Assembly: GCA_023512435.1 (NCBI GenBank)
Contig: JAILZP010000002.1
Span: 1-64,000 of the forward strand
Length of the DNA stretch: 64,000 nucleotides
Origin: Peptococcaceae bacterium
GTDB lineage: Bacteria; Bacillota; Desulfotomaculia; Desulfotomaculales; Desulfocucumaceae
Direction: 5' to 3'
In this document: piece after piece, positions 1 to 64,000 of the stretch
Layout: each line of letters begins with the position of its first letter
Numbering within the stretch: position 1 is the stretch's first letter
The notes under the pieces: model-generated
What the model saw: only the letters and a program-made list of their open reading frames with translations
Database searches by the model: none
What the model was told of the DNA's origin: nothing
Position numbers and translations under genes: made by a program

Positions 1-2
1 TG

Positions 3-659
3 CCGGGGGTCTATGAATGCGGTGCCGGAGATATTTTGAAGGCCGCCCTGGAGCTGCAGGCCGCCTTGGATGAGAACGGGGTGGCCGTCCGGGTGCTGCC
101 GGGGGCCGAATACCGTTTCACCCGCGAACTTTTGGAGATGTGCGCGAACGGAGACGTAATTTACCTCAACAGGGATAAGAGGTACCTGCTGGTGGAGTTT
201 CCCGCGTCGCAGGCGCCGCCGCACGCGGAATGGGTTTTCTACGAGCTGGGGCTCCTGGGGGTCACCCCCGTCATAGCCCACCCGGAGAGGAACGGGGATC
301 TGGCCGGGAGGCCGGACCTGCTGCACCGGCTAGTCACCAGGGGGGCCCTGGTCCAGATCACCGCCGGGAGCCTGACGGGGCTTTTCGGCGGGCGCGTCAG
401 GAAAACGGCCCGGCAGTTCCTGTCCATGGGGTGGGTCCACTTCATAGCCTCCGACGCCCACTCCAGCCGGGGGAGGGCGCCGGTCCTGAGCGCCGCCTTC
501 CGGGAGGCGGCTTCCCTGGCGGGGGAGGAGGCGGCCCGGAGGCTGGTGCACGACAATCCCCTTCAGGTCGTCCGGGGCGGGGAGATACCGGCCGGGACCT
601 TTGCGGCGCCGGAGGCCCGGCGGGGGCTGAGAAAAATTTTCTTTTTCAAGGCGAGATAA
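3..659 (+). CDS. Tyrosine-protein phosphatase, CpsB/CapC/YwqE family (5' end outside window)
   Basis: PHP-fold, metal-dependent phosphotyrosine phosphatase that by family dephosphorylates the BY-kinase and chain-length proteins of capsule export; cytoplasmic. The frame is open to the window edge and reads PGVYECGAGDIL before the first possible start, so the N-terminal metal motif (HxHxxPGxDDG in this family) lies upstream. Visible family marks are GAEYRF, HPERN and SDAHS, which carry metal-binding Glu/His/Asp residues. 218 residues are present of a usual 250 or so. The kinase and Wzz-like partners lie at 4.9-7.0 kb on the same strand, so the module is complete here. Family assignment is firm; substrate is inferred. 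Confidence 0.9.
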   Translation, partial: PGVYECGAGDILKAALELQAALDENGVAVRVLPGAEYRFTRELLEMCANGDVIYLNRDKRYLLVEFPASQAPPHAEWVFYELGLLGVTPVIAHPERNGDLAGRPDLLHRLVTRGALVQITAGSLTGLFGGRVRKTARQFLSMGWVHFIASDAHSSRGRAPVLSAAFREAASLAGEEAARRLVHDNPLQVVRGGEIPAGTFAAPEARRGLRKIFFFKAR

Positions 660-765
660 AATTAGCGCGGAGGCGAGCGGGCAAATGGAAAAAAATGTTG
701 CCGCGTATTGTTGGCAACTGGTAAAATAATAAGTGATTATGCCGGGGAAGGAGGTGAGATTGGGA

Positions 766-2436
766 ATGGGCAAGCTTGCAAGAAACAAGGCGCTGGCCGG
801 CAACATCTCCCTCGTGGTGTTCCTGGCCTTCCTTTTCACCGTCACCTTCGGCGCGGCTTTCGCTCCCCCGGACGCATACGCCGCCGGTTACACCTACAAG
901 ACAAACCAGGCCCTGCCGGGCAACGGCAAGGGCTTTACCGGCACCTACACCACCACGGCCGGAGGGATCTCGGTCAAGTTGAACCCGCTTAGCGGGGAAG
1001 ACTTCAGCGTGATAGACCTGTACCTGAGCACCACCGGATCCATGGCCGGGAAAATAGGCAAAATGGTCTACCAGGGCGTGTACAACAACGTGTATACCTG
1101 GACCTATGCCTGGTTGACCGTTTATGACGAAATTTACCTGCTGGTATACAAAAACAATGCGGTATATGAGTCCGTGCTCCTGGACGTGAGGGACCCGGTG
1201 CCGGACGGCGGCGGTGGCGGCGGCGGTGGCGGCGGCGGCCAGCAGACCGGAACGACCACCGCGACCACCGGGGCGGGCACGGTTACGGCGACGAATACCG
1301 CGGCCACCCTGAATGTTGACGCCGCGGCGGTGGATAAGGCCATCGCCGATCCGGGGTTGGCGGAGGTAAAAATCGCCATCCCGGAGAACCTGGCCAGGGC
1401 CGAGAACACCGTGACGGTTCCGGCCGCCACGCTGCAAAAGGCCTTTGAGGCCGGCAAGCCCGTGGTGGCGGCGGCCGCCGGCGTTGAACTGAAGCTGCCG
1501 GCCGGGGCCGTGGACCTGGCGGCCATGGCCAGGGACGGGGCGACGGTGTTCATCAAGATCAACAGGGTTGACCCGGCCGGGGCGGCAGGGACCGGCACTT
1601 TCAAAGTCCTGGGCAGCGTCTTCAGGATCGAGATCCAGGTGGCCAGGGACGGCCAGAGCAAGGGCAAAATCGAGTCCTTCAGCAAGCCCGTGACGCTGGC
1701 CATACCGTACTCCGGAGTGGACCTGAAGGGCGTTCCGGAGGACCGCCTGAGCGTGTCCCGCTACAACGAGGCCGCCGGCCGGTGGGATAACCTGGGCGGG
1801 ACCGTAGACAGTCAGAACAGGGTGGTCACCGTTTCGCGCGACTCTCTGAGCCTGTACGCCCTGACGGAGCGCCCGCCGAAGACCTTCGCCGACATCGCGG
1901 GCCACTGGGCCAAGGCCGACATTGAGCTGATGGCGGACAAAGGCATTGTGAAGGGCGTGTCCGACAGCGCCTTCGATCCGGACAGGGTGATCACCAGGGC
2001 GGAGTTCACCACGCTGGTGGTCCGCAGCCTCAACCTGGCGGACGACAAGGCGGCCGCCGCGAGGTTCAGTGACGTTGCCGCCTCCGACTGGTTCGCCGGG
2101 CCTGTGGGCGCAGCCGCGAAGGCCGGCCTGGCGGCAGGCTACGGGGACGGGACCTTCCGCCCGGGCAGCAGCATCACCAGGGAAGAAATGGCCGCCGTTG
2201 TTGCAAGGGCAATGGCGGCGGGCAGCCTTACCGGGCAGCAGGTTGACGAACAGCTCTCCGCGTTCAATGACGCGGGTACGATTTCCTCCTGGGCCAGGGA
2301 GGCGGTGGCCGGAGCGGCCAAGGCGGGCGTAGTCCGCGGCAGGCCCGGCGGAAACTTCGATCCCAGGGCCAACGCCACCAGGGCGGAAGGCGCGGTAATG
2401 CTCAAGAATATGCTCAAGGTTACGGGCAAACTGTAA
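766..2436 (+). CDS. Secreted protein with three C-terminal SLH domains
   Basis: Cell-surface protein of 556 residues. A strong Shine-Dalgarno (AAGGAGGTGA, 748-757) sits 8 nt before ATG 766, favouring that start over GTG 733 or TTG 760. A signal peptide (hydrophobic stretch near residues 15-35, ending ADAYAA-like PPDAYAA) is followed by a beta-rich region, an uninterrupted glycine linker of about 12 residues (DNA near 1207-1241), a Thr/Ala-rich segment, a central domain of unknown function and three SLH repeats (about residues 375-425, 435-490, 505-555; motifs FADIAGHWA, FSDVAASDWF, FDPRANATRAE). SLH domains bind secondary wall polysaccharide, so the protein is probably anchored to the polymer made or exported by its neighbours. 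Ligand unknown. Confidence 0.85.
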   Translation: MGKLARNKALAGNISLVVFLAFLFTVTFGAAFAPPDAYAAGYTYKTNQALPGNGKGFTGTYTTTAGGISVKLNPLSGEDFSVIDLYLSTTGSMAGKIGKMVYQGVYNNVYTWTYAWLTVYDEIYLLVYKNNAVYESVLLDVRDPVPDGGGGGGGGGGGQQTGTTTATTGAGTVTATNTAATLNVDAAAVDKAIADPGLAEVKIAIPENLARAENTVTVPAATLQKAFEAGKPVVAAAAGVELKLPAGAVDLAAMARDGATVFIKINRVDPAGAAGTGTFKVLGSVFRIEIQVARDGQSKGKIESFSKPVTLAIPYSGVDLKGVPEDRLSVSRYNEAAGRWDNLGGTVDSQNRVVTVSRDSLSLYALTERPPKTFADIAGHWAKADIELMADKGIVKGVSDSAFDPDRVITRAEFTTLVVRSLNLADDKAAAARFSDVAASDWFAGPVGAAAKAGLAAGYGDGTFRPGSSITREEMAAVVARAMAAGSLTGQQVDEQLSAFNDAGTISSWAREAVAGAAKAGVVRGRPGGNFDPRANATRAEGAVMLKNMLKVTGKL

Positions 2437-2452
2437 AAAAGTTCTCAGAAAC

Positions 2453-2481
2453 CCTGCAACTTAAGTTGCAGGTTTTTTTTT
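2453..2481 (+). terminator. Intrinsic terminator after the SLH gene
   Basis: A perfect 20-bp palindrome (CCTGCAAC-TTAA-GTTGCAGG, 2453-2472) is followed directly by nine T residues. It separates the SLH gene from the downstream ligase gene. Confidence 0.9.
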
Positions 2482-2487
2482 CTTTTT

Positions 2488-4896
2488 TTGGAAAGGAAAA
2501 TTATTCTATGCGTCGAATTGTTGGATTTGCACAAATGTTCTGCAAGGGTGAGGGATCTGAAAACCGCGGTCAAAGCCGGAAAAGAAGAAGCGCCCCTGCT
2601 CAACCTGGACCTGGGCCCGTTTTATAAAGGCTGCCTGTACCTGGTTTTGCTGGCCACTCCCTTCATGCGGGGCCTTTTTTTCCTGCCCGAACTGCTGGCG
2701 GCGATAACCCTGATCGGGGTGTGCTTTATTTTCGCCTGCTGGGACCAGGCGATGAGGAAAGAAACGGCGGTCTTCAGGACCGGGATGGATTACGCCGCCG
2801 CCGGCTACGTTCTGGCGTACGGGGCTTCCCTGATCACGGCGGTTCACCCGTGGGAGGCCGTCCGATCCCTCATGGCGGCGGCGGCCATGGTGATGGTTTA
2901 CTACGCCGCCGGGCGGGCCGCCGCCAATAAGGCGGGGGCGGTACTGAACGTGATGTACCTGGCCGCGGTGGGCGTGGCGCTGATCGGCGCCGGGGCGGCC
3001 CTGGGCTGGATCAGTTTCCCCGGGGCCTTCGACCGCGGGGTGATCATGTCCACGCTGCAGTACAAGAACGCCCTGGCCGTTTACCTCGCGGCCTTCAGCG
3101 TCATCGGGCTGGCCCTTTCGGCCAGGCCGGATTCACTGTTCGCCAGGTGCCTGTACGCCGCCGGGAATTTCATTTTAATCACCGTGATCCTGTGCACCCA
3201 GTCCCGGGGCGGCTGGCTGCTGTACCCGGCCGGGATCGCGGCGCTGGCCTGGGGCATGCCGCCGTCCCACCGGTGGCGGGTGATTTATCATTTCTTGATT
3301 TTCGCCGGACCGGGCCTTTTCACCATCAGAAAATTCCTGCCCCTTATTTCGGCCGGGGACGGCGCCGGGGCGGCCCGTTACCTGCTGGCGGGCCTTGCGC
3401 TGACCGTGGTTTTGCAGGCGTGCTACCACTTCCTGGCCGCCCTGATCAACAGGCAGCCGGTTGAACAGAACCTGCGCCGCCTGGTCGCCTATTCGGGCGT
3501 GGGATACCTGGCGCTGGTGGCGGCGGTGTACGTTTTTTACGCTTCAAACGCTCTTTCGCTGTCCGCCGGGGGGGTTCTGCCCGGCCAAATAGTTTCAAGG
3601 GCCGAAAGCATAGCCAGGCAGGACACTTCTCTGCCCGACCGCCTGGAAATGACGGCCGACGCGGTCAGGATCGCCCTGGATTACCCGCTGGGCGCCGGCG
3701 GGGGCGGCTGGAACGCCCTGTACCACCGGTACCAGTCGTCCCTGTATTACAGCACCGAGGCGCACAACCACTTCGCCCAGACCTGGGTGGAGGCGGGCGT
3801 CGCGGGTCTTGCGGCGCTGGCGGCGGTCTGGGTGTTTTTCGTCCTGACGGCGGTGGCGCTGTGGAAAAGGCATCCCAGGGGGGACGACTGGGTTTTGGTC
3901 TGGTCCGTGGTCACGGCGGCGGGCGTGCTGGGGGTGCACAGCGCCTTCGACTTCGACATGTCCCTGCCTGCCCTGGGCATTGTCCTGTGGACGCTGCTGG
4001 GGGTGGCCGGGCAGGCCTGTGCCGGTGTCCGGAAGCCGGGCGGCCCGGAACTGAAAAACGCCCGGTCAGGGGTTAATAGGAAAATAGTCGTTTTCGCCCT
4101 GTGCGGGACAGTCCTGGGGCTGGCGGCGGCGGTTCCGGCGGTCATGTTTTACAGAGCGGGATATTACGCCGCCCTGGGGGCGAAAAAGATGCTGGCCGGG
4201 GATTACGGGGGCGCCCTGGTCAACCTGGCCGCCGCCCACGGCCTGAACCCGCTGATGGGGAACTACATGGGGGACATGGCCCAGTGCAGCGCCGCCCTGG
4301 CGGCGGACGGAAACGACGCGGTCAGGCACTACCAGGCCATTGAATGGGCGGAGAGGGCGTCCAGGGCGGAACCGTACAATTACCGGCTGAGGTTTGCCAT
4401 GGCCAACGTCTACCTGCTGCTGGGCGAGTTCGACCGGGCGGCGGCCGAGGCGGAGGGGGCGGCGGCGGCCAACCCGAACGCCCGGGAGAGCTACGTTCTG
4501 CTGGGCGAGACCGGGGTCCTGGCGGCCCTGTACCACCTGGAGAGAGACCGGGACGGCCCGGCCAGGGAGTACCTCGCCCGGGTGAAGGGGCTGCCCGGGG
4601 TTATCCAGGAAAGAAGGAAAGCCCTGAAGCACGGCGGCGACAGGCTGGCGGTGACGCCGGAACTGGAGTTTTCCCTGGCCCGGGCGGCCTTTTTGGAAGG
4701 GAATTACGGCCTGGCCGAGGCCGGGATGAGAAAATTGAAGCTCCCCGGCAGGGAAGACCACCTGAGGGCCTGGCTGGCCGCGGCCGTCTATAAAAACGGG
4801 GGCAGGGAGGAAGGGGAGAAGCTGGCCGGGTCCCTGGACGGAAAGGACGGGCCGGTCAATTTGTACAAAAGGCTTGTCGGTATAAGGAGTTTGTAA
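2488..4896 (+). CDS. O-antigen ligase / Wzy-like polytopic membrane protein with TPR-like C-terminus
   Basis: About 800 residues. The first half has many hydrophobic helices; the O-antigen ligase (Wzy_C) signature region is near residues 220-480, with a large outside loop containing GAGGGGWNALYHRYQ and TEAHNHFAQTWVEAG. After a last helix near residue 540 a soluble Ala-rich helical region resembles TPR repeats (about 560-760). The family polymerises or ligates polysaccharide at the membrane. The true start is unclear: TTG 2488 lies in the T-run of the preceding terminator, while a good SD (GGAAAGG, 2490-2496) leads instead to ATG 2508 in another frame, a short reading frame that stops within about 120 nt. 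In-frame TTG 2518 or GTG 2548 are alternatives. Confidence 0.78.
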   Translation: MERKIILCVELLDLHKCSARVRDLKTAVKAGKEEAPLLNLDLGPFYKGCLYLVLLATPFMRGLFFLPELLAAITLIGVCFIFACWDQAMRKETAVFRTGMDYAAAGYVLAYGASLITAVHPWEAVRSLMAAAAMVMVYYAAGRAAANKAGAVLNVMYLAAVGVALIGAGAALGWISFPGAFDRGVIMSTLQYKNALAVYLAAFSVIGLALSARPDSLFARCLYAAGNFILITVILCTQSRGGWLLYPAGIAALAWGMPPSHRWRVIYHFLIFAGPGLFTIRKFLPLISAGDGAGAARYLLAGLALTVVLQACYHFLAALINRQPVEQNLRRLVAYSGVGYLALVAAVYVFYASNALSLSAGGVLPGQIVSRAESIARQDTSLPDRLEMTADAVRIALDYPLGAGGGGWNALYHRYQSSLYYSTEAHNHFAQTWVEAGVAGLAALAAVWVFFVLTAVALWKRHPRGDDWVLVWSVVTAAGVLGVHSAFDFDMSLPALGIVLWTLLGVAGQACAGVRKPGGPELKNARSGVNRKIVVFALCGTVLGLAAAVPAVMFYRAGYYAALGAKKMLAGDYGGALVNLAAAHGLNPLMGNYMGDMAQCSAALAADGNDAVRHYQAIEWAERASRAEPYNYRLRFAMANVYLLLGEFDRAAAEAEGAAAANPNARESYVLLGETGVLAALYHLERDRDGPAREYLARVKGLPGVIQERRKALKHGGDRLAVTPELEFSLARAAFLEGNYGLAEAGMRKLKLPGREDHLRAWLAAAVYKNGGREEGEKLAGSLDGKDGPVNLYKRLVGIRSL

Positions 4897-4910
4897 CGGA
4901 GGGTGAGAAG

Positions 4911-6230
4911 ATGGACCAGGCGGAGATGAACCGGGAACCGGTGGAGGAGGTTATAGACCTAAGGCATTATGTGGATATCCTGCGCAAGCGGAAAAAGATA
5001 ATTTTTCTGGTTACTTTTCTTTCGGTGTTTACCAGCGCGGTGCTGAGCTTTTTCGTGCTGCCCCCGGTTTACGAAGCCAAGGTCCTGCTGCTGGTCACCC
5101 AGGCCTCGGACAAGCTGAACATCACCAGGAGCGGCGACAACCTGGACTCCTTCATCAGCAGCCTGTCCCGGATACCCCAGCTGACCATGAACACCTACGT
5201 GGACCAGCTCAAGGGCGAGGTCCTGGCCCAGAGGGTGATCGACAGGCTGGGGCTGGACAGGGAGATATACACCACGGCCCTGTTCGCGAAGATAGTGGAG
5301 GCCAGGGCCCTGAAGGACAGCAACATCATAGAGCTGAAGGTGCGGGAGAAGGACCCCGCCCTGGCCTCGAAGCTGGCCAACACCCTTTCCGAACAGTACC
5401 TGGAGCTGATTTCGGAAAAAAACCAGGAGCAGATGTCCAGGTCGGTGGACTTCCTGTCCAGGCAGGCCGAGTCCACCGAAAAGGAACTGAAGCAGGTCAT
5501 CGAAAAGCTGAGGGCCTTTGAAACGGAATCAGGCGGCATAGCGGTGCTGGAACACCAGTTCCAGGCCAAAAGCCAGGACCTGGCCAAGCACCAGTCCCTT
5601 CTGAACGACGCCAGGGTCGAACTGAGCCAGGCCGAGGCCGGCAGGGACCGGCTGGAGAGCGAACTGGCGAAGACCCCGAAAACCATCGCCGTCAAGAAAG
5701 CGGTGGACGGCTCAAAGGACCCGGTGGTTTCCGAGGAGGTCAACCCGCTGTACATAACCCTGTCCCAGGAGCTCAACCAGAAGACGGGGAAGGCCACCGA
5801 GGCCCGGGCCAGGATAGCCGCCCTGGAGAAAATCGTGGCCGAGCTGAACGGCGAAATAAGCGGCATACAAAGCCTGCTGGTGACCAAAAAGTCCGGACTG
5901 GAGCAGCTGGAGGCGGAGAAAAAGCGTCTTGAAAACGCCCGGAACCTGCTGGCCGAGAAAACCACCCAGACCCAGATCGCCAAGTCCATAGACCTGGGGG
6001 GAACAACCATCATGGTGGTTTCGCCGGCCCTGGTCCCCGACGACCCGGTGAAGCCCAACAAAAAGCTCAACATAGCCGTGGCTTTCGTCCTGGGGCTGAT
6101 GGCCTCGGTGGCCCTGGCGTTTTTAATGGAGCACCTGGACAACACCCTGAAGAGCGCCGACGATGTATTGGCCAAACTAAACGTGCCGGTCCTGGGGGTC
6201 ATCCCCTCGGTGGGCCGGATAAAGGAATGA
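4911..6230 (+). CDS. Wzz/GumC-type polysaccharide chain-length or co-polymerase protein
   Basis: 439 residues. Wzz domain with a TM helix near residues 30-52, a long coiled coil (about 150-345, QAESTEKELKQ onward) and a second TM helix near 385-405 preceded by the proline-rich VPDDPVKPNKK typical of the family. It sets chain length and, in Gram-positives, activates the separate BY-kinase encoded next. SD GGAGGGTGAGAAG lies just before ATG 4911; the gene starts 14 nt after the ligase stop and 7 nt separate it from the kinase, so these three genes probably form one transcript. Confidence 0.92.
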   Translation: MDQAEMNREPVEEVIDLRHYVDILRKRKKIIFLVTFLSVFTSAVLSFFVLPPVYEAKVLLLVTQASDKLNITRSGDNLDSFISSLSRIPQLTMNTYVDQLKGEVLAQRVIDRLGLDREIYTTALFAKIVEARALKDSNIIELKVREKDPALASKLANTLSEQYLELISEKNQEQMSRSVDFLSRQAESTEKELKQVIEKLRAFETESGGIAVLEHQFQAKSQDLAKHQSLLNDARVELSQAEAGRDRLESELAKTPKTIAVKKAVDGSKDPVVSEEVNPLYITLSQELNQKTGKATEARARIAALEKIVAELNGEISGIQSLLVTKKSGLEQLEAEKKRLENARNLLAEKTTQTQIAKSIDLGGTTIMVVSPALVPDDPVKPNKKLNIAVAFVLGLMASVALAFLMEHLDNTLKSADDVLAKLNVPVLGVIPSVGRIKE

Positions 6231-6237
6231 GGATGAA

Positions 6238-6999
6238 GTGGCTTTTTTGGAAAAACAAAAGAGAAAAAAATCCGGGAGGCTGTTCGGCGCCGGGTCCGGG
6301 GACGAAATGAGGGAGCTGTACGCCCTGCAGAACCCGAAGGCGCCGGTGGTGGAGGCCTTCAGGGCGCTCAGGACCAACGTCAGCTTCGCCGCCGCGGACA
6401 GGACCTACAGGACGCTGCTGGTCACCAGCCCCACCCCCGGGGACGGCAAGTCCACCGTCGCCGCCAACCTGGGGGCGGTCATCGCCCAGGCCGGGAAGAA
6501 AGTGCTGCTTATTGACGGTGACCTGCGCAAACCGGTGCTGCACCAGATTTTTTCAGTTACCAACCTTTTGGGCCTGACCAACATCCTGGTGCAGGGGAGG
6601 AAAGTCTCGGAAGCCGCCCGCGAGACCCAGATCAGCGGCCTTTATTTCGTGCCCAGCGGGCCCATCCCGCCGAACCCCTCGGAGCTGGTCGCCTCGGTAC
6701 GGATGGCCGGGCTGCTGGAAGAGGCCAGGGAACAGTACGATGTCGTTTTGCTGGATTCGCCCCCGATGGTGACGGTGACCGACGCCGCCCTCCTTTCCAC
6801 CAGGGTGGACGGGGTCATGCTGGTGGTGAAGGCCGGGGTTACCCGCCTGGACCTGGTGAACGACGCCATAGGGCAGCTCAGGAAGGCCAGCGCCAATTTC
6901 ATGGGAGTGGTTTTAAACCAGGTCAGGGTTCCCTCCCACGACTACCACTATTATTATTACTACGGCCACAGAAGCAAGGAGGCCGAGATTCAGTTCTGA
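6238..6999 (+). CDS. BY-type tyrosine kinase, CpsD/CapB family
   Basis: 253 residues; autophosphorylating tyrosine kinase of exopolysaccharide assembly. Walker A (TPGDGKST, about residue 65-75), Walker A' (LLIDGDLRKP) and Walker B (VVLLDSPP) are all present. The C-terminus carries the tyrosine cluster HDYHYYYYYGH, the usual autophosphorylation tail. GTG start at 6238, 7 nt after the Wzz-like gene. Reversal of phosphorylation is expected from the PHP phosphatase at the start of the window. Confidence 0.93.
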   Translation: MAFLEKQKRKKSGRLFGAGSGDEMRELYALQNPKAPVVEAFRALRTNVSFAAADRTYRTLLVTSPTPGDGKSTVAANLGAVIAQAGKKVLLIDGDLRKPVLHQIFSVTNLLGLTNILVQGRKVSEAARETQISGLYFVPSGPIPPNPSELVASVRMAGLLEEAREQYDVVLLDSPPMVTVTDAALLSTRVDGVMLVVKAGVTRLDLVNDAIGQLRKASANFMGVVLNQVRVPSHDYHYYYYYGHRSKEAEIQF

Positions 7000-7085
7000 A
7001 GCCCGGCGGTATTTTAAGGCGGGAGGGGAATTGACAGGGGTTCATGGATTTGTGAAAATGGAAGTGGATTTTGTTGCAGCCGGGA

Positions 7086-7230
7086 GGTGAGGGTTGTGCT
7101 GAGGAAACAGTGGATGCTCAGGGAGGTAGCGCACTGCAAGGAAGGATGCTGTAGACGGTCCCGGGCATGACGTGAAACTGCCCGCCAAAACGACGGATAA
7201 ACGAGGCCCTGTGCGGGGGCCTCATTTTGT
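7086..7230 (+). ncRNA. Structured non-coding segment of unknown class
   Basis: The 350-nt gap 7000-7349 has no gene. It holds paired segments CAGTG/CACTG (7108-7112 with 7132-7136) and CGGGCA/TGCCCG (7162-7167 with 7179-7184), followed by a terminator-like hairpin at 7203-7223. It could be a leader of the ANTAR regulator gene at 7350 or a 3' element of the kinase gene. No ANTAR-type six-base loop and no riboswitch class that I know was recognised. Confidence 0.35.
7203..7230 (+). terminator. Terminator-like hairpin before the first ANTAR gene
   Basis: GAGGCCC (7203-7209) pairs with GGGCCTC (7217-7223), loop of 7, followed by ATTTTGT. It could end the capsule transcript or serve as a conditional terminator. 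Confidence 0.6.
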
Positions 7231-7349
7231 GTCCGGAACGGTGATGAAAGCCGTCCGGGGGTGAAGGGCCGATCATTTTGTATGCTTTTTAACCGGGCCG
7301 TGTTAAAATTAGTCTAGTTTACCCGATATCCGCAGGAGTGCGCGTGTAA

Positions 7350-7934
7350 ATGTTCGGAACCCGGATAGTTATAGCAGAAACCGATGCCGCGTATCGCCGG
7401 AAATTAAAAGAGGCCTTCCGCCACGCCGATTACCTGGTGGTGGGAGAGGCCGCGGACGCCAGGAGCGCGCTCCAGATCATCTTCCAGACCGAGCCCCGGG
7501 TGGTGGTCATGGACCCGTATCTCCCGGGCGGCGAAGGGATTGACCTGACCGGGATAATAGACGAGCACCGGGTGGCGCCGGTGGTGGCCATTGTCTCCGG
7601 CGCCCAGGGCGAAATCGAAGACTACGCCCGCCTTCCGGGGGTGTACGGAGTCCTGCTGAAGCCCCTGCAGGCGGGGACGGTGCAGCCGGTGATCGAGTCG
7701 GCCCTGGCCAATTTCGACCGGGCCATGAAGCTGGAAAAGGAACTGAAGGACCTGCGCCGGGAACTGGAAAACCGGAAGATCGTGGAGATGGCCAAGGGGC
7801 TCCTGATGGAGAGAAAAAAGATCACCGAAAGGGAAGCGTACAGGCACCTGCAGAAGATCAGCATGGACAGGTGCATTCCCCTGGTCAGGGTGGCAAAAAA
7901 CGTTATCACGCACTACCGGCAGAACAGGGACTGA
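7350..7934 (+). CDS. Response regulator with ANTAR RNA-binding domain (NasR/NitR-like), copy 1
   Basis: 194 residues. N-terminal receiver domain (about 1-120) with phospho-acceptor Asp in VVVMDPYLPG, Ser in VSGAQ and Lys in LLKP; the acidic pocket reads AETD. A coiled-coil linker (KELKDLRRELENRK) leads to a C-terminal ANTAR domain (about 138-192, MAKGLLMERKKITEREAYRHLQK). ANTAR proteins bind RNA hairpins with six-base loops and block terminators. No histidine kinase is adjacent. It lies directly upstream of the ANTAR-type leader of the first glnA-like gene, which argues for a role in nitrogen assimilation. Confidence 0.9.
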   Translation: MFGTRIVIAETDAAYRRKLKEAFRHADYLVVGEAADARSALQIIFQTEPRVVVMDPYLPGGEGIDLTGIIDEHRVAPVVAIVSGAQGEIEDYARLPGVYGVLLKPLQAGTVQPVIESALANFDRAMKLEKELKDLRRELENRKIVEMAKGLLMERKKITEREAYRHLQKISMDRCIPLVRVAKNVITHYRQNRD

Positions 7935-7978
7935 GGCGCGGAAAAAATCAGGTATACAATATTCTTGCCGGCAGGTAA

Positions 7979-8006
7979 TTGATTTTCCCGGGGCGGGTGG
8001 TATACT
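7979..8006 (+). promoter_or_regulatory. Promoter of the first glnA-like gene
   Basis: TTGATT, 16-nt spacer, TATACT. The expected start near 8013 places the hairpin and terminator of the leader just downstream. Confidence 0.5.
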
Positions 8007-8026
8007 ACTTATTGTAATATTATCAC

Positions 8027-8086
8027 CAGGGCAACGAGGTCCTGTCCGGGCTTCCGCGGGGAAGTCCGGGCGGGGCTTTTTGTTTT
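8027..8086 (+). promoter_or_regulatory. ANTAR-type antitermination leader of glnA-like gene 1
   Basis: A 6-bp stem CAGGGC/GTCCTG (8027-8032, 8039-8044, one G-U pair) closes the loop AACGAG, with A at position 1 and G at position 4 as ANTAR targets require. Its 3' arm is the beginning of the 5' arm of a strong hairpin (8039-8055 with 8060-8076) ending in TTTTTGTTTTT. The two structures exclude each other, the known ANTAR antiterminator logic. I found no clear first hairpin (P1) upstream. Confidence 0.65.
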
Positions 8087-8106
8087 TCGGAGGTTAACCG
8101 GCACAT

Positions 8107-9435
8107 ATGAAGGCGTTCAGTAAAGAAGACGTTCTGGAACTGGTGAATGAACAGAATGTGAAGTTTATCCGGCTGCAGTTCACCAGCATCCAGGGATTCC
8201 TGAAGAATATCGCGGTTACGGTGGAGGAGCTGCATTCCGCCCTGGAAGGCCGGGTCATGTTCGACAGTTCGGTGATCGAGGGGTTTGTCGGAAACAGGGA
8301 GTCGGACATCTACCTGGTGCCGGATCCGGCCACCTTCGTGGTTTTTCCCTGGCGGCCCAGGGAGGGCGCGGTGGCCCGGCTGATCTGCGACAGCAGGCAT
8401 CCCGGCGGAAAACCCTTTGACGGCTGCCCCCGGACGGCCCTGAAAAGGGTGCTGGAAAAATACGCCGGCGCAGGGCTGGAGGTCAGGGTCGGCGCCGAAA
8501 TAGAGTTTTACCTTTTCCACGCCGATGACCAGGGACGGCCCACCGCCAGCACTCACGACCTGGCCGGGTATTGCGACCTCACCCCGGTGGACAGGGGCGA
8601 GAACGCCCGGCGGGACATGGTGCTGACCCTTCAGGAGATGGGCTTCGACGTGGCCACTTCCTTTCACGAGATCGGGCCGGGCCAGCACGAGATCTATCTG
8701 AAGGACGACCCGGCGCTGGCCATGGCCGACAATATCGCCACATTCAAGTTCGTGGTCAGGACCATCGCCCAGCGGCACGGGCTGCACGCCTCCTTCATGC
8801 CCCGTCCCCTGGACGGCCACAACGGATCGGGCCTGAAACTGCACATTTCACTGTTCGGGGGCGGCCGGAACATTTTTGACGGCCCCGGGGAAAAGTACGG
8901 CCTGGGCAAGGCGGCCGGCGGCTTTATCGCGGGGATCCTGGATCACGCCGGGGCGATCACGGCGGTGGCCAACCCCATTGTCAACAGCTACAAGCGGCTG
9001 GTTGCCAGGGACCCGGCCCCCGTCCTGGCGGGCTGGTCCTGCGGCAACAGGAACACCATGATCAGGGTGCCCGAAGAAAGGGGGGAGGGGACCAGGATAG
9101 TGCTGAGGAGTCCTGACCCCTCCTGCAATCCTTACCTTGCCCTGGCGGCGTGCCTGGCGGCGGGCCTGGACGGGATAAACCGGAAAGCTTCCATGCCCGG
9201 CCCCATGGACGAGGTGTGTCTGGAAAACGGGGTCACAAGGGAAATGGCAAGGAAGGCGGGGCTTCCCCGCAACCTGGAGAGTGCGCTGCTGGCCCTGGCG
9301 GCGGACCCGGTGGTCCGGGACGCCCTGGGGGAGAGGATTTTCAACCGCTTCACCCGGTTTAAGGAGGATGAGTGGGAGAGGTACCAGTCCACGGTGCACA
9401 GGTGGGAGGTGGAGGAATACCTGACCAGTTATTAG
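8107..9435 (+). CDS. Glutamine synthetase-like protein lacking key active-site residues
   Basis: 442 residues, full length for type I GS, and clearly homologous throughout. Against canonical GS (Salmonella numbering by motif alignment) Glu129/131 (GAEIEF), Glu212 (FHE) and Glu220 (GQHE) are kept. His269 is Lys (GSGLKLH instead of GSGMHCH), the flap Glu327 is Pro (ARDPAP instead of PGYEAP) and Glu357 is Val (TRIVLR instead of TRxELR); the DGSS motif is also altered (FDSSVIEGF). Loss of two n2-metal ligands and the flap glutamate predicts no normal GS activity. It may be a regulatory or sensing paralogue, or use another substrate. An ANTAR-type leader precedes it; ATG 8107 follows SD GGAGG. Confidence 0.85.
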   Translation: MKAFSKEDVLELVNEQNVKFIRLQFTSIQGFLKNIAVTVEELHSALEGRVMFDSSVIEGFVGNRESDIYLVPDPATFVVFPWRPREGAVARLICDSRHPGGKPFDGCPRTALKRVLEKYAGAGLEVRVGAEIEFYLFHADDQGRPTASTHDLAGYCDLTPVDRGENARRDMVLTLQEMGFDVATSFHEIGPGQHEIYLKDDPALAMADNIATFKFVVRTIAQRHGLHASFMPRPLDGHNGSGLKLHISLFGGGRNIFDGPGEKYGLGKAAGGFIAGILDHAGAITAVANPIVNSYKRLVARDPAPVLAGWSCGNRNTMIRVPEERGEGTRIVLRSPDPSCNPYLALAACLAAGLDGINRKASMPGPMDEVCLENGVTREMARKAGLPRNLESALLALAADPVVRDALGERIFNRFTRFKEDEWERYQSTVHRWEVEEYLTSY

Positions 9436-9611
9436 GAGTTGGGAATTGGGAATTAGGAATTGGGAATTAGGGGTTGGGAATTGGGGATGGTCATAAGTAT
9501 TAAGTTTCTAGTTTCAATTACTTATAGCTTCAAACTTACAACTTAAAACTCAAAACTTAAAACTAACTGATAACGGCTGATAGCTAATAGCTAATAGCTA
9601 ATAGCTAATAG
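9436..9611 (+). repeat. Three adjacent heptad tandem-repeat arrays
   Basis: The intergenic region holds degenerate 7-bp repeats of three kinds: TTGGGAA (9438-9490), AACTTAA (about 9533-9566) and AGCTAAT (about 9580-9611). They are far more AT-rich than the flanking genes. Confidence 0.85.
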
Positions 9612-9685
9612 GGACCCGCCAGATATAAAAGGGCTCCCGGCAATTAAAAAAACTTTATGTATTATTTTGCAGGAGGATGGAACAG

Positions 9686-11266
9686 ATGAGCTTCAGCAAG
9701 GGAATCAACGCCACAGCGGCAACACTGACCCGTACCCGTACAGGGGAGAGCAGGTGTCCTTACAGCGGAATGTGCGTGACCTGCCTGGACGGATGCCCCG
9801 GCCTGTGCGAAGTGGGCAAATCGGCGGTGCGCGGCAAGGAGGTCCTGTACCCCCAGCCCTTCGGTAAAATCACCGCCGCTTCGGAGAAGGACTACCCGGT
9901 GGACTACTCTCACTTCAATATCATGGGGACCGCCGTGGGCGCCGTGGGCATCGATCCGGACCCGGACAAGGCCATCTTCCCCGCGGTGAACATCTCCACC
10001 GCCGTGGGCGCCAACGGGGAAATAAAGATGGATTTCCCCGCCGTGGTGGCCGCCATGGGTTCCACCGACGTGGCCGCCAACAACTGGGCGCACCTGGCCG
10101 CCGGGGTTGCGGTTTCAGGCTGCGGCATTGCCATCGGTGAGAATGTCTGCGCCATGGACCCCAACGTGGAGATCAAGAACGGCAGGGTTGTCCACTCGCC
10201 GAATCTGGCCCGCCGGGTCAAGGACTTCCAGGACTGGTACAACGGCAAGGGATTTATCGCCGTGCAGGCCAACGTGGAGGACACCAGCCTGGGGGTCCAG
10301 GAGTACGCCATTGAAAAGCTGGGCGTGGAGGCCGTGGAGCTGAAATGGGGCCAGGGGGCGAAGGACATCGGCGGTGAAGTGAAGCTGAACACCCTGGAAA
10401 GGGCCCTGCAGCTCAAGTCCCGGGGCTATATAGTGCTGCCCGACCCCGAGAACCCCAAGGTCCAGGAAGCCTACAAGGCGGGCGCCTTCGGCGAGTTCGA
10501 GCGGCATTCCCGGATCGGCATGGTGGAGTATGAATCCTTCATGAAAAGGGTGGAGGAACTGCGCCGGGCCGGCGCCAAGTACGTGTTCCTCAAAACCGGA
10601 GCCTACCGTCCGGCCGATCTGGCCAGGGCGGTGAAGTACGCCTCGGACGCCCGGCTGGACCTGCTTACCGTGGACGGCGCCGGCGGCGGCACCGGTATGA
10701 GCCCCTGGAGGATGATGAACGAGTGGGGGATTCCCACGGTCTATATCCAGGCCCTGCTGGTCAAGTACCTGGACCGGCTGGCCGCCAGGGGAGCCTATGT
10801 ACCGCCGGTGGCCATAGCCGGCGGGCTGGCCCTGGAGGACCACATGTTCAAGGGGTTTGCCCTGGGCGCCCCCTACATCAAGTGCATCGGCATGGCCCGT
10901 TCCGCCCTGGCCGCCGCCATGGTGGGCAAGACCGTGGGCGAGGCCGTCAAGGCCGGCAAGGTTCCCAACGAGTACAAGAAATACGGCGAAAACCTGGAGC
11001 AGGTGTTCGTGGCGGCCAGCGAGCTCAGGGAGAAACTGGGCGCGGACGAATTCAACCGCCTGCCGGTGGGGGCCGTCGGGGTCTACTCTTATTTCGAGCG
11101 CCTGGCCCAGGGACTGCGCCAGTTTATGTGCGGCGCCCGCAAGTTCGCCCTGCAGTACATCACCAGGGACGATATCGTGGCCCTGACCAGGGAGGCCGCC
11201 GAGGTCACCGGCATCAAGTACGTGATGGAGGCCGACGCCGACGAGGTGGAACAAATTTTGGGATAG
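9686..11266 (+). CDS. Stand-alone FMN-binding glutamate synthase domain protein with N-terminal Cys motif
   Basis: 526 residues matching the central and FMN-binding part of GltB (alpha/beta barrel; TVDGAGGGTGMSPW, PPVAIAGGLALEDH). It lacks the N-terminal amidotransferase domain, the C-terminal GXGXG domain and the 3Fe-4S motif of full GltB. Instead the N-terminus has a cysteine cluster CPYSGMCVTCLDGCPGLC (about residues 24-41) that could hold an iron-sulfur cluster. Known in clostridia as an FMN-binding glutamate synthase family protein; reaction unproven. ATG 9686 is 9 nt after SD AGGAGG (9671-9676); ATG 9677 directly abuts it. It lies between a glnA-like gene and an ANTAR regulator, so nitrogen metabolism is likely. 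Confidence 0.85.
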   Translation: MSFSKGINATAATLTRTRTGESRCPYSGMCVTCLDGCPGLCEVGKSAVRGKEVLYPQPFGKITAASEKDYPVDYSHFNIMGTAVGAVGIDPDPDKAIFPAVNISTAVGANGEIKMDFPAVVAAMGSTDVAANNWAHLAAGVAVSGCGIAIGENVCAMDPNVEIKNGRVVHSPNLARRVKDFQDWYNGKGFIAVQANVEDTSLGVQEYAIEKLGVEAVELKWGQGAKDIGGEVKLNTLERALQLKSRGYIVLPDPENPKVQEAYKAGAFGEFERHSRIGMVEYESFMKRVEELRRAGAKYVFLKTGAYRPADLARAVKYASDARLDLLTVDGAGGGTGMSPWRMMNEWGIPTVYIQALLVKYLDRLAARGAYVPPVAIAGGLALEDHMFKGFALGAPYIKCIGMARSALAAAMVGKTVGEAVKAGKVPNEYKKYGENLEQVFVAASELREKLGADEFNRLPVGAVGVYSYFERLAQGLRQFMCGARKFALQYITRDDIVALTREAAEVTGIKYVMEADADEVEQILG

Positions 11267-11280
11267 AGATAAAAAAACTA

Positions 11281-11309
11281 TTGTCACAATAAGTATACAG
11301 GGTTATAAT
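11281..11309 (+). promoter_or_regulatory. Promoter of ANTAR regulator copy 2
   Basis: TTGTCA, 17-nt spacer, TATAAT: a near-consensus vegetative promoter starting 14 nt after the preceding stop codon. Confidence 0.8.
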
Positions 11310-11332
11310 GATCTCATTAAAACGGATATGAT

Positions 11333-11416
11333 AGATACAAGGGTGTATCTGATTGAATAGGCAAAGATGCCCTCGCAGGTTTTTATGCCTTAAGCCTGTG
11401 AAGGGCATTTTCTCTT
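11333..11416 (+). promoter_or_regulatory. Two-hairpin ANTAR antitermination leader (best example in window)
   Basis: P1: AGATAC/GTATCT stem (11333-11338, 11345-11350) with loop AAGGGT. P2: GGC/GCC (11360-11362, 11369-11371) with loop AAAGAT. Both loops have A1 and G4. P2 overlaps the 5' arm of a terminator (11367-11379 pairing with 11395-11408, then TTTCTCTT). This is the complete ANTAR target architecture and lies just before an ANTAR gene, predicting autoregulation. Confidence 0.8.
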
Positions 11417-11440
11417 ACCATTATCTTGGAGGAAAGCTCC

Positions 11441-12022
11441 ATGGCTGAGCAGAGGATTGTGTTGGTGGACAGCGACCCCAACTGGAGAAAAAGTCTCAAA
11501 TCGATGCTCACCAAGCTGGGCTACTGGGTTGTGGGAGAAAGCGGGGACGGGCTGAACGCCCTGAAGATGGTAAGGTCCCGGCAGCCCGATCTGGTTATCA
11601 TAGACGCCGGGGTTTCGGGAATGGACGGCTTCGAGGTGGCCAAAATAATACACGAGGACAAACTGGCCCCGGTGATCGTGCTTGCCTCGGCCCATTCCCA
11701 GGCCATGATTGAAAAAGCCAAGGAGGCCCGGGTATCGGCCCTTCTGACCAAGCCGGTGGACGAGACGGGCATATTGCCGGCCATTGAACTGGCCCTGGCC
11801 AATTACGGCGAGATAGTAAAGCTGGAGAATAAGGTCAAGGAGCTAAAGGAAATCCTGGAAACAAGGAAGCTTTTGGAGAGGGCCAAGGGCATACTCATGG
11901 AGACCATGGGTCTCACCGAGGCCGAGGCGTTCCGGAGAATGCAGAAGCAGAGCATGGATAAGCGGATATCCATGCGCCAGGTGGCCGAGGCGGTGATACT
12001 GGCCCATAATCTGAAGGGTTAG
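11441..12022 (+). CDS. Response regulator with ANTAR RNA-binding domain, copy 2
   Basis: 193 residues. Receiver domain with DSD acidic pocket, phospho-Asp in VIIDAGVSGMDG, Ser in LASAHS and Lys in LLTKPV, so it is probably phosphorylatable. Coiled-coil linker, then ANTAR domain (about 138-190, RAKGILMETMGLTEAEAFRRMQKQS). ATG 11441 is 7 nt after SD GGAGGA (11428-11433). It sits in the middle of the three glutamine synthetase genes and has its own two-hairpin leader. NitR-type ANTAR proteins next to glnA are known in clostridia. No partner kinase is visible. Confidence 0.92.
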   Translation: MAEQRIVLVDSDPNWRKSLKSMLTKLGYWVVGESGDGLNALKMVRSRQPDLVIIDAGVSGMDGFEVAKIIHEDKLAPVIVLASAHSQAMIEKAKEARVSALLTKPVDETGILPAIELALANYGEIVKLENKVKELKEILETRKLLERAKGILMETMGLTEAEAFRRMQKQSMDKRISMRQVAEAVILAHNLKG

Positions 12023-12148
12023 GGATTGGGGATTGGGAGTTGGGAATTGGGAAACAAGCAAATAGCGGCTAGCGGCTAGCTACTAGCGGCTAGCGCCAGG
12101 GACCAGAACCATAAGCTGTCAGCTGGAAGCTATAAGCTGGCAGCTAGT
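12023..12148 (+). repeat. Heptad tandem-repeat arrays
   Basis: Degenerate 7-bp units: (GGGATTG/GGGAATT)n at 12025-12050, (GCGGCTA)n at about 12063-12096 and AGCTnnn repeated at 12112-12148. Confidence 0.8.
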
Positions 12149-12207
12149 CTGACCGGAAAGTCAAGCTAAAAAGGAATATGGGCGGTATGATGGCGTGCTG
12201 TCGAGCC

Positions 12208-12270
12208 GGGCAAAGGTGCCCTATGCAGGAGTGTAGCTTCTCAACTCCTGTATAGGGCGCCTTTTATTTT
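12208..12270 (+). promoter_or_regulatory. ANTAR-type antitermination leader of glnA-2
   Basis: GGGC/GCCC stem (12208-12211, 12218-12221) with loop AAAGGT (A1, G4). It overlaps the 5' arm of a 17-bp terminator stem (12215-12231 with 12245-12261) followed by TTTTATTTT. A possible -10 TATGAT is at 12186-12191; P1 was not identified. Confidence 0.65.
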
Positions 12271-12299
12271 AAAAAAATCATGGAAGGTGGTAGTTTTGA

Positions 12300-13631
12300 G
12301 TGGACGCTGCGAAAAAAAATGAAATCCTGGCCAGGGCCAGGGAAGCCCAGGTTAAGTTCATCCGCCTGCAGTTCACGGACATCCTGGGCGTATTGAAGAA
12401 TGTGGCCATTACCGTGGAACAGCTGGAGAAAGCGCTTGACGGGGAGTTGATGTTTGACGGATCATCCATCGAGGGTTTCGTGCGCATTGAGGAATCGGAT
12501 ATGTACCTGCGCCCCGATCCCGACACCTTCGTGGTGTTTCCCTGGCGGCCCAGGGAGGGAGCGGTGGCCAGGCTGATGTGCGACGTGTACAACCCGGACG
12601 GAACGCCGTTTGAAGGCTGTCCCCGCAACGCCCTGAAAAGGGTCCTGGCGGAAGCCGCAGCCATGGGGTATACCATGAAAGTGGGCCCCGAGGCCGAATT
12701 CTTCCTGTTCCAGGTGGACGAAAACGGCCGGCCCACATTGAAGACGCACGACAATGCCGGTTATTTCGATCTCACCCCGGTGGACATGGGGGAGAACGCC
12801 CGCCGGTCCATGGTCCTGACCCTGGAAGAAATGGGCTTTGAAATCGAGGCCTCGCACCACGAGGTGGCTCCCGGCCAGCACGAAATAGACTTCAAGTATT
12901 CAGACGCCCTGGACGTGGCCGACAAGGTAATGACTTTCAAGTTCGTGGTGCGCACCATCGCCCAGCGGCACGGCCTGCACGCCACCTTTATGCCCAAGCC
13001 GGTTTTCGGCATCAACGGCAGCGGCATGCACTGCCACCAGTCGCTGTTCGAGGGCGGCAAAAACATTTTTGACGACCCCAGGAGCCCGGACGGACTCAGC
13101 GATACGGCCAAATACTACATCGGCGGCCTGATGAAGCACGCCAGGGCCTTCGCGGCCGTTACCAACCCCACCGTCAACTCGTACAAGCGCCTGGTTCCGG
13201 GTTACGAAGCCCCGGTGTACATCGCCTGGTCCAACCGCAACCGGAGCCCGCTGATCCGGGTGCCGGCCAAGCGGGGGCCTTCCACCAGGCTGGAACTGAG
13301 GAACCCCGACCCGTCCTGCAACCCGTACCTTGCCTTCGCGGCCATGCTCTCGGCCGGGCTGGACGGGATCAGGAACAAGATCCAGCCCCCTCCGCCCTGC
13401 GAGAGGAATATATACCACATGGACGCCGCCGACCGGGCCGAGCTGGGTATCAGCAGCCTTCCCGCCAGCCTGTGGGAAGCCCTGCAGGAGCTTTCCGCCG
13501 ACGAAGTGATTAAATCGGCCCTGGGCCCGCACATCTACGAAAAGTTTGTCGAGGCCAAGACCAGGGAATGGGACTCCTTCAGGGTGCAGGTGCATCCCTG
13601 GGAAGTGGAAGAATACCTTGCCAAGTTTTAG
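12300..13631 (+). CDS. glnA: Glutamine synthetase type I (canonical residues present), copy 2
   Basis: 443 residues; ATP-dependent condensation of ammonia and glutamate to glutamine. All checked catalytic motifs are intact: [45 protein letters not shown] and [11 protein letters not shown]. The length fits the GSI-alpha group of Gram-positives; no adenylylation-type C-terminus is apparent. GTG start 12300 follows SD AAGGTGG. Control by the ANTAR leader just upstream is inferred. Its own terminator lies at 13715-13745. Confidence 0.95.
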
Positions 13632-13702
13632 TCGTCGGACGTCAGACGTCAGAATTCCGGAGTGTACCCGACGTCCGACGGCCGACGTCCGGCGTCCGGC
13701 AT
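13632..13702 (+). repeat. Inverted heptad repeats (GTCGGAC family)
   Basis: Units of GTCGGAC/GTCAGAC at 13633-13652 are followed after a short spacer by units of opposite sense (GACGTCC) at about 13670-13700, so the two halves can fold back on each other. Confidence 0.75.
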
Positions 13703-13714
13703 GCCATCCTCCTT

Positions 13715-13745
13715 CCCCGGTTTTTGCAAACCGGGGACTTTTTGT
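13715..13745 (+). terminator. Terminator of glnA-2
   Basis: CCCCGGTTT (13715-13723), loop TTGC, AAACCGGGG (13728-13736), then ACTTTTT. Confidence 0.9.
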
Positions 13746-13783
13746 CGATTTTAAATAAAAACTCTTTCTTTTTTCTCAGGTTG

Positions 13784-13792
13784 TGCTATACT
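13784..13792 (+). promoter_or_regulatory. Extended -10 promoter of glnA-3
   Basis: TGC-TATACT, an extended -10 element; the -35 region is weak. It lies 28 nt upstream of the first leader hairpin. Confidence 0.5.
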
Positions 13793-13819
13793 TAATTTTA
13801 GCTATTAAAATCATACTGT

Positions 13820-13906
13820 GGTACAGCGTGGTACCGCAATCACGAGAGGCGACGGGGCCGGGGCAGGAAATTTCAGCATCTTGTTTTCTGCTTCCATGGC
13901 CTTTTT
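13820..13906 (+). promoter_or_regulatory. ANTAR-type antitermination leader of glnA-3
   Basis: P1 is clear: GGTAC/GTACC (13820-13824, 13831-13835) with loop AGCGTG (A1, G4). A possible P2, GGC/GCC with loop GACGGG (13848-13859), has G4 but not A1. It overlaps the 5' arm of a terminator (13856-13870 with about 13885-13901, then CTTTTT). The rest of the 313-nt gap 13632-13944 holds the repeat, terminator and promoter listed separately. Confidence 0.6.
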
Positions 13907-13944
13907 GCATGCTGGCCACCGTAAGTGGAGAGGTGTATTTGCCT

Positions 13945-15276
13945 GTGGATCGACTGACCAAAGACGATGTGCGCAGTTTGGCCAGAGAAATGGGGGTAAA
14001 GTTTGTACGCCTGCAGTTCACGGACATCTTCGGCGTGCTGAAGAACGTGGCCATCACCGTTGAACAGCTGGACAAGGCCCTTGAGGGGGAGCTGATGTTT
14101 GACGGTTCGTCCATCGAGGGTTTTGTACGCATTGAAGAATCAGACATGTATCTCAGGCCGGACCCGTCCACCTTCGTGGTCTTTCCCTGGAAGCCAAGGG
14201 ACGGCGCGGTGGCCAGGCTGATCTGCGATATATACAACTCGGACGGAACCCCCTTCATCGGGGATCCCCGCTATGTGCTGAAAAAAGTTACGGCCGAGGC
14301 CAGAGAACTCGGCTTCACCATGAACGTAGGGCCGGAGGCGGAATTCTTTCTTTTCCACGTGGACAGCGAAGGCAAGCCCACCACCATCACCCACGACCGG
14401 GCGGGATATTTCGACCTCACTCCCGTGGACCTGGGGGAAAACGCCCGCAGGGACATGGTGCTGACCCTTGAGCAGATGGGGTTTGAGATCGAGGCCTCGC
14501 ACCACGAGGTGGCCCCCGGCCAGCATGAAATAGATTTTAAATACTCCGAAGCCGTGGACATCGCGGATAAAGTGGTGACCTTCAAGTTCGTGGTGCGCAC
14601 CATCGCCCAGCGGCACGGCCTGCACGCCACCTTCATGCCCAAGCCCATTTTCGGCATCGCCGGTTCCGGAATGCACCTGAACCAGTCCCTGATGCACAAC
14701 GGAAGCAACGCCTTTTACAACCCGGACGCCCCCAACCAGCTCAGTGAAGTGGCCCTGCACTACATCGGCGGCCTGATCGAACACATCGGGGCGATCACGG
14801 CCGTGACCAATCCCACGGTCAACTCATACAAGAGGCTGGTGTCGGGCTACGAGGCGCCGGTTTACGTGGCCTGGTCGAACCGGAACAGGAGCCCGCTGAT
14901 CAGGGTTCCGGCCAAAAGGGGCATGTCCACCCGGATCGAGCTGCGCAGCCCCGATCCTTCCTGCAATCCGTACCTCGCCCTGGCCGTCTGCCTTAAGGCC
15001 GGGCTGGACGGGATAAAGAGGAAGATCCAGCCTCCGCCTCCCTGCGACCGGAATATATACGAGATGACCGCCGCCGAGCGCGAAGAACTGGGTATCGGCA
15101 GCCTTCCGGGCAGCCTGGAAGAAGCGCTGCGGGAACTGGAAAAGGACGGGGTGATTGCCGGGGCCCTGGGCCCCCATGTGATGCAAAGGTATATGGAGGC
15201 CAAAAGGATTGAGTGGGACAGGTACCGTGTCCAGGTCCACCCTTGGGAGATTGAAGAATACCTGACCAAGTTTTAG
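13945..15276 (+). CDS. glnA: Glutamine synthetase type I (canonical residues present), copy 3
   Basis: 443 residues. Motifs [46 protein letters not shown] and [11 protein letters not shown] are intact; Asn in place of the second His of GMHxH is normal for Gram-positive GS. GTG 13945 aligns with the start of copy 2; TTG 13939, 5 nt after SD GGAGAGG, is an alternative. The reading frame is open upstream to 13783, but that part is leader and terminator sequence, not gene. gltB follows 161 nt later behind another ANTAR-type leader. Confidence 0.95.
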
Positions 15277-15290
15277 GCATAGCTGAATAT

Positions 15291-15385
15291 TCCGGCCCGA
15301 CGATGTGCCGGACTGAACGAGGGCAACGATGCTCGCCGGGAAGACATGGCTGGTTTTGACCATGATCTTGCGGCGGGCTTTTTTT
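15291..15385 (+). promoter_or_regulatory. ANTAR-type antitermination leader of gltB
   Basis: P2-like hairpin GGGC/GCTC (15321-15324, 15331-15334, one G-U pair) has loop AACGAT (A1, G4), nearly identical to the hairpin before glnA-like gene 1. An upstream hairpin TCCGGCCC/GTGCCGGA (15291-15298, 15305-15312, one mismatch) has loop GACGAT (G4 only). P2 overlaps the terminator arm GCTCGCCG (15331-15338), which pairs with CGGCGGGC (15371-15378), then seven T. Confidence 0.65.
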
Positions 15386-15437
15386 ATCCCTTTCCGTCCC
15401 CGCCGCCGGGGGGGAACGGGACCGGAGGTGGAACTGA

Positions 15438-18400
15438 ATGGGAATCAGCGGATTACCCCCAAAACAGGGTCTTTACGACCCGCGTTTCGAGCACGATGCC
15501 TGTGGCATAGGGTTTGTGGCCGATATCAGGGGTAGAAAGTCCAACCGCATTGTGCGCCAGGCCCTTGACATCCTTGTGAATCTCGACCACCGCGGCGCCA
15601 GGGGGGCCGAGGCAGATACCGGCGACGGGGCCGGGATACTCATGCAGATCCCGCATGCCTTCTTTGAAAAGAATTGCGCAAAGGCGGGCATTCACCTTCC
15701 CCCGGCCGGCGAATACGGCGTGGGTATGCTTTTCCTGCCCCGTGACGATTCCCGGCGGGAAACATGCGAGCGAGCCGTGGAAAGGGTTGTCCGGGAGGAA
15801 GGCCTGCCCTTTTTGGGGTGGCGGACCGTTCCCGTGAACGATTCCGGCCTCGGCAAGACGGCCAGGCAGGCCCGGCCCTTTATCCGGCAGGTGTTTGTCG
15901 GCAGGAATCCTGAGATTAAGGATGAAATGGCCTTCGAGCGCAAACTTTACGTCATCCGCAAACGCCTGGAGAAGGAGGCGAGGCGGTTGTGCATCCTGGA
16001 AGGGGAACTGATCACCTTCTATTTTGCCAGCCTGTCCTCCCGCACCGTTGTTTACAAGGGGATGCTCACCCCGGAACAGTTGAGCGGTTTCTACCTTGAC
16101 TTGAACGACCTGGACATTGAAACCGCCATCGCCCTGGTTCACTCCAGGTTCAGCACCAACACCTTTCCCAGCTGGGAAAGGGCCCACCCGTACCGTTACA
16201 TCATCCATAACGGGGAGATCAACACCCTGCGCGGGAACATCAACTGGATGCACGCCCGCCAGTCGATGTTCCAGTCGGACCTGTTCGGGGAGGACATGGC
16301 CAAAATACTCCCGGTGATTGACCAGGACACCAGCGATTCGGGGATGTTTGACAACTGCATGGAATTCCTGCACCTGGCCGGCCGCTCCCTGCCCCACGTG
16401 GCCATGATGATGATCCCGGAACCCTGGTCGAACCATGAAAGCATGAGCGATGAAAAGAAAGCGTTTTACCAGTACCACAGCTGCCTGATGGAGCCCTGGG
16501 ACGGCCCCGCGGCCATTGCCTTCACAGACGGGAAAATAGTCGGCGCGGTGCTGGACCGGAACGGTCTTCGTCCCTCCCGTTACTACGTGACCAGGGACGG
16601 CCTGATCGTTTTGGCCTCGGAAGTGGGGGTACTGGACATTCCCCCGGAAAACGTGCTGATAAAGGACCGGCTTCGCCCGGGGCGCATGCTGCTGGTGGAC
16701 ACCGTGGAGGGCAGGATTGTTTCCGATGAAGAGCTGAAACACCGCATCGCCACCGATCGCCCCTACCGCCGTTGGCTGGACGAACACCTGGTCAGGCTGG
16801 AGGACCTGCCGCCCGTCCCCGGGGTTCCGGAAAACGGCCGTGAGACCCTGACCCTGCGGCAATCTGTCTTCGGCTACACTTTTGAAGACCTGACCAAAAT
16901 TCTGGAGCCCATGGCCAGAAACGGGGTGGAACCGGTGGGTTCCATGGGCAACGACGCCTCGCTGGCCGTGCTGTCGGAGAGGCCCCAGCTTCTGTACAAT
17001 TATTTTAAGCAGCTGTTTGCCCAGGTCACCAACCCTCCCATAGACGCCATAAGGGAAGAAATTATCGTTTCCTGGGAAACCTCCATCGGTCCCGAAAAAA
17101 ACCTGATCCGGCCGGGTCCGGACAGCTGCCGCCAGATCACCCTGAGGACGCCAATCCTGAGCAACGAAGAACTGGCCAAAATCCGGCACATAGACCGGGA
17201 AGGCTTTAAATCGGCCACCCTGCCCATCTTGTTTAACGCGGCTGAAGGAAGCCGGGGGCTGGAGAAGGCGCTGGAGGATCTTTTCGGTGAAGCTGACCGG
17301 GCCATCGCCGGAGGAAGCAACCTGTTGATCTTGTCGGACCGCGGGGTGTGCGCCGAAAAAGCGGCCATTCCGGCCCTGCTGGCCGTGTCCGGCCTCCATC
17401 ACCACCTGATCCGGGAAGGCACCAGGACCCGGGTGGGCATCCTGCTGGAGTCCGGGGAGCCCCGGGAGGTTCACCACTTCGCGGTATTAATCGGCTACGG
17501 CGCCAGCGCCGTCAATCCCTACCTGGCCTTTGAGTCAATCGAAGGCATGATCGGGAGCGGGATGATCACCGGCCTGACTTATGAAAAGGCGGTGCGGAAC
17601 TACATCAAGGCGGCCACCAAGGGCGTGGTCAAGGTCATGTCCAAGATCGGCATTTCAGCCGTCCAGAGCTACCACGGGGCCCAGATTTTCGAGGCCGTCG
17701 GGATCAACCGGGCGGTTATCGACAGGTACTTCACCTGGACCCCTTCCCGGGTGGGGGGGATCGGCCTTCCCGAAATCGCCCGGGAGGCCGGACTGCGGCA
17801 CCGGCGGGCCTTTTCCAGCCGGGCGGGCCGAGAAAAAGTGCTGGACTCCGGTTCCGCCTACCAGTGGCGGCAGGACGGCGAGAAGCACCTGTACAACCCG
17901 CAAACCATCGTCATGTTGCAGCAGGCCTGCCGGCAGAACGACTACAACCTTTTTAAACAGTATTCCGCCTTGCTTAATGAAACGCAAAAAAAGGTCACGT
18001 TGCGCGGGCTCTTCACCTTTAAGTCAAACCGGCCCCCGGTTCCCCTGGAGGAGGTGGAACCGGTGGAATCCATCTGCCGGCGCTTTAAGACCGGGGCGAT
18101 GTCCTTCGGTTCAATCAGCAAAGAGGCCCATGAAACCCTGGCCGTGGCCATGAACAGGATCGGCGGCAAGAGCAACACCGGCGAGGGCGGAGAAGATCCC
18201 GCCCGCTACATCCCGGACCCCAACGGCGATTCCCGCCGCAGCGCCATCAAGCAGGTGGCGTCGGGCAGGTTCGGCGTTACCAGCCATTACCTGGTCAATT
18301 CGGACGAGATCCAGATCAAGATGGCCCAGGGCGCAAAACCCGGTGAAGGGGGCCAGCTGCCGGGACAGAAGGTTTATCCCTGGATCGCAAAGGTCAGGGG

Positions 18401-20039
18401 CACCACGGCGGGCGTGGGGCTGATCTCCCCCCCTCCCCACCACGACATTTACTCCATTGAGGACCTGGCCGAGCTCATTTACGATCTGAAGAACGCCAAC
18501 CCGGGCGCCAGGATAAACGTCAAGCTGGTTTCCGAGGTGGGAGTGGGCACCATTGCGGCGGGTGTGGCCAAGGGGCGGGCCGATGTGGTGCTGATCAGCG
18601 GGTACGACGGCGGCACCGGGGCCGCTCCCCGCACAAGCATCAGCCACGCCGGCCTTCCATGGGAGCTGGGCGTGGCCGAAACCCACCAGACCCTGGTCCT
18701 GAACGACCTGCGGGACAGGATCGTGGTGGAAACCGACGGCAAGCTGATGACCGGCCGCGACGTGGTCATTGCGGCCCTTTTGGGCGCCGAGGAATACGGT
18801 TTTGCCACGGCTCCCCTGGTGGTTCTGGGCTGTGTCATGATGCGGGTGTGCAACCTGGATACCTGCCCCTGCGGCATAGCCACCCAGAACCCTGAACTGC
18901 GCAGGAATTTCAGGGGAGACCCCCAACACGTGGTCAACTTCATGACCTTTATCGCCCGGGAAGTGCGGGAGATAATGGCCCAGCTGGGCTTTCGCACCGT
19001 AAACGAAATGGTGGGCAGGACGGAAGTGCTGGAAGCGGACCCGGCCGCAGGACACTGGAAGGCCGGGGGACTGGACCTCTCCGCCCTCCTTCACCGGCCG
19101 GAAGTCCCCGAAAGCACCGGCAGGTACTGCCGGGTACAGCAAAATCACGGGCTGGAAAAAACCCTGGACCGGAAGGTGCTTTTGGAAATCTGCCGGCCGG
19201 CCCTGGAACGCAAAGAGCCGGTGGAAGCCAGGCTGCCGATCCGCAATACAAACCGGGCCGTGGGCACCATCCTGGGCCACGAGGTCACCAGGCTGCACGG
19301 CGGGGAAGGACTGCCCGAGGACACGATCCGCCTTTATTTCGAGGGCACCGCCGGGCAGAGTTTCGGCGCCTTCGTTCCCCGGGGGATGACCATGATCCTG
19401 GAAGGCGACGCCAACGACTACTTCGGCAAAGGCCTCTCCGGCGGCAAGCTGGTTGTTTTCCCGCCGGCCGGGTCCGCCTTTGTTCCGGAGGAGAACATCA
19501 TCGTGGGCAACGTGGCCTTCTACGGCGCGACCTCCGGCGAGGCATACGTCCGGGGCGTGGCCGGGGAGCGGTTCTGCGTCAGAAACAGCGGCGTGCGGGC
19601 GGTGGTGGAAGGCGTGGGCGACCACGGGTGCGAGTACATGACCGGGGGCCGGGTGGTGGTCCTGGGCCCCACCGGGAGAAACTTCGCGGCCGGCATGTCG
19701 GGCGGGATCGCCTACGTGCTGGACGAGGACGGGTCCTTCCCCGGGCGCTGCAACCCGGAGATGGTGATCCTGGAAAGGCTGGAAAAGGCCGGTGAAATGA
19801 ACGAAGTGCGAGAAATGATCGAAAGACACTTTTTCTACACGGGAAGCCGGCGGGCCCGGCAGGTTCTGGACAACTGGGCCGGGATGGCGCCGAAGTTCGT
19901 CCGGGTTGTTCCGAAGGACTACAAGCGCATGCTGGAGGCCATTGAGCGGGCGCATGAAACGGGCCTCAGCGGGGACGAAGCGATCATGGTGGCCTTCGAA
20001 GAGAACTTGAAAGACGTCTCCCGGATCAGCGGGAACTAG
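15438..20039 (+). CDS. gltB: Glutamate synthase large subunit
   Basis: 1533 residues, normal for GltB. Order of domains: class II glutamine amidotransferase (about 22-430, nucleophile Cys in HDACGIGF after a 21-residue propeptide), central domain, FMN-binding synthase domain (about 840-1210, with the 3Fe-4S motif [15 protein letters not shown]) and the C-terminal GXGXG beta-helix (about 1270-1500). It forms glutamate from 2-oxoglutarate and glutamine. SD GGAGGTGG precedes ATG 15438. gltD follows after 11 nt. The ANTAR-type leader upstream couples it to the GS genes. Confidence 0.97.
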
Positions 20040-20050
20040 GGGGGAATACC

Positions 20051-21535
20051 GTGGGTAAGCCAACCGGGTTCATGGAATATGAAAGGGAACTCCCTCAGGA
20101 ACGAAGTCCGCTGGAGCGGATCAGGGACTGGAACGAGTTTTACCGCCGCATGCCGGAGGAGGCGTTGAGGACTCAGGCGGCCCGCTGCATGAATTGCGGC
20201 GTGCCCTTCTGTCACAGCGGAATCGTGCTGAACGGGGCCGTCTCGGGCTGTCCCAACCACAACCTGGTTCCGGAGTGGAACGACCTGGTCTACCGGGGCT
20301 TGTGGAAAGAGGCCTTGAACCGCCTGATCAGGACCAACAACTTTCCGGAGTTCACCGGCCGGGTATGCCCCGCCCTTTGCGAGGGCGCCTGCGCCGCCGG
20401 TCTGGCCACGGCGCCGGTGACCGTAAAGAGCATCGAGCGGGCCATTATCGAAAAGGCCTACGAGGAGGGGTGGGTCGTTCCCAGGCCGCCGCTTGAACGC
20501 ACGGGCAAAAAGGTGGCCGTGGTGGGTTCAGGCCCGGCGGGCCTGGCCTGCGCCGACCAGCTCAACAGGGCCGGCCACCTGGTCACTGTTTTTGAGCGCG
20601 CGGACCGGATCGGCGGACTCCTGATGTACGGAATTCCCAACATGAAGCTGGACAAGGCGGTGGTCCGGCGGCGGGTGGACCTGATGGCGGCGGAGGGAGT
20701 GGTCTTCGTGACCGGCGTCGAAGTGGGCAGGGATTATCCCGCCGAAAAGCTCTTGCGGGAGTTCGACGCCGCGGTTCTCTGCTGCGGGGCGGCCAAGCCC
20801 CGGGACCTTCCCGTCGAAGGGCGCGGCCTGAAAGGAATCCATTTCGCCGTGGAATTCCTGGGCGCCAACACCAAGAGCCTTTTGGACGCGAACCTTGGGG
20901 ACGGAAACTTCATTTCCGCCCGGGGCAAGGACGTCATTGTCATCGGCGGCGGCGACACCGGCACCGACTGCGTGGGGACCTCCCTGCGCCACGGGTGCAG
21001 GAGTGTCAACCAGTTTGAAATTATGCCCAGGCCGCCCGCGGAACGCGGTCCCGGCAACCCCTGGCCGCAGTTTCCGAGGGTGTACAAAGTGGATTACGGC
21101 CAGGAGGAGGCGGCCGCCCTTTACGGGCCGGACCCGCGGCACTACTGCGTAACCGCCAAAAAATTCTCCGGCGACGACCGGGGTTGCGTGAAAGAAGTGC
21201 ACACGGTGGAGGTGGAGTGGGTGAGGGACGACCAGGGCCGCCTTTCGCCCAGGGAGGTCCCCGGCACCGGGAAAGTCTGGCCGGCGCAGATGGTGCTGCT
21301 GGCCATGGGATTCACGGGCCCGGAGGACAATCTTCCCGACCTGCTAGGGCTGGAACGCGATGAGCGCTCCAACGTGAAGGCCGGATACGGCAGGTTTGCC
21401 ACCAGCGTGAAGGGGGTTTTCGCCGCCGGGGACATGCGCCGGGGCCAGAGCCTGGTCATCTGGGCCATCAACGAGGGGCGGGGCGCGGCCCGGGAGTGCG
21501 ACCGCTACCTTATGGGATCCACAAGTTTGGATTAG
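20051..21535 (+). CDS. gltD: Glutamate synthase small subunit
   Basis: 494 residues. N-terminal twin 4Fe-4S adrenodoxin-reductase-type domain ([21 protein letters not shown]), FAD site [15 protein letters not shown] and NADPH site [13 protein letters not shown], ending in the typical [18 protein letters not shown]. It feeds electrons from NAD(P)H to GltB. GTG 20051 follows SD AGGGGGG, 11 nt after the gltB stop, so the two are cotranscribed. Confidence 0.96.
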
Positions 21536-21565
21536 ACAAATAAAAATAATGCTAATGCGCTTCAG

Positions 21566-21590
21566 CCGCCCGCGGGCGGTTTATTTTTTA
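21566..21590 (+). terminator. Terminator of gltBD
   Basis: CCGCCC/GGGCGG hairpin (21566-21579) followed by TTTATTTTTTA. It marks the 3' end of the nitrogen cluster and the switch to AT-rich DNA. Confidence 0.85.
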
Positions 21591-21881
21591 TCCTTCCAAA
21601 CAATTTGAAAAGTTAAGGGAATGTAATAATACATTAATTAATTATAATATACAGAGTATTCCCCATAATGAGGGGTCATTCATGTGCGGATTTGCCTTTT
21701 TTACGCATAAATGGTAGACATAGTTAAAAGCAGATATTATAATAACCAATAGGTATTATAATCCTTTACCAGGCAAGGTGAAAACACAGTAAAGGAGGTG
21801 AACTTTGCTATAAAAATGCCCTGGTGGGCTAAAAATGGGATGCTGTTTTTTTTTACGAAAATAAACCGTGGAGTGATTATA
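21591..21881 (+). other. AT-rich upstream region of the C39-like gene
   Basis: No gene recognised. Several TATAAT-like sequences occur (for example near 21753-21761), as does a strong SD AAAGGAGGTGA ending near 21801. The nearest in-frame ATG (21816) is 15 nt away, so the SD may serve a leader or an N-terminally longer form of the next protein. Composition differs sharply from the flanking GC-rich genes. Confidence 0.4.
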
Positions 21882-22739
21882 ATGAAAAACGACAAAATAA
21901 AGTTATATTCCTTGTTAACTATTATGGTTTTTACTCTGTCTCTTTTGCTTTCGCAAGTTGTTTTTGCTGATAACGCAGGCTTAGGGCCAAATGATAAACA
22001 GAATATACTCGTATTGCCTGAAAGCAAAGAAGGAAAGGCCAAAAAACGCGAAATGGAACTCGACTCTCAAAAATTGATAGATGTTTATTACAATGTAAAA
22101 GAGGGCAAGGCCGAACCAGAAGATTATTGGAACTTATTGAATGAGTTTAAGAAAAAGTGGAAAACTTCAAAGTCAGAAATTAATAAAGACACCCAAAATG
22201 TTGGTATACTTACCGCTAAACAGCTATATGTGTCCGCTTATGAACAATTATATGGCAATTATTGCGGACCAGCATCCGCACAGCAATTTTTAGCCTACAA
22301 AGGTATATCAAGAAATCCCTATGATTTACGTCAATTAACCCAACCTAACCTCGCAGACGATCTTCACACAGACAGTTCTGGCACATCTTTCCCTGGATAC
22401 TGGACAGGTACATTACAAAACTGGACCAGCGGAATTGAGTGGGCATCTTTGTGGGCTCCTTCTGCATCCACACTTCTGGCAAAAACAAAAATTGACGTTG
22501 ATGCAAACTGGCCTTTGATTTATGACACACATATGAATAGCAAGAATGGCTATCTCCCTGGTTATAGTACTTATGATTTCTGGCATTATGTCACTGGTGC
22601 TGGTTACAACGATACATCAGGAAGTGAACAAATTTATTACGTTGATCCAAATAATTTTCGTCAAGGAACATTTGGTGGACATTGGGTTTCTTTAAGCTTA
22701 ATGACCAGTGTTTTAAAAGATAGAGGAATTATTTGGTAA
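21882..22739 (+). CDS. Secreted C39-like cysteine peptidase-fold protein
   Basis: 285 residues. Signal peptide (MKNDKIKLYSLL... to VVFADNAG), helical pro-region, then a papain-like C39 domain: active-site region YGNYCGPASAQQFLAYKG (Cys near residue 125) and HYVTGAGYND ... IYYVDPNN carrying the probable catalytic His and the DP motif of Peptidase_C39_2. ATG 21882 follows SD GTGGAG at 8 nt and gives a clean signal peptide; ATG 21816 would add 22 residues. The gene is AT-rich, unlike its neighbours, suggesting transfer. Substrate unknown; no bacteriocin or ABC exporter is adjacent. Confidence 0.72.
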   Translation: MKNDKIKLYSLLTIMVFTLSLLLSQVVFADNAGLGPNDKQNILVLPESKEGKAKKREMELDSQKLIDVYYNVKEGKAEPEDYWNLLNEFKKKWKTSKSEINKDTQNVGILTAKQLYVSAYEQLYGNYCGPASAQQFLAYKGISRNPYDLRQLTQPNLADDLHTDSSGTSFPGYWTGTLQNWTSGIEWASLWAPSASTLLAKTKIDVDANWPLIYDTHMNSKNGYLPGYSTYDFWHYVTGAGYNDTSGSEQIYYVDPNNFRQGTFGGHWVSLSLMTSVLKDRGIIW

Positions 22740-22756
22740 ATCATGCATTATATGTT

Positions 22757-22803
22757 ACTAGAGGGCAGATGTAGTTATCTGCCCTCTAGTAATTATTAAT
22801 TTT
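22757..22803 (+). terminator. Long hairpin between the two AT-rich genes
   Basis: 14-bp perfect stem (22757-22770 with 22777-22790) followed by AATTATTAATTTTT. Likely terminator of the C39-like gene. Confidence 0.75.
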
Positions 22804-22820
22804 TCAAATTGGAGGAACAT

Positions 22821-23906
22821 ATGAAAAGAATAGTAATAGCTTTCATTATTATTGCTACCTTATCTGGATGCACCAACAAAAAAATAGAAACAGGAGGGGA
22901 TAATATTAAGTTATCTTGTGCCAAGACCAACATTCCAGGATCCCAAATTATATATGCTCCCCAAATTGCCAGCATTGTGGGCATTAATGAAAATGGGCAA
23001 TTACTTGGCTATTTAGAAGGAATATTTAACAGCAGCTTGTATATAATTGATATAGAGGAGCAAAATGCTAAAAAGTTAATTACCGCACACGTGGATAATA
23101 AAATTAAATCTGTTGTTGTAAATAAAAGCAATGTACTGTGGGTCGAAAATAATGACAAATCATGGGTTATTTTTAACATGAATATTCGGGATGGGTCGAT
23201 CATGGAAATTGATAAAGGCGATTATTTTTTGGAAGGTGGCTTAGACTATCCTTATCTATCTCTTTTTAATGGCGATCTTGTATATAATACATCATGCAAA
23301 AACCCAGGAGAGCCAATGATATCACAGATTATATATTATAGTTTAAATAGTGGCATAAAAGAAGTAATTGGGGAGGTGAAGGGAGATAAAACTTATTTGG
23401 CTGCCCCTTCTGTTTATAATGGGAATGTGGTTTGGGACCGTGGTGAGTGGACAAGAGAAATGAAAGCAGAAGTATACCTGTACAACATTCCATCAAAAAA
23501 GCTGACTATGATTTCTGGTTCTCGGAGTGCCGCCACAACGCCAGTGATCTGGGATAAGTATGTAGCCTGGAGCACATATTCGCCCTATAAATCTGAAGTT
23601 AAAAATATAGAAGTATATAATATTGAATCCGGGGAAGTAAAACCAGTAACAAACAACAGTCCCGATTCTCACTTGGAACCCTGGGGTAAAACCATTGGCA
23701 ATGGAATATTAACCTGGAAGCAAAATTTGCCCATGAATAAAATAACTTTATACAATTTAGAAACAGGTGAAATTAAAACTATAAACTCTCCGACATATTA
23801 CCCTGAAATACACGGTAACTGGCTAACATGGACGCCCCTAAAAAATGATGGTGCACGAAAACCTGGTATTTATTTATATAAGATAGAGGCAAATGCAGGT
23901 AATTAG
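22821..23906 (+). CDS. Lipoprotein with beta-propeller-like repeats
   Basis: 361 residues. ATG 22821 follows SD GGAGGA. The signal peptide ends in lipobox LSGC (Cys17), so it is probably membrane-anchored outside the cell. The mature part has recurring short motifs of the type NGxxVW / KYVAWS / NGILTW / GNWLTW with alternating YxYxxxSGE elements, as in TolB/six-bladed propeller proteins. Function not recognised. AT-rich like the preceding gene and probably acquired with it. Confidence 0.7.
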   Translation: MKRIVIAFIIIATLSGCTNKKIETGGDNIKLSCAKTNIPGSQIIYAPQIASIVGINENGQLLGYLEGIFNSSLYIIDIEEQNAKKLITAHVDNKIKSVVVNKSNVLWVENNDKSWVIFNMNIRDGSIMEIDKGDYFLEGGLDYPYLSLFNGDLVYNTSCKNPGEPMISQIIYYSLNSGIKEVIGEVKGDKTYLAAPSVYNGNVVWDRGEWTREMKAEVYLYNIPSKKLTMISGSRSAATTPVIWDKYVAWSTYSPYKSEVKNIEVYNIESGEVKPVTNNSPDSHLEPWGKTIGNGILTWKQNLPMNKITLYNLETGEIKTINSPTYYPEIHGNWLTWTPLKNDGARKPGIYLYKIEANAGN

Positions 23907-24016
23907 ATTAAATAAAAGTTTTGGGCCCTGGGCGCCAGGTGCCGTTTTTTTTGGGTGCGGGCTCTGCGGTTGTGGTAAAATAAAAATTAAATGATAAATA
24001 TCTTAACGGGGTGTTG

Positions 24017-25396
24017 GTGTTGTCATACAAGGTTGCGGTCATCGGGGCGGGGCCCGGTGGATACACGGCCGCCATCAGGGCGGCCCGGCTGGGGGCCCGG
24101 GTGGCCCTGGTGGAAAAGGGAAACGTGGGGGGGACCTGCCTCAACCGGGGCTGCATACCCACCAAGACCCTGGCGGCCGGGGTTTCGGTTCTCCATGCCG
24201 TCCGCCGGGCGGCGGAGTTCGGGATCGGCGCCGGAGAGGTGTCCGTGGACATCGGGCGCATGATGGAACGCAAGAACCGGGTGGTGGCCAGGCTTGTGCA
24301 GGGCGTGGAATTTCTGCTGAAGAAAAACAAGGTCGATTTGATCAGGGGCACCGCCAGGCTGGCCGGGAAGGGCAGGGTGGCGGTGGAGGGGCCGGAAGTC
24401 GCCCGGGAACTGCAGGCCGAAAACATCATCCTGGCCACCGGGACCGAACCGGCCATGAACAGGTCCTTCGGGTACGACGGGGAATCGGTGATCACCTCGG
24501 ACGAGGCGCTGAACCTCGGCGAGGTCCCGCCACGGCTCCTGATCATCGGGGGCGGGGTGATCGGCTGCGAGTTCGCCTGCATTTTTTCCGCCCTGGGGTC
24601 GAAGGTGACGGTGGCGGAGGTAATGCCCGCAATCCTGCCGCTCATGGACAGGGAGGTGTCCCGCCAGGTGCAGGCCCTGCTGAAAAGGCAGGGAATAAAC
24701 ATAAGGGCCGGGGTGAAAGTGCGGGAAATCCAAAAACTGCAGGGTTCGGTGAAGGCCGTCCTGGAAGGCGGGGAGGAAATAGAGGCCGACAGGGTGATCA
24801 TTTCCATCGGCCGGGAGATGAACCTGAAAGGGCTGGGCCTGGAGGAAGCCGGAGCGGCCCTGGGGGACCGGGGCGAAGTGCTGGTCAATGACAGGATGGA
24901 AACCAGCGTGCCGGGGATATACGCCGTGGGCGACATAACCGGGAAGATCCAGCTGGCCCACGTGGCCTCGGCCCAGGGCCTGGCGGCCGCCGACAACATC
25001 ATGGGCCGCGGGAGGATGATGGATTACGGCCTGGTCCCGTCCTGCATCTACACCAGCCCCGAGGTGGGGAGCGTGGGACTGACCAGCCAGGAGGCCGAAG
25101 AAAGGGGGATCAGCGTAGAAACGGGCAAGTTTTCGTTTATTGCCAGCGGCAAGGCCCAGGCCATGGGTGAAACCGACGGCTTCGCCAAGGTCCTGGCGGA
25201 CCCGGACACCGGCCGGATTCTGGGGGTGCATATAGTGGGGCCCCATGCCGCCGACCTGATCGCCGAGGCCGTGGTGGCCATGCGGGCGGGGTTCACCGCC
25301 GAACAGCTGGCGGAAACCATCCACGCCCATCCCACCCTGTCCGAAACCCTCATGGAGGCGGCCGGGGCGGTCCACGGAATGAGCATCAACATGTGA
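24017..25396 (+). CDS. lpdA: Dihydrolipoyl dehydrogenase (E3)
   Basis: 459 residues. FAD-binding VIGAGPGGYTAAIRAA, redox disulfide GGTCLNRGCIPTK, NAD site IGGGVIGCEFA, GIYAVGDITG and C-terminal active-site HAHPTLSE are all present. It reoxidises dihydrolipoyl groups with NAD+. GTG 24017 is well spaced from the SD-like GGGGTG; GTG 24011 and TTG 24020 are alternatives. lipB and a free lipoyl domain gene follow at short spacing; no E1 or E2 gene is in the window. Confidence 0.95.
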   Translation: MLSYKVAVIGAGPGGYTAAIRAARLGARVALVEKGNVGGTCLNRGCIPTKTLAAGVSVLHAVRRAAEFGIGAGEVSVDIGRMMERKNRVVARLVQGVEFLLKKNKVDLIRGTARLAGKGRVAVEGPEVARELQAENIILATGTEPAMNRSFGYDGESVITSDEALNLGEVPPRLLIIGGGVIGCEFACIFSALGSKVTVAEVMPAILPLMDREVSRQVQALLKRQGINIRAGVKVREIQKLQGSVKAVLEGGEEIEADRVIISIGREMNLKGLGLEEAGAALGDRGEVLVNDRMETSVPGIYAVGDITGKIQLAHVASAQGLAAADNIMGRGRMMDYGLVPSCIYTSPEVGSVGLTSQEAEERGISVETGKFSFIASGKAQAMGETDGFAKVLADPDTGRILGVHIVGPHAADLIAEAVVAMRAGFTAEQLAETIHAHPTLSETLMEAAGAVHGMSINM

Positions 25397-25406
25397 GGCG
25401 GCGGCC

Positions 25407-26081
25407 GTGACGAGGGAGTGCCGCGTGTTTTACCTGGGCCGGTGCGGCTACCGGGAGGCGTACCGGCTGCAAAAACGGCTGGTGCGCCGGCGGATCGGCG
25501 GGGAAATTCCCGACACCCTGCTGCTTTTGCAGCACCACCCGGTGATCACCATCGGCCGGAGGGGGAACGGGGGGAACATCCTGGCCGGCGCCGAGGTGTT
25601 GGAACGGGAGGGAATCCGGGTGCACAGGGCCGACCGGGGCGGGGATGTGACCTATCACGGGCCGGGACAGGTGGTGGGGTACCCGGTCCTGGACCTGAAC
25701 CTGCACGGGAAAGACGTGCACCGGGTTATAAACCTGTACGAGGAAGTGATTATCCGGCTGCTGGCCCGTTACGGCCTGGAAGGTTCCCGGCTGTCCGGCC
25801 ATCCCGGCGTCTGGGCGGGCAATGAAAAAATATGCGCCATCGGTATCGGGGTCAGCAACTGGGTGACCTATCACGGTTTTGCCCTCAATGTGAACACAAA
25901 TCTTCAACATTTCAGCTATATCATACCCTGCGGCATTTCAGGCCGCGGGGTGACCTCCATGAGCCGCCTGCTGGGGCGGGAAGTGGATGAATCCAAGGTG
26001 GCCGGAGACCTGGCCGAGGTTTTCGGCCTGGTGTTCCGCCTGGAAATGAAAAGTCATACACTGGGAGAACAATTAATTTGA
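25407..26081 (+). CDS. lipB: Octanoyl-[ACP]:protein N-octanoyltransferase
   Basis: 224 residues. LipB motifs RGGDVTYHGPGQ, the catalytic Lys in GNEKICAIGI and the catalytic Cys in PCGISGRGVTS are present. It transfers octanoate from ACP to lipoyl domains. GTG 25407 starts 10 nt after lpdA. Lipoyl synthase (LipA) is not in the window. Confidence 0.94.
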   Translation: MTRECRVFYLGRCGYREAYRLQKRLVRRRIGGEIPDTLLLLQHHPVITIGRRGNGGNILAGAEVLEREGIRVHRADRGGDVTYHGPGQVVGYPVLDLNLHGKDVHRVINLYEEVIIRLLARYGLEGSRLSGHPGVWAGNEKICAIGIGVSNWVTYHGFALNVNTNLQHFSYIIPCGISGRGVTSMSRLLGREVDESKVAGDLAEVFGLVFRLEMKSHTLGEQLI

Positions 26082-26097
26082 CCGGGAGGGAAACCTG

Positions 26098-26328
26098 GTG
26101 GAAGTAAAACTGCCGTTTTTGGCCGAGGGTGTGGAAAGCTGCACCGTTTCTTTCTGGCATGTATCCGAGGGGGACCACGTGGAGGAAGGCGACGACCTGG
26201 TGGAAATGCAGACCAGCAAGGCCGCTTTCAACGTGCCTTCCCCCTGCGCCGGAACGGTTGCAAGGATACTGGCCGCCGAAGGTGAAGAGGTCAGGGTGGG
26301 AGACGTGCTTTGCATTATTGAGGAGTGA
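26098..26328 (+). CDS. Free-standing lipoyl-domain protein
   Basis: 76 residues making one biotinyl/lipoyl fold only. The lipoylated lysine is in MQTSKAAFNV (about residue 42), closest to the E2 lipoyl domain type rather than biotin carrier (no MKM). It lacks the E2 catalytic and subunit-binding domains. Following lpdA and lipB, it is a probable substrate of both; the enzyme it serves is unknown. GTG start after SD GGGAGG. Confidence 0.85.
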   Translation: MEVKLPFLAEGVESCTVSFWHVSEGDHVEEGDDLVEMQTSKAAFNVPSPCAGTVARILAAEGEEVRVGDVLCIIEE

Positions 26329-26337
26329 ACGCCGGAC

Positions 26338-26431
26338 CGGGGGATTGGGGATTGGGGGCAGGCTTTTACAGGAAAAAATGCCCTGCGCATATGAAAAATG
26401 CTCAATGCCCCAATTCCAAATCCCCGTTTTT
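26338..26431 (+). terminator. Terminator built from inverted heptad repeats
   Basis: G-rich heptads (GGGATTG units, 26338-26358) can pair with a C-rich inverted copy (26407-26426), followed by TTTTT. The long loop contains a smaller hairpin. Confidence 0.55.
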
Positions 26432-26478
26432 ATGTGTTAAAATGTTTCATATGACATGCTGTTATGGGGGAATGATAA

Positions 26479-26982
26479 ATGAAACACACCCTCGCCGTCC
26501 TTGTTTTAAACAAGCCCGGGGTGCTGGCCCGGATTTCGGGACTGTTGAGCAGGAGAGTATTTAACATAGAAAGCATAGCCGCCTCTTCCACCGAGGAGCC
26601 GGATATAACCCGGATCACCATTGTGGTCCAGGGCGACGACCGGATCCTGGACCAGGTGGTCAAGCAGCTTTCAAAGCTGGTGGATGTGATTAAAATTCAG
26701 GAGCTTCCCTGGGGCAAGGAGTCCATTGAAAGGGAGCTGGCCCTGATTAAGGTTAAGGCCTGCACAAACCGCCGGTCGGAAATTGTTGACATCGTCAACA
26801 TATTCAGGGCCAATATCGTTGACGTGAACCGCGAAACCATGGTCATAGAGCTGACCGGTGACGAGCAGAAGATCAACGCCCTGTGCGCGGTGCTGGATGA
26901 ACACGGCATCGTGGAGATAGTGCGCACCGGCATTATTGCCATGTCCAGGAATCCCGTGCCGATCAAGGATAACATCGGATAG
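26479..26982 (+). CDS. ilvN: Acetolactate synthase small (regulatory) subunit
   Basis: 167 residues. N-terminal ACT domain (LAVLVLNKPGVLARISGLLSRR and FNIESI) and C-terminal regulatory domain. It confers valine feedback inhibition on the large subunit of the first step of branched-chain amino acid synthesis. ATG 26479 follows SD GGGGGA. The large subunit ilvB is not adjacent, which is unusual for this normally paired gene. Confidence 0.95.
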   Translation: MKHTLAVLVLNKPGVLARISGLLSRRVFNIESIAASSTEEPDITRITIVVQGDDRILDQVVKQLSKLVDVIKIQELPWGKESIERELALIKVKACTNRRSEIVDIVNIFRANIVDVNRETMVIELTGDEQKINALCAVLDEHGIVEIVRTGIIAMSRNPVPIKDNIG

Positions 26983-27220
26983 CCGGCGCCGGCCCCGGCC
27001 GCAAGACTGATTGCTTTATCGCAACAAGGCTGTTTTTGTCTCACAGACAAGAAATATTGCCTTTTTTTAACTGGAGGACTTTCGGCGTTTACGGAAGAAT
27101 TATTTATACGTGTATTAATACCCTTATTTACTATCTGTTTGCGCCGCTATACTGACATAAATAATGAGATCCGGGCGTATAATATATATACGCAAGTAAA
27201 AGCGGGGGTGTTTTCAAGCC

Positions 27221-27493
27221 GTGTCGCAGGTAAAAAGGATCATGATCAGCATTCCCGACAGCCTGCTGGCCGAGGTCGACGGAATTGTGGCCGCCGAGCA
27301 GTTAAACCGCAGTGAATTCATCCGTGAAGCCATGAAGCTTTACATCGCCGAAAGAAAACGCCGCCTGCTGCGCGAGCAGATGAAAATCGGCTACATGGAA
27401 ATGGCTAAAATCAACCTTTCGCTGGCCATGGAAAATTATGATCTGGAGTCCGAGGTGGCGCACGCCTTTGAACCGATGTTGGAGGCCAAGTGA
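27221..27493 (+). CDS. Ribbon-helix-helix antitoxin, NdoAI/EndoAI type
   Basis: 90 residues. RHH DNA-binding N-terminus ([31 protein letters not shown]) and a C-terminal tail that in the family wraps the toxin. GTG 27221, SD GCGGGGGTG. The toxin gene starts 2 nt after its stop. The family autoregulates, and a possible -10 TATAAT is at 27178-27183. Confidence 0.9.
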
Positions 27494-27495
27494 CG

Positions 27496-27846
27496 ATGCT
27501 GGTCCGGCGCGGTGATATTTTTTTTGCGGACTTGAGCCCGGTGGTGGGATCGGAGCAGGGCGGCACGAGGCCCGTGCTGATTCTGCAGAACGATATCGGC
27601 AACCAGTACAGCCCCACCACCATCGTGGCGGCCATAACCTCCCAGATTGACAAGGCCAAGCTTCCCACCCACGTGGAGGTGAGGGCCGGCGAGGGGGGGC
27701 TGGAAAGGGACTCGGTGATCTTGCTGGAACAAATCAGGACCATAGACAAAAGCCGACTGATGGAAAAAGTAGCCACGCTTAACGAGGATATGATGAAGAA
27801 GGTAAACCAGGCCATAGAAATAAGCCTGGGGCTGATAGAAATATAG
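27496..27846 (+). CDS. ndoA: mRNA interferase, MazF/NdoA (EndoA) family
   Basis: 116 residues, very close to Bacillus EndoA in pattern: [47 protein letters not shown] and [18 protein letters not shown]. The family cleaves mRNA at specific short motifs. ATG 27496 is preferred over GTG 27490, with SD TTGGAGG inside the antitoxin gene. Confidence 0.95.
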
Positions 27847-27858
27847 CGCTGGACCCGG

Positions 27859-27885
27859 GCACCTCATCCAGGGAGGTGCTTTTTA
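27859..27885 (+). terminator. Terminator of the toxin-antitoxin operon
   Basis: GCACCTC (27859-27865), loop of 7, GAGGTGC (27873-27879), TTTTT. Confidence 0.9.
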
Positions 27886-27914
27886 ACGTTTAAGAATAAA
27901 GGGGGGGCGCGCGG

Positions 27915-28652
27915 GTGAAACCCCTGATTGGCGTGACATGCGCCTTTGACCGGGAGAAAGGAAGGGTCTGGTTATGCCAGGCGTACCTGGAGGCCGTCCG
28001 GGCGGCCGGCGGGATACCCCTTCCCCTGGCCCACACCGGCGATGACGGTGAACTGGCCGGGATTACCGGCGCCGTTGGCGGACTGGTTCTCTCCGGGGGA
28101 GGCGACGTGGACCCCGCTTTCTTCGGTGAAGAACCTCTGCCGGCCGGCGGGGAAATATGCCCGGAAAGGGATGCCTTTGAAATAGCCCTGTCCAGGACCG
28201 CCCTGGCCTCCGACATTCCCCTGCTGGGAATATGCCGGGGCGTCCAGGTGATGAACATAGCCGCCGGCGGTGATATATACCAGGATATCGGCGTCCAGCA
28301 TTCAGGAGGCCTGCGGATCAAACATTACCAGGAGGCGCCCCGCTGGCACCCCACCCACGGGATAACGGTCCGGGCGGGGACCGTCCTGGCCTCCATCCTG
28401 GGCGAGGGGCCGCTTAGAGTTAACAGCTACCACCACCAGGCGGTCAGAAAGGTTGCCCCCGGTTTTATTGTTTCGGCCAGGTCCGCCGACGGGTTGATTG
28501 AGGCCGTCGAGCGGCCGGACCGCCTTTTTGCCCTGGGCGTTCAGTGCCATCCGGAGACCCTTTGGAGGGCGCACCCTGTTTTCCTGAAGCTTTTTATAAG
28601 CCTGGTGGAAGCTGCAAAAATAAGAATTTCCGGACGCCAGTCAGCCAATTGA
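27915..28652 (+). CDS. Class I glutamine amidotransferase-like hydrolase, peptidase C26 (PuuD-like)
   Basis: 245 residues. Nucleophile elbow LLGICRGVQVMN (Cys near residue 100), VLSGGGDVDP, NSYHHQA and the catalytic His/Glu in GVQCHPE. The family hydrolyses gamma-glutamyl amides such as gamma-glutamyl-GABA. The substrate here is unknown: no puu/gab genes are near. GTG start 27915. The amidohydrolase follows after 25 nt, so the two may act together. Confidence 0.88.
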   Translation: MKPLIGVTCAFDREKGRVWLCQAYLEAVRAAGGIPLPLAHTGDDGELAGITGAVGGLVLSGGGDVDPAFFGEEPLPAGGEICPERDAFEIALSRTALASDIPLLGICRGVQVMNIAAGGDIYQDIGVQHSGGLRIKHYQEAPRWHPTHGITVRAGTVLASILGEGPLRVNSYHHQAVRKVAPGFIVSARSADGLIEAVERPDRLFALGVQCHPETLWRAHPVFLKLFISLVEAAKIRISGRQSAN

Positions 28653-28677
28653 CTATATTTAAGGAGTGAGGCAGGAC

Positions 28678-29865
28678 ATGATCGCCATTTCCGGGGGACG
28701 GGTCCTAACCATGACGGGTAAAAATTACGAGGCGGGGACGGTTCTTGTTGAAAACGGAAAAATATCAGGGGTGGTTGAAGGGGTGAAAGAACCCGAAGGA
28801 TGGGAAATAATCGACGCCCGCGGGATGGTGGTGATGCCGGGCCTGATCGACGCCCACTGCCACCTGGGCATCGTGGAGGAAATATACCGGGAGGAGGGAG
28901 ACGACGGAAATGAGGTCACCGACCCGGTTACTCCCCACCTGCGGGCCATTGACGGGATAAATCCGGAGGACCTCGGTTTCCGGGACGCCCTTGCCGGCGG
29001 AGTGACCACCGTGGTGGTGGGGCCCGGGAGCGCCAATGTCATCGGGGGGGAGATGGTGGCCATGAAGACCTGGGGCGCGGGGCTGGAGGACATGATCATA
29101 AAATGCCCGGTGGGACTGAAGGCGGCCCTGGGTGAGAATCCCAAAAGAAACTACGGCGGGCGGAAGAAGACGCCCATGACCAGGATGGCCTCGGCGGCGC
29201 TGCTGCGGGAGGCGCTGGCCAGGGCATGCGACTACATGCGCAAGACTGCCGAGGCCTCGGAAGGGAAAGGAAGTCCCCCGGACAGGGATTTGAAGATGGA
29301 GGCGCTGGCCAGGGTTTTAAGCGGCGAGATCCCCCTCAGGGTGCACGCGCACAGGGCCGACGATATAATGACCGCCCTGCGCATAGCCGGGGAATTTAAG
29401 ATCGGTCTGGTGGTTGAACACTGCACCGAGGGATATAAAGTGGCGGGAGAGCTGGCCAGAAACGGGGTCAAGGCGGTGATCGGGCCGGTAATCACCAACC
29501 GGGCCAAGGTGGAACTGAAGGGGATTTCCCTTGAGACAGCCAGGGTTCTGGCCGACGCGGGGGTGGATTTTGCCATCATGACGGACCACCCGGTGGTTCC
29601 CGTGCAGTACCTCGGTATTTCGGCGGGACTGGCCGTGAGGGGCGGCCTTGACGAAGAAAAGGCGCTGCGGGTGGTGACGTCGGACGCGGCAAAAATACTG
29701 GGCCTGGACCACCGGATAGGGAGCCTCGCTCCGGGAAAGGACGCCGATGTGGTGATCCTGGACGGGCATCCCTTTGACGTGCGCAGCCGGGTGGTAAGGG
29801 TGCTGATCTCGGGCAGAACTGTGTTTGATATTCGGGAAAACGGATCGGAGTCCGGAATTAAATAA
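28678..29865 (+). CDS. Amidohydrolase, imidazolonepropionase-like
   Basis: 395 residues. Metal-dependent amidohydrolase: MPGLIDAHCHLG (metal His pair), HAHRAD, VEHCTEGYK and MTDHPVVP (metal Asp), with the composite beta-sandwich at both ends (GSLAPGKDADVVILDG). ATG 28678 follows SD AAGGAGTGAGG; GTG 28666 lies within the SD and is unlikely. Substrate not identifiable. Confidence 0.85.
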   Translation: MIAISGGRVLTMTGKNYEAGTVLVENGKISGVVEGVKEPEGWEIIDARGMVVMPGLIDAHCHLGIVEEIYREEGDDGNEVTDPVTPHLRAIDGINPEDLGFRDALAGGVTTVVVGPGSANVIGGEMVAMKTWGAGLEDMIIKCPVGLKAALGENPKRNYGGRKKTPMTRMASAALLREALARACDYMRKTAEASEGKGSPPDRDLKMEALARVLSGEIPLRVHAHRADDIMTALRIAGEFKIGLVVEHCTEGYKVAGELARNGVKAVIGPVITNRAKVELKGISLETARVLADAGVDFAIMTDHPVVPVQYLGISAGLAVRGGLDEEKALRVVTSDAAKILGLDHRIGSLAPGKDADVVILDGHPFDVRSRVVRVLISGRTVFDIRENGSESGIK

Positions 29866-29970
29866 GAAAAAAGTTGAAACATTGCTGTTATCTTCAACTA
29901 TAGTCGAATTGTAGTATATGTTGATGTTTTTTAAAGTAGAATAATTATTTATAAATTTTTATGAAATGGC

Positions 29971-29992
29971 AGGATTTAATAATAAAATGAAG
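29971..29992 (+). promoter_or_regulatory. Possible sigma-H-like promoter
   Basis: AGGATTT, 11 nt, GAAG, resembling the sigma-H pattern (AGGAWWT ... GAAT), 60 nt before the Spo0F-like gene in an AT-rich gap (29866-30051). A one-mismatch Spo0A box (AGTCGAA) is at 29902-29908. Pattern match only. Confidence 0.25.
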
Positions 29993-30051
29993 AAGTTACC
30001 TTTAATGTACACATGGCTGTTTACTGCTGTCATGCATTGTCGGGGGGAAAG

Positions 30052-30459
30052 ATGGAGAGAAAAAAACTTAATGTTCTGGTTGTTGACGATCAGCCGGGGG
30101 TAAGGTATTTGCTCGACGTTATCATCAAGGACGAAGGGCACGAGGTCAGGTTGGCCAAAAACGGCCTGGAGGCCGTGGAGGAGGTTAAAATCTCCAAACC
30201 GGACCTTATTTTTATGGACGTGCGGATGCCGCAAATGGACGGAATCGAAGCGCTGGGGAGAATAAAAATAATCTCCCCGGAAACGGCGGTTGTTTTGATG
30301 ACCGCCTATGCAACGGACGAAACGGTGCAAACGGCCCTGAATAAGGGGGCGCTTTGCTGTTTTACCAAGCCCTTCGATGTGGACGCCATCAGGTCGATTG
30401 TTGAAAACTTCAGCTGGACGGTGTCGGAGCGCAAGGGGAGAATTCCGGCGGTGGGGTAA
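30052..30459 (+). CDS. spo0F: Single-domain response regulator, Spo0F-like
   Basis: 135 residues, receiver domain only. The pattern LVVDDQPGVRYLL, phospho-Asp in IFMDVRMPQMDGIE, LMTAYA and FTKPFDVDAIR is close to Spo0F, the phosphorelay intermediate that passes phosphate to Spo0B/Spo0A. Single-domain CheY relatives cannot be fully excluded. ATG 30052 follows SD GGGGGGAAAG. Confidence 0.75.
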   Translation: MERKKLNVLVVDDQPGVRYLLDVIIKDEGHEVRLAKNGLEAVEEVKISKPDLIFMDVRMPQMDGIEALGRIKIISPETAVVLMTAYATDETVQTALNKGALCCFTKPFDVDAIRSIVENFSWTVSERKGRIPAVG

Positions 30460-30460
30460 A

Positions 30461-30497
30461 TTCGGGAATTGGGAACTGGGAACCGGGAATTGGAGGT
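30461..30497 (+). repeat. Heptad repeat (GGGAATT family)
   Basis: Degenerate units CGGGAATTGGGAACTGGGAA and following, between convergent spo0F-like and holA genes. Confidence 0.75.
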
Positions 30498-30505
30498 GTT
30501 TAACC

Positions 30506-31576
30506 TCATACCTTTTTTTTCCGGCATACATCCAGGATGAACATTTCCATGCCCGCCAGGAATTCCTGCCGCCCTGATTTTACAGCTGTATCAAGGTCGT
30601 GAAGCCGGTGCAGGGACTCGATTAGCTGCCGCCGGTCGAAGTTTTTCTGCTGGCCGGCCATTTTTCTTGCCACAAAAGGGTGGATCCCCATCCGGGAGGC
30701 CAGGTTCCCCGGTTGGCCCCCGGACCGCAGGGCTTCTCCCGTCCTCAGGATGAGCCTGATTTGGCGCGCCACCATGGCCAGGATGGCAGGCGGAGGCTGT
30801 TTTTGTCTCAACAGGCGGGCGATTCCGGCCATTGCCCTGGCCGGGTTTTTTTCCCCTATGGCGTCCACCACCGCAAAAACATCCTCTTCGGGATGCGGGG
30901 GAGTGGCGGCGGCAACGTCCTCCACCGTTATGACACCGCTTTCCCCGGCGTATGAGATCAGCTTTTGTATTTCCACCGAGAGGGCCTGCAGGCTGTTTCC
31001 GGCCCTGGCCAGTATTTCGGCCGCCGCGCCCGGCCCGAGGGTTTTGCCGGCCTGCCGGGCCTGCTTCTCCAGCCAGGCGGCAAGCTGGTCCGGCCTGAGC
31101 AGGGCAAATTCGACGACTTTTCCGGTTTTGGCTACTTCCCGGTATATTTTTTTGCGCTTGTCCACCTGGTCGCCGGCGTCGAAGACAATGCAGGTGCTGG
31201 GATTCGGGGCGGCCAGGTAATCGAGGAAAGGGGTTTCGTCGCTCCGGGCCGCTGCTGTCTCTTCTTCGCCCTGTTCCCGGCCGGCGGTTTCCGGCCCGCC
31301 TTTTTTTCCGGCAAAAAATTTGGCGTTTTGAACCACCACCAGCCTCTTTCCGGCGAAAAAGGGGGCCATGCCGGCCAGTGCCGTTATATCGGCCAGCGTT
31401 GTCTCTTCCCCGTCCACCAGGGTGTGGTTAAAGTCGCCGGTTCCCCCGGGCGCCAGCAGGTCCCTTATCCTTTTTACGGCCTCCCCGCGCAGGTAGCTTT
31501 CCGGCCCGAAGAACAGGTAGACCGGGGCAACCCGGCCGGCGTTCAGGTCGTTGACCAGGTCGATGAAATACTTCAC
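30506..31576 (-). CDS. holA: DNA polymerase III delta subunit (clamp loader)
   Basis: 356 residues. Clamp-loader AAA-like fold: PVYLFFGPESYLRGEAVKRI at the N-terminus, then the middle and C-terminal helical domains (AIGEKNPARAMAGIARLL, MGIHPFVARKMAGQ). GTG start at 31576. It is followed by no gene on its strand and preceded by rpsT, the common Firmicute order holA-rpsT. Confidence 0.93.
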   Translation of the reverse strand: MKYFIDLVNDLNAGRVAPVYLFFGPESYLRGEAVKRIRDLLAPGGTGDFNHTLVDGEETTLADITALAGMAPFFAGKRLVVVQNAKFFAGKKGGPETAGREQGEEETAAARSDETPFLDYLAAPNPSTCIVFDAGDQVDKRKKIYREVAKTGKVVEFALLRPDQLAAWLEKQARQAGKTLGPGAAAEILARAGNSLQALSVEIQKLISYAGESGVITVEDVAAATPPHPEEDVFAVVDAIGEKNPARAMAGIARLLRQKQPPPAILAMVARQIRLILRTGEALRSGGQPGNLASRMGIHPFVARKMAGQQKNFDRRQLIESLHRLHDLDTAVKSGRQEFLAGMEMFILDVCRKKKV

Positions 31577-31629
31577 TGCACCGTCTCCCGGGATGACAGT
31601 TTCTTCTCCACGAAGTAGACCTTTCCGGC

Positions 31630-31657
31630 TAAAATAAAACCACCTTCTTCGGGTGGC
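31630..31657 (-). terminator. Terminator of rpsT
   Basis: CCACC/GGTGG hairpin (31640-31644, 31652-31656) followed, on the minus strand, by TTTTATTTT. Confidence 0.8.
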
Positions 31658-31663
31658 TTTTCT

Positions 31664-31933
31664 TTAGCTCTGAACACTTTTGTTGAATCTGAGGGTAAGC
31701 CGGGATTTTTTTCTGGCGGCCGTATTTTTATGCAGAATCCCCTTGGATACCGCTTTATCGATAGCAATCAGCGCCCCGCGCAGTTTAATTCCGGCCTCTT
31801 CCTTGTTTCCGCCGGCCATGGCTTCGTTGAACCTCCTGATGCTGGTCCGGAGGGCCGACTTCAGCCTGGCGTTGCGCAAGGTCTTTTTGCGGATGACCTC
31901 CACCCTTTTGGCTGCGGACTTAATGTTTGGCAC
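31664..31933 (-). CDS. rpsT: 30S ribosomal protein S20
   Basis: 89 residues, Lys/Arg-rich; VPNIKSAAKRV at the N-terminus and AARKKSRLTLRFNK at the C-terminus are typical. The GTG start at 31933 is preceded by SD GGGAGGTGAG. Binds 16S rRNA in the small subunit. Confidence 0.96.
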   Translation of the reverse strand: MPNIKSAAKRVEVIRKKTLRNARLKSALRTSIRRFNEAMAGGNKEEAGIKLRGALIAIDKAVSKGILHKNTAARKKSRLTLRFNKSVQS

Positions 31934-32133
31934 TTTCTCACCTCCCAACAGGCATCATTTTACCACGGCCGGGTTTAAAATGCAAGTTAAGCCTGCATTT
32001 ATTTGTCAATATCCAGAGTCCGCAGTTCCGAAACGGGAGGGCCTGGTTTTGCCGCTACCTTGCGGCGGGGAGAACCGCCTGCATATCAAGGCCCGTTTTA
32101 GCGAATGATAATTTGCAAAGGAGGTGAAGTCAG

Positions 32134-32472
32134 GTGAACTGGATAGGCGCCATCATCAGATTCGTGGTTTCGGCTTTGGTGCTGGTTGTGGTAAGCTGGT
32201 TGTCACCGGGGTTCGCGGTCAAGGGAGGCTTCGTCGGCGCACTCATAGCGGCCGGTGTTATTGCCATTCTCGGGTACATAGCCGAGGCCCTGCTGGGTGA
32301 CAGGGTTTCTCCCCAGAGCAGGGGCCTGGTGGGATTCATTACGGCCGCGGTGGTCATTTATCTTGCCCAGTTTATTATACCCGGCCTTCTAAGTGTAAGC
32401 ATCATCGGCGCCCTCATTGCCGCTTTCATTATCGGCCTCATTGACGCGGTTGTGCCGACTGTTCTCAGGTAA
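32134..32472 (+). CDS. Small four-helix membrane protein, YvlD/phage-holin-4 family
   Basis: 112 residues with about four hydrophobic helices (residues 8-28, 34-53, 65-85, 90-108) and no signal peptide. Matches the Phage_holin_4_2/YvlD family, whose function in bacteria is not established. GTG 32134 with strong SD AAGGAGGTGA. The preceding gap (31949-32133) contains a long imperfect hairpin (about 32025-32098) that could be a leader. Confidence 0.75.
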   Translation: MNWIGAIIRFVVSALVLVVVSWLSPGFAVKGGFVGALIAAGVIAILGYIAEALLGDRVSPQSRGLVGFITAAVVIYLAQFIIPGLLSVSIIGALIAAFIIGLIDAVVPTVLR

Positions 32473-32520
32473 GGCGAAAAAATCTTTCAGGCAGTATTTT
32501 CCATGTGTTGATTAATTTCA

Positions 32521-32547
32521 ACCCCGCATTGGAGCGGGGTTTTTTAT
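32521..32547 (+). terminator. Terminator after the YvlD-like gene
   Basis: ACCCCGC (32521-32527) with GCGGGGT (32534-32540), then TTTTTATC. Confidence 0.9.
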
Positions 32548-32601
32548 CGTCCGGCAAAGCCCGCTATTCTGCCCTGAAAATTCATTGCCGGAGTGCACGA
32601 A

Positions 32602-32813
32602 GGGGGGAGGACCTTTCAGTCCGGAGCGTTTTCCGGAGGCTGACTACCGGATCTTGGCGACGGAGCGTACGGGATGCCGGGCGAGCCGCAGGACGCGGCC
32701 GCAGCCGAGTAGTGCATGGACGCACGTACGCAGGCGGTCGGCAGACCGTAAGCAACGAGCCTAGAGCCGGTTCAGCCGGAGGATCGAAAGCCCGGACTGA
32801 AAACCGCACCCCC
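32602..32813 (+). ncRNA. Candidate structured RNA, GGA-rich
   Basis: The 494-nt gap 32473-32966 holds no credible gene. An 11-bp perfect long-range stem (32614-32624 with 32792-32802) is flanked by GGGGG/CCCCC (32602-32607 with 32809-32813). Inside are successive small hairpins: GCGT-ACGGG-ATGC (32665-32677), GCCGC-AGGAC-GCGGC (32685-32699), GTGC-ATGGAC-GCAC (32712-32725), CGGTC-GGCA-GACCG (32735-32748) and CCGG-TTCAG-CCGG (32767-32779). GGA occurs 12 times. No family recognised. An open frame through this region to spoIIP is probably chance. Confidence 0.45.
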
Positions 32814-32966
32814 GGCCCCAAATTTTCATTGTCCGTGGTGCCGCTTTTGGCGGCATGGGGGTCTGAGTTCAGCCTCCGGCACGGCGCGTTTAACATAATC
32901 CTCCCGCCCCGGGCATACAATTTTATGAAAATCCCGGGAAAAAGAGGGTTGGGGAGGATTTGGCCG

Positions 32967-34097
32967 ATGTACTACCGGATCCGCTATATGCTTTACAGGC
33001 ACCGGTACAGGCTGGCCGGGGTTTACCGGGCGGCGGCGCTGGGCGGCGCGGCCGTCCTGCTGTTTTTCTTCCTTTGTTACATACCGTGGGCCGGCGTCCT
33101 TTCAAAAATCCCGGGGTTGAAAAACTTCTCCCTTTTTGACATAGCCGTGAGCTGGAGTGAAAGGGACCCCCGGGGGCTGGTCCGTTCCGCAGCGCCGGTT
33201 ATGGCCTGGGCCGGAAACCAGGAGGACTACCCCGAGGAAATCACTCCGATGTCTGTGGTTACGGCCATGCTGGCCCCCTTCAGGGTAAACCTGGACAGCC
33301 CGCCGGATCTGCTGGCGTCCGAAATGCCGGCCCTGGCCGAATACAGGAGGGGGCTTGCGGCGAAGGCCGCTTCCGGCGCCGGAGGCGGGGCTGACCGGAA
33401 AACCCCGGAAACCGGTGCTGTATTGACATCCGCGGCATTGCTGGGGATTTACCATACCCATACCGGAGAGACGTATGCCCTGACCGACGGCGTTGAGAGG
33501 CTGCAGGGCAAACAGGGCGGGGTGGTGGAGGTGGGCAGGGCCCTGAAGGATACCCTGGAGAAAGAGTACGGCATCCGGGTGGTCCACGACGACCGGGTGA
33601 ACGACGAAAACTACAGCTATTCTTACATCGAGTCCGAAAAAACCGCCCGCCGGTTGCTGGAGAATAACCCGGACGTGCAAATACTGATCGACATCCACCG
33701 GGATGCCGGGAAGCCCCGCAGTGAAAGCCTGGTAAAGGTGGACGGAAAGGAAGCGGCTCCCATCCTGTTCGTCGCGGGTTCTGATGCCCGGGCGCCCTTC
33801 CCCGCCTGGAGGGCCAACTACGATTACGCGGTCAAACTGGCTGACAGGATTAACAAAAAATTCCCCGGGCTGTGCACCGGGGTAAGGGTGAAGGAGGGCA
33901 GGTACAACCAGTTCCTGCACCCCCGGGCCCTGCTGGTGGAAGTCGGCAGTGTAAGCAATTCCACGGCCGAGGCCGTTGAGTCGGCCAGAATGCTGGCCCG
34001 GGTGCTGGCTGCGGAAATAATGGAACTGGCTCCCGATAAGCTGTTTAAAAAGCATGATTATGACCATAATGGTAATGAAAGGAGCAGTGGAGAATAG
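32967..34097 (+). CDS. spoIIP: Stage II sporulation protein P
   Basis: 376 residues. Sporulation peptidoglycan amidase/endopeptidase of engulfment, acting with SpoIID and SpoIIM. N-terminal TM helix (about residues 28-48), then the zinc-dependent catalytic domain: GIYHTHTGETY (catalytic His/Glu), LIDIHRDAG and LLVEVGSVSN. ATG 32967 is 8 nt after SD GGGGAGGA. The gpr protease gene normally preceding it is absent here. Confidence 0.92.
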   Translation: MYYRIRYMLYRHRYRLAGVYRAAALGGAAVLLFFFLCYIPWAGVLSKIPGLKNFSLFDIAVSWSERDPRGLVRSAAPVMAWAGNQEDYPEEITPMSVVTAMLAPFRVNLDSPPDLLASEMPALAEYRRGLAAKAASGAGGGADRKTPETGAVLTSAALLGIYHTHTGETYALTDGVERLQGKQGGVVEVGRALKDTLEKEYGIRVVHDDRVNDENYSYSYIESEKTARRLLENNPDVQILIDIHRDAGKPRSESLVKVDGKEAAPILFVAGSDARAPFPAWRANYDYAVKLADRINKKFPGLCTGVRVKEGRYNQFLHPRALLVEVGSVSNSTAEAVESARMLARVLAAEIMELAPDKLFKKHDYDHNGNERSSGE

Positions 34098-34103
34098 GTA
34101 AAG

Positions 34104-34457
34104 ATGCTTGAAAAGGGCTATACCATACCCGTCCTGTTTGGAATATGCCTGGGCCTGGTTCTGACCGGGGTGCAGGTTTCGGTCACCGCCCTGAACGCCG
34201 CGCTGGAGAAACCGGATCTGGCCGTGGCGGTTGTTGAAAATGCGGGTCCCAACGGGCTGGACATGCGGGTGCTGGGGAAAAGGGTGAGCATACGCTTTCC
34301 GGGCCGGCCGGAAGAAATGGCCGCCGCCGCTGCGGAAAAGGCGGGGATCCTCTGCGGGAGGCTGCGGGAGAAAGCGGTCCGGGCCTGCGGGGAGTTGCGC
34401 AACCTGCCGGAACTGGGCGAAAAGGCCCTGTCCTTTTACAGGGGCCGGAAGGAGTAA
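34104..34457 (+). CDS. Small membrane-anchored protein of unknown function
   Basis: 117 residues; one hydrophobic helix near residues 8-30, then a short soluble domain ending basic (SFYRGRKE). Starts 6 nt after spoIIP, so probably cotranscribed with it and a candidate sporulation gene. No SD better than GTAAAG was seen. Not recognised. Confidence 0.6.
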   Translation: MLEKGYTIPVLFGICLGLVLTGVQVSVTALNAALEKPDLAVAVVENAGPNGLDMRVLGKRVSIRFPGRPEEMAAAAAEKAGILCGRLREKAVRACGELRNLPELGEKALSFYRGRKE

Positions 34458-34484
34458 TTTCACCGGGACCCCGGCCGGGGCAAG

Positions 34485-34514
34485 ATGGACTTTTTTGGCC
34501 GCCTCTGATATAAT
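34485..34514 (+). promoter_or_regulatory. Promoter of lepA
   Basis: ATGGAC, 18-nt spacer, TATAAT (34509-34514). Confidence 0.5.
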
Positions 34515-34562
34515 GTCAGATTGGAAAATAAGACGGGAAGCCTGGCGGGAGGAGACATTGCA

Positions 34563-36368
34563 TTGGAGAGAGGGCAGGAGCTGATCAGGAATTTTTGCAT
34601 AATCGCCCATATAGACCACGGCAAATCCACCCTGGCGGACAGGCTCCTGGAGTATACCGGGGCGCTGAGCCAGCGGGAGATGACCGCCCAGGTCCTTGAC
34701 CAGATGGATCTGGAGCGGGAGCGGGGCATAACCATCAAAATGCAGGCGGTCCGCCTCAGCTACACCGCCGGGGACGGCAGGACCTACCGGCTTAACCTTA
34801 TCGACACGCCGGGACACGTGGATTTTTCATATGAAGTGTCGCGGAGCCTGGCCGCCTGCGAGGGCGCGCTGCTGGTGGTGGACGCGGTCCAGGGCATAGA
34901 GGCCCAGACCCTGGCCAACGTCTACATGGCCATTGAAAGCAACCTGGAGATCATTCCGGTGATCAACAAGATAGATCTTCCCAGCGCCGACCCCGGCCGG
35001 GTAAAAAAAGAAATCATGGACGTTATCGGCCTGGACGCCACCGGGGCGGTCCTGGTTTCGGCCAAGACCGGCGCCGGCGTCGGGGAGCTTTTGGAACAGA
35101 TTGTTAAAAAAATTCCGCCTCCCCGGGGAAACCCGGCGGATCCTCTGCGGGCGCTGATCTTCGACTCCCATTACGACTCCTACAAGGGAGTTATCGCTTA
35201 TGTCCGGGTGGTGGAGGGGCGCCTCAAAAAGGGGGATGTCATCCGGATGATGTCCACCGGCAGGGAGTTCGAGGTGGACGAGGTGGGCATATTCCGCCCC
35301 GCCATGACCTCGGTGGACATGCTGGACACCGGCGAGGTGGGGTTTATCGCGGCCGGCATCAAAAACGTGAAGGAATGCCGGGTGGGGGACACGGTGACCG
35401 GCGCCGGCAGGCCGGCGGCGGAACCGCTGCCGGGCTACCGGAAGGTGACTCCCATGGTCTACTGCGGGCTTTACCCGGTTGACAGCGGGCAGTATGAAGA
35501 CCTCAGGGAGGCCCTGGAAAAACTGAAGCTCAACGACGCCTCGCTGGTATACGAGGCCGAGAACTCGGAGGCCCTGGGATTCGGATTCCGCTGCGGGTTC
35601 CTGGGGCTTTTGCACATGGAGATAATCCAGGAAAGGCTGGAGAGGGAGTACCGCCTTGACCTGGTGACCACCGCCCCCAGCGTGGTGTACAGGATTACCA
35701 CCACCTCCGGGGAGGTGCTGGAGATAGACAATCCGACCAAAATGCCCCCGCCCGGGCGGATCGAAAAAACCGAGGAGCCATACGTCTCCGCCACGGTCAT
35801 GGTGCCCAAGGACTATGTGGGCACGGTGATGGAACTTTGCCAGGACCGGCGTGGGATATTCAAAAACATGGAGTACATGGGGGAGAACAGGGTGATGCTT
35901 TCATACCTGCTTCCCCTGAGCGAGATTATTTATGATTTCTTTGACCAGTTGAAGTCCAGGACCAGGGGATACGCCTCCCTGGATTACGAACTGGCCGGTT
36001 ACCGGGAGAGCAACCTGGTCAAACTGGACATCCTGATCAACGGGGAGCCCCTGGATGCCCTGACCGTGGTGGTGCACCGGGACAAGGCCTATGCCCGGGG
36101 CCGGCAGCTTGTGGACAGGCTGCGGGAACTGATTCCCCGCCAGCTTTTTGACGTTCCGGTGCAGGCTGCCATCGGGAACAGGGTGATTGCCAGGGAAACC
36201 ATCAAGGCCAGGCGGAAGGACGTGCTGGCCAAGTGCTACGGCGGAGACATCACCAGGAAGAGAAAGCTCCTGGAAAAGCAGAAAGAGGGCAAAAAGCGCA
36301 TGAAGCAGGTGGGGAGCGTGGAGATTCCCCAGGAGGCCTTCATGGCGGTGCTGTCGATAAAGGATTAG
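34563..36368 (+). CDS. lepA: Elongation factor 4 (LepA), ribosome back-translocase GTPase
   Basis: 601 residues, the usual length. G1 [16 protein letters not shown]3 DTPGHVDF, G4 NKIDLP, G5 SAKTG; then domains II, III, EF-G-like V and the LepA-specific C-terminus ([21 protein letters not shown]). TTG 34563 is 8 nt after SD GGAGGAG; TTG 34521 would add 14 residues without a better SD. Confidence 0.96.
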
Positions 36369-36389
36369 AGCTTTGGGGAGTGAATTTGG

Positions 36390-36442
36390 CTTCTAGCTTC
36401 TAGCTTCTAGCTTCTAGCTGCTAGCCGCTGGCAGCTGGCAGC
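36390..36442 (+). repeat. Heptad repeat (CTTCTAG family)
   Basis: Four exact units of CTTCTAG followed by degenerate AGCTGCTAGCCGCTGGCAG-type units between lepA and hemW. Confidence 0.85.
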
Positions 36443-36466
36443 CACATCTTTAAGGCAGGGTGCGGC

Positions 36467-37603
36467 ATGTCCATCGGACTTTACGTTCATGTGCCCTTTT
36501 GCGTCAGAAAGTGCAGTTATTGCGACTTCGTATCGGTCCCCCGGGAGGATGGCCCGGTTTTGCGCTATTTGAGGGCTTTGCACGGGGAAATGGAGATGAG
36601 GGCGGCAGACCTCTCCCCGGAAGATAGAACCGTTGACACCATTTACATCGGGGGCGGAACCCCCACCTGCCTGTCCGGGGAGGACCTGGCCGGGATACTG
36701 GAAGGCATCTTCTCCCGCTTTAATGTTGCCGGCGGGGCGGAAATAACGGTGGAGGCAAACCCCGGGACGGTGGACGGGGACAAGCTGGCGTCCCTGAAAA
36801 GGGCCGGGGCCAACCGCCTGAGCTTGGGGCTTCAGGCCTGCCACCCCGGCCTCCTGAACACCCTGGGCAGGATCCATTCATACCCCGAAGCCGAGGCGTC
36901 CTTCCGGGAGGCCCGGCGCGCCGGCTTCGGCAATATAAACGTGGACCTTATCTTCGGCATTCCGGGCCAGACCCCCGAACAGTGGCGCCAATGCCTGGAA
37001 GCGGCGGTCTCTCTCGGCCCCGACCACATATCCGCTTACGGGCTGCAGTTGGAGGAAGGAACTCCCCTTTACACGATGGTGCGGGATGGAACACTGGACC
37101 CGTGCCCGGAGGACCTGGAGGCCGAAATGTACCTGTACCTGATGGACACCCTGGCCGGACACGGCTATGTCCATTACGAGGTATCCAACTTTGCCCTGCC
37201 CGGCAGGTTTTGCCGGCACAACCTGCGGTACTGGCAAAACCGCGCCTACCTGGGGCTTGGTCCCGCGGCCCATTCCTGCCTGGGCGGCAGGCGGTCGGCC
37301 AACGAACCTTCACTGGGCGGCTACCTGGAGAAACTGGAGGCAGGCCTTGCGCCGTCCTGCCGGGAGGAGGACACCGGCCCGGAAACCGAAATGTCCGAAA
37401 CAGTTTTTCTGGGCCTGCGCCTTATCGAGGGCCTTGATGTGGAGGGATTCAGGGAAAGGTTCGGGAAAAGCATTGACGATGTCTACCCGGGCCGGATCGA
37501 CCGGCTTGCCGGCCTTGGGCTGATTGAAAGGGCAGGGTCCCGCCTGCGCCTTACCCGGCGGGGTCTGATGCTGGGCAATGCGGTATTCGCCGAGTTTATC
37601 TAA
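36467..37603 (+). CDS. hemW: Radical SAM protein HemW (heme chaperone, HemN-like)
   Basis: 378 residues. Radical SAM motif CVRKCSYCDF close to the N-terminus, GGGTPT, NVDLIFGIPGQT and YEVSNFA/HNLRYW. It lacks the N-terminal extension and extra Cys of true HemN, so it is HemW, which handles heme rather than oxidising coproporphyrinogen. ATG 36467; precedes hrcA as in most Firmicutes. Confidence 0.93.
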   Translation: MSIGLYVHVPFCVRKCSYCDFVSVPREDGPVLRYLRALHGEMEMRAADLSPEDRTVDTIYIGGGTPTCLSGEDLAGILEGIFSRFNVAGGAEITVEANPGTVDGDKLASLKRAGANRLSLGLQACHPGLLNTLGRIHSYPEAEASFREARRAGFGNINVDLIFGIPGQTPEQWRQCLEAAVSLGPDHISAYGLQLEEGTPLYTMVRDGTLDPCPEDLEAEMYLYLMDTLAGHGYVHYEVSNFALPGRFCRHNLRYWQNRAYLGLGPAAHSCLGGRRSANEPSLGGYLEKLEAGLAPSCREEDTGPETEMSETVFLGLRLIEGLDVEGFRERFGKSIDDVYPGRIDRLAGLGLIERAGSRLRLTRRGLMLGNAVFAEFI

Positions 37604-37604
37604 T

Positions 37605-37640
37605 TTGGTCGTAGGACGTCGGACGTCAGACGCCGGATAG
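37605..37640 (+). repeat. Heptad repeat (GTCGGAC family)
   Basis: Units GTCGTAG, GACGTCG, GACGTCA, GACGCCG just after hemW. Confidence 0.8.
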
Positions 37641-37739
37641 AAAGCAATGTCCCGGATTAAGGATTTTTCTGGTGACTGTCCGCCGATTAAGGGCTACTAT
37701 TATGGGCATCCTAATAAATGGATTGTTTTGTCAGTGTGC

Positions 37740-37768
37740 TTGACAAATGCCATATCCAGTGCTATTTT
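37740..37768 (+). promoter_or_regulatory. Promoter of the heat-shock operon
   Basis: TTGACA, 17-nt spacer, TATTTT, directly upstream of the CIRCE operator. Confidence 0.8.
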
Positions 37769-37781
37769 TTACGTATAAGCG

Positions 37782-37808
37782 TTAGCACTCAAGTAGTGAG
37801 AGTGCTAA
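37782..37808 (+). promoter_or_regulatory. CIRCE operator (HrcA binding site)
   Basis: Exact consensus TTAGCACTC-N9-GAGTGCTAA, placed at the expected transcription start. Predicts HrcA repression of hrcA-chaperonin-grpE-dnaK-dnaJ. Confidence 0.98.
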
Positions 37809-37827
37809 CAAGGGAGGGTGGCCCGGT

Positions 37828-38871
37828 ATGAAGATGGATGCTCGAAAGCAACAGGTCCTGCTGGCCATCATCACCGATTTTATAGCCACTGCCGAACCGG
37901 TGGGTTCGCGGACCATTGCCCGCAAATACGACCTGGGAGTGAGTCCGGCAACCATCAGGAACGAAATGTCCGACCTGGAGGAGATGGGTTACATCGAACA
38001 GCCCCACACTTCGGCCGGCAGGATCCCGTCCCAATTGGGATACCGGTACTACGTAGACTTTTTGATGAAGAAGAAAAACCTTACCTCCAAGGAAGAAGAG
38101 ACCATACGCCGGGGGTACGAGAACAAGGTCAGGCAGATCGGAGAGGTGATTACCCGCACCGGTGAAATGCTGGCGCAAATGACCAGGTTTGCGGCCGTGA
38201 TCATGACTCCGAGGCTGGAGCTGAGTTCCTTTAAGCGCATCCAGCTGGTGCTGATGAACCCGGGGCAGGCGATGGTAATCGTGGTTATGAACACCGGGGC
38301 ACTGCAGTCCAATATCATAGAGATTCCGGAGGAGGTCAGCCAGGTTGACCTTGACACCATTTCCCAGGTTCTTAACGCCAAGTTGAACGGTCTTACCCTC
38401 GACAAGATTAAAGTGACCCTGCTCCGGGAAATCTACTTTGAGCTGTCCAGGCACAAGAACATCGTCGACCTGGCCATGCACCTGATCCAGACCGGGCTTG
38501 CCGTGAACAGGGAGGATAAAATTTACCTGGGCGGAATAATAAATATCCTTAACCAGCCGGAGTTTCACAACATTGAAAAGGTGAAATCCCTTCTCAGCCT
38601 GCTGGAACAGGAGGAACTGCTGCGCAGCCTGCTGGAAAGCAGCGACCCGGGCGAAGGCGTGGCGGTGCGCATCGGCAGCGAGATGATGAGGGAAGAGGTA
38701 AAGGACTGCAGCATGGTGGTGGCCAGCTACTGTATCGACGGGCGCCCCATGGGAACACTGGGGGTGCTGGGCCCCACCAGGATGGATTACGCCTGGGTGG
38801 TCAGCGTGGTCGAGTACATGACCCGGAATATGTCCGAAACCATGGAAAAAATGTTCAGGGGATGGAGATAG
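37828..38871 (+). CDS. hrcA: Heat-inducible transcription repressor HrcA
   Basis: 347 residues. N-terminal winged helix (ITDFIATAEPVGSRTIA, SPATIRNEMSDLEEMGYI, HTSAGRIPS) and C-terminal GAF-like/insert domains (MREEVKDCSMVVASY, GTLGVLGPTRMDYAWVV). ATG 37828 or 37834. First gene after its own CIRCE operator. Confidence 0.97.
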   Translation: MKMDARKQQVLLAIITDFIATAEPVGSRTIARKYDLGVSPATIRNEMSDLEEMGYIEQPHTSAGRIPSQLGYRYYVDFLMKKKNLTSKEEETIRRGYENKVRQIGEVITRTGEMLAQMTRFAAVIMTPRLELSSFKRIQLVLMNPGQAMVIVVMNTGALQSNIIEIPEEVSQVDLDTISQVLNAKLNGLTLDKIKVTLLREIYFELSRHKNIVDLAMHLIQTGLAVNREDKIYLGGIINILNQPEFHNIEKVKSLLSLLEQEELLRSLLESSDPGEGVAVRIGSEMMREEVKDCSMVVASYCIDGRPMGTLGVLGPTRMDYAWVVSVVEYMTRNMSETMEKMFRGWR

Positions 38872-38876
38872 CCGCA

Positions 38877-40436
38877 ATGAGCTTAAAACAGCAGGCCAGC
38901 GGAGGCGCAGAGGTAAATGAACGGATGGCCGCCCTGGTTTCCAATGCCAACGCGGTCAGGGCCATCGCCTCGGCGGTGGAGGGGACGCTTGGCCCTAAAG
39001 GCCTGGACACCATGCTGGTGGATAAGTTCGGGGAAGTGGTGATCACCAACGACGGTGTAACCATACTGACCATGATGGAGGCCAACCACCCTGCCGCCAG
39101 AATGCTGATCAATATTGCCAAGGCCCAGCAGGAGGAGATTGGCGACGGTACCACCACCGCCACCGTGCTGGCCGGCGCCCTGGTGGGACACGGGGTTGAA
39201 CAGGTTTCCCGGGGAGTGCCGGTGGCCAGGGTTATAGAAGGCCTCAGGGCCGGTGTTTCAGCGGGGGTTGAGGCCATAAAAAGGAGGGCCAGGCCCGTTG
39301 AAAGCCTGGAAGACCCGGCGGTCAGGCAGGTTGCCCTGGTGGCCGGAAGGGGGCACGGGGACATAGCCGACCTGGTGGTAAAGGCCGCCGGAATGGTGGG
39401 GATGGAAAAACTGCTGGACCGGTCCTTTAAACTGGCCGATACCGTGGTGGCCGAGGAGGGGGCTGAAAACCAGGTCTTCAAGGGGGTCATCATCAACAAG
39501 GAACGCATGAACCGGCAGATGCCCCTTGAGATTTCAGACGCCCCGGTCCTGGTCATTGACGATGCCCTGGAGCCGGAGGAGATTGAAGACGAGGCCCTGT
39601 CCACGGAAGCCGGCTTTGCCCGCTACATGGAACTGCAGAACCAGTTCCGGGCATGCGTGCAGAGGATAGTTGAGATGGGGGTGCGGCTGGTTCTGGTGGA
39701 CCGGGGGGTAAGCGAGATTGCCGAGGAGATGCTTACCGATGCCGGGGTGATGGTGATCCAGAGGGTTTTGTCCAGGGACCTGCGCAAGGCCGCCGAACAC
39801 ACCGGTGCCCGCATGATCAAGAGAAACGGTCTTAAAAAGGACCCCGTGCAACTTTCGCGTTGTCTTGGCAGGGCCGGCAGGGTATACAACGACGAGAAAC
39901 TGGAGCAGGTCTGGATCCAGGACGGCGGAGGAAAGCCCATGGCCACCGTGCTGGTGGGGGCCGCCACCGCTGAAGTGGTGGGCGAACGGGAGCGCATTGC
40001 CAAGGATGCCGCGGCGGCGGTGCAGGCCGCCGTCCGGGGCGGAGTGGTGCCCGGAGGCGGGTCGGTGGAACTGGCCGCGGCCAGGGACGTGGAAAAAATA
40101 CGCTCCGGGATGCGCGGCATGGCGGTGTACGGGGTGGACTGCGTGGTGGAGTCCCTGAAAAGGCCCATGGCCCAGATTGTGGCCAACGCGGGCTTCAATC
40201 CGCTGGAAAAGCTGGGCGATGTTGTCGCGGCCCAGGCCGAGAGCGGCAACGATTCGCTGGCCGTAGACTGCGATACGGGCGAGATAAGGGACATGACCCT
40301 GATCGGGGTGGTGGACCCGGCCCCGGTAAAAACTTACGCTCTCAGGGCGGCCGGCGAGATTGCCGAGGCCATTTTGAGGATAGACACCATAATAAAGAAG
40401 CGGGAGGAAAAGCCCCACCGGGAGACGGAAGATTGA
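38877..40436 (+). CDS. Archaeal-like (group III) chaperonin
   Basis: 519 residues resembling archaeal thermosome/CCT rather than GroEL: VEGTLGPKGLDTMLVD, NDGVTI, EIGDGTTTATVLAGAL (ATP site), VVPGGGSVE, NAGFNPLEKL and VDPAPVKTYALRAA. Group II-type chaperonins carry a built-in lid and need no GroES. Bacterial members of this group III class are known from Carboxydothermus and relatives, inside the dnaK operon, as here. ATG 38877 (MSLKQQASGG) fits the homologues; ATG 38862 overlaps the end of hrcA. The CIRCE site predicts heat-shock control. GroEL/GroES were not seen in the window. Confidence 0.95.
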   Translation: MSLKQQASGGAEVNERMAALVSNANAVRAIASAVEGTLGPKGLDTMLVDKFGEVVITNDGVTILTMMEANHPAARMLINIAKAQQEEIGDGTTTATVLAGALVGHGVEQVSRGVPVARVIEGLRAGVSAGVEAIKRRARPVESLEDPAVRQVALVAGRGHGDIADLVVKAAGMVGMEKLLDRSFKLADTVVAEEGAENQVFKGVIINKERMNRQMPLEISDAPVLVIDDALEPEEIEDEALSTEAGFARYMELQNQFRACVQRIVEMGVRLVLVDRGVSEIAEEMLTDAGVMVIQRVLSRDLRKAAEHTGARMIKRNGLKKDPVQLSRCLGRAGRVYNDEKLEQVWIQDGGGKPMATVLVGAATAEVVGERERIAKDAAAAVQAAVRGGVVPGGGSVELAAARDVEKIRSGMRGMAVYGVDCVVESLKRPMAQIVANAGFNPLEKLGDVVAAQAESGNDSLAVDCDTGEIRDMTLIGVVDPAPVKTYALRAAGEIAEAILRIDTIIKKREEKPHRETED

Positions 40437-40494
40437 CCCGGGCAGAATCCGGCCCTTTGCCGAAGGCAGGGGCCTTTTGCGAGGTGATAGTCAC

Positions 40495-41196
40495 ATGGTT
40501 GACAGGGAGAGGCAGGCCTGCCCCGCCGGTGATCAGGGCGGCACGGCCGGGGATGACCATGAAAAGCTCTCTGGAGATAAGCAGGGAAGCCAGGCCGGGC
40601 CATCCGGGGCAGATCCCGGCGGTGATGCGGGCCGGACGGCGGGCATGGCGGAAGATGCGGAGATCCAACCCGGGGAAAGCCCGGGGGGGGATGACGGCCC
40701 TTCCGGGGCCGCACCGGGGGAGGCGCCGGGAGAGGACGACAGGGAAAGTCTTATGAAGATGCTGGCCGCGGAAAAATCCCGGGCCGAGGACTATTTCAAC
40801 CGCCTGGTCAGATTGCAGGCCGATTTTGAGAATTATCGCAAGAGAGTGGCCAGGGAAAGGGAAGACCTGCTGAAATACGCCAACGAGCAGCTGATCATGG
40901 CGCTTTTGCCGGTGATCGACAACTTTGAACGGGCTCTCGCGGTGAAGAACGATGACTGCGAAAAACTGCTGGCCGGCGTGGAAATGATCAGCCGTCAGCT
41001 TCAGGACGTCCTGGCCAGGGAGGGGATCGAGGCCATTCCCGCCGTGGGCGAACAGTTCAACCCGGAATATCACGAGGCGGTAATGAAAGAGGAAACCGGG
41101 GAACTGCCCGAAAACACGGTGACAGAGGAATTGAGGCGGGGTTACACCTACAGGGGCAAGGTAATCAGGCCGGCCATGGTCAAGGTCAGGGGCTGA
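40495..41196 (+). CDS. grpE: Nucleotide exchange factor GrpE
   Basis: 233 residues. The conserved part starts near residue 85 (long helix LVRLQADFENYRKRVARE) and ends with the beta domain (NTVTEELRRGYTYRGKVIRPAMVKV). The first 80 or so residues are an unusually long acidic Gly/Pro/Asp low-complexity extension. ATG 40495 is 8 nt after SD GAGGTGAT. Confidence 0.95.
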   Translation: MVDRERQACPAGDQGGTAGDDHEKLSGDKQGSQAGPSGADPGGDAGRTAGMAEDAEIQPGESPGGDDGPSGAAPGEAPGEDDRESLMKMLAAEKSRAEDYFNRLVRLQADFENYRKRVAREREDLLKYANEQLIMALLPVIDNFERALAVKNDDCEKLLAGVEMISRQLQDVLAREGIEAIPAVGEQFNPEYHEAVMKEETGELPENTVTEELRRGYTYRGKVIRPAMVKVRG

Positions 41197-41203
41197 AAAT
41201 ATA

Positions 41204-41243
41204 ATCAAGAATCCAGAATTCAGAATCCAGAATCCAGAATAAT
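41204..41243 (+). repeat. Heptad repeat (CCAGAAT family)
   Basis: Five degenerate CCAGAAT units between grpE and dnaK, inside the operon. Confidence 0.85.
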
Positions 41244-41341
41244 GAAAGTATTACTGACGGGTAGTAATATATTACAGAACGAGAAAGTCGTCATGTTTGG
41301 AAAAACGGCAAAATTTTGAATGGTTTACGGGAGGTTGTGCA

Positions 41342-43180
41342 ATGGGCAAGGTAATCGGAATAGATCTGGGCACCACCAACTCCTGCGTGGCCGTGATGGA
41401 AGGCGGGGAGGCGGTGGTTATACCGAATGCCGAGGGTGGAAGGACCACTCCCTCGGTGGTCGGATTTTCCAAGACCGGGGAGCGGCTGGTGGGCCAGGTG
41501 GCCAAGAGGCAGGCCGTGAGCAACCCCGACCGGACCGTCAGTTCAATCAAGCGGCACATGGGCACCAGCCACAAGGTGGAAATCGACGGCAAGAGCTACA
41601 CGCCGCAGGAAATATCGGCCATGATCCTGCAGAAGCTGAAGACCGACGCCGAGGCCTACCTGGGCCAGAAGATTGAAAAGGCGGTCATAACCGTGCCCGC
41701 CTACTTCACCGACGCCCAGCGCCAGGCAACCAAGGATGCCGGGCGGATCGCCGGCCTGGAGGTCCTCCGGATCATCAACGAGCCCACCGCGGCCGCCCTG
41801 GCCTATGGCCTGGACAAGGAAGAGGACCAGACCATACTGGTGTTTGACCTGGGCGGCGGCACTTTCGACGTCTCCATCCTGGAACTGGGGGACGGGGTGT
41901 TCGAGGTGAAGGCCACCAGCGGCAACAACCGTCTCGGAGGGGACGACTTCGACCAGCGCATCATCGACTGGATGGTCACCGAATTTAAAAAGGAGTCCGG
42001 TATTGATTTGCGCAATGACCGGATGGCCATGCAGCGTCTCAAAGAGGCCGCGGAAAAGGCCAAGATCGAGCTCAGCGGGGTGGCCACCACCAGCATCAAC
42101 CTGCCCTTTATCACGGCCGACGCCAACGGTCCCAAGCACCTGGAGATGACCCTGAGCAGGGCCAAATTCGAGGAAATGACCGCCGACCTGGTGGAAAAGA
42201 CCATGGGGCCCACCAGGCAGGCCCTGGCCGACTCCGGGCTTGAGCCCAAGGACATTCACAAGGTGCTCCTGGTGGGCGGGTCCACCAGGATACCGGCGGT
42301 CCAGGACGCCATCCGCAAGTTCCTGGGCAAGGAACCCCACAAGGGGATCAATCCCGACGAGTGCGTGGCCATCGGGGCCGCCATCCAGGCCGGGGTGCTG
42401 GCCGGGGAGGTAAAGGACGTCCTGCTGCTGGACGTGACTCCGCTGTCCCTGGGTATTGAAACCCTGGGCGGCGTGTTCACCAGGCTGATTGAGAGGAACA
42501 CCACCATTCCCACCTCCAAGAGCCAGATCTTCTCCACCGCCGCGGACGGCCAGACCACGGTGGAGATCCACGTGCTCCAGGGTGAGCGGGCCATGGCGGC
42601 GGACAACAAGACCCTCGGCAGGTTCACCCTGACCGGCATACCCCCGGCGCCCAGGGGGATTCCCCAGATCGAGGTCAAATTTGACATCGACGTTAACGGG
42701 ATAGTGAACGTTTCGGCCAAGGACCTGGCCACGGGCAAGGCCCAAAGCATAACCATCACCGGAGGGGGCGCCCTGTCCGAACAGGAAATTGAAAAAATGG
42801 TCAAGGAGGCCGAGGCCCACGCCGAAGCCGACCGCAAGCGCAGGGAGGAAGTGGAGCTGAGAAACCAGGCCGACAGCGTTGTCTACCAGGCCGAAAAAAC
42901 TATCCGGGACCTGGGGGACAAAGCGGACAAGGCCAAGGTGGAAACCGTCAACAGGGCCGTGGAGGAACTTAAGGAAGCCCTGAAGGGCGGCGACACGGAA
43001 CTGATCAGGAGAAAGCTGGAGGCGGTAACGCAGCCCCTTTACGAACTGACCTCACTCCTCTACCAGCAGCAGGGCGCCCAGCAGCAGGCCGGGGGAGGAT
43101 GCGCCGGAGGACCCGGCTGCGAAACCGGCAAGGATGAAAAGGTAGTGGATGCGGACTATGAAGTTAAGGATGATAAATGA
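41342..43180 (+). CDS. dnaK: Chaperone DnaK (Hsp70)
   Basis: 612 residues. ATPase domain ([43 protein letters not shown]), linker [16 protein letters not shown], substrate-binding domain and a Gly-rich tail ending in [10 protein letters not shown]. The ATPase lacks the roughly 24-residue insertion of Gram-negative DnaK (SIKRHMGTS), as in Firmicutes. ATG 41342 follows SD GGGAGG. Confidence 0.98.
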
Positions 43181-43189
43181 TCTGGGGAA

Positions 43190-43230
43190 TACAGGAGCCA
43201 GAATCCAGAATCCAGAATGACCTTCAGAAT
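43190..43230 (+). repeat. Heptad repeat (CCAGAAT family)
   Basis: Degenerate CCAGAAT units between dnaK and dnaJ. Confidence 0.85.
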
Positions 43231-43232
43231 AA

Positions 43233-44471
<1,239 letters not shown>

Positions 44472-44475
44472 CGTA

Positions 44476-44510
44476 TCGGTCGTCAGTCGTGGGACGTCAG
44501 ACGTCGGAAC
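44476..44510 (+). repeat. Heptad repeat (GTCGGAC family)
   Basis: Degenerate GTCGTCA/GACGTCG units just after dnaJ. Confidence 0.75.
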
Positions 44511-44514
44511 AGAA

Positions 44515-44539
44515 GTCATTTGACCGGAGGTCAAATGAC
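44515..44539 (+). repeat. Perfect inverted repeat upstream of prmA
   Basis: GTCATTTGACC-GGA-GGTCAAATGAC, 11-bp arms with 3-nt centre, no T-run after it. Could be an operator or a 3' hairpin of dnaJ mRNA. Confidence 0.6.
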
Positions 44540-44575
44540 AATAATGCCTTTATATGAATGTGGAGGAAAAATTTA

Positions 44576-45562
44576 GTGAAGTGGATGGAAATAAGCGTGG
44601 CCGTGAGGCGCGAGGATATAGAGGCGGTCTGCGCCGTATATGACGAAGCGGGAACAGGCGGGGTAGTCATCGAAGACCCCGCCCTAATTTATGATTTGGT
44701 TGCCGGGGGGAGCAGCGAGACGGTGGCCGTCGGCGCACCGCCGGACCCCGGATCCCCGCCGGTGGTCAAGGGATACCTTCCGGCTGACGGCCTGTTTCCG
44801 GAAAAACTGGAGGGTCTCCGCAGGGGCTTAAGCCTGGTTGACCCGGAGTATGCCGGACGGGTGACCCTCGAGGAAATAGAGGAAAGCAGCTGGATGGACA
44901 GGTGGCGGGAGTATTACCGCCCCGTCCGGATAGGGCGCAAGCTGCTGGTGAAGCCTTCCTGGCTGCCCGTAGAGCCGGAGGACGGACTGCTGGTGATTGA
45001 AATGGACCCGGGGATGGCCTTCGGCTGCGGCACCCATCCCACCACCGCCATGTGCATGACCCTCCTGGAAGAGGTCATCGGGGGAGGCGAAGCCGTCCTG
45101 GACGTGGGCACCGGGTCGGGAATACTGTCCATAACGGCGGCCGGGCTGGGGGCGGCCTCGGTTCTGGCGGTGGACTCGGACCCGGTGGCCGTCCGGGTGG
45201 CCCGGGAAAACGTGGAGGCCAACGGGATGACCCACCTGATCGCGGTCCGGGAGGGCGACCTTCTGGAAGGCGTCCGTACGCCCGCCGACGTTATTGCGGC
45301 CAATATCACCGCCGATGTGATTATCAGGCTTTTGCCGTCCGCGGCGGCTCTCCTCAAAGGCGGAGGAAAATTCATCGCCTCCGGCGTCATCGCCGGCAGA
45401 CGGGAAGAAGTGGCCGGGGCCATAAAAGAGGCCGGCCTGGAGATCATAAAAACCGTTCTGGACGGGGAATGGGCGGCCTTCCTGGCTATTAAGCCGGGAC
45501 ACCGGGGTCAGAATACAGGAGACAGAATAAGGTCGTTTGAAATTAGACATCCATGCCGCTGA
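44576..45562 (+). CDS. prmA: Ribosomal protein L11 methyltransferase
   Basis: 328 residues. N-terminal substrate-recognition domain and C-terminal SAM-dependent methyltransferase (DPGMAFGCGTHPTT, VLDVGTGSGILSI, AANITADVI). GTG 44576 follows SD GGAGGA. The last 20 or so residues (after AIKPG) are encoded by heptad-repeat DNA and have no counterpart in the usual protein. Confidence 0.94.
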   Translation: MKWMEISVAVRREDIEAVCAVYDEAGTGGVVIEDPALIYDLVAGGSSETVAVGAPPDPGSPPVVKGYLPADGLFPEKLEGLRRGLSLVDPEYAGRVTLEEIEESSWMDRWREYYRPVRIGRKLLVKPSWLPVEPEDGLLVIEMDPGMAFGCGTHPTTAMCMTLLEEVIGGGEAVLDVGTGSGILSITAAGLGAASVLAVDSDPVAVRVARENVEANGMTHLIAVREGDLLEGVRTPADVIAANITADVIIRLLPSAAALLKGGGKFIASGVIAGRREEVAGAIKEAGLEIIKTVLDGEWAAFLAIKPGHRGQNTGDRIRSFEIRHPCR

Positions 45563-45740
45563 AGCATCACCACAAACAATGAAAATAAGGGGTCCTGTCT
45601 CCTGACTCCTGACCCTTAAGATTTTCAGGACAGGGGTTTAAGATTAAGAAATGAAAGTAAGATAAAATCAAGAAGGGAGTTTATTCAATGGTATGTGCAT
45701 ATTCTGGATTCTGGCTCCTGAATTCTGTATTCTGACCGAC
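45505..45740 (+). repeat. Heptad-repeat cluster in both orientations
   Basis: GGTCAGAATACAGGAGACAG-type units at 45507-45530 (inside the prmA 3' end), inverted CTCCTGA units at 45590-45615 and inverted TTCTGGA/TTCTGTA units at 45700-45738. The rest of the gap before rsmE shows nothing else. Confidence 0.75.
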
Positions 45741-45760
45741 AGAAACGGCGGGTGAGATAA

Positions 45761-46498
45761 TTGCACCGCTTTTTCATCCCGCCGGACCGGTTTGGGGCTG
45801 AAAGGCCCGTGATCAGCGGTCCGGACGTTAGACACATGGTTAAAGTGCTGCGCCTGGGCCCGGGTGACGTGGTGGAACTCCTGGACGGGACCGGCAGGGC
45901 GGCCAGGGCCAGGATCAACTCCGTGGGGAGGGAAGAGGTATCGTTAATCCGGCTGGAGGAATTCACCCCGGAGGGGGAGCCTCCCCTCAAGGTCACCCTG
46001 GTGCAGGGCCTGGCCAAGGGAGAAAAGATGGACCTGGTCATCCAGAAATCCACCGAGCTGGGCGTGGCTGAAATAATCCCCCTGGTATGCCGCCGGTCGG
46101 TGGTGCGCCTGGAGGGTGACAGGGTTTCCGGCAGGCATGACCGCTGGCAGCGGGTGGCCGCGGAAGCGGCCAGGCAGTGCCGCCGGGCCAGGATACCGCG
46201 GGTAAGGCGGCCGCAAAGCCTGGAAGAGGTGCTGGCGGAAATTCCGGACGGAACGGTTTCCATCCTGCCCTGGGAGGAGGAGAGGGACCGCCCCCTGGGT
46301 CACATGCTGCCGTTGGGCAGGCCGGCGGGGGTTTATCTGTTCATCGGGCCCGAAGGCGGTTTCGAGTCTTCGGAGGTGGAGAAGGCCAGGCAAAGGGGAG
46401 TGGTCACGGTCACCCTGGGGCCCAGGATCCTGAGAACCGAAACCGCCGGCCTGGCCTGCCTGTCCATCATAATGCACAGATACGGCGACCTGGGTTAG
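45761..46498 (+). CDS. rsmE: 16S rRNA (uracil1498-N3)-methyltransferase
   Basis: 245 residues. PUA-like N-terminus (HRFFIPPDRF, HMVKVLRLGPGD) and SPOUT knot domain (KMDLVIQKSTELGV, FIGPEGGFE, TLGPRILRTETAGL). TTG 45761 after GGGTGAG. Standard neighbour of prmA. Confidence 0.95.
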   Translation: MHRFFIPPDRFGAERPVISGPDVRHMVKVLRLGPGDVVELLDGTGRAARARINSVGREEVSLIRLEEFTPEGEPPLKVTLVQGLAKGEKMDLVIQKSTELGVAEIIPLVCRRSVVRLEGDRVSGRHDRWQRVAAEAARQCRRARIPRVRRPQSLEEVLAEIPDGTVSILPWEEERDRPLGHMLPLGRPAGVYLFIGPEGGFESSEVEKARQRGVVTVTLGPRILRTETAGLACLSIIMHRYGDLG

Positions 46499-46559
46499 TG
46501 CCGGCCCGCAGACGGCAGAACGCCGGGCGCCGGAACGGAAGTTAAGGGTGGTCCTGAAA

Positions 46560-47954
46560 ATGGAGACAGACCGGCAAAAAACAATCAATCCCGAACCCCG
46601 GCCTCCAACCCCGGGCAGCCAGCCTCCGGCGGCGGAATGCCGGAGGAAGTCCGTTGCCTTTGCCACCCTGGGGTGCAAGGTCAATCAGTACGAATCCTCC
46701 TCCCTGGCCGAAATGTTCAGGGCCAGGGGCTACCGGGTGGTTGATTTCAAGGAAAAGGCCGATGTGTATGTGATCAACACCTGCACGGTGACCAACCTGG
46801 GGGACCGCAAATCAAGGCAGTTTATCCGCCGGGCAACCAGGACCAATCCGGACGGCCTGGTGGTGGTCACCGGTTGTTACTCCCAGGTCTCACCGGGGGA
46901 GGTGCTGGAAATTCCCGGCGTGGACCTGGTGACCGGGACGGGGGACAGGGCCCGGATTGTGGATCTGGTGGAAAAACTTGAGAAAGGGCGAAAGATAAAC
47001 GCCGTCCGGGAATCGGGCCAGTTCACCGAGTACCAGGAACTCCCGGCGGTGGCGTCCACGGGAAGGGTCAGGGCTTTCCTGAAGATCCAGGAGGGGTGCG
47101 ATAATTTTTGTTCATACTGCATCATACCCTACGCCCGGGGCCCCCTGAGAAGCAGGGACACGGGGATGATCCTGGAGGAGGCCCGGCAACTGGCGGCCGC
47201 CGGATACAGGGAGATAGTGCTGACGGGCATACACACCGGAGCTTATGGAAAGGATAAAGGGGGCGGGACGGTTCTGGCCGCCCTGCTGGGGAAACTGGCT
47301 GAAATCAGGGGGCTGGCCAGGATCAGGCTGAGCTCGGTTGAACCCATGGACATAACCGGCGAACTCATCTCCATGCTGGCCCGGGGCTCCCCTTTCTGCC
47401 CGCACCTGCACATACCCCTGCAGAGCGGCGACGACGCCATCCTGGCCGCCATGAGAAGGGGCTACAGGGCGGATGATTTCAGGAAACTGGTGGCCGAAGT
47501 CAGGGAAAAGATCAGCGACGTTTCGGTGACCACCGACGTGATCGTGGGTTTTCCCGGGGAAGGCGATGATCACTTTGCCAATACATATAATTTGATCAGG
47601 GAACTGGAATTCTCCGCCCTTCATGTCTTTAAATTCTCGCCCCGGAAAGGCACCCCGGCGGCCGGATTTCCGGGCAGGGTTCCCCCGGAGGTGAAAGAGG
47701 AACGCAGCAACAGGCTTATCGCGCTCGGCAAAGAGCTTTCTGCCCGGTTTGCCTCACGCTACCTGGGGAGGGACGTGGAGGTGCTGACGGAGGAATGTGT
47801 GGATGGTAAGCCGGGTATGATGCGGGGCTTTACCGCCAATTACCTTCCGGTGGCTTTTCGGGGAGAACCGGGACTGAGGGGGGAGTTTGCCGTCGTAAGG
47901 ACGGAAAAGCTGTCGGGCGGGATGTTGACCGGCAGAATTATTAAGGTCAAATGA
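46560..47954 (+). CDS. mtaB: tRNA t6A37 methylthiotransferase MtaB
   Basis: 464 residues. UPF0004 domain (VAFATLGCKVNQYES, NTCTVTNLGDRKSRQ, VVTGCYSQ), radical SAM motif CDNFCSYCIIPYARG and C-terminal TRAM domain. It converts t6A to ms2t6A in tRNA. ATG 46560 (SD AAGGGTGG) or GTG 46548; both precede a variable 30-residue tail rich in Pro. Confidence 0.94.
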   Translation: METDRQKTINPEPRPPTPGSQPPAAECRRKSVAFATLGCKVNQYESSSLAEMFRARGYRVVDFKEKADVYVINTCTVTNLGDRKSRQFIRRATRTNPDGLVVVTGCYSQVSPGEVLEIPGVDLVTGTGDRARIVDLVEKLEKGRKINAVRESGQFTEYQELPAVASTGRVRAFLKIQEGCDNFCSYCIIPYARGPLRSRDTGMILEEARQLAAAGYREIVLTGIHTGAYGKDKGGGTVLAALLGKLAEIRGLARIRLSSVEPMDITGELISMLARGSPFCPHLHIPLQSGDDAILAAMRRGYRADDFRKLVAEVREKISDVSVTTDVIVGFPGEGDDHFANTYNLIRELEFSALHVFKFSPRKGTPAAGFPGRVPPEVKEERSNRLIALGKELSARFASRYLGRDVEVLTEECVDGKPGMMRGFTANYLPVAFRGEPGLRGEFAVVRTEKLSGGMLTGRIIKVK

Positions 47955-48030
47955 AGGATTTCAAGGACCGCTGTTGAAATAATATCCTGGTAAAGCGGGA
48001 TGCAAGTTTGTTCCGGGGGGAGGTGCGTGG

Positions 48031-48372
48031 TTGCAGGACTGTGTTTTTTGTAAAATAGTCAAAAAAGAAATACCGGCCGAGGTAGTGTACGAGAATGACG
48101 ACATTCTTGTATTCAAGGACATCAAGCCGGCGGCTCCCGTTCACCTCCTGCTCATCCCCAAGAAGCACATTCCCACTTTTTTTGATTTGAAGGAAGAAGA
48201 TGCGGGCCTCTTAGGGGAGCTTCACCTGGCCGCGGCCAGAGTGGCCCGTGAAATGGGCCTCGAGAAGGGCTTTCGCCTGACCGGCAATTGCAATCAGGAT
48301 GCGGGCCAGCTGGTCTTTCACCTTCACTACCACCTGCTTGCCGGAAGGACACTGCACTGGCCTCCGGGCTAG
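48031..48372 (+). CDS. hinT: HIT-family nucleotide hydrolase (HinT-like)
   Basis: 113 residues. CVFCKIVKKEIPAEVVYE at the start and the histidine triad in VFHLHYHLLAGR. Purine nucleoside phosphoramidase by family. TTG 48031 after SD GGGGGGAGGTG. Confidence 0.94.
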   Translation: MQDCVFCKIVKKEIPAEVVYENDDILVFKDIKPAAPVHLLLIPKKHIPTFFDLKEEDAGLLGELHLAAARVAREMGLEKGFRLTGNCNQDAGQLVFHLHYHLLAGRTLHWPPG

Positions 48373-48401
48373 TTGACTACAATCTACCATGGATGTATAA
48401 T
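48373..48401 (+). promoter_or_regulatory. Promoter of rpsU
   Basis: TTGACT, 17-nt spacer, TATAAT, directly after the hinT stop codon. Confidence 0.8.
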
Positions 48402-48490
48402 AAATTGGTGTGCAAGTATGCAACGGGGTGTTTTGGTTTAAATGTTTGCTGGTAAATTTGCTGTATGTCCGGCGGAGGGAGGGATAATGA

Positions 48491-48673
48491 ATGGCAGAAG
48501 TACGTGTCGGTAAGAACGAGACACTTGACAGCGCCCTCCGACGTTTTAAACGCAGTTGTCAAAAGGCCGGTGTTCTGGCGGAGGCCAGGAGGCACGAGCA
48601 TTACGAAAAACCCAGTGTCAGGCGGAAGAAGAAGTCAGAGGCGGCAAGAAAGCGCAAGTTCCATCATCATTAA
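48491..48673 (+). CDS. rpsU: 30S ribosomal protein S21
   Basis: 60 residues: [26 protein letters not shown] and a basic tail with terminal His run. ATG 48491 after SD GGAGGGAGG. About 90 nt of leader precede it. Confidence 0.97.
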
Positions 48674-48722
48674 AAACAAGGCGTTGTTATTCCGCCTGTT
48701 GGGCGGTATTTGCAAGTCAGGG

Positions 48723-48752
48723 ATGCCCGGCGCGTTCGCCGGGCATTTATGC
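48723..48752 (+). terminator. Hairpin after rpsU
   Basis: ATGCCCGGCG (48723-48732), CGTT, CGCCGGGCAT (48737-48746), then TTATGC. Weak T-run; could be partial attenuation before nfeD. Confidence 0.6.
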
Positions 48753-48790
48753 AATCCGGGGCCGGCGGACAGCCGGCGGAGGTGAAGACC

Positions 48791-49297
48791 ATGGTACCCC
48801 AGCTCCATATCTGGCTTTCCGTGCTTTTTTTCCTGTTGGGTATAGCGGCCCTGATCCTGGAAATATTCATCCTGCCCGGGTTCGGAGTGGCCGGTGTGGC
48901 CGGGATATTGCTGATTGCCTGGGGCATCCTCCTGCTGGCCGTCGATTTCACCCAGGCGGCCATGGCCCTGGTGGTGGGCCTGGCGGCCACCCTGGCCGCA
49001 TTTTTACTCGGAATCAGACTTTTCAAAAGGTTCAACCTCTGGCAGAGACTGACCCTGGGGACAAAGCAACACAAGGAGGCCGGTTACGTGGCTCCCCAGG
49101 CCGACCTTATGCAATACATGGGCAGGACGGGGACGGCCCTGACGCCTCTGAGGCCATCGGGGGCCGCCGAGGTGTCGGGCCGAAGGCTGGATGTGGTCAC
49201 CGGGGGTGAATATATCCCGGCCGGAACACCCGTCGAGGTGATCAATGTGGAGGGAACCAGGGTGGTGGTGAGGGCCGTGGACAAACCCCGGCAGTAA
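48791..49297 (+). CDS. NfeD-family membrane protein (NfeD1b type)
   Basis: 168 residues; three TM helices (about 12-32, 36-52, 56-76), then an OB-fold C-terminus (GRTGTALTPLRPSGAAEVSGRRLDVVTGG). The short NfeD1b type lacks the ClpP-like protease domain and works with a flotillin-like protein. Its expected partner floA is 5 kb downstream instead of adjacent. ATG 48791 after SD GGAGGTGA. Confidence 0.9.
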   Translation: MVPQLHIWLSVLFFLLGIAALILEIFILPGFGVAGVAGILLIAWGILLLAVDFTQAAMALVVGLAATLAAFLLGIRLFKRFNLWQRLTLGTKQHKEAGYVAPQADLMQYMGRTGTALTPLRPSGAAEVSGRRLDVVTGGEYIPAGTPVEVINVEGTRVVVRAVDKPRQ

Positions 49298-49300
49298 GGA

Positions 49301-49345
49301 GGGAATTGGGAATCAGGAATTGGGAATTGGAAATTGGGGGTTGAA
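49301..49345 (+). repeat. Heptad repeat (GGGAATT family)
   Basis: Six degenerate TTGGGAA units between nfeD and the panE-like gene. Confidence 0.85.
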
Positions 49346-49401
49346 TGTTTTTTAAAATTTAAAATTTTAACTTAATTAACCAGCATATGGGAGGTTGGCT
49401 T

Positions 49402-50418
49402 ATGCGCACGGCCATAATGGGAGCGGGTTCACTGGGGATAATCATCGGCGCCTTGATTGCCGGGAAAGGCAAGGAGGTTGATCTGATTGACGCCGACCGG
49501 GACAACGTCAATGCCCTTAATGAGAACGGCGCCACGGTCACCGGGTTCATGGAGTTCAACGTGCCGGTCAGGGCCATTACCCCCGACGAAATGACCGGAA
49601 AGTACGACCTGGTAATTCTGCTGACAAAACAGACCAATAATGAGGCCGCCTTAAAGCAGCTGCTTCCCCGCCTGCACGAAAAAAGCACCGTCTGCACACT
49701 GCAAAACGGCATCCCGGAAGAGTCGGTGGCCTCTTATGTGGGCAGGGAAAGGACCGTCGGCGGTGCGGTGGGATTCGGCGCCACCTGGATCAAACCCGGT
49801 GTATCCATGCTCACCTCGCCGGCGGAAACGGTGCGGAAATTCGCCTTCGACATCGGAGAGATGGACGGTTCCATAACGCCCCGGCTTCAACAGGTAAAAG
49901 AAGTGCTGGAACTGGCCGGCGGATGCCACATGCTTACCAACCTGATGGGAATCCGCTGGACAAAATTGCTTATGAACGCAACCTTCAGCGGGATGTCGGC
50001 CGCCCTGGGATGCACCTTCGGCGATGTATTGAACGACGAAGAGGCCATGTTCTGTGTCGCCCGCATTGCGGACGAATCCATCAAGGCGGCCCGGGCGGCG
50101 GGTCACAGGCTGGTGGAGATGCAGGGCGTGGATTTTGAATTCCTGGAACTTAAGGACGATGCGGATATTCCCGGGAAAATGGATTTCTACAGGAAAGTTT
50201 GGGGCCCCCACGGCAAGCTTAAGGCCAGCATGCTGCAGGACCTGGAAAAAGGCAGGAAAACGGAGATTGATTACATAAACGGCGTGGTTTCCCGGAAAGG
50301 CCGGGAATCCGGTTTGCCCACGCCGTATAACGATAAAGTGGTCGAACTGGTCAAGGAGGCCGAGTCCAGGGGCGTTGTCCCCGACTTCCGGACCAATATA
50401 AAGCGCTTCAATATTTGA
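49402..50418 (+). CDS. 2-dehydropantoate 2-reductase family (PanE/ApbA)
   Basis: 338 residues. N-terminal Rossmann fold (IMGAGSLGIIIGALIAG), CTLQNGI, and C-terminal helical domain with WTKLLMNATF (catalytic Lys). NADPH-dependent ketopantoate reduction is the family reaction; divergent members reduce other 2-ketoacids, and no pan genes are near. ATG 49402 after SD GGGAGG. Confidence 0.85.
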   Translation: MRTAIMGAGSLGIIIGALIAGKGKEVDLIDADRDNVNALNENGATVTGFMEFNVPVRAITPDEMTGKYDLVILLTKQTNNEAALKQLLPRLHEKSTVCTLQNGIPEESVASYVGRERTVGGAVGFGATWIKPGVSMLTSPAETVRKFAFDIGEMDGSITPRLQQVKEVLELAGGCHMLTNLMGIRWTKLLMNATFSGMSAALGCTFGDVLNDEEAMFCVARIADESIKAARAAGHRLVEMQGVDFEFLELKDDADIPGKMDFYRKVWGPHGKLKASMLQDLEKGRKTEIDYINGVVSRKGRESGLPTPYNDKVVELVKEAESRGVVPDFRTNIKRFNI

Positions 50419-50466
50419 AGGCGGCTTTATGTATCTCGCCGGCTGTCTTGCAGGATTGCAAGTTTC

Positions 50467-50847
50467 TTGCTGAAAAGCCGTAAGGTTTTTCTATTGTCAA
50501 AAAAAAGAAAGAAAGTTAAGCATGAGAGCATCATTTTGGAAATTGTAACGGGACCTGATTGGTCAAAAAACCCGGAAAGAGTGGTGATCAAAAGAGAGCT
50601 TTTGTGGTGCGTCCACCATATATTGCAGCATCATTTGTCCCACGATCATAAAGTAGTGCTTATACTTAGGGACATCAACCGGTTGGGTTACGAGGAAGTC
50701 GCAGAGATTTTAGGCGTACCGGTATCTACGGTGAAGTCTCGTTTGCACCGGGCCAGAAAAGCTTTTAGATCTCATTTGTGCAAAACCGGCTGCGCCGGTA
50801 TGGTAAGGGACTATACCTGCTATTGTGAAGGAGTGCGTGAGATTTGA
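50467..50847 (+). CDS. Sigma-70 region 4-only protein (sigma-like)
   Basis: About 126 residues. Residues about 60-105 form a sigma region 4 helix-turn-helix (VVLILRDINRLGYEEVAEILGV, STVKSRLHRARKAF). There is no region 2, and only 48 nt separate it from panE, so a lost N-terminal half would have to be deleted. Start uncertain (TTG 50467 or TTG 50491; no good SD). It overlaps a zinc-finger anti-sigma gene, the usual arrangement of ECF sigma factors. It may be a remnant or a true single-domain regulator. Confidence 0.65.
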   Translation: MLKSRKVFLLSKKRKKVKHESIILEIVTGPDWSKNPERVVIKRELLWCVHHILQHHLSHDHKVVLILRDINRLGYEEVAEILGVPVSTVKSRLHRARKAFRSHLCKTGCAGMVRDYTCYCEGVREI

Positions 50848-51101
50848 ATTGCCGGAAAGTGCAGCCATTGCTCAGTCTCTTTCTGGATAACGAAATTGAT
50901 GAATGTACCCGGGAGAGAATTTTGCGGCACGTTAAAAGGTGCTTGAGCTGCAAACAGGAACTTGTAACCCTGGCCAAGGTGGTAAGGATAGTGCAAAAGA
51001 GCACAGTGGAACCGCAAAGGGACTATTGTGATTTGTTTAAACCGGCGGCTATGCGAAGAAAGGCTCTTCGCGACAAGTCCGCGGAAAGTTCCGGGATGTA
51101 A
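50844..51101 (+). CDS. Zinc-finger (zf-HC2) anti-sigma factor-like protein
   Basis: 85 residues. CRKVQPLLSLFLDNEID and HVKRCLSCKQEL give the Cys...His-x3-Cys-x2-Cys zinc motif of ZAS anti-sigma domains. TTG 50844 overlaps the stop of the sigma-like gene (TTGA), so translation is coupled. No TM segment follows, so it is a cytoplasmic form. Confidence 0.7.
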   Translation: MNCRKVQPLLSLFLDNEIDECTRERILRHVKRCLSCKQELVTLAKVVRIVQKSTVEPQRDYCDLFKPAAMRRKALRDKSAESSGM

Positions 51102-51127
51102 AATTGCAAAAGTGAGGAGGGAAAAGC

Positions 51128-51413
51128 GTGGCTAGAATCGGTATCATCAATTGTTCCAACTCCACTCAGGAATTAGATTGCGCGTCTGTTGTATGTTTGG
51201 CCGATCTCCGGAAAAGGAGGGGTTTCTTTAAAGAATACCCTCCCGATGAAACACTGGAATTGGTCGGTAATTCAGGAGAACTACCCCGACCTCAAATTGG
51301 TGATGGGCACGCACACCCCGAGAGATTACAGGACTTTTCAGAATGAAGTAAAGGAATTATTATGCGCCAATCGCTTGAGTATGACGGACATCATTAAGGG
51401 CCGCCAGGCGTAG
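51128..51413 (+). pseudogene. Broken CGGC-domain gene
   Basis: Frame A from 51128 (MARIGIINCSNSTQELDCA ... LELVG) resembles the N-terminus of CGGC-domain (putative metal-binding) proteins. A second frame ending at 51413 (YPDLKLVMGTHTP) resembles their C-terminus. The CGGC core is missing between them, near 51262, consistent with an internal deletion that shifted the frame. SD AGGAGGG precedes the start. Confidence 0.45.
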
Positions 51414-51429
51414 ACACACGTATATTTGC

Positions 51430-51493
51430 GGTGCCGGGCACCTGAGATATTGACGGGTGCCTATGGTGTTGCAACCTGGTATCTTAGGCGCCC
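51430..51493. terminator. Alternative hairpins between convergent genes
   Basis: GGTGCC (51430-51435), GGCACC (51437-51442), GGGTGCCTA (51455-51463) and TAGGCGCCC (51485-51493) can pair in mutually exclusive ways. Probably a two-way terminator region, but no T-run is obvious. Confidence 0.4.
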
Positions 51494-51538
51494 GGTTCCG
51501 CTGGAGTTCTTCTGTGCGTTCAGCGCGGTGTTCGTTTT

Positions 51539-53122
51539 TCAGACCCTGAACCTGCCCACCAGGGCGTTCAATTCGTCTGCCAGCCTGGAAAGGGATTCGG
51601 CGGATGCCGACACCTCCTCCATGGCAGACGTTTGCTCCTGGGTGGAGGCCGCGATGTTTTGCACCCCCGAGGTCATCTGCACGGTGGCCGACGCCACCTC
51701 CCGGATTTGCGCGGACAAGCCGCCGACGGCGTTTATAATTTCATTGAAGGATTTCCCGGCCTCTTGAACCGCCCTGGTGCCCTCTTCAACCTCCCTGCCT
51801 CCCCGGGCCATGTTATCCACCGCCCTGCGGGACTCGGCCTGAATTTCAAGAATCAGGCCGGTAATCTCTTTGGTGGCGGCGGCGGATTTTTCAGCCAGTT
51901 TCCTTACCTCCTCGGCCACCACCGCGAAGCCCCGGCCCTGATCGCCGGCCCGGGCCGCTTCAATGGCCGCATTGAGGGCCAGCAGGTTGGTCTGTTCGGC
52001 TATGCCGTTGATCAGATCGACAATCTGGTTGATCTCCTGGGATTTCGCGTTCAGTTCGTCTAAAGTCGCGGCCACCTCCGAAGCCGCGCCGGCAATGGTT
52101 TGCATTTGCCCGGAGACCCTGGCGATCTCCCGGCTGCCTTCGCTGGCGTGGCCCGCCGCGGATTCCGAAGCCTCCGATATCCTCTGCATGTTGAAATTGA
52201 TCTGTTCCACCGTGGACGCAATCTGGTTCATGGTGGCGGCTGTTTCTGCGGCCCCGGCGGAGGTTTGCTGGGAACTGGAGTTCAGATGCTGGGCCGAGGC
52301 CGACACGGTGGCCGCTTTTTCGATTATCTGCCGCACCAGCAACCGCATCTGTTCCATCATTGTCCTGAACGCCTCGGCCAGCTGGCCTATTTCGTCCCCG
52401 GACCTGACGGCGATGTCCGCCGTCAGGTCGCCTGAGGAGGCAGTACTGGCCGCTCTTACCAGACCGGATACGGGCCTGGTCACGCTGCGGGCGATGGAGA
52501 GGGCAATCAATGCGCCCAGGACCGCCGCCGCCCCGCCCAGCACAAGCATAAAAAAGCGGGCGCCGGCATAGGCTTTTTCCGCTTCTTCATAACGGAGCTT
52601 GCTGCGGTTTTCCTGGTAAACGACCAGGTCTCTCAGCGCGGCCTTAACCCTCGACATGGCCGGCACGGATTCCTCGGTAAGAATGGGAAGGGCCTCCTCG
52701 ACCTTGTTGGCCAGTCCTAAACTAATTATTTTATTGTTCGTTTGGGAGGCGCTTTTTATAGCTTCTTCTATTTTGCCGATCAAAGCCCTTCCTTCATCAG
52801 TGGTGTCTAATTTTTCAAGTTCGCTTAAGGCTTCGCTGTATTTTACCCTGGCGTCATTGACCCTCTTTTGGGCCTCCTGCTTGGAACCCGCGTCTTTAAA
52901 TAGTATAATGTTGCGTATTTCGAGGGAGATATCGTCAATGCGGTTTAACATCTCGTTGGCCAACGCTATCCGGACCGCGTTTACATTGTATATCCTGTCC
53001 AGTTTGTCCTGAATATTTTTCATGTTGTTAATTCCGATTATCATTATAACAACCATTAGGGCCAGCACCAGGCCGAATCCAAACCCAAGGCGAAGGCCTA
53101 TTTTTAAATTTCTCAACCTCAT
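51539..53122 (-). CDS. Methyl-accepting chemotaxis protein (4-helix-bundle sensor)
   Basis: 527 residues. TM1 near residues 10-30, periplasmic/extracellular helical-bundle sensor (about 35-190), TM2 near 190-210, HAMP (about 211-263) and a complete signalling domain with hairpin tip [44 protein letters not shown] at 53122 after SD GGGAGAGGA; the longer frame upstream is not needed. Ligand unknown. No other chemotaxis gene is in the window. Confidence 0.93.
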
Positions 53123-53183
53123 TTTGCGATCCTCTCCCTCTTTTATATTTGATTTTGCAATCACTAAAAATAACAACGCCTAA

Positions 53184-53212
53184 TTTATATAATGCAAGCG
53201 TTGTCTTTCCAA
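53184..53212 (-). promoter_or_regulatory. Possible promoter of the MCP gene
   Basis: On the minus strand: TTGGAA, 17-nt spacer, TATAAA, about 60 nt before the start codon. Confidence 0.4.
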
Positions 53213-53313
53213 TAATTCTCATTCTGTGCCAATAATGCCTAATCACCCCATAAATACAAAAAAATGCATGTCGTTGATGATTGTGAAGCTACTTTAAGGT
53301 TGATATAATTTCC

Positions 53314-53408
53314 TTGACAAGTTAATGAATTCAGGATATTTTGTCAGGCCAGATATCAGTCACGGTCATCCCTATGATCCCGGCGATTACCGGCCTGACG
53401 CGCTTTTT
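53314..53408 (+). ncRNA. Promoter followed by hairpin and T-run: short leader or sRNA candidate
   Basis: TTGACA, 17-nt spacer, TATTTT (53314-53342), then GTCAGGCC (53343-53350) pairing perfectly with GGCCTGAC (53392-53399), then TTTTT (53404-53408). The XRE gene begins 200 nt further on. The rest of the 483-nt gap 53123-53605 holds the promoter and operator listed separately. Confidence 0.35.
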
Positions 53409-53542
53409 GTCGTTGAATTTCTTAGTTAAACACCGGTTTCATCAGGCGTCATTCCCTTTGTCCACAGGCCTCTCTCCTTCCGCAGGGAGCGTATGGGCAA
53501 TTTTGTTTGTTAATGGCTTTAAATAAAATATAACGTTGCAGG

Positions 53543-53566
53543 TGAACATTGTCAATAATATGTTCA
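53543..53566 (+). promoter_or_regulatory. Candidate operator of the XRE regulator
   Basis: Inverted repeat TGAACAT-N10-ATGTTCA; a third half-site GAACAT is at 53584-53589. It lies 40 nt before the XRE start codon, as expected for autoregulation. Confidence 0.5.
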
Positions 53567-53605
53567 TAATGTAACATTTTATCGAACATTTACTGGTGAT
53601 GATGG

Positions 53606-54127
53606 ATGGATCTGGGTAAGAGAATTTTACTGATCAGAAAAAAAATGGGCCTGTCTCAGGAGGATTTTGCCGTACCCCTGGGGGTTAACCGTTCCCACAT
53701 CGCCGGGATAGAAAGCGGGGCGCGATGCCCTTCCGCGCACTTAATAAAGCTGATTTGCTGTTATTACCACGTAAATGAAAAATGGTTGAGGCACGGTGAA
53801 GGGGATATGTTTGTTGCACCTGAACAGTTCTTGCAGGTTTATACGGCCCGTTTCGGCCGGCAGGCTGTGCTTGATGCCTGCCGTAATATTTTGGAAGGAA
53901 AGGGTGAAGACCCGGACGCCGTTGCACAAGGCCAGGCTGAGGCCGATTTGACGGGCTGCCGGGGCGGCCGCGCCGGTGCGGGTGATGAGGAATTAAACCG
54001 CATGATCAACGTGCTTAAACTGATCTGGCTGTCCGGGGACCAGCGTTTGCGGCACTGGGCCTCAGTTCAGTTTGACCGGGCCTTTCCCGAAGATATGATT
54101 GAGTCGGCCAGGAAAAAGCTGAAATAA
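53606..54127 (+). CDS. XRE-family transcriptional regulator
   Basis: 173 residues. N-terminal helix-turn-helix (GKRILLIRKKMGLSQEDFAVPLGVNRSHIAGIESG, residues 3-60), then a helical region of unknown role with a Gly/Ala-rich linker near residue 105-125. ATG 53606. Immediately upstream of floA but probably unrelated to it. Confidence 0.85.
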   Translation: MDLGKRILLIRKKMGLSQEDFAVPLGVNRSHIAGIESGARCPSAHLIKLICCYYHVNEKWLRHGEGDMFVAPEQFLQVYTARFGRQAVLDACRNILEGKGEDPDAVAQGQAEADLTGCRGGRAGAGDEELNRMINVLKLIWLSGDQRLRHWASVQFDRAFPEDMIESARKKLK

Positions 54128-54261
54128 GACGCGGGTGTCCGGATCTCCGGGCGGCAGTGACCTTAAACCGGCCGGGAGGATGGTTGTGCCGGATGGTAAA
54201 TTTTTTGCAGGCAGGGTAAAATAATCGTATCTTTAGCAAAATTAAGGAGGTGTTTTTCCGG

Positions 54262-55260
54262 GTGGCCGCATTTTTAAGTTTTCTCATATTCGGGGTGCTT
54301 GTCCTGGCAGGGGTGGCCGTGCTGTTCAGCTTCATTCCGGTGGGGCTGTGGATCTCCGCCCTGGCCGCGGGGGTGCGCATAGGCATCTTTACCCTGGTCG
54401 GCATGAGGCTCAGGAGGGTGCCTCCGGCCCAGATAGTCAACCCGCTGATTAAAGCCGACAAGGCCGGTCTGGACATCACCGTGAACCAGCTGGAGGCCCA
54501 CTACCTGGCCGGAGGCAACGTCGACCGGGTGGTGAACGCCCTGATCGCCGCCGAGAGGGCCAACATACCCCTTGCCTTTGAACGGGCGGCGGCCATAGAC
54601 CTGGCCGGCAGGGACGTCCTGGAGGCGGTCCAGATGAGCGTAAATCCGAAGGTCATCCAGACCCCCATGGTTTCGGCGGTGGCCAAGGACGGGATCGAGG
54701 TCAAGGTGGTGGCCCGGGTCACCGTCAGGGCAAACATAGACCGCCTGGTGGGCGGAGCCGGAACCGAGACCATCCTGGCCAGGGTGGGCGAGGGAGTGGT
54801 GACCACCGTGGGCAGCTCGGACTCCCACAAGTACGTGCTGGAGAACCCGGATTCCATTTCCCGCACCGTGCTGGAAAAGGGGCTGGACGCCGGAACGGCC
54901 TTCGAGATACTTTCCATTGACATAGCGGACGTGGACGTGGGCAGAAACATCGGGGCCCAGCTCCAGACCGACCAGGCCGAGGCCGACAAGCGCATAGCCC
55001 AGGCCAAGGCCGAGGAGAGAAGGGCCATGGCGGTGGCCCGGGAGCAGGAAATGAAGGCCTATGTGGAGGAAATGAGGGCCAAGGTGGTGGAAGCCGAGGC
55101 CGAGGTGCCCAGGGCCCTTTCGGACGCGCTCCGGCAGGGCAGGCTGGGAGTGATGGACTACTACAACATGCAGAACCTGCTGGCCGACACCAGGATGCGG
55201 GAGGGGATTTCCGCCGTAGGCCGGGCGGAGGACTGCCGGGGCGGGCCCAATGAGAAGTGA
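54262..55260 (+). CDS. floA: Flotillin-like protein FloA
   Basis: 332 residues. N-terminal membrane-inserting hairpin (residues 3-45), SPFH domain ([33 protein letters not shown]) and a Glu/Ala-rich coiled coil ([18 protein letters not shown]). It scaffolds functional membrane microdomains. GTG 54262 follows SD AAGGAGG. Its usual partner nfeD is displaced to 48.8 kb. Confidence 0.95.
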
Positions 55261-55301
55261 GGAAGGCGGAAACCGGACCGGACTGAGAAGGAGATGGCGG
55301 T

Positions 55302-55811
55302 ATGGGCATAATTGAAGGGGAGTATGACGACAGGCCCCTGCCGGGGCCCTGGAACCGCCGCGAAGGCGGATACCCCGGCCCCGTGGCGCGTGTTCCCGGC
55401 CCGGTGAATGAGGGGGCGATCGGGAGCGAAGGTAAAGATGACGACCTGCCCCTGCCCGGTCCGTGGGACCGCAGGCCGGTCCCCGTTCCCCCCGATCCCG
55501 GCCCCCCGGAGGAATCCCCCCGGACCGGGGAGGATGCGGATTATGACGCCGCGCCCCCGGACCACCGGGAGCCGGAACCTTTTCCGGGCCGGGCCGAAGA
55601 GCCGGGTGAAATGCCTGACACCGCCGGGCTGGAAGAATCAAGGGCCGCCTGTGAAAAACAGGTTCCGGGCCGGTGCCGCCGGCCGGGGGGTTATATACGG
55701 AAGATCTTCAGCCCCGCGGGGATCTATGCCGGGGTGATTATGGCCGAGGTCCTGGGACCCAGGGGAGGCAAATTAGGTCGTCAGTCGCCGGTCATCAGGC
55801 GTCGGCCGTAG
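55302..55811 (+). CDS. Proline-rich acidic protein of unknown function, downstream of floA
   Basis: 169 residues. The first 110 are low-complexity with a repeated DDxPLPGPWxRR motif (near residues 9-20 and 46-58). The C-terminal part YIRKIFSPAGIYAGVIMAEVLGPRGG looks conserved and amphipathic and may touch the membrane. ATG 55302 has a good SD (AAGGAGA). The last 12 or so residues are read from heptad-repeat DNA. Possibly a FloA-associated protein; not recognised. Confidence 0.55.
   Translation: MGIIEGEYDDRPLPGPWNRREGGYPGPVARVPGPVNEGAIGSEGKDDDLPLPGPWDRRPVPVPPDPGPPEESPRTGEDADYDAAPPDHREPEPFPGRAEEPGEMPDTAGLEESRAACEKQVPGRCRRPGGYIRKIFSPAGIYAGVIMAEVLGPRGGKLGRQSPVIRRRP
55773..55808 (+). repeat. Heptad repeat (GTCGTCA family), in a gene end
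   Basis: Degenerate GTCGTCA/GTCGCCG/GTCATCA/GCGTCGG units overlapping the 3' end of the preceding gene. Confidence 0.7.
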
Positions 55812-55880
55812 AAGACCCTTTACCTCGGTCAACGGCCAGGACTGAAGGTAAAATGACGGCTGCAACAAGGGGGCGGGAGA

Positions 55881-56714
55881 TTGGAGGAAGGGTTCAAGGC
55901 CGCGGTTTGCCAGTTGACTGTCGGGGAAGACAAGGGAAGGAACATTGACCTGGCCCGCCGGATGATTGCCCGGGCGGCGGCCGGGGGCGCCCGGCTGGTG
56001 GTGCTGCCCGAGATGTTCAACTGCCCGTACGTGGCCGGACTGTTCCCCCGCTACGCGGAGACCTACCCGGGTGGCGAAACCTTTCGGATGCTGTCCGGGG
56101 CCGCCGCGGAGGAAAAGATATACCTGGTGGGCGGTTCGGTGCCCGAACGGGAGGGTTCCCTGGTATACAACAGCAGTTTTGTGTTCGGTCCCGGGGGAGA
56201 GTTGCTGGGCCGGCACAGGAAGGTTCACCTGTTTGACGTTGACCTGCCCGGGGGCGTGCGGGTCAAGGAATCCGGCACACTGGCCGCAGGCGGAGGGGTC
56301 ACCGTTATCGACACCGGCCTCGGGCGGATTGGGGTGGCCATCTGTTACGACGTCAGGTTTCCGGAACTGATCAGGCTGATGACCCTGGCGGGGGCCGGGG
56401 TGATGGTGATCCCGGCCGCCTTCAACATGACCACCGGGCCGGCCCACTGGGACACGGTTTTCCGCTGCCGGGCGGTGGACAACCAGGTCTACGTCATCGC
56501 GGCCTCGCCGGCCCGGGATGCAGGGGCACCCTACGTGGCCTACGGGCATTCCATGATCGTTGACCCCTGGGGGGACATTGTGGCCCGGGCGGGGGAGGGG
56601 GAGCAGGTGATCAGCGCAGAGATTTTTCCGGAGAAAATTGATCGAGTCAGGCTGGAACTGCCCCTGCTGAAACACAGGCGGACGGACCTGTACGATATTA
56701 CCATCAAAAAGTAG
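55881..56714 (+). CDS. Carbon-nitrogen hydrolase (nitrilase superfamily, Nit2/omega-amidase-like)
   Basis: 277 residues. Catalytic triad visible: Glu in VLPEMFN, Lys in GRHRKVHLFD and Cys in AICYDVRFPE. The pattern is closest to omega-amidase/Nit2, which hydrolyses 2-oxoglutaramate; other amides are possible. TTG 55881 after GGGCGGGA. Confidence 0.88.
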   Translation: MEEGFKAAVCQLTVGEDKGRNIDLARRMIARAAAGGARLVVLPEMFNCPYVAGLFPRYAETYPGGETFRMLSGAAAEEKIYLVGGSVPEREGSLVYNSSFVFGPGGELLGRHRKVHLFDVDLPGGVRVKESGTLAAGGGVTVIDTGLGRIGVAICYDVRFPELIRLMTLAGAGVMVIPAAFNMTTGPAHWDTVFRCRAVDNQVYVIAASPARDAGAPYVAYGHSMIVDPWGDIVARAGEGEQVISAEIFPEKIDRVRLELPLLKHRRTDLYDITIKK

Positions 56715-56762
56715 ATCAAAGTATTTTCGGCTATCTCCAATGCGGGGTCGGGTGGTTTAAGC

Positions 56763-57572
56763 ATGCGCAAGAAGCTTGACCGCTTGCGCCGGATTCTGTC
56801 CGGCTGCGAAAGCGCGGTGGTGGCTTTTTCCGGCGGTGTGGACAGCACGCTGCTCCTGAAGGTGGCCGCGGACGTCCTGGGACCCCGGGTGACTGCGGCC
56901 ACGGTTGATTCCCCCCTGGCGGTTCCGGGAGAGCTGGACCTGGCCGGGCAACTGGCCGGGCTGATTGGGGTCCGGCAATTTGTGATCAAGGGAAAAGCGC
57001 TGGCCGATCCCGGGTTCCGGCGCAACCCCCCGGAAAGGTGTTACATTTGTAAGCGCCACGTCTATACCGCCCTGTGGGAACTGGCCAGGGAAACGGGGGC
57101 CGGGGCTGTCCTGGACGGCGCGAACGCCGACGATCCGGGTGATTTCCGTCCGGGCCTGCGGGCCGGCCGGGAAATGGGCGTGCGCAGCCCCCTCCTGGAG
57201 GCCGGCCTGACCAAGGATGAAATACGCAGCCTGTCCAGGGAGTTCGGCCTGCCCAACTGGAACCGGCCTGCCCAGCCGTGCCTGGCCACCCGGATACCCT
57301 ACGGCGATCCCGTCGACGAAACAAAACTGCTGCAGATAGCGAAGGCGGAAAAGTTTCTTTATGACCGGGGATATACAGCGGTGCGGGTGCGCCATCACGG
57401 GCCGGTGGCCAGGCTGGAACTGCTTCCCGGTGAAATGGGCCTTTTCGGGGACCCCGGGCTCCGGGAGGAAATAGACACCGCGCTGAAGCGGCTGGGGTTC
57501 AGTTACGTGGTGGTGGACCTGGCGGGTTTGCGCAGCGGCAGCCTGAACGACCTCCTGCAGCCCCGGCCGTGA
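56763..57572 (+). CDS. larE: ATP-dependent sacrificial sulfur transferase LarE
   Basis: 269 residues. PP-loop FSGGVDSTLLLKVA, RCYICKRHVY, and PAQPCLATRIPYG carrying the Cys that donates sulfur. It sulfurates the pyridinium carboxylate made by LarB in nickel-pincer cofactor synthesis. Start overlap and spacing link it to larB. Confidence 0.93.
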   Translation: MRKKLDRLRRILSGCESAVVAFSGGVDSTLLLKVAADVLGPRVTAATVDSPLAVPGELDLAGQLAGLIGVRQFVIKGKALADPGFRRNPPERCYICKRHVYTALWELARETGAGAVLDGANADDPGDFRPGLRAGREMGVRSPLLEAGLTKDEIRSLSREFGLPNWNRPAQPCLATRIPYGDPVDETKLLQIAKAEKFLYDRGYTAVRVRHHGPVARLELLPGEMGLFGDPGLREEIDTALKRLGFSYVVVDLAGLRSGSLNDLLQPRP

Positions 57573-57604
57573 AAGAAGGACGAATCCTTGGAGGATGTGG
57601 GAAA

Positions 57605-58387
57605 GTGGACCGGCAACAATTGAGAGAGCTTCTGGACAGTCTGGCCCGGCAGGAGATCACAGTGGACCAGGCCGTGGATCGACTCAAAAGCCTGCCCTAC
57701 CAGGATCTGGGCTTCGCCAAGGTGGACCATCACCGGGGCCTGCGCTGCGGCTTCCCGGAGGTGATCTTCTGCCAGGGGAAAAAGCCGGACCAGGTGGCCA
57801 AAATATTTCAGCAGCTTATGGCGGTAAACCGCACCATACTGGGCACCCGGGCCGGCGCGGAGGCCTGCGCGGCCGTGCGGGAGGTCTGCCCGGAGGTGGA
57901 ATACTTTGCCGATGCCCGCTGTCTTGTTTACGGCATGCCGGAAAAACCCCTTTTTTCCGGCCGGGTCCTGGTGGTCAGCGCCGGGACGGCGGACCTGCCG
58001 GTGGCCGAGGAGGCGGCGGTTTGCGCCAGGGCCATGGGCAATCCGGTGGACCGGCTCTATGACGTGGGGGTGGCCGGGCTGCACCGCCTGCTGCATCACC
58101 AGGATTTAATCCGGCAGTCGGCGGTGGTGATCGTGGCGGCCGGCATGGAGGGAGCCCTTCCCAGCGTGGTGGGCGGGCTCACCGACCGGCCGGTAATCGC
58201 CGTGCCCACCAGCGTCGGTTACGGGGCAAGCTTCGGCGGCCTGGCGGCCCTGCTGGCGATGCTGAACAGCTGCGCCGCCGGCGTGGGCGTGGTCAACATA
58301 GACAATGGCTTCGGGGCGGCGGCCCTGGCCACGGCCATCAACCGGGCGGCGCATTCTCTGGCTGATGCCGGGGGCGGGGAATGTTGA
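57605..58387 (+). CDS. larB: Pyridinium-3,5-biscarboxylate synthase LarB
   Basis: 260 residues. N-terminal LarB domain and C-terminal PurE-like (AIR carboxylase) domain (VVSAGTADLPVAEEA, VAAGMEGALPSVVGGL, PTSVGYGASFGG). It carboxylates and hydrolyses nicotinic acid adenine dinucleotide. GTG 57605 follows SD GGAGG at 10 nt; GTG 57569 overlaps the larE stop. larC and larA are not in the window. Confidence 0.92.
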   Translation: MDRQQLRELLDSLARQEITVDQAVDRLKSLPYQDLGFAKVDHHRGLRCGFPEVIFCQGKKPDQVAKIFQQLMAVNRTILGTRAGAEACAAVREVCPEVEYFADARCLVYGMPEKPLFSGRVLVVSAGTADLPVAEEAAVCARAMGNPVDRLYDVGVAGLHRLLHHQDLIRQSAVVIVAAGMEGALPSVVGGLTDRPVIAVPTSVGYGASFGGLAALLAMLNSCAAGVGVVNIDNGFGAAALATAINRAAHSLADAGGGEC

Positions 58388-58416
58388 TACCGTAAGAAAT
58401 GAATACGAAGACCAGT

Positions 58417-58447
58417 CAGGCCTTCCTTACGGGAGGCCTGTATCTTA
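58417..58447 (+). terminator. Terminator of larEB
   Basis: CAGGCCT (58417-58423) with AGGCCTG (58434-58440), then TATCTTATTTT. Confidence 0.75.
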
Positions 58448-58515
58448 TTTTAAAGCATATTGACTCTTTTGCGGTTGTCCCGGCCCTCCCGGCCATGTTC
58501 CGCCGGGCGGCCCGG

Positions 58516-58544
58516 TTGAGTTGATGTGTTTTATCTGTTAGAAT
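58516..58544 (+). promoter_or_regulatory. Promoter of ychF
   Basis: TTGAGT, 17-nt spacer, TAGAAT. Confidence 0.65.
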
Positions 58545-58572
58545 ATAGCAGGCGAGAGGAGGAGTGTTTCAG

Positions 58573-59664
58573 TTGCTTTCAGCTGGTCTGATCGGACTGC
58601 CCATGGCGGGCAAAACCACCGTTTTCAACCTTGTGACCAATGCAGGCGCAGAGACATCCAGGTTTCTGACCGGAAAATCCGATACCAACGTCAGCATGGC
58701 CTCCGTTCCCGACCGGAGGGTGGATTTTCTCTCCGGCCTGTACAAGCCCCGCCGGACGGTCTATGCCCAGGTTAAATTCAGCGACGTGCCGGGCCTGGTG
58801 AGGGGGGCCAGCCAGGGCCAGGGGGTGGGGAATGCCTTCCTGGACGGCATCCGCCAGGCGGACCTGCTGGTGCACGTGGTCAGGGCCTTTGAAAACCCGG
58901 ATGTGGTCCATGTGGACGGGAGCATAAATCCGCCCAGGGACGTGGAAACGGTGGACCTGGAGCTGCTCCTGGCCGACATGGAGTTCGTGGAAAAAAGAAT
59001 CCGTCGCATAGAGGAAGGAAAAAAGATCAAAAAGGAAAACCTGGCCGAGCTGGCGGTGATGAAAAAGATTCTGGCCCGGCTGGAAAATGAAATCCCCATG
59101 ACCGGAGCGGACCTGGATCCGGACGAGAGGGACCTGCTGAAGAATTACAGCTTTTTCACGGACAAGCCGGTGATTCTGGTGGTGAATACCGGCGAAGATC
59201 AGTTTCGTAATAAAGATTATCCCGGCAGGGAAGACCTGGTGAAACTGGCGGAAAGGAGAGGCGTCCGGCTGATTGAGGTCTGCGGGCTCATGGAAATGGA
59301 GATCAGCCAGCTGCCGCCCCAGGACAGGGGACTCTTTATGGCCGACCTGGGGATAGAGGAACTGGGCGTGGAGAGGCTGGTCCGGGCGGCCTACGACACC
59401 CTGGGCCTGATCTCGTTTTTCACGGTCGGGGAGGATGAGGTTAAGGCCTGGACCGTCCGGAAGGGAACCGATGCCAAAAGGGCTGCCGGGAAAATTCACT
59501 CCGACATTGAGAGGGGCTTCATCAGGGCCGAGGTGGTGAAATTCAGCGATCTCCGGGAACTGGGAAGCATGCCGAAGGTTAAGGAAAAGGGCCTGGCCCG
59601 TCTGGAGGGCCGGGAGTACATTGTCCAGGACGGCGACATCATTAATTTCAGGTTTAATGTCTGA
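58573..59664 (+). CDS. ychF: Obg-family ATPase YchF
   Basis: 363 residues. P-loop GLPMAGKTT, switch II FSDVPGLVRGAS, the coiled-coil insert and the C-terminal TGS-like domain (FFTVGEDEVKAWTVRKGT ... FIRAEVVKFSDL). The family prefers ATP and binds ribosomes. TTG 58573 fits the homologous start and is 10 nt from SD GAGGAG; GTG 58564 is closer than usual. Confidence 0.93.
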   Translation: MLSAGLIGLPMAGKTTVFNLVTNAGAETSRFLTGKSDTNVSMASVPDRRVDFLSGLYKPRRTVYAQVKFSDVPGLVRGASQGQGVGNAFLDGIRQADLLVHVVRAFENPDVVHVDGSINPPRDVETVDLELLLADMEFVEKRIRRIEEGKKIKKENLAELAVMKKILARLENEIPMTGADLDPDERDLLKNYSFFTDKPVILVVNTGEDQFRNKDYPGREDLVKLAERRGVRLIEVCGLMEMEISQLPPQDRGLFMADLGIEELGVERLVRAAYDTLGLISFFTVGEDEVKAWTVRKGTDAKRAAGKIHSDIERGFIRAEVVKFSDLRELGSMPKVKEKGLARLEGREYIVQDGDIINFRFNV

Positions 59665-59675
59665 AGACCTTATTC

Positions 59676-59711
59676 TGTCGGAATCCAGAGTCCGTAATCC
59701 AGAATCCAGAA
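59676..59711 (+). repeat. Heptad repeat (CCAGAAT family)
   Basis: Four degenerate AATCCAG units between convergent ychF and the PilZ gene. Confidence 0.8.
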
Positions 59712-59764
59712 TGAAAAAACCGGGAAATCACGGTGTTTTCACGTGTCATTTTTCCTGGCGCCGG

Positions 59765-60451
59765 TCAGGAGGACGGCGGGGTGTATTTCCGCCTTTTGTT
59801 TTGAATATAGTGACGCTGGATCTTCGTTATGTACGAGACCACCCGTTCGCGTTCAATTCCCGGAAGATTCTCAAACTCGACGGCAACCTTGTAGATTGGG
59901 TCAGCCTGCCCGGTTTCCTCTTCGACCCTCAACACCCGGCCGGGGATGGCCAGGTTTCTGCCCCCCTCCAGATCCAAAACGAGCCTGATTTCATCGCCGG
60001 GATTCAGTTTTTTCCCGGTCTTGAAGCAGAGGCCCCCGCCGCTGATGTCCTCCAGGCGGTCGGTTTTGTACTGTCCCGGTCTTTTTCCGGCATCCCCGGC
60101 GGGAATCCATTTAAACTCCAGATCCGTCCGCAGTCTGTACCATTTGCGCTTTCGCTGCGGGTCCAAAGGCCGCAGCTTGACCCGGCCGCGCCGGGATGAT
60201 TCTTTTTCTTTCTTCAGCCAGGACAGGCGGAAAACCTGGAACACCAGGACAAAAAAAAGTACAGTCAGGGCGAAGCCTGCAATATTTTTCACGCTGAATA
60301 GATGCCTGCCGCTAAAGGCATCAGTTATGCTGCGGGACACATCATGAAAGGTTGTCCCGGCCAGGCAGGGCCGGGCAAAGGCAAACAACTGCAGCGACAA
60401 TACCGCCGCTGCCGGTTTCAGTTTCAACAAGAAATTCTTTATCTTTTCCAT
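59765..60451 (-). CDS. Membrane-anchored PilZ-domain protein (c-di-GMP binding)
   Basis: 228 residues. A signal-like N-terminal helix (about 13-32), a TM helix near 56-75, a basic linker, then PilZ (about 100-215) with the c-di-GMP motif region RKRKWYRLR and DISGGGLCF (DxSxxG). Located at the 3' end of a Tad pilus-type locus, so it may couple c-di-GMP to pilus function; this is inference from position. Confidence 0.85.
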   Translation of the reverse strand: MEKIKNFLLKLKPAAAVLSLQLFAFARPCLAGTTFHDVSRSITDAFSGRHLFSVKNIAGFALTVLFFVLVFQVFRLSWLKKEKESSRRGRVKLRPLDPQRKRKWYRLRTDLEFKWIPAGDAGKRPGQYKTDRLEDISGGGLCFKTGKKLNPGDEIRLVLDLEGGRNLAIPGRVLRVEEETGQADPIYKVAVEFENLPGIERERVVSYITKIQRHYIQNKRRKYTPPSS

Positions 60452-60514
60452 GATACCCTTCGCGCACCGGCGATTACGGATTAATCCCCCGGTTTGCCAG
60501 TTTTTTCTGGGACT

Positions 60515-60523
60515 ATTATAACA
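60515..60523 (-). promoter_or_regulatory. Extended -10 promoter of the PilZ gene
   Basis: Minus strand TGT-TATAAT, 64 nt before the start codon. Confidence 0.55.
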
Positions 60524-60560
60524 CCCGCCCGGATAAACGGAAAGAATCTTGTTATCACCC

Positions 60561-61532
60561 CTAGACCTTAAATTGCAGCGAGAGCGCGTTCAGCCGGTCC
60601 ACCAGCCGGTGCACTTTCTTGGCCGAGACGGTGATGTCCTGAAGCGCCTCCATTTGCCTCCTGTTGCTCAAGTCGATTACCGTAGTCCCGGAGGTTCCTT
60701 CCCGGACAGCGTTTTCGGCCAAGTTCCTGAACTCCTGGGACCTGTTCAGGATTACCTGGGTGGATTTGGTCAGTTCGGCGGCGCTGGTCCTCACCGACAT
60801 GAACAGGTTGGCCAGGTGGCCGGTCATGGAATTAAAGGCCAGGGCCAGGCCGCCCAGTTCGTCAAGCTGCCGGACGGGCGCCCGGTGGGTAAAGTTCCCC
60901 GCCGCGATGTGTTCGGTTGCTTCCTTTAAGTCCTGAATGGGCTGTTTCAGGATCTGGCCCGCCAAAACCCTGGCCAGCATTATGCCGGCGAGAATCGAGG
61001 CCAGGGATATATACAGCAAGTGCATTAAGAAGTCTCTGATAATCTTTTCGTATCTCTGGCTGTCAATTCCAAGCCGGATGTAACCCATCACGCTGCCCCC
61101 CTTGGTGATGATGGGAGCAATAAAATCGTAACCGGCACGTTTCCCGGCAGCGTCGGTATAGACGCTCACGGTGTTTTGGGCAGGCAGGCCGCCGTCCAGT
61201 GAAGTTTCTTTGCCTATCTGGCCGGGGTCGGTATGGGAGACTATTTTTCCGGCGGCGTTGATTATCGCGGCGTAGCTTATGTCCCCGTTGGCCAGCACGT
61301 GTTGCATGTGTTCCCGGAGAAGATCGGGGTTGCCGGCCTGCATGTGTTCGGCCGCAAATGAGGTTGACGACCGCACTATGCTCCATCCCTTTTCATGGGC
61401 CTGGCTTTCAACCAGTACCCTTGTGTGGAAATAGTTTGCAGTGCCCACCGCCACCATTAAAAAAGTGATCAGCATCGCCGTATAAAGACTCATTTTAGAG
61501 GCTATGGAACCGGTTTTCGCCATCTTGCCCAT
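60561..61532 (-). CDS. Cache-like sensor with HAMP domain and no output domain
   Basis: 323 residues. TM1 near 13-33, extracellular single-Cache-like sensor (about 40-160, YAAIINAAGKIVSHTD), TM2 near 168-190, HAMP (about 192-245, LKQPIQDLKEATEHIAAG), then an 80-residue helical tail. The tail resembles neither a kinase nor a methyl-accepting hairpin (no EEVRKLA motif). ATG at 61532. Probably part of the Tad locus regulation. Confidence 0.8.
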   Translation of the reverse strand: MGKMAKTGSIASKMSLYTAMLITFLMVAVGTANYFHTRVLVESQAHEKGWSIVRSSTSFAAEHMQAGNPDLLREHMQHVLANGDISYAAIINAAGKIVSHTDPGQIGKETSLDGGLPAQNTVSVYTDAAGKRAGYDFIAPIITKGGSVMGYIRLGIDSQRYEKIIRDFLMHLLYISLASILAGIMLARVLAGQILKQPIQDLKEATEHIAAGNFTHRAPVRQLDELGGLALAFNSMTGHLANLFMSVRTSAAELTKSTQVILNRSQEFRNLAENAVREGTSGTTVIDLSNRRQMEALQDITVSAKKVHRLVDRLNALSLQFKV

Positions 61533-61546
61533 AGATCGAACACTCC

Positions 61547-61891
61547 TTATTTAGTGATTATTATTTTGTCGCCGGCCGAGGTTCCGGAAGGCGCCAGGGT
61601 TCCGGCGGAAAACTCTATAACCAGGTGGGCGTCCCGCACTGCGCCGGACAGCCTGAAGGGGGGCAGTCCGGCCACTGTTCTCACCACCATGCCCTTCCTG
61701 TCAACGAAAAGTATATCAATGGCGAACCTCATGAACATGGTGTGTACCGCCCGGCAGGGCTTCAGCACCAGGCACCATCCCGGGGCCAGTCCGGGCCTGC
61801 CCATGAGGCCCTTAAACCTTGCCAAAAAACTGTCGGCCATGATTACGGTATGGGCCAGCTCTTTGTTCCTGGTCAGGTTGATCACCCGCAT
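61547..61891 (-). CDS. DUF192 family protein
   Basis: 114 residues. DUF192 pattern: RFKGLMGRPGLAPGWCLVL, MHTMFM-like VHTMFMRFAIDILFVD, and DAHLVIEFSAGTL. Function unknown; commonly found in Tad loci. ATG at 61891 with SD AGGTGT; a longer frame starts at 61909. Confidence 0.88.
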   Translation of the reverse strand: MRVINLTRNKELAHTVIMADSFLARFKGLMGRPGLAPGWCLVLKPCRAVHTMFMRFAIDILFVDRKGMVVRTVAGLPPFRLSGAVRDAHLVIEFSAGTLAPSGTSAGDKIIITK

Positions 61892-61959
61892 TTTTTTACA
61901 CCTCGCCATGGCTTCCGGAGAGACCGCCCGCGGCTCCCCGGCGGCATATCTTTTTTGAC

Positions 61960-62889
61960 TTACAGGACCAACGCCTGGTAGATATTTATGGCCGCCGGGC
62001 CGAGCAGGACTACAAAGATGGCGGGGAAGATGCAGGTGACCATGGGAATGAGCATTTTAACCGGCGCTTTCATGGCTTTCTCCTCGGCCCTCTGTCTCCT
62101 TTTGCGCCGGACTTCTTCCGACTGCAGCCGCATTATATTGCTGAGGCTGATTCCCAGCTGGTCGGCCATGATTACGGATCCCACAAAGGTGGACAGGTCG
62201 TCCACATCAACCCGGTCGGCCATGTCCCTTAGGGCATCCTTCCGGCTTTTCCCCATTTTGCATTCCTGGAGCACGATCAGGAACTCCTGGGGCAGCGGAC
62301 CCTTGCTTTTTTCCGCCACTTTCATGATGGCCCCGTCAAAACCCATCCCCGCCTCCATGCTTACCGTAATCAGGTCCAGAACATCGGGCAGGGTCTTTTC
62401 CACCTCGTTTTTTCTTTCGTCAGTCTGCCTGCGCAGGTATATGTCCGGCAGGATCCAGCCGCCTGCCGCGGCTGCAGCCGAAACCGCCAGCAAATTCCCG
62501 GTTTTCAGGCTGAGAAGGGAATCGGCCAGGACGGCCAGAGCCGGCCCGCATACTGCCAGCATCAGCTTAATGGCCATGAATTCCCTGGGCCCCAGACCTC
62601 CGGGCCTGCCGGCCATGGTGATTTTCCTGGAAATGACAGCCTCCTTTTCCGACGGCAGCATCCTTGAGGCCACCCTGACCAGTTTCTGCAGAAATGGCCG
62701 GAAAACCCTTTTCATGAACGGCTCGCTCAGTTCCTTTTCCCGGATGGTGGGGCGGTGCCGGCCAACAACCTCTTCAACCCTTTTGGACATTTCCAGCTGT
62801 TTTCCGAACAGTAACAGGTAAACTGCCATAAAGGCGAACAACGCGGCCATGAAAACAGGTGCCAGGACTTGAAAGAGCTGCGTATACAT
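61960..62889 (-). CDS. tadC: Tad pilus inner-membrane protein TadC
   Basis: 309 residues. GspF/T2SSF domain (about 150-285, LPDVLDLITVSMEAGMGFDGAI, MADQLGISLSNIMRLQ) with TM helices near 8-28, 108-150 and 285-305. Pairs with TadB in the Flp pilus assembly platform. Confidence 0.93.
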   Translation of the reverse strand: MYTQLFQVLAPVFMAALFAFMAVYLLLFGKQLEMSKRVEEVVGRHRPTIREKELSEPFMKRVFRPFLQKLVRVASRMLPSEKEAVISRKITMAGRPGGLGPREFMAIKLMLAVCGPALAVLADSLLSLKTGNLLAVSAAAAAGGWILPDIYLRRQTDERKNEVEKTLPDVLDLITVSMEAGMGFDGAIMKVAEKSKGPLPQEFLIVLQECKMGKSRKDALRDMADRVDVDDLSTFVGSVIMADQLGISLSNIMRLQSEEVRRKRRQRAEEKAMKAPVKMLIPMVTCIFPAIFVVLLGPAAINIYQALVL

Positions 62890-62905
62890 AAAATGACCAC
62901 CTCTG

Positions 62906-63883
62906 TTAGACCTTGATATCTATAATCCTGCGGATCAGTATTACTCCCGCCACTTCCATGAGCAGGGCGATTCCAAGCATGGCCCGGCCCATGGGGTTGG
63001 TAAGCAGGGTATTCAGGTAAGCCGGGGAGATTACCGACATCACCCCGGCCAGAAGCAAAGGCAGAACACCGATTATTATGCCTGAAATTCTCCCCTGGGC
63101 GGTCAGGGTTTTAATTTCCCCCTGGATGCGCACCCTTTCGCGGATGGTATCGGCGATGTTATCCAGCACTTCGGCCAGGTTGCCCCCAACCTGGCGCTGG
63201 ATCAGCACGGCGGTGATGACCAGTTCCAGATCATCGCTGCCCACCCTGGCGTTCAGGTTTTCCAGGGCCTCTTCGGTGGGCGTGCCCAGGTTCATTTCCT
63301 GGAAGGTCCGGCCGAATTCCTTTGAAATGGGATTCGGCAGTTCCTTTCTGACCATGTCCATGGTCTGCAGGAAGCTGAATCCCGATCGCAATGCGTTGGC
63401 CATGATTACCAGGGCATCACCGATCTGGGAGTTGAATTTGCTGAGTCTCCTGGCCTTGGCCGTCTTTACCCAGACAATCGAAATGACCGCTGCCAGGGCG
63501 GACATTGTAATGCCGTGCCAGACATTGAGCAGGACAAGGCCGGAAAGGATTCCCGCCAGCAGGGACACCCCGGCTGTAAGGATAATGTACTCCTCGCTCC
63601 GGAGGGGAATGTCGGCGCCGGCAAGGTTCTTGTCCACCGCCCTGGCCAGCCGGTTGAACAGGCTGAATTTAACCGCGGTCTGGGAGACGGAGGCCAGGAC
63701 CCTTAGGCCGGGGCTGGATTTTGGCTGATGGTTTTGTTCCGGCCGGTTAACTTTTTCCTGAAATTTTTTCAGCCGGGTGCTCAAATCCAGGTCCTGGCCG
63801 GCAAAGGCGCGGTGCAGGGCGATCACAAGAAGAACCGCGGCGCCGAAAACAAGGGCCAGGAGACTGATCATCTGGGTGGACAC
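62906..63883 (-). CDS. tadB: Tad pilus inner-membrane protein TadB
   Basis: 325 residues. N-terminal TM, then T2SSF domain (QIGDALVIMANALRSGFSFLQTM, GGNLAEVLDNIADTIRER) and further TM helices. GTG at 63883 with SD GGAGGTG. 16 nt separate it from tadC. The ATPase TadA and pilins are presumably upstream beyond the window. Confidence 0.93.
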   Translation of the reverse strand: MSTQMISLLALVFGAAVLLVIALHRAFAGQDLDLSTRLKKFQEKVNRPEQNHQPKSSPGLRVLASVSQTAVKFSLFNRLARAVDKNLAGADIPLRSEEYIILTAGVSLLAGILSGLVLLNVWHGITMSALAAVISIVWVKTAKARRLSKFNSQIGDALVIMANALRSGFSFLQTMDMVRKELPNPISKEFGRTFQEMNLGTPTEEALENLNARVGSDDLELVITAVLIQRQVGGNLAEVLDNIADTIRERVRIQGEIKTLTAQGRISGIIIGVLPLLLAGVMSVISPAYLNTLLTNPMGRAMLGIALLMEVAGVILIRRIIDIKV

Positions 63884-63903
63884 GCTAAAACACCTCCGAA
63901 AGT

Positions 63904-63936
63904 CGGAATTGGGAACTGGGAATTGGGAATTGGGGA
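63904..63936 (+). repeat. Heptad repeat (GGGAATT family)
   Basis: Four units of GGGAATT/GGGAACT upstream of tadB. Nothing recognised from there to the window end. Confidence 0.85.
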
Positions 63937-64000
63937 AATATTTTAGTTGTTGAGGGCTTGGAAATAAAAGGGATTGATTGCCCTGATTCCCTATTCCTGA

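Follow-up and report, generated by a model that had tools for sequence, protein, structure and literature searches.

The window, that is, the whole stretch of 64,000 nucleotides that was analysed, contains near its left end a cluster of glutamine synthetase (GS) and glutamate synthase genes together with two genes for ANTAR-domain proteins, all on the forward strand:

7350–7934, +: ANTAR1, a receiver and ANTAR-domain antiterminator of 194 aa (Pfam PF00072 and PF03861)
8107–9435, +: GS1, a predicted catalytically degenerate homologue of type I GS (GSI) with K244/P303/V332 for H269/E327/E357 and an apparently intact 2-oxoglutarate (2-OG) site
9677–11266, +: GltB2, an FMN-domain-only glutamate synthase homologue of 529 aa (Pfam PF01645)
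11426–12022, +: ANTAR2, a second receiver and ANTAR protein (Pfam)
12300–13631, +: GS2, a GS with all catalytic residues present in the alignment
13954–15276, +: GS3, a GS with all catalytic residues (ORF open from 13783, homology from about 13954)
15438–20039, +: GltB, glutamate synthase large subunit (named from sequence resemblance; conserved downstream in related clusters)
20051–21535, +: GltD, glutamate synthase small subunit (named from sequence resemblance)

The survey covered 113 genomes of the order, which are all those available for the class, and a draw of 348 from the phylum; it yielded about 110 neighbourhoods. Across the class the GS1 orthologues amount to 77 proteins which form one clade and share the gene order ANTAR, GS1, FMN-only glutamate synthase (GOGAT). 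In 71/76 loci the gene directly upstream of GS1 encodes an ANTAR protein, so that GS1 adjoins an ANTAR gene as the sensor of an AmiC–AmiR or NasS–NasT pair does, and GltB2 is directly downstream in 68/76; several loci lacking one or other neighbour are contig ends. After GltB2 the usual order in the class is ANTAR2, GS2, GS3 and GltB. A sequence-only reading of this DNA had placed GS1 beside an ANTAR regulator, and Pfam indeed finds both the receiver and the ANTAR domain in the neighbour. ANTAR1 and ANTAR2 are the only ANTAR proteins found in the source genome (88% complete). In GltB2 the Pfam match is confined to the FMN-binding region of the glutamate synthases, and no glutaminase domain was found. 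One family of the order has, in the very place of GltB2, a homologue only approximately 41% identical to that of the window (L094:6818–8470, L096:309–1961, L100:10383–12029, L101:7500–9155, L102:5945–7588 and L106:9718–11361).

GS1 is a GSI-alpha homologue of 442 aa, full length relative to the solved GSI enzymes (residues 2–442 on B. subtilis GS) and 58% identical to GS2. It possesses PF03951 (GS N-terminal) and PF00120 (GS C-terminal) domains, and its AlphaFold model (22-row alignment, mean pLDDT 80) matches a solved GS with a TM score of 0.92 in Foldseek. The protein passes the NCBI GlnA model TIGR00653 (436.6 bits versus a cut-off of 429.15), and automatic annotation would therefore name it glutamate-ammonia ligase. 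Since the standard model calls it a true GS, metabolic models and GS copy counts in this class are probably wrong.

The sequence-only reading described a full-length GSI homologue with H269K, E327P and E357V, the other two copies keeping all three residues, and the alignment agrees: these positions are K244 (codon 8836–8838), P303 (9013–9015) and V332 (9100–9102) in GS1, and H/E/E in both GS2 and GS3. Further changes in the window copy are S53V, G51S, F180C and Gly for B. subtilis Arg62. It retains E129, the n1 ligands E131, E212 and E220, the arginines R321, R339, R344 and R359, and D50. Two of the six metal ligands of a functional type I GS (E129/E131/E212/E220/H269/E357) are thus replaced, and its ammonium site (flap Glu327 and Asp50) keeps D50 next to E327P and S53V. 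The pair through which feedback-inhibited GS senses glutamine, Arg62 and the flap Glu, is represented by G62 and P303. Nor does GS1 have the residue pattern of a gamma-glutamyl-amine ligase, in which the metal ligands are kept and the ammonium site is opened, the n2 ligands being gone. Directly after the Tyr179 position lies Cys156 (codon 8572–8574), which is Cys in 74/75 GS1 proteins and 9/10 sister proteins, and Phe in 133/134 active copies; it might conceivably serve as a new nucleophile.

The losses extend through the clade. Among the n2 ligands E129 is retained in 52/75 members, H269 in 38/77 with varied replacements elsewhere, and E357 in 1/77, where the position is otherwise I (32), V (31), L (8), T (3) or A (2), so that V or I stands in 63/77 and the glutamate is lost in 76/77. 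At the E327 position 52/77 have Leu and 1/77 Glu. S53, E207 and Arg62 (present in 14/75, lost in 61/75) are likewise lost or variable, as are E220, S273 and R355 in some members. D50 is kept in 74/75, and E131, E212, R321, R339, R344 and R359 in nearly all; only 2/17 catalytic positions are invariant. It had been asked whether the K/P/V trio is conserved in an orthologous clade beside ANTAR genes. It is not, and was rejected as a signature: the exact trio is particular to the window copy, and the changes common to the clade are V/I for E357 and L for E327.

The most degraded member, encoded on the minus strand at L245:4813–6105 in genome G013, has lost the n1 ligands (E131D, E212G, E220R) as well as R339, R344, R355 and R359, and has Glu at the E357 position. 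Its reading frame is nevertheless intact, with the ANTAR gene on one side and GltB2 on the other; its assignment to the clade is by similarity and synteny, not by tree. Taken together, catalysis has very likely been lost within a conserved clade, judging from the residues at the active site, and the loss of both the n2 metal site and the ammonium site is a strong argument against glutamine synthesis by GS1.

The three trait columns (H269, E327, E357) were left out of a maximum-likelihood tree, which placed the 44 sampled GS1 proteins on one side of a branch with an SH-aLRT of 97. This branch joins, with support of 100, syntenic H-L-E (HLE) proteins of other classes in which E327 is lost and E357 kept. 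The minimum number of changes on the tree is one for E357, two for E327 and six for H269. On this tree the loss of E327 came before that of E357, which happened a single time, on the GS1 branch, and H269 was lost on several occasions. A wide homology search of genome contigs added three close orthologues and a partial copy from a member of the same genus. The remaining matches were distant, and the ten nearest among them (from actinobacteria and one Anaerolineae) have the ordinary H/E/E.

Could GS1 be a surplus copy which is losing its function and is kept by recency or operon position only? Its rate of evolution is roughly double that of GS2 and GS3, there is free variation at H269, a single truncated copy is known (L242) and the gene has been lost several times. 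Against this, pairwise dN/dS is 0.065–0.20 (0.01–0.11 for GS2/GS3), the reading frames are intact in nearly all members, 71/442 alignment columns are invariant, new residues are conserved, the proteins are monophyletic, and synteny holds class-wide. Constraint on GS1 is about twofold relaxed relative to GS2 and GS3, yet firm; the gene is under purifying selection. Of the three sites, at which random substitutions would have meant decay to the sequence-only reading, H269 has varied replacements, but E357 has become mostly V/I and E327 mostly L. Decay is largely refuted and we consider it very improbable. The truncated gene at L242:8507–9223 (genome G086), cut to about the C-terminal half and accompanied by intact ANTAR1, leader motif and GltB2, may be a pseudogene, or the product of a misassembly.

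A changed substrate was the alternative offered by the sequence-only reading, and one might picture a ligase whose ammonium pocket (V56, C156, L303, L307, V332) has been rebuilt for another amine. V56, C156, L307 and M318 are conserved clade-specific residues, and the gamma-glutamylamine synthetases GlnA4 and PauA7 also have lost flap E327 from a GSI homologue, with a nonpolar residue in its place [PMC6529630]. An enzymatic ancestor is possible too, the sister HLE proteins keeping all metal ligands with E327L. However, in GlnA4 and PauA7 the six metal ligands are all present, and D50 and Y179 are the residues lost [PMC6529630]; most GS1 proteins have D50 and Y179, and their losses fall on n2 ligands (E357 in 76/77, H269 in half, with varied replacements), and the L245 member has lost n1 and several substrate or phosphate arginines. 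A new acceptor is therefore the weaker reading of GS1, and we hold it to be quite unlikely. Seven of the sister proteins, from other classes of the phylum (L221:7259–8584, L224:7534–8865, L227:7337–8668, L228:7040–8515, L230:9636–10967, L231:2663–3994 and L235:4457–5782), have E327L with all six metal ligands, an ANTAR gene upstream and often GltB2 downstream; they are possibly an active intermediate form or ligases for a new substrate.

2-OG is the cell's signal of nitrogen shortage, being high when nitrogen is scarce. It activates two methanogen GSI-alpha enzymes, in which it is bound between subunits [PMC11957540, PMC10799026]. Its contacts are F24, R26, R87, R172', R173' and S189' in Methanosarcina mazei GlnA1 [PMC11957540] and F18', R20', R88', R174, R175 and S191 in M. 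thermolithotrophicus GS, where Val94 and the absence of Glu at position 34 leave room for the ligand [PMC10799026]. These positions, chosen from the published papers and not by screening for conserved columns, were mapped onto GS1 by subtracting 4 throughout from the M. mazei numbers, in agreement, at the level of coordinates only, with the phmmer alignments of M. mazei chains. The corresponding residues of GS1 are F20, R22, R83, R168, R169 and S185, with V89 and A36 at the permissive positions. None of the eight varies among the GS1 proteins that cover it (75 or 76), or in the ten HLE/GS4 proteins; in B. subtilis GS positions 20, 36 and 83 are occupied by Y, E and T.

Against the 71/442 invariant columns the hypergeometric P is 3e-7; it is 2.8e-6 among columns at least 70% conserved in active copies and 6e-4 among those at least 97% conserved (six of the eight positions), and 8/8 versus 2/17 catalytic positions gives a Fisher P of 4e-5. 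The columns are correlated by common ancestry and may have roles at the interface, and these values are therefore only guides. The 2-OG residues are conserved in most active copies as well, and part of their conservation in GS1 is accordingly inherited or maybe structural at the subunit interface. For A36 and R83, on the other hand, conservation among the active copies of this class is 71%, versus 100% in GS1. Only six columns are invariant in GS1 and below 90% in those copies, namely A36, R83, C107, N166, D170 and P290; two are thus 2-OG positions, and N166 corresponds to M. mazei D170, which contacts R87. The L245 protein keeps 8/8, a retention which is not significant alone (P = 0.24). The 2-OG pocket is likely retained, to judge by these residues.

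From the 2-OG site of the M. mazei enzyme the signal travels to the ATP pocket via F184, F202 and F204 [PMC11957540]. This relay is not preserved: the window copy has F180, L198 and D200 there and, among 76 members, Phe occupies the first position in 57, Leu (58) or Ile (18) the second in all 76, and Glu (54) or Asp (17) the third, which is acidic in 71. GS1 resembles the methanogen enzymes in its GSI-alpha fold, 2-OG contacts and permissive positions 36 and 89, but they are active enzymes whose active site is primed by 2-OG [PMC11957540, PMC10799026], whereas GS1 is without catalytic ligands and relay; its 2-OG input appears to be kept and its catalytic output cut. Since catalytic parts have been lost while the pocket is kept without exception, GS1 looks like an enzyme turned nitrogen sensor, a natural split, if so, of the two jobs of GSI-alpha in which allosteric 2-OG sensing is kept and catalysis dropped.

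The sequence-only reading had suggested glutamine or ATP as the ligand. Glutamine sensing of the B. subtilis type requires the flap Glu (Glu304) and Arg62 [PMC9249791, PMC11957540]; as both are lost, it was rejected for GS1, and the suggestion is probably wrong, the 2-OG site being the input that remains. ATP binding is undermined, as GS1 has lost the n2 site together with the Phe chain which primes the nucleotide pocket.

The same reading also gave GS1 the same kind of leader. Several such leaders were located:

7979–8006, +: candidate sigma-70-like promoter of the GS1 transcript, TTGATT-16-TATACT (consensus scan, 9/12 with TG)
8027–8044, +: ANTAR target hairpin of P2 type, cagggcAACGAGgtcctg, stem CAGGGC/GTCCTG and loop AACGAG (A1, G4)
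8036–8087, +: intrinsic terminator with T-tract before GS1 (fold z = -5.95)
11332–11373, +: ANTAR2 leader with P1 tagatacAAGGGTgtatctg and P2 GGCAAAGATGCC hairpins
12207–12266, +: GS2 leader, GGGCAAAGGTGCCC hairpin and overlapping terminator
15320–15386, +: GltB leader, GGGCAACGATGCTC hairpin and terminator

ANTAR targets carry a hexaloop with A1 and G4, and a switch between P2 and terminator has been published [PMC3369936]. The GS1 leader agrees with this form: the 5' arm of the terminator overlaps the A1/G4 hexaloop hairpin and the two structures are mutually exclusive. P2-type hairpins of this description do occur with terminators before GS1, ANTAR2, GS2 and GltB, and the shared kind of leader is real. 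The strict hairpin is present in 37/56 GS1 leaders versus 1.5 expected from mononucleotide shuffles, and a looser motif in 69/77 orthologue leaders; it is not enriched before ANTAR1 (3/70) and hardly before GltB2 (6/71). A P1 hairpin precedes the leader hairpin of GS1 in 1/69 cases, and both P1 and P2 stand before ANTAR2. Rfam gave no credible family match to the leaders.

Among ANTAR proteins upstream of GS1-type genes 33/79 have a receiver without the phospho-acceptor Asp (Glu in 23), as do 42/73 upstream of active copies (Glu in 33/73). The frequent absence of this Asp fits control of the ANTAR protein by a bound protein partner, although ANTAR1 of the window still has the Asp. Receivers with Glu for Asp before active GS genes, such as orthologues of 11426–12022, are possible pseudo-receivers.

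The identity of such a partner was approached by rate covariation, as partial distance correlations across 30 genomes. Given GS3, the correlation with GS1 is 0.65 for ANTAR2, 0.51 for GltB2, 0.38 for GS2 (P 0.002) and 0.20 for ANTAR1 (P 0.09, not significant). With all other genes controlled only ANTAR2 stays high (0.51). The coevolution expected of a sensor and its adjoining ANTAR protein is thus not seen with ANTAR1, which the mirror-tree does not support as the specific partner; the covariation is with ANTAR2, and if GS1 has an ANTAR partner, the hint is toward ANTAR2 at least as much as ANTAR1. Moreover, three genomes (G004, G005 and G098) have kept ANTAR1, the leader motif and GltB2 and lost GS1. 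The earlier suggestion that GS1 signals to the ANTAR proteins accordingly draws strength from synteny and the leader, and loses some through these three genomes and the covariation.

GltB2 might be the partner instead, GS1 serving as its 2-OG-responsive companion or as a subunit handling ammonia or glutamine. GltB2 has the FMN-binding region only, adjoins GS1 in most loci and covaries with it given GS3. This signal vanishes when ANTAR2 and GS2 are controlled (0.14, P 0.12), and either gene occurs apart from the other: GS1 has no downstream GltB2 at L209 and L210, and GltB2 is without GS1 at L212, L241 and L243. We regard this partnership as improbable, a shade more so than a new ligase.

The main rival is that GS1 is a non-catalytic regulatory subunit in mixed rings with GS2 and/or GS3. 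Its D50 loop, devoid of Arg62, would complete the active site of a neighbouring subunit, which would then escape glutamine feedback, and 2-OG bound to GS1 would promote assembly. GSI active sites do lie between subunits, the retention of D50 and the loss of Arg62 suit such a role, as does an intact 2-OG site, and the C-terminal interface residues H431, W433, E434, Y438 and L439 are kept in 75–76/77. The GS1–GS2 covariation given GS3 is also in its favour, but drops to 0.20 with other genes controlled; the rest of the D50 loop is remodelled (S53V, G51S), and the conserved neighbours of GS1 are the ANTAR gene and the FMN-GOGAT, not GS2. On balance we think mixed rings unlikely, though well worth keeping in mind.

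A regulatory pseudo-GS, as the sequence-only reading called it, fits one clade, intact reading frames, dN/dS and fixed neighbours better than decay or a changed ligase, and a regulatory role in nitrogen control is likely. That GS1 is a pseudo-GS which makes no glutamine, keeps its 2-OG pocket and acts as 2-OG sensor for the ANTAR-controlled nitrogen genes of the cluster has about an even chance of being right. We presume that GS1 would assemble as a GS-like oligomer, whose assembly or shape 2-OG would alter under nitrogen shortage. Contact would then transmit its state to an ANTAR protein, in the way that AmiC (amide) informs AmiR and NasS (nitrate) informs NasT, and the result would be read-through of the GS1, ANTAR2, GS2 and GltB leaders. 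The target could be either ANTAR protein, or mixed oligomers with GS2/GS3 instead; direct action on an ANTAR protein is plausible.

In those two systems the ANTAR protein is held, until the ligand appears, by a ligand-binding protein whose gene is next to its own [PMC3795266]. As at the GS1 locus, the sensor adjoins the ANTAR gene and the leader hairpin overlaps a terminator [PMC3795266, PMC3369936]; AmiC and NasS, unlike GS1, are relatives of the small-molecule-binding proteins of transporters. The feedback-inhibited GS of B. subtilis, acting on GlnR/TnrA, is likewise a GS-fold nitrogen sensor encoded by its regulator (glnRA) [PMC9249791], but it is active, senses glutamine via the two residues lost in GS1, and addresses DNA-binding regulators as opposed to the RNA-binding ANTAR proteins. 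Our literature search found no GS-fold partner of an ANTAR protein and, within the open-access literature (subscription papers lying outside the search), no paper on a bacterial pseudo-GS. Lengsin, the vertebrate lens GS homologue (PDB 2j9i), is a GSI-fold protein reported to be without GS activity; it differs from GS1 in being eukaryotic, distant (49.5 bits) and of the lens, with no link to nitrogen control.

Nitrogen sensing in bacteria with ANTAR-run nitrogen genes is largely open, and GS1 offers a candidate sensor, ligand and output. We tentatively put forward, while thinking it rather more apt to fail than to hold, that GS1 stands for a kind of nitrogen sensor not recognised in bacteria before: a dead GS which reads 2-OG and directly gates ANTAR antiterminators. 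If true, it would fill in this class of anaerobes the role that GlnR/TnrA and feedback-inhibited GS have in Bacillus.

A further paralogue, with Y/H, R/H and E/D at the three sites, is found at L101:15321–16658, L132:8077–9396 and L243:14168–15502; it adjoins another ANTAR gene and branches with the HLE proteins. In the window the gaps after GS1 (9436–9620) and ANTAR2 (12023–12180) are occupied by low-complexity intergenic repeats, GGGAATTGGGAATTAGG, with GCTAATA units, and downstream of gltD positions 21798–22739 specify a protein with a C39-like peptidase domain (PF13529).
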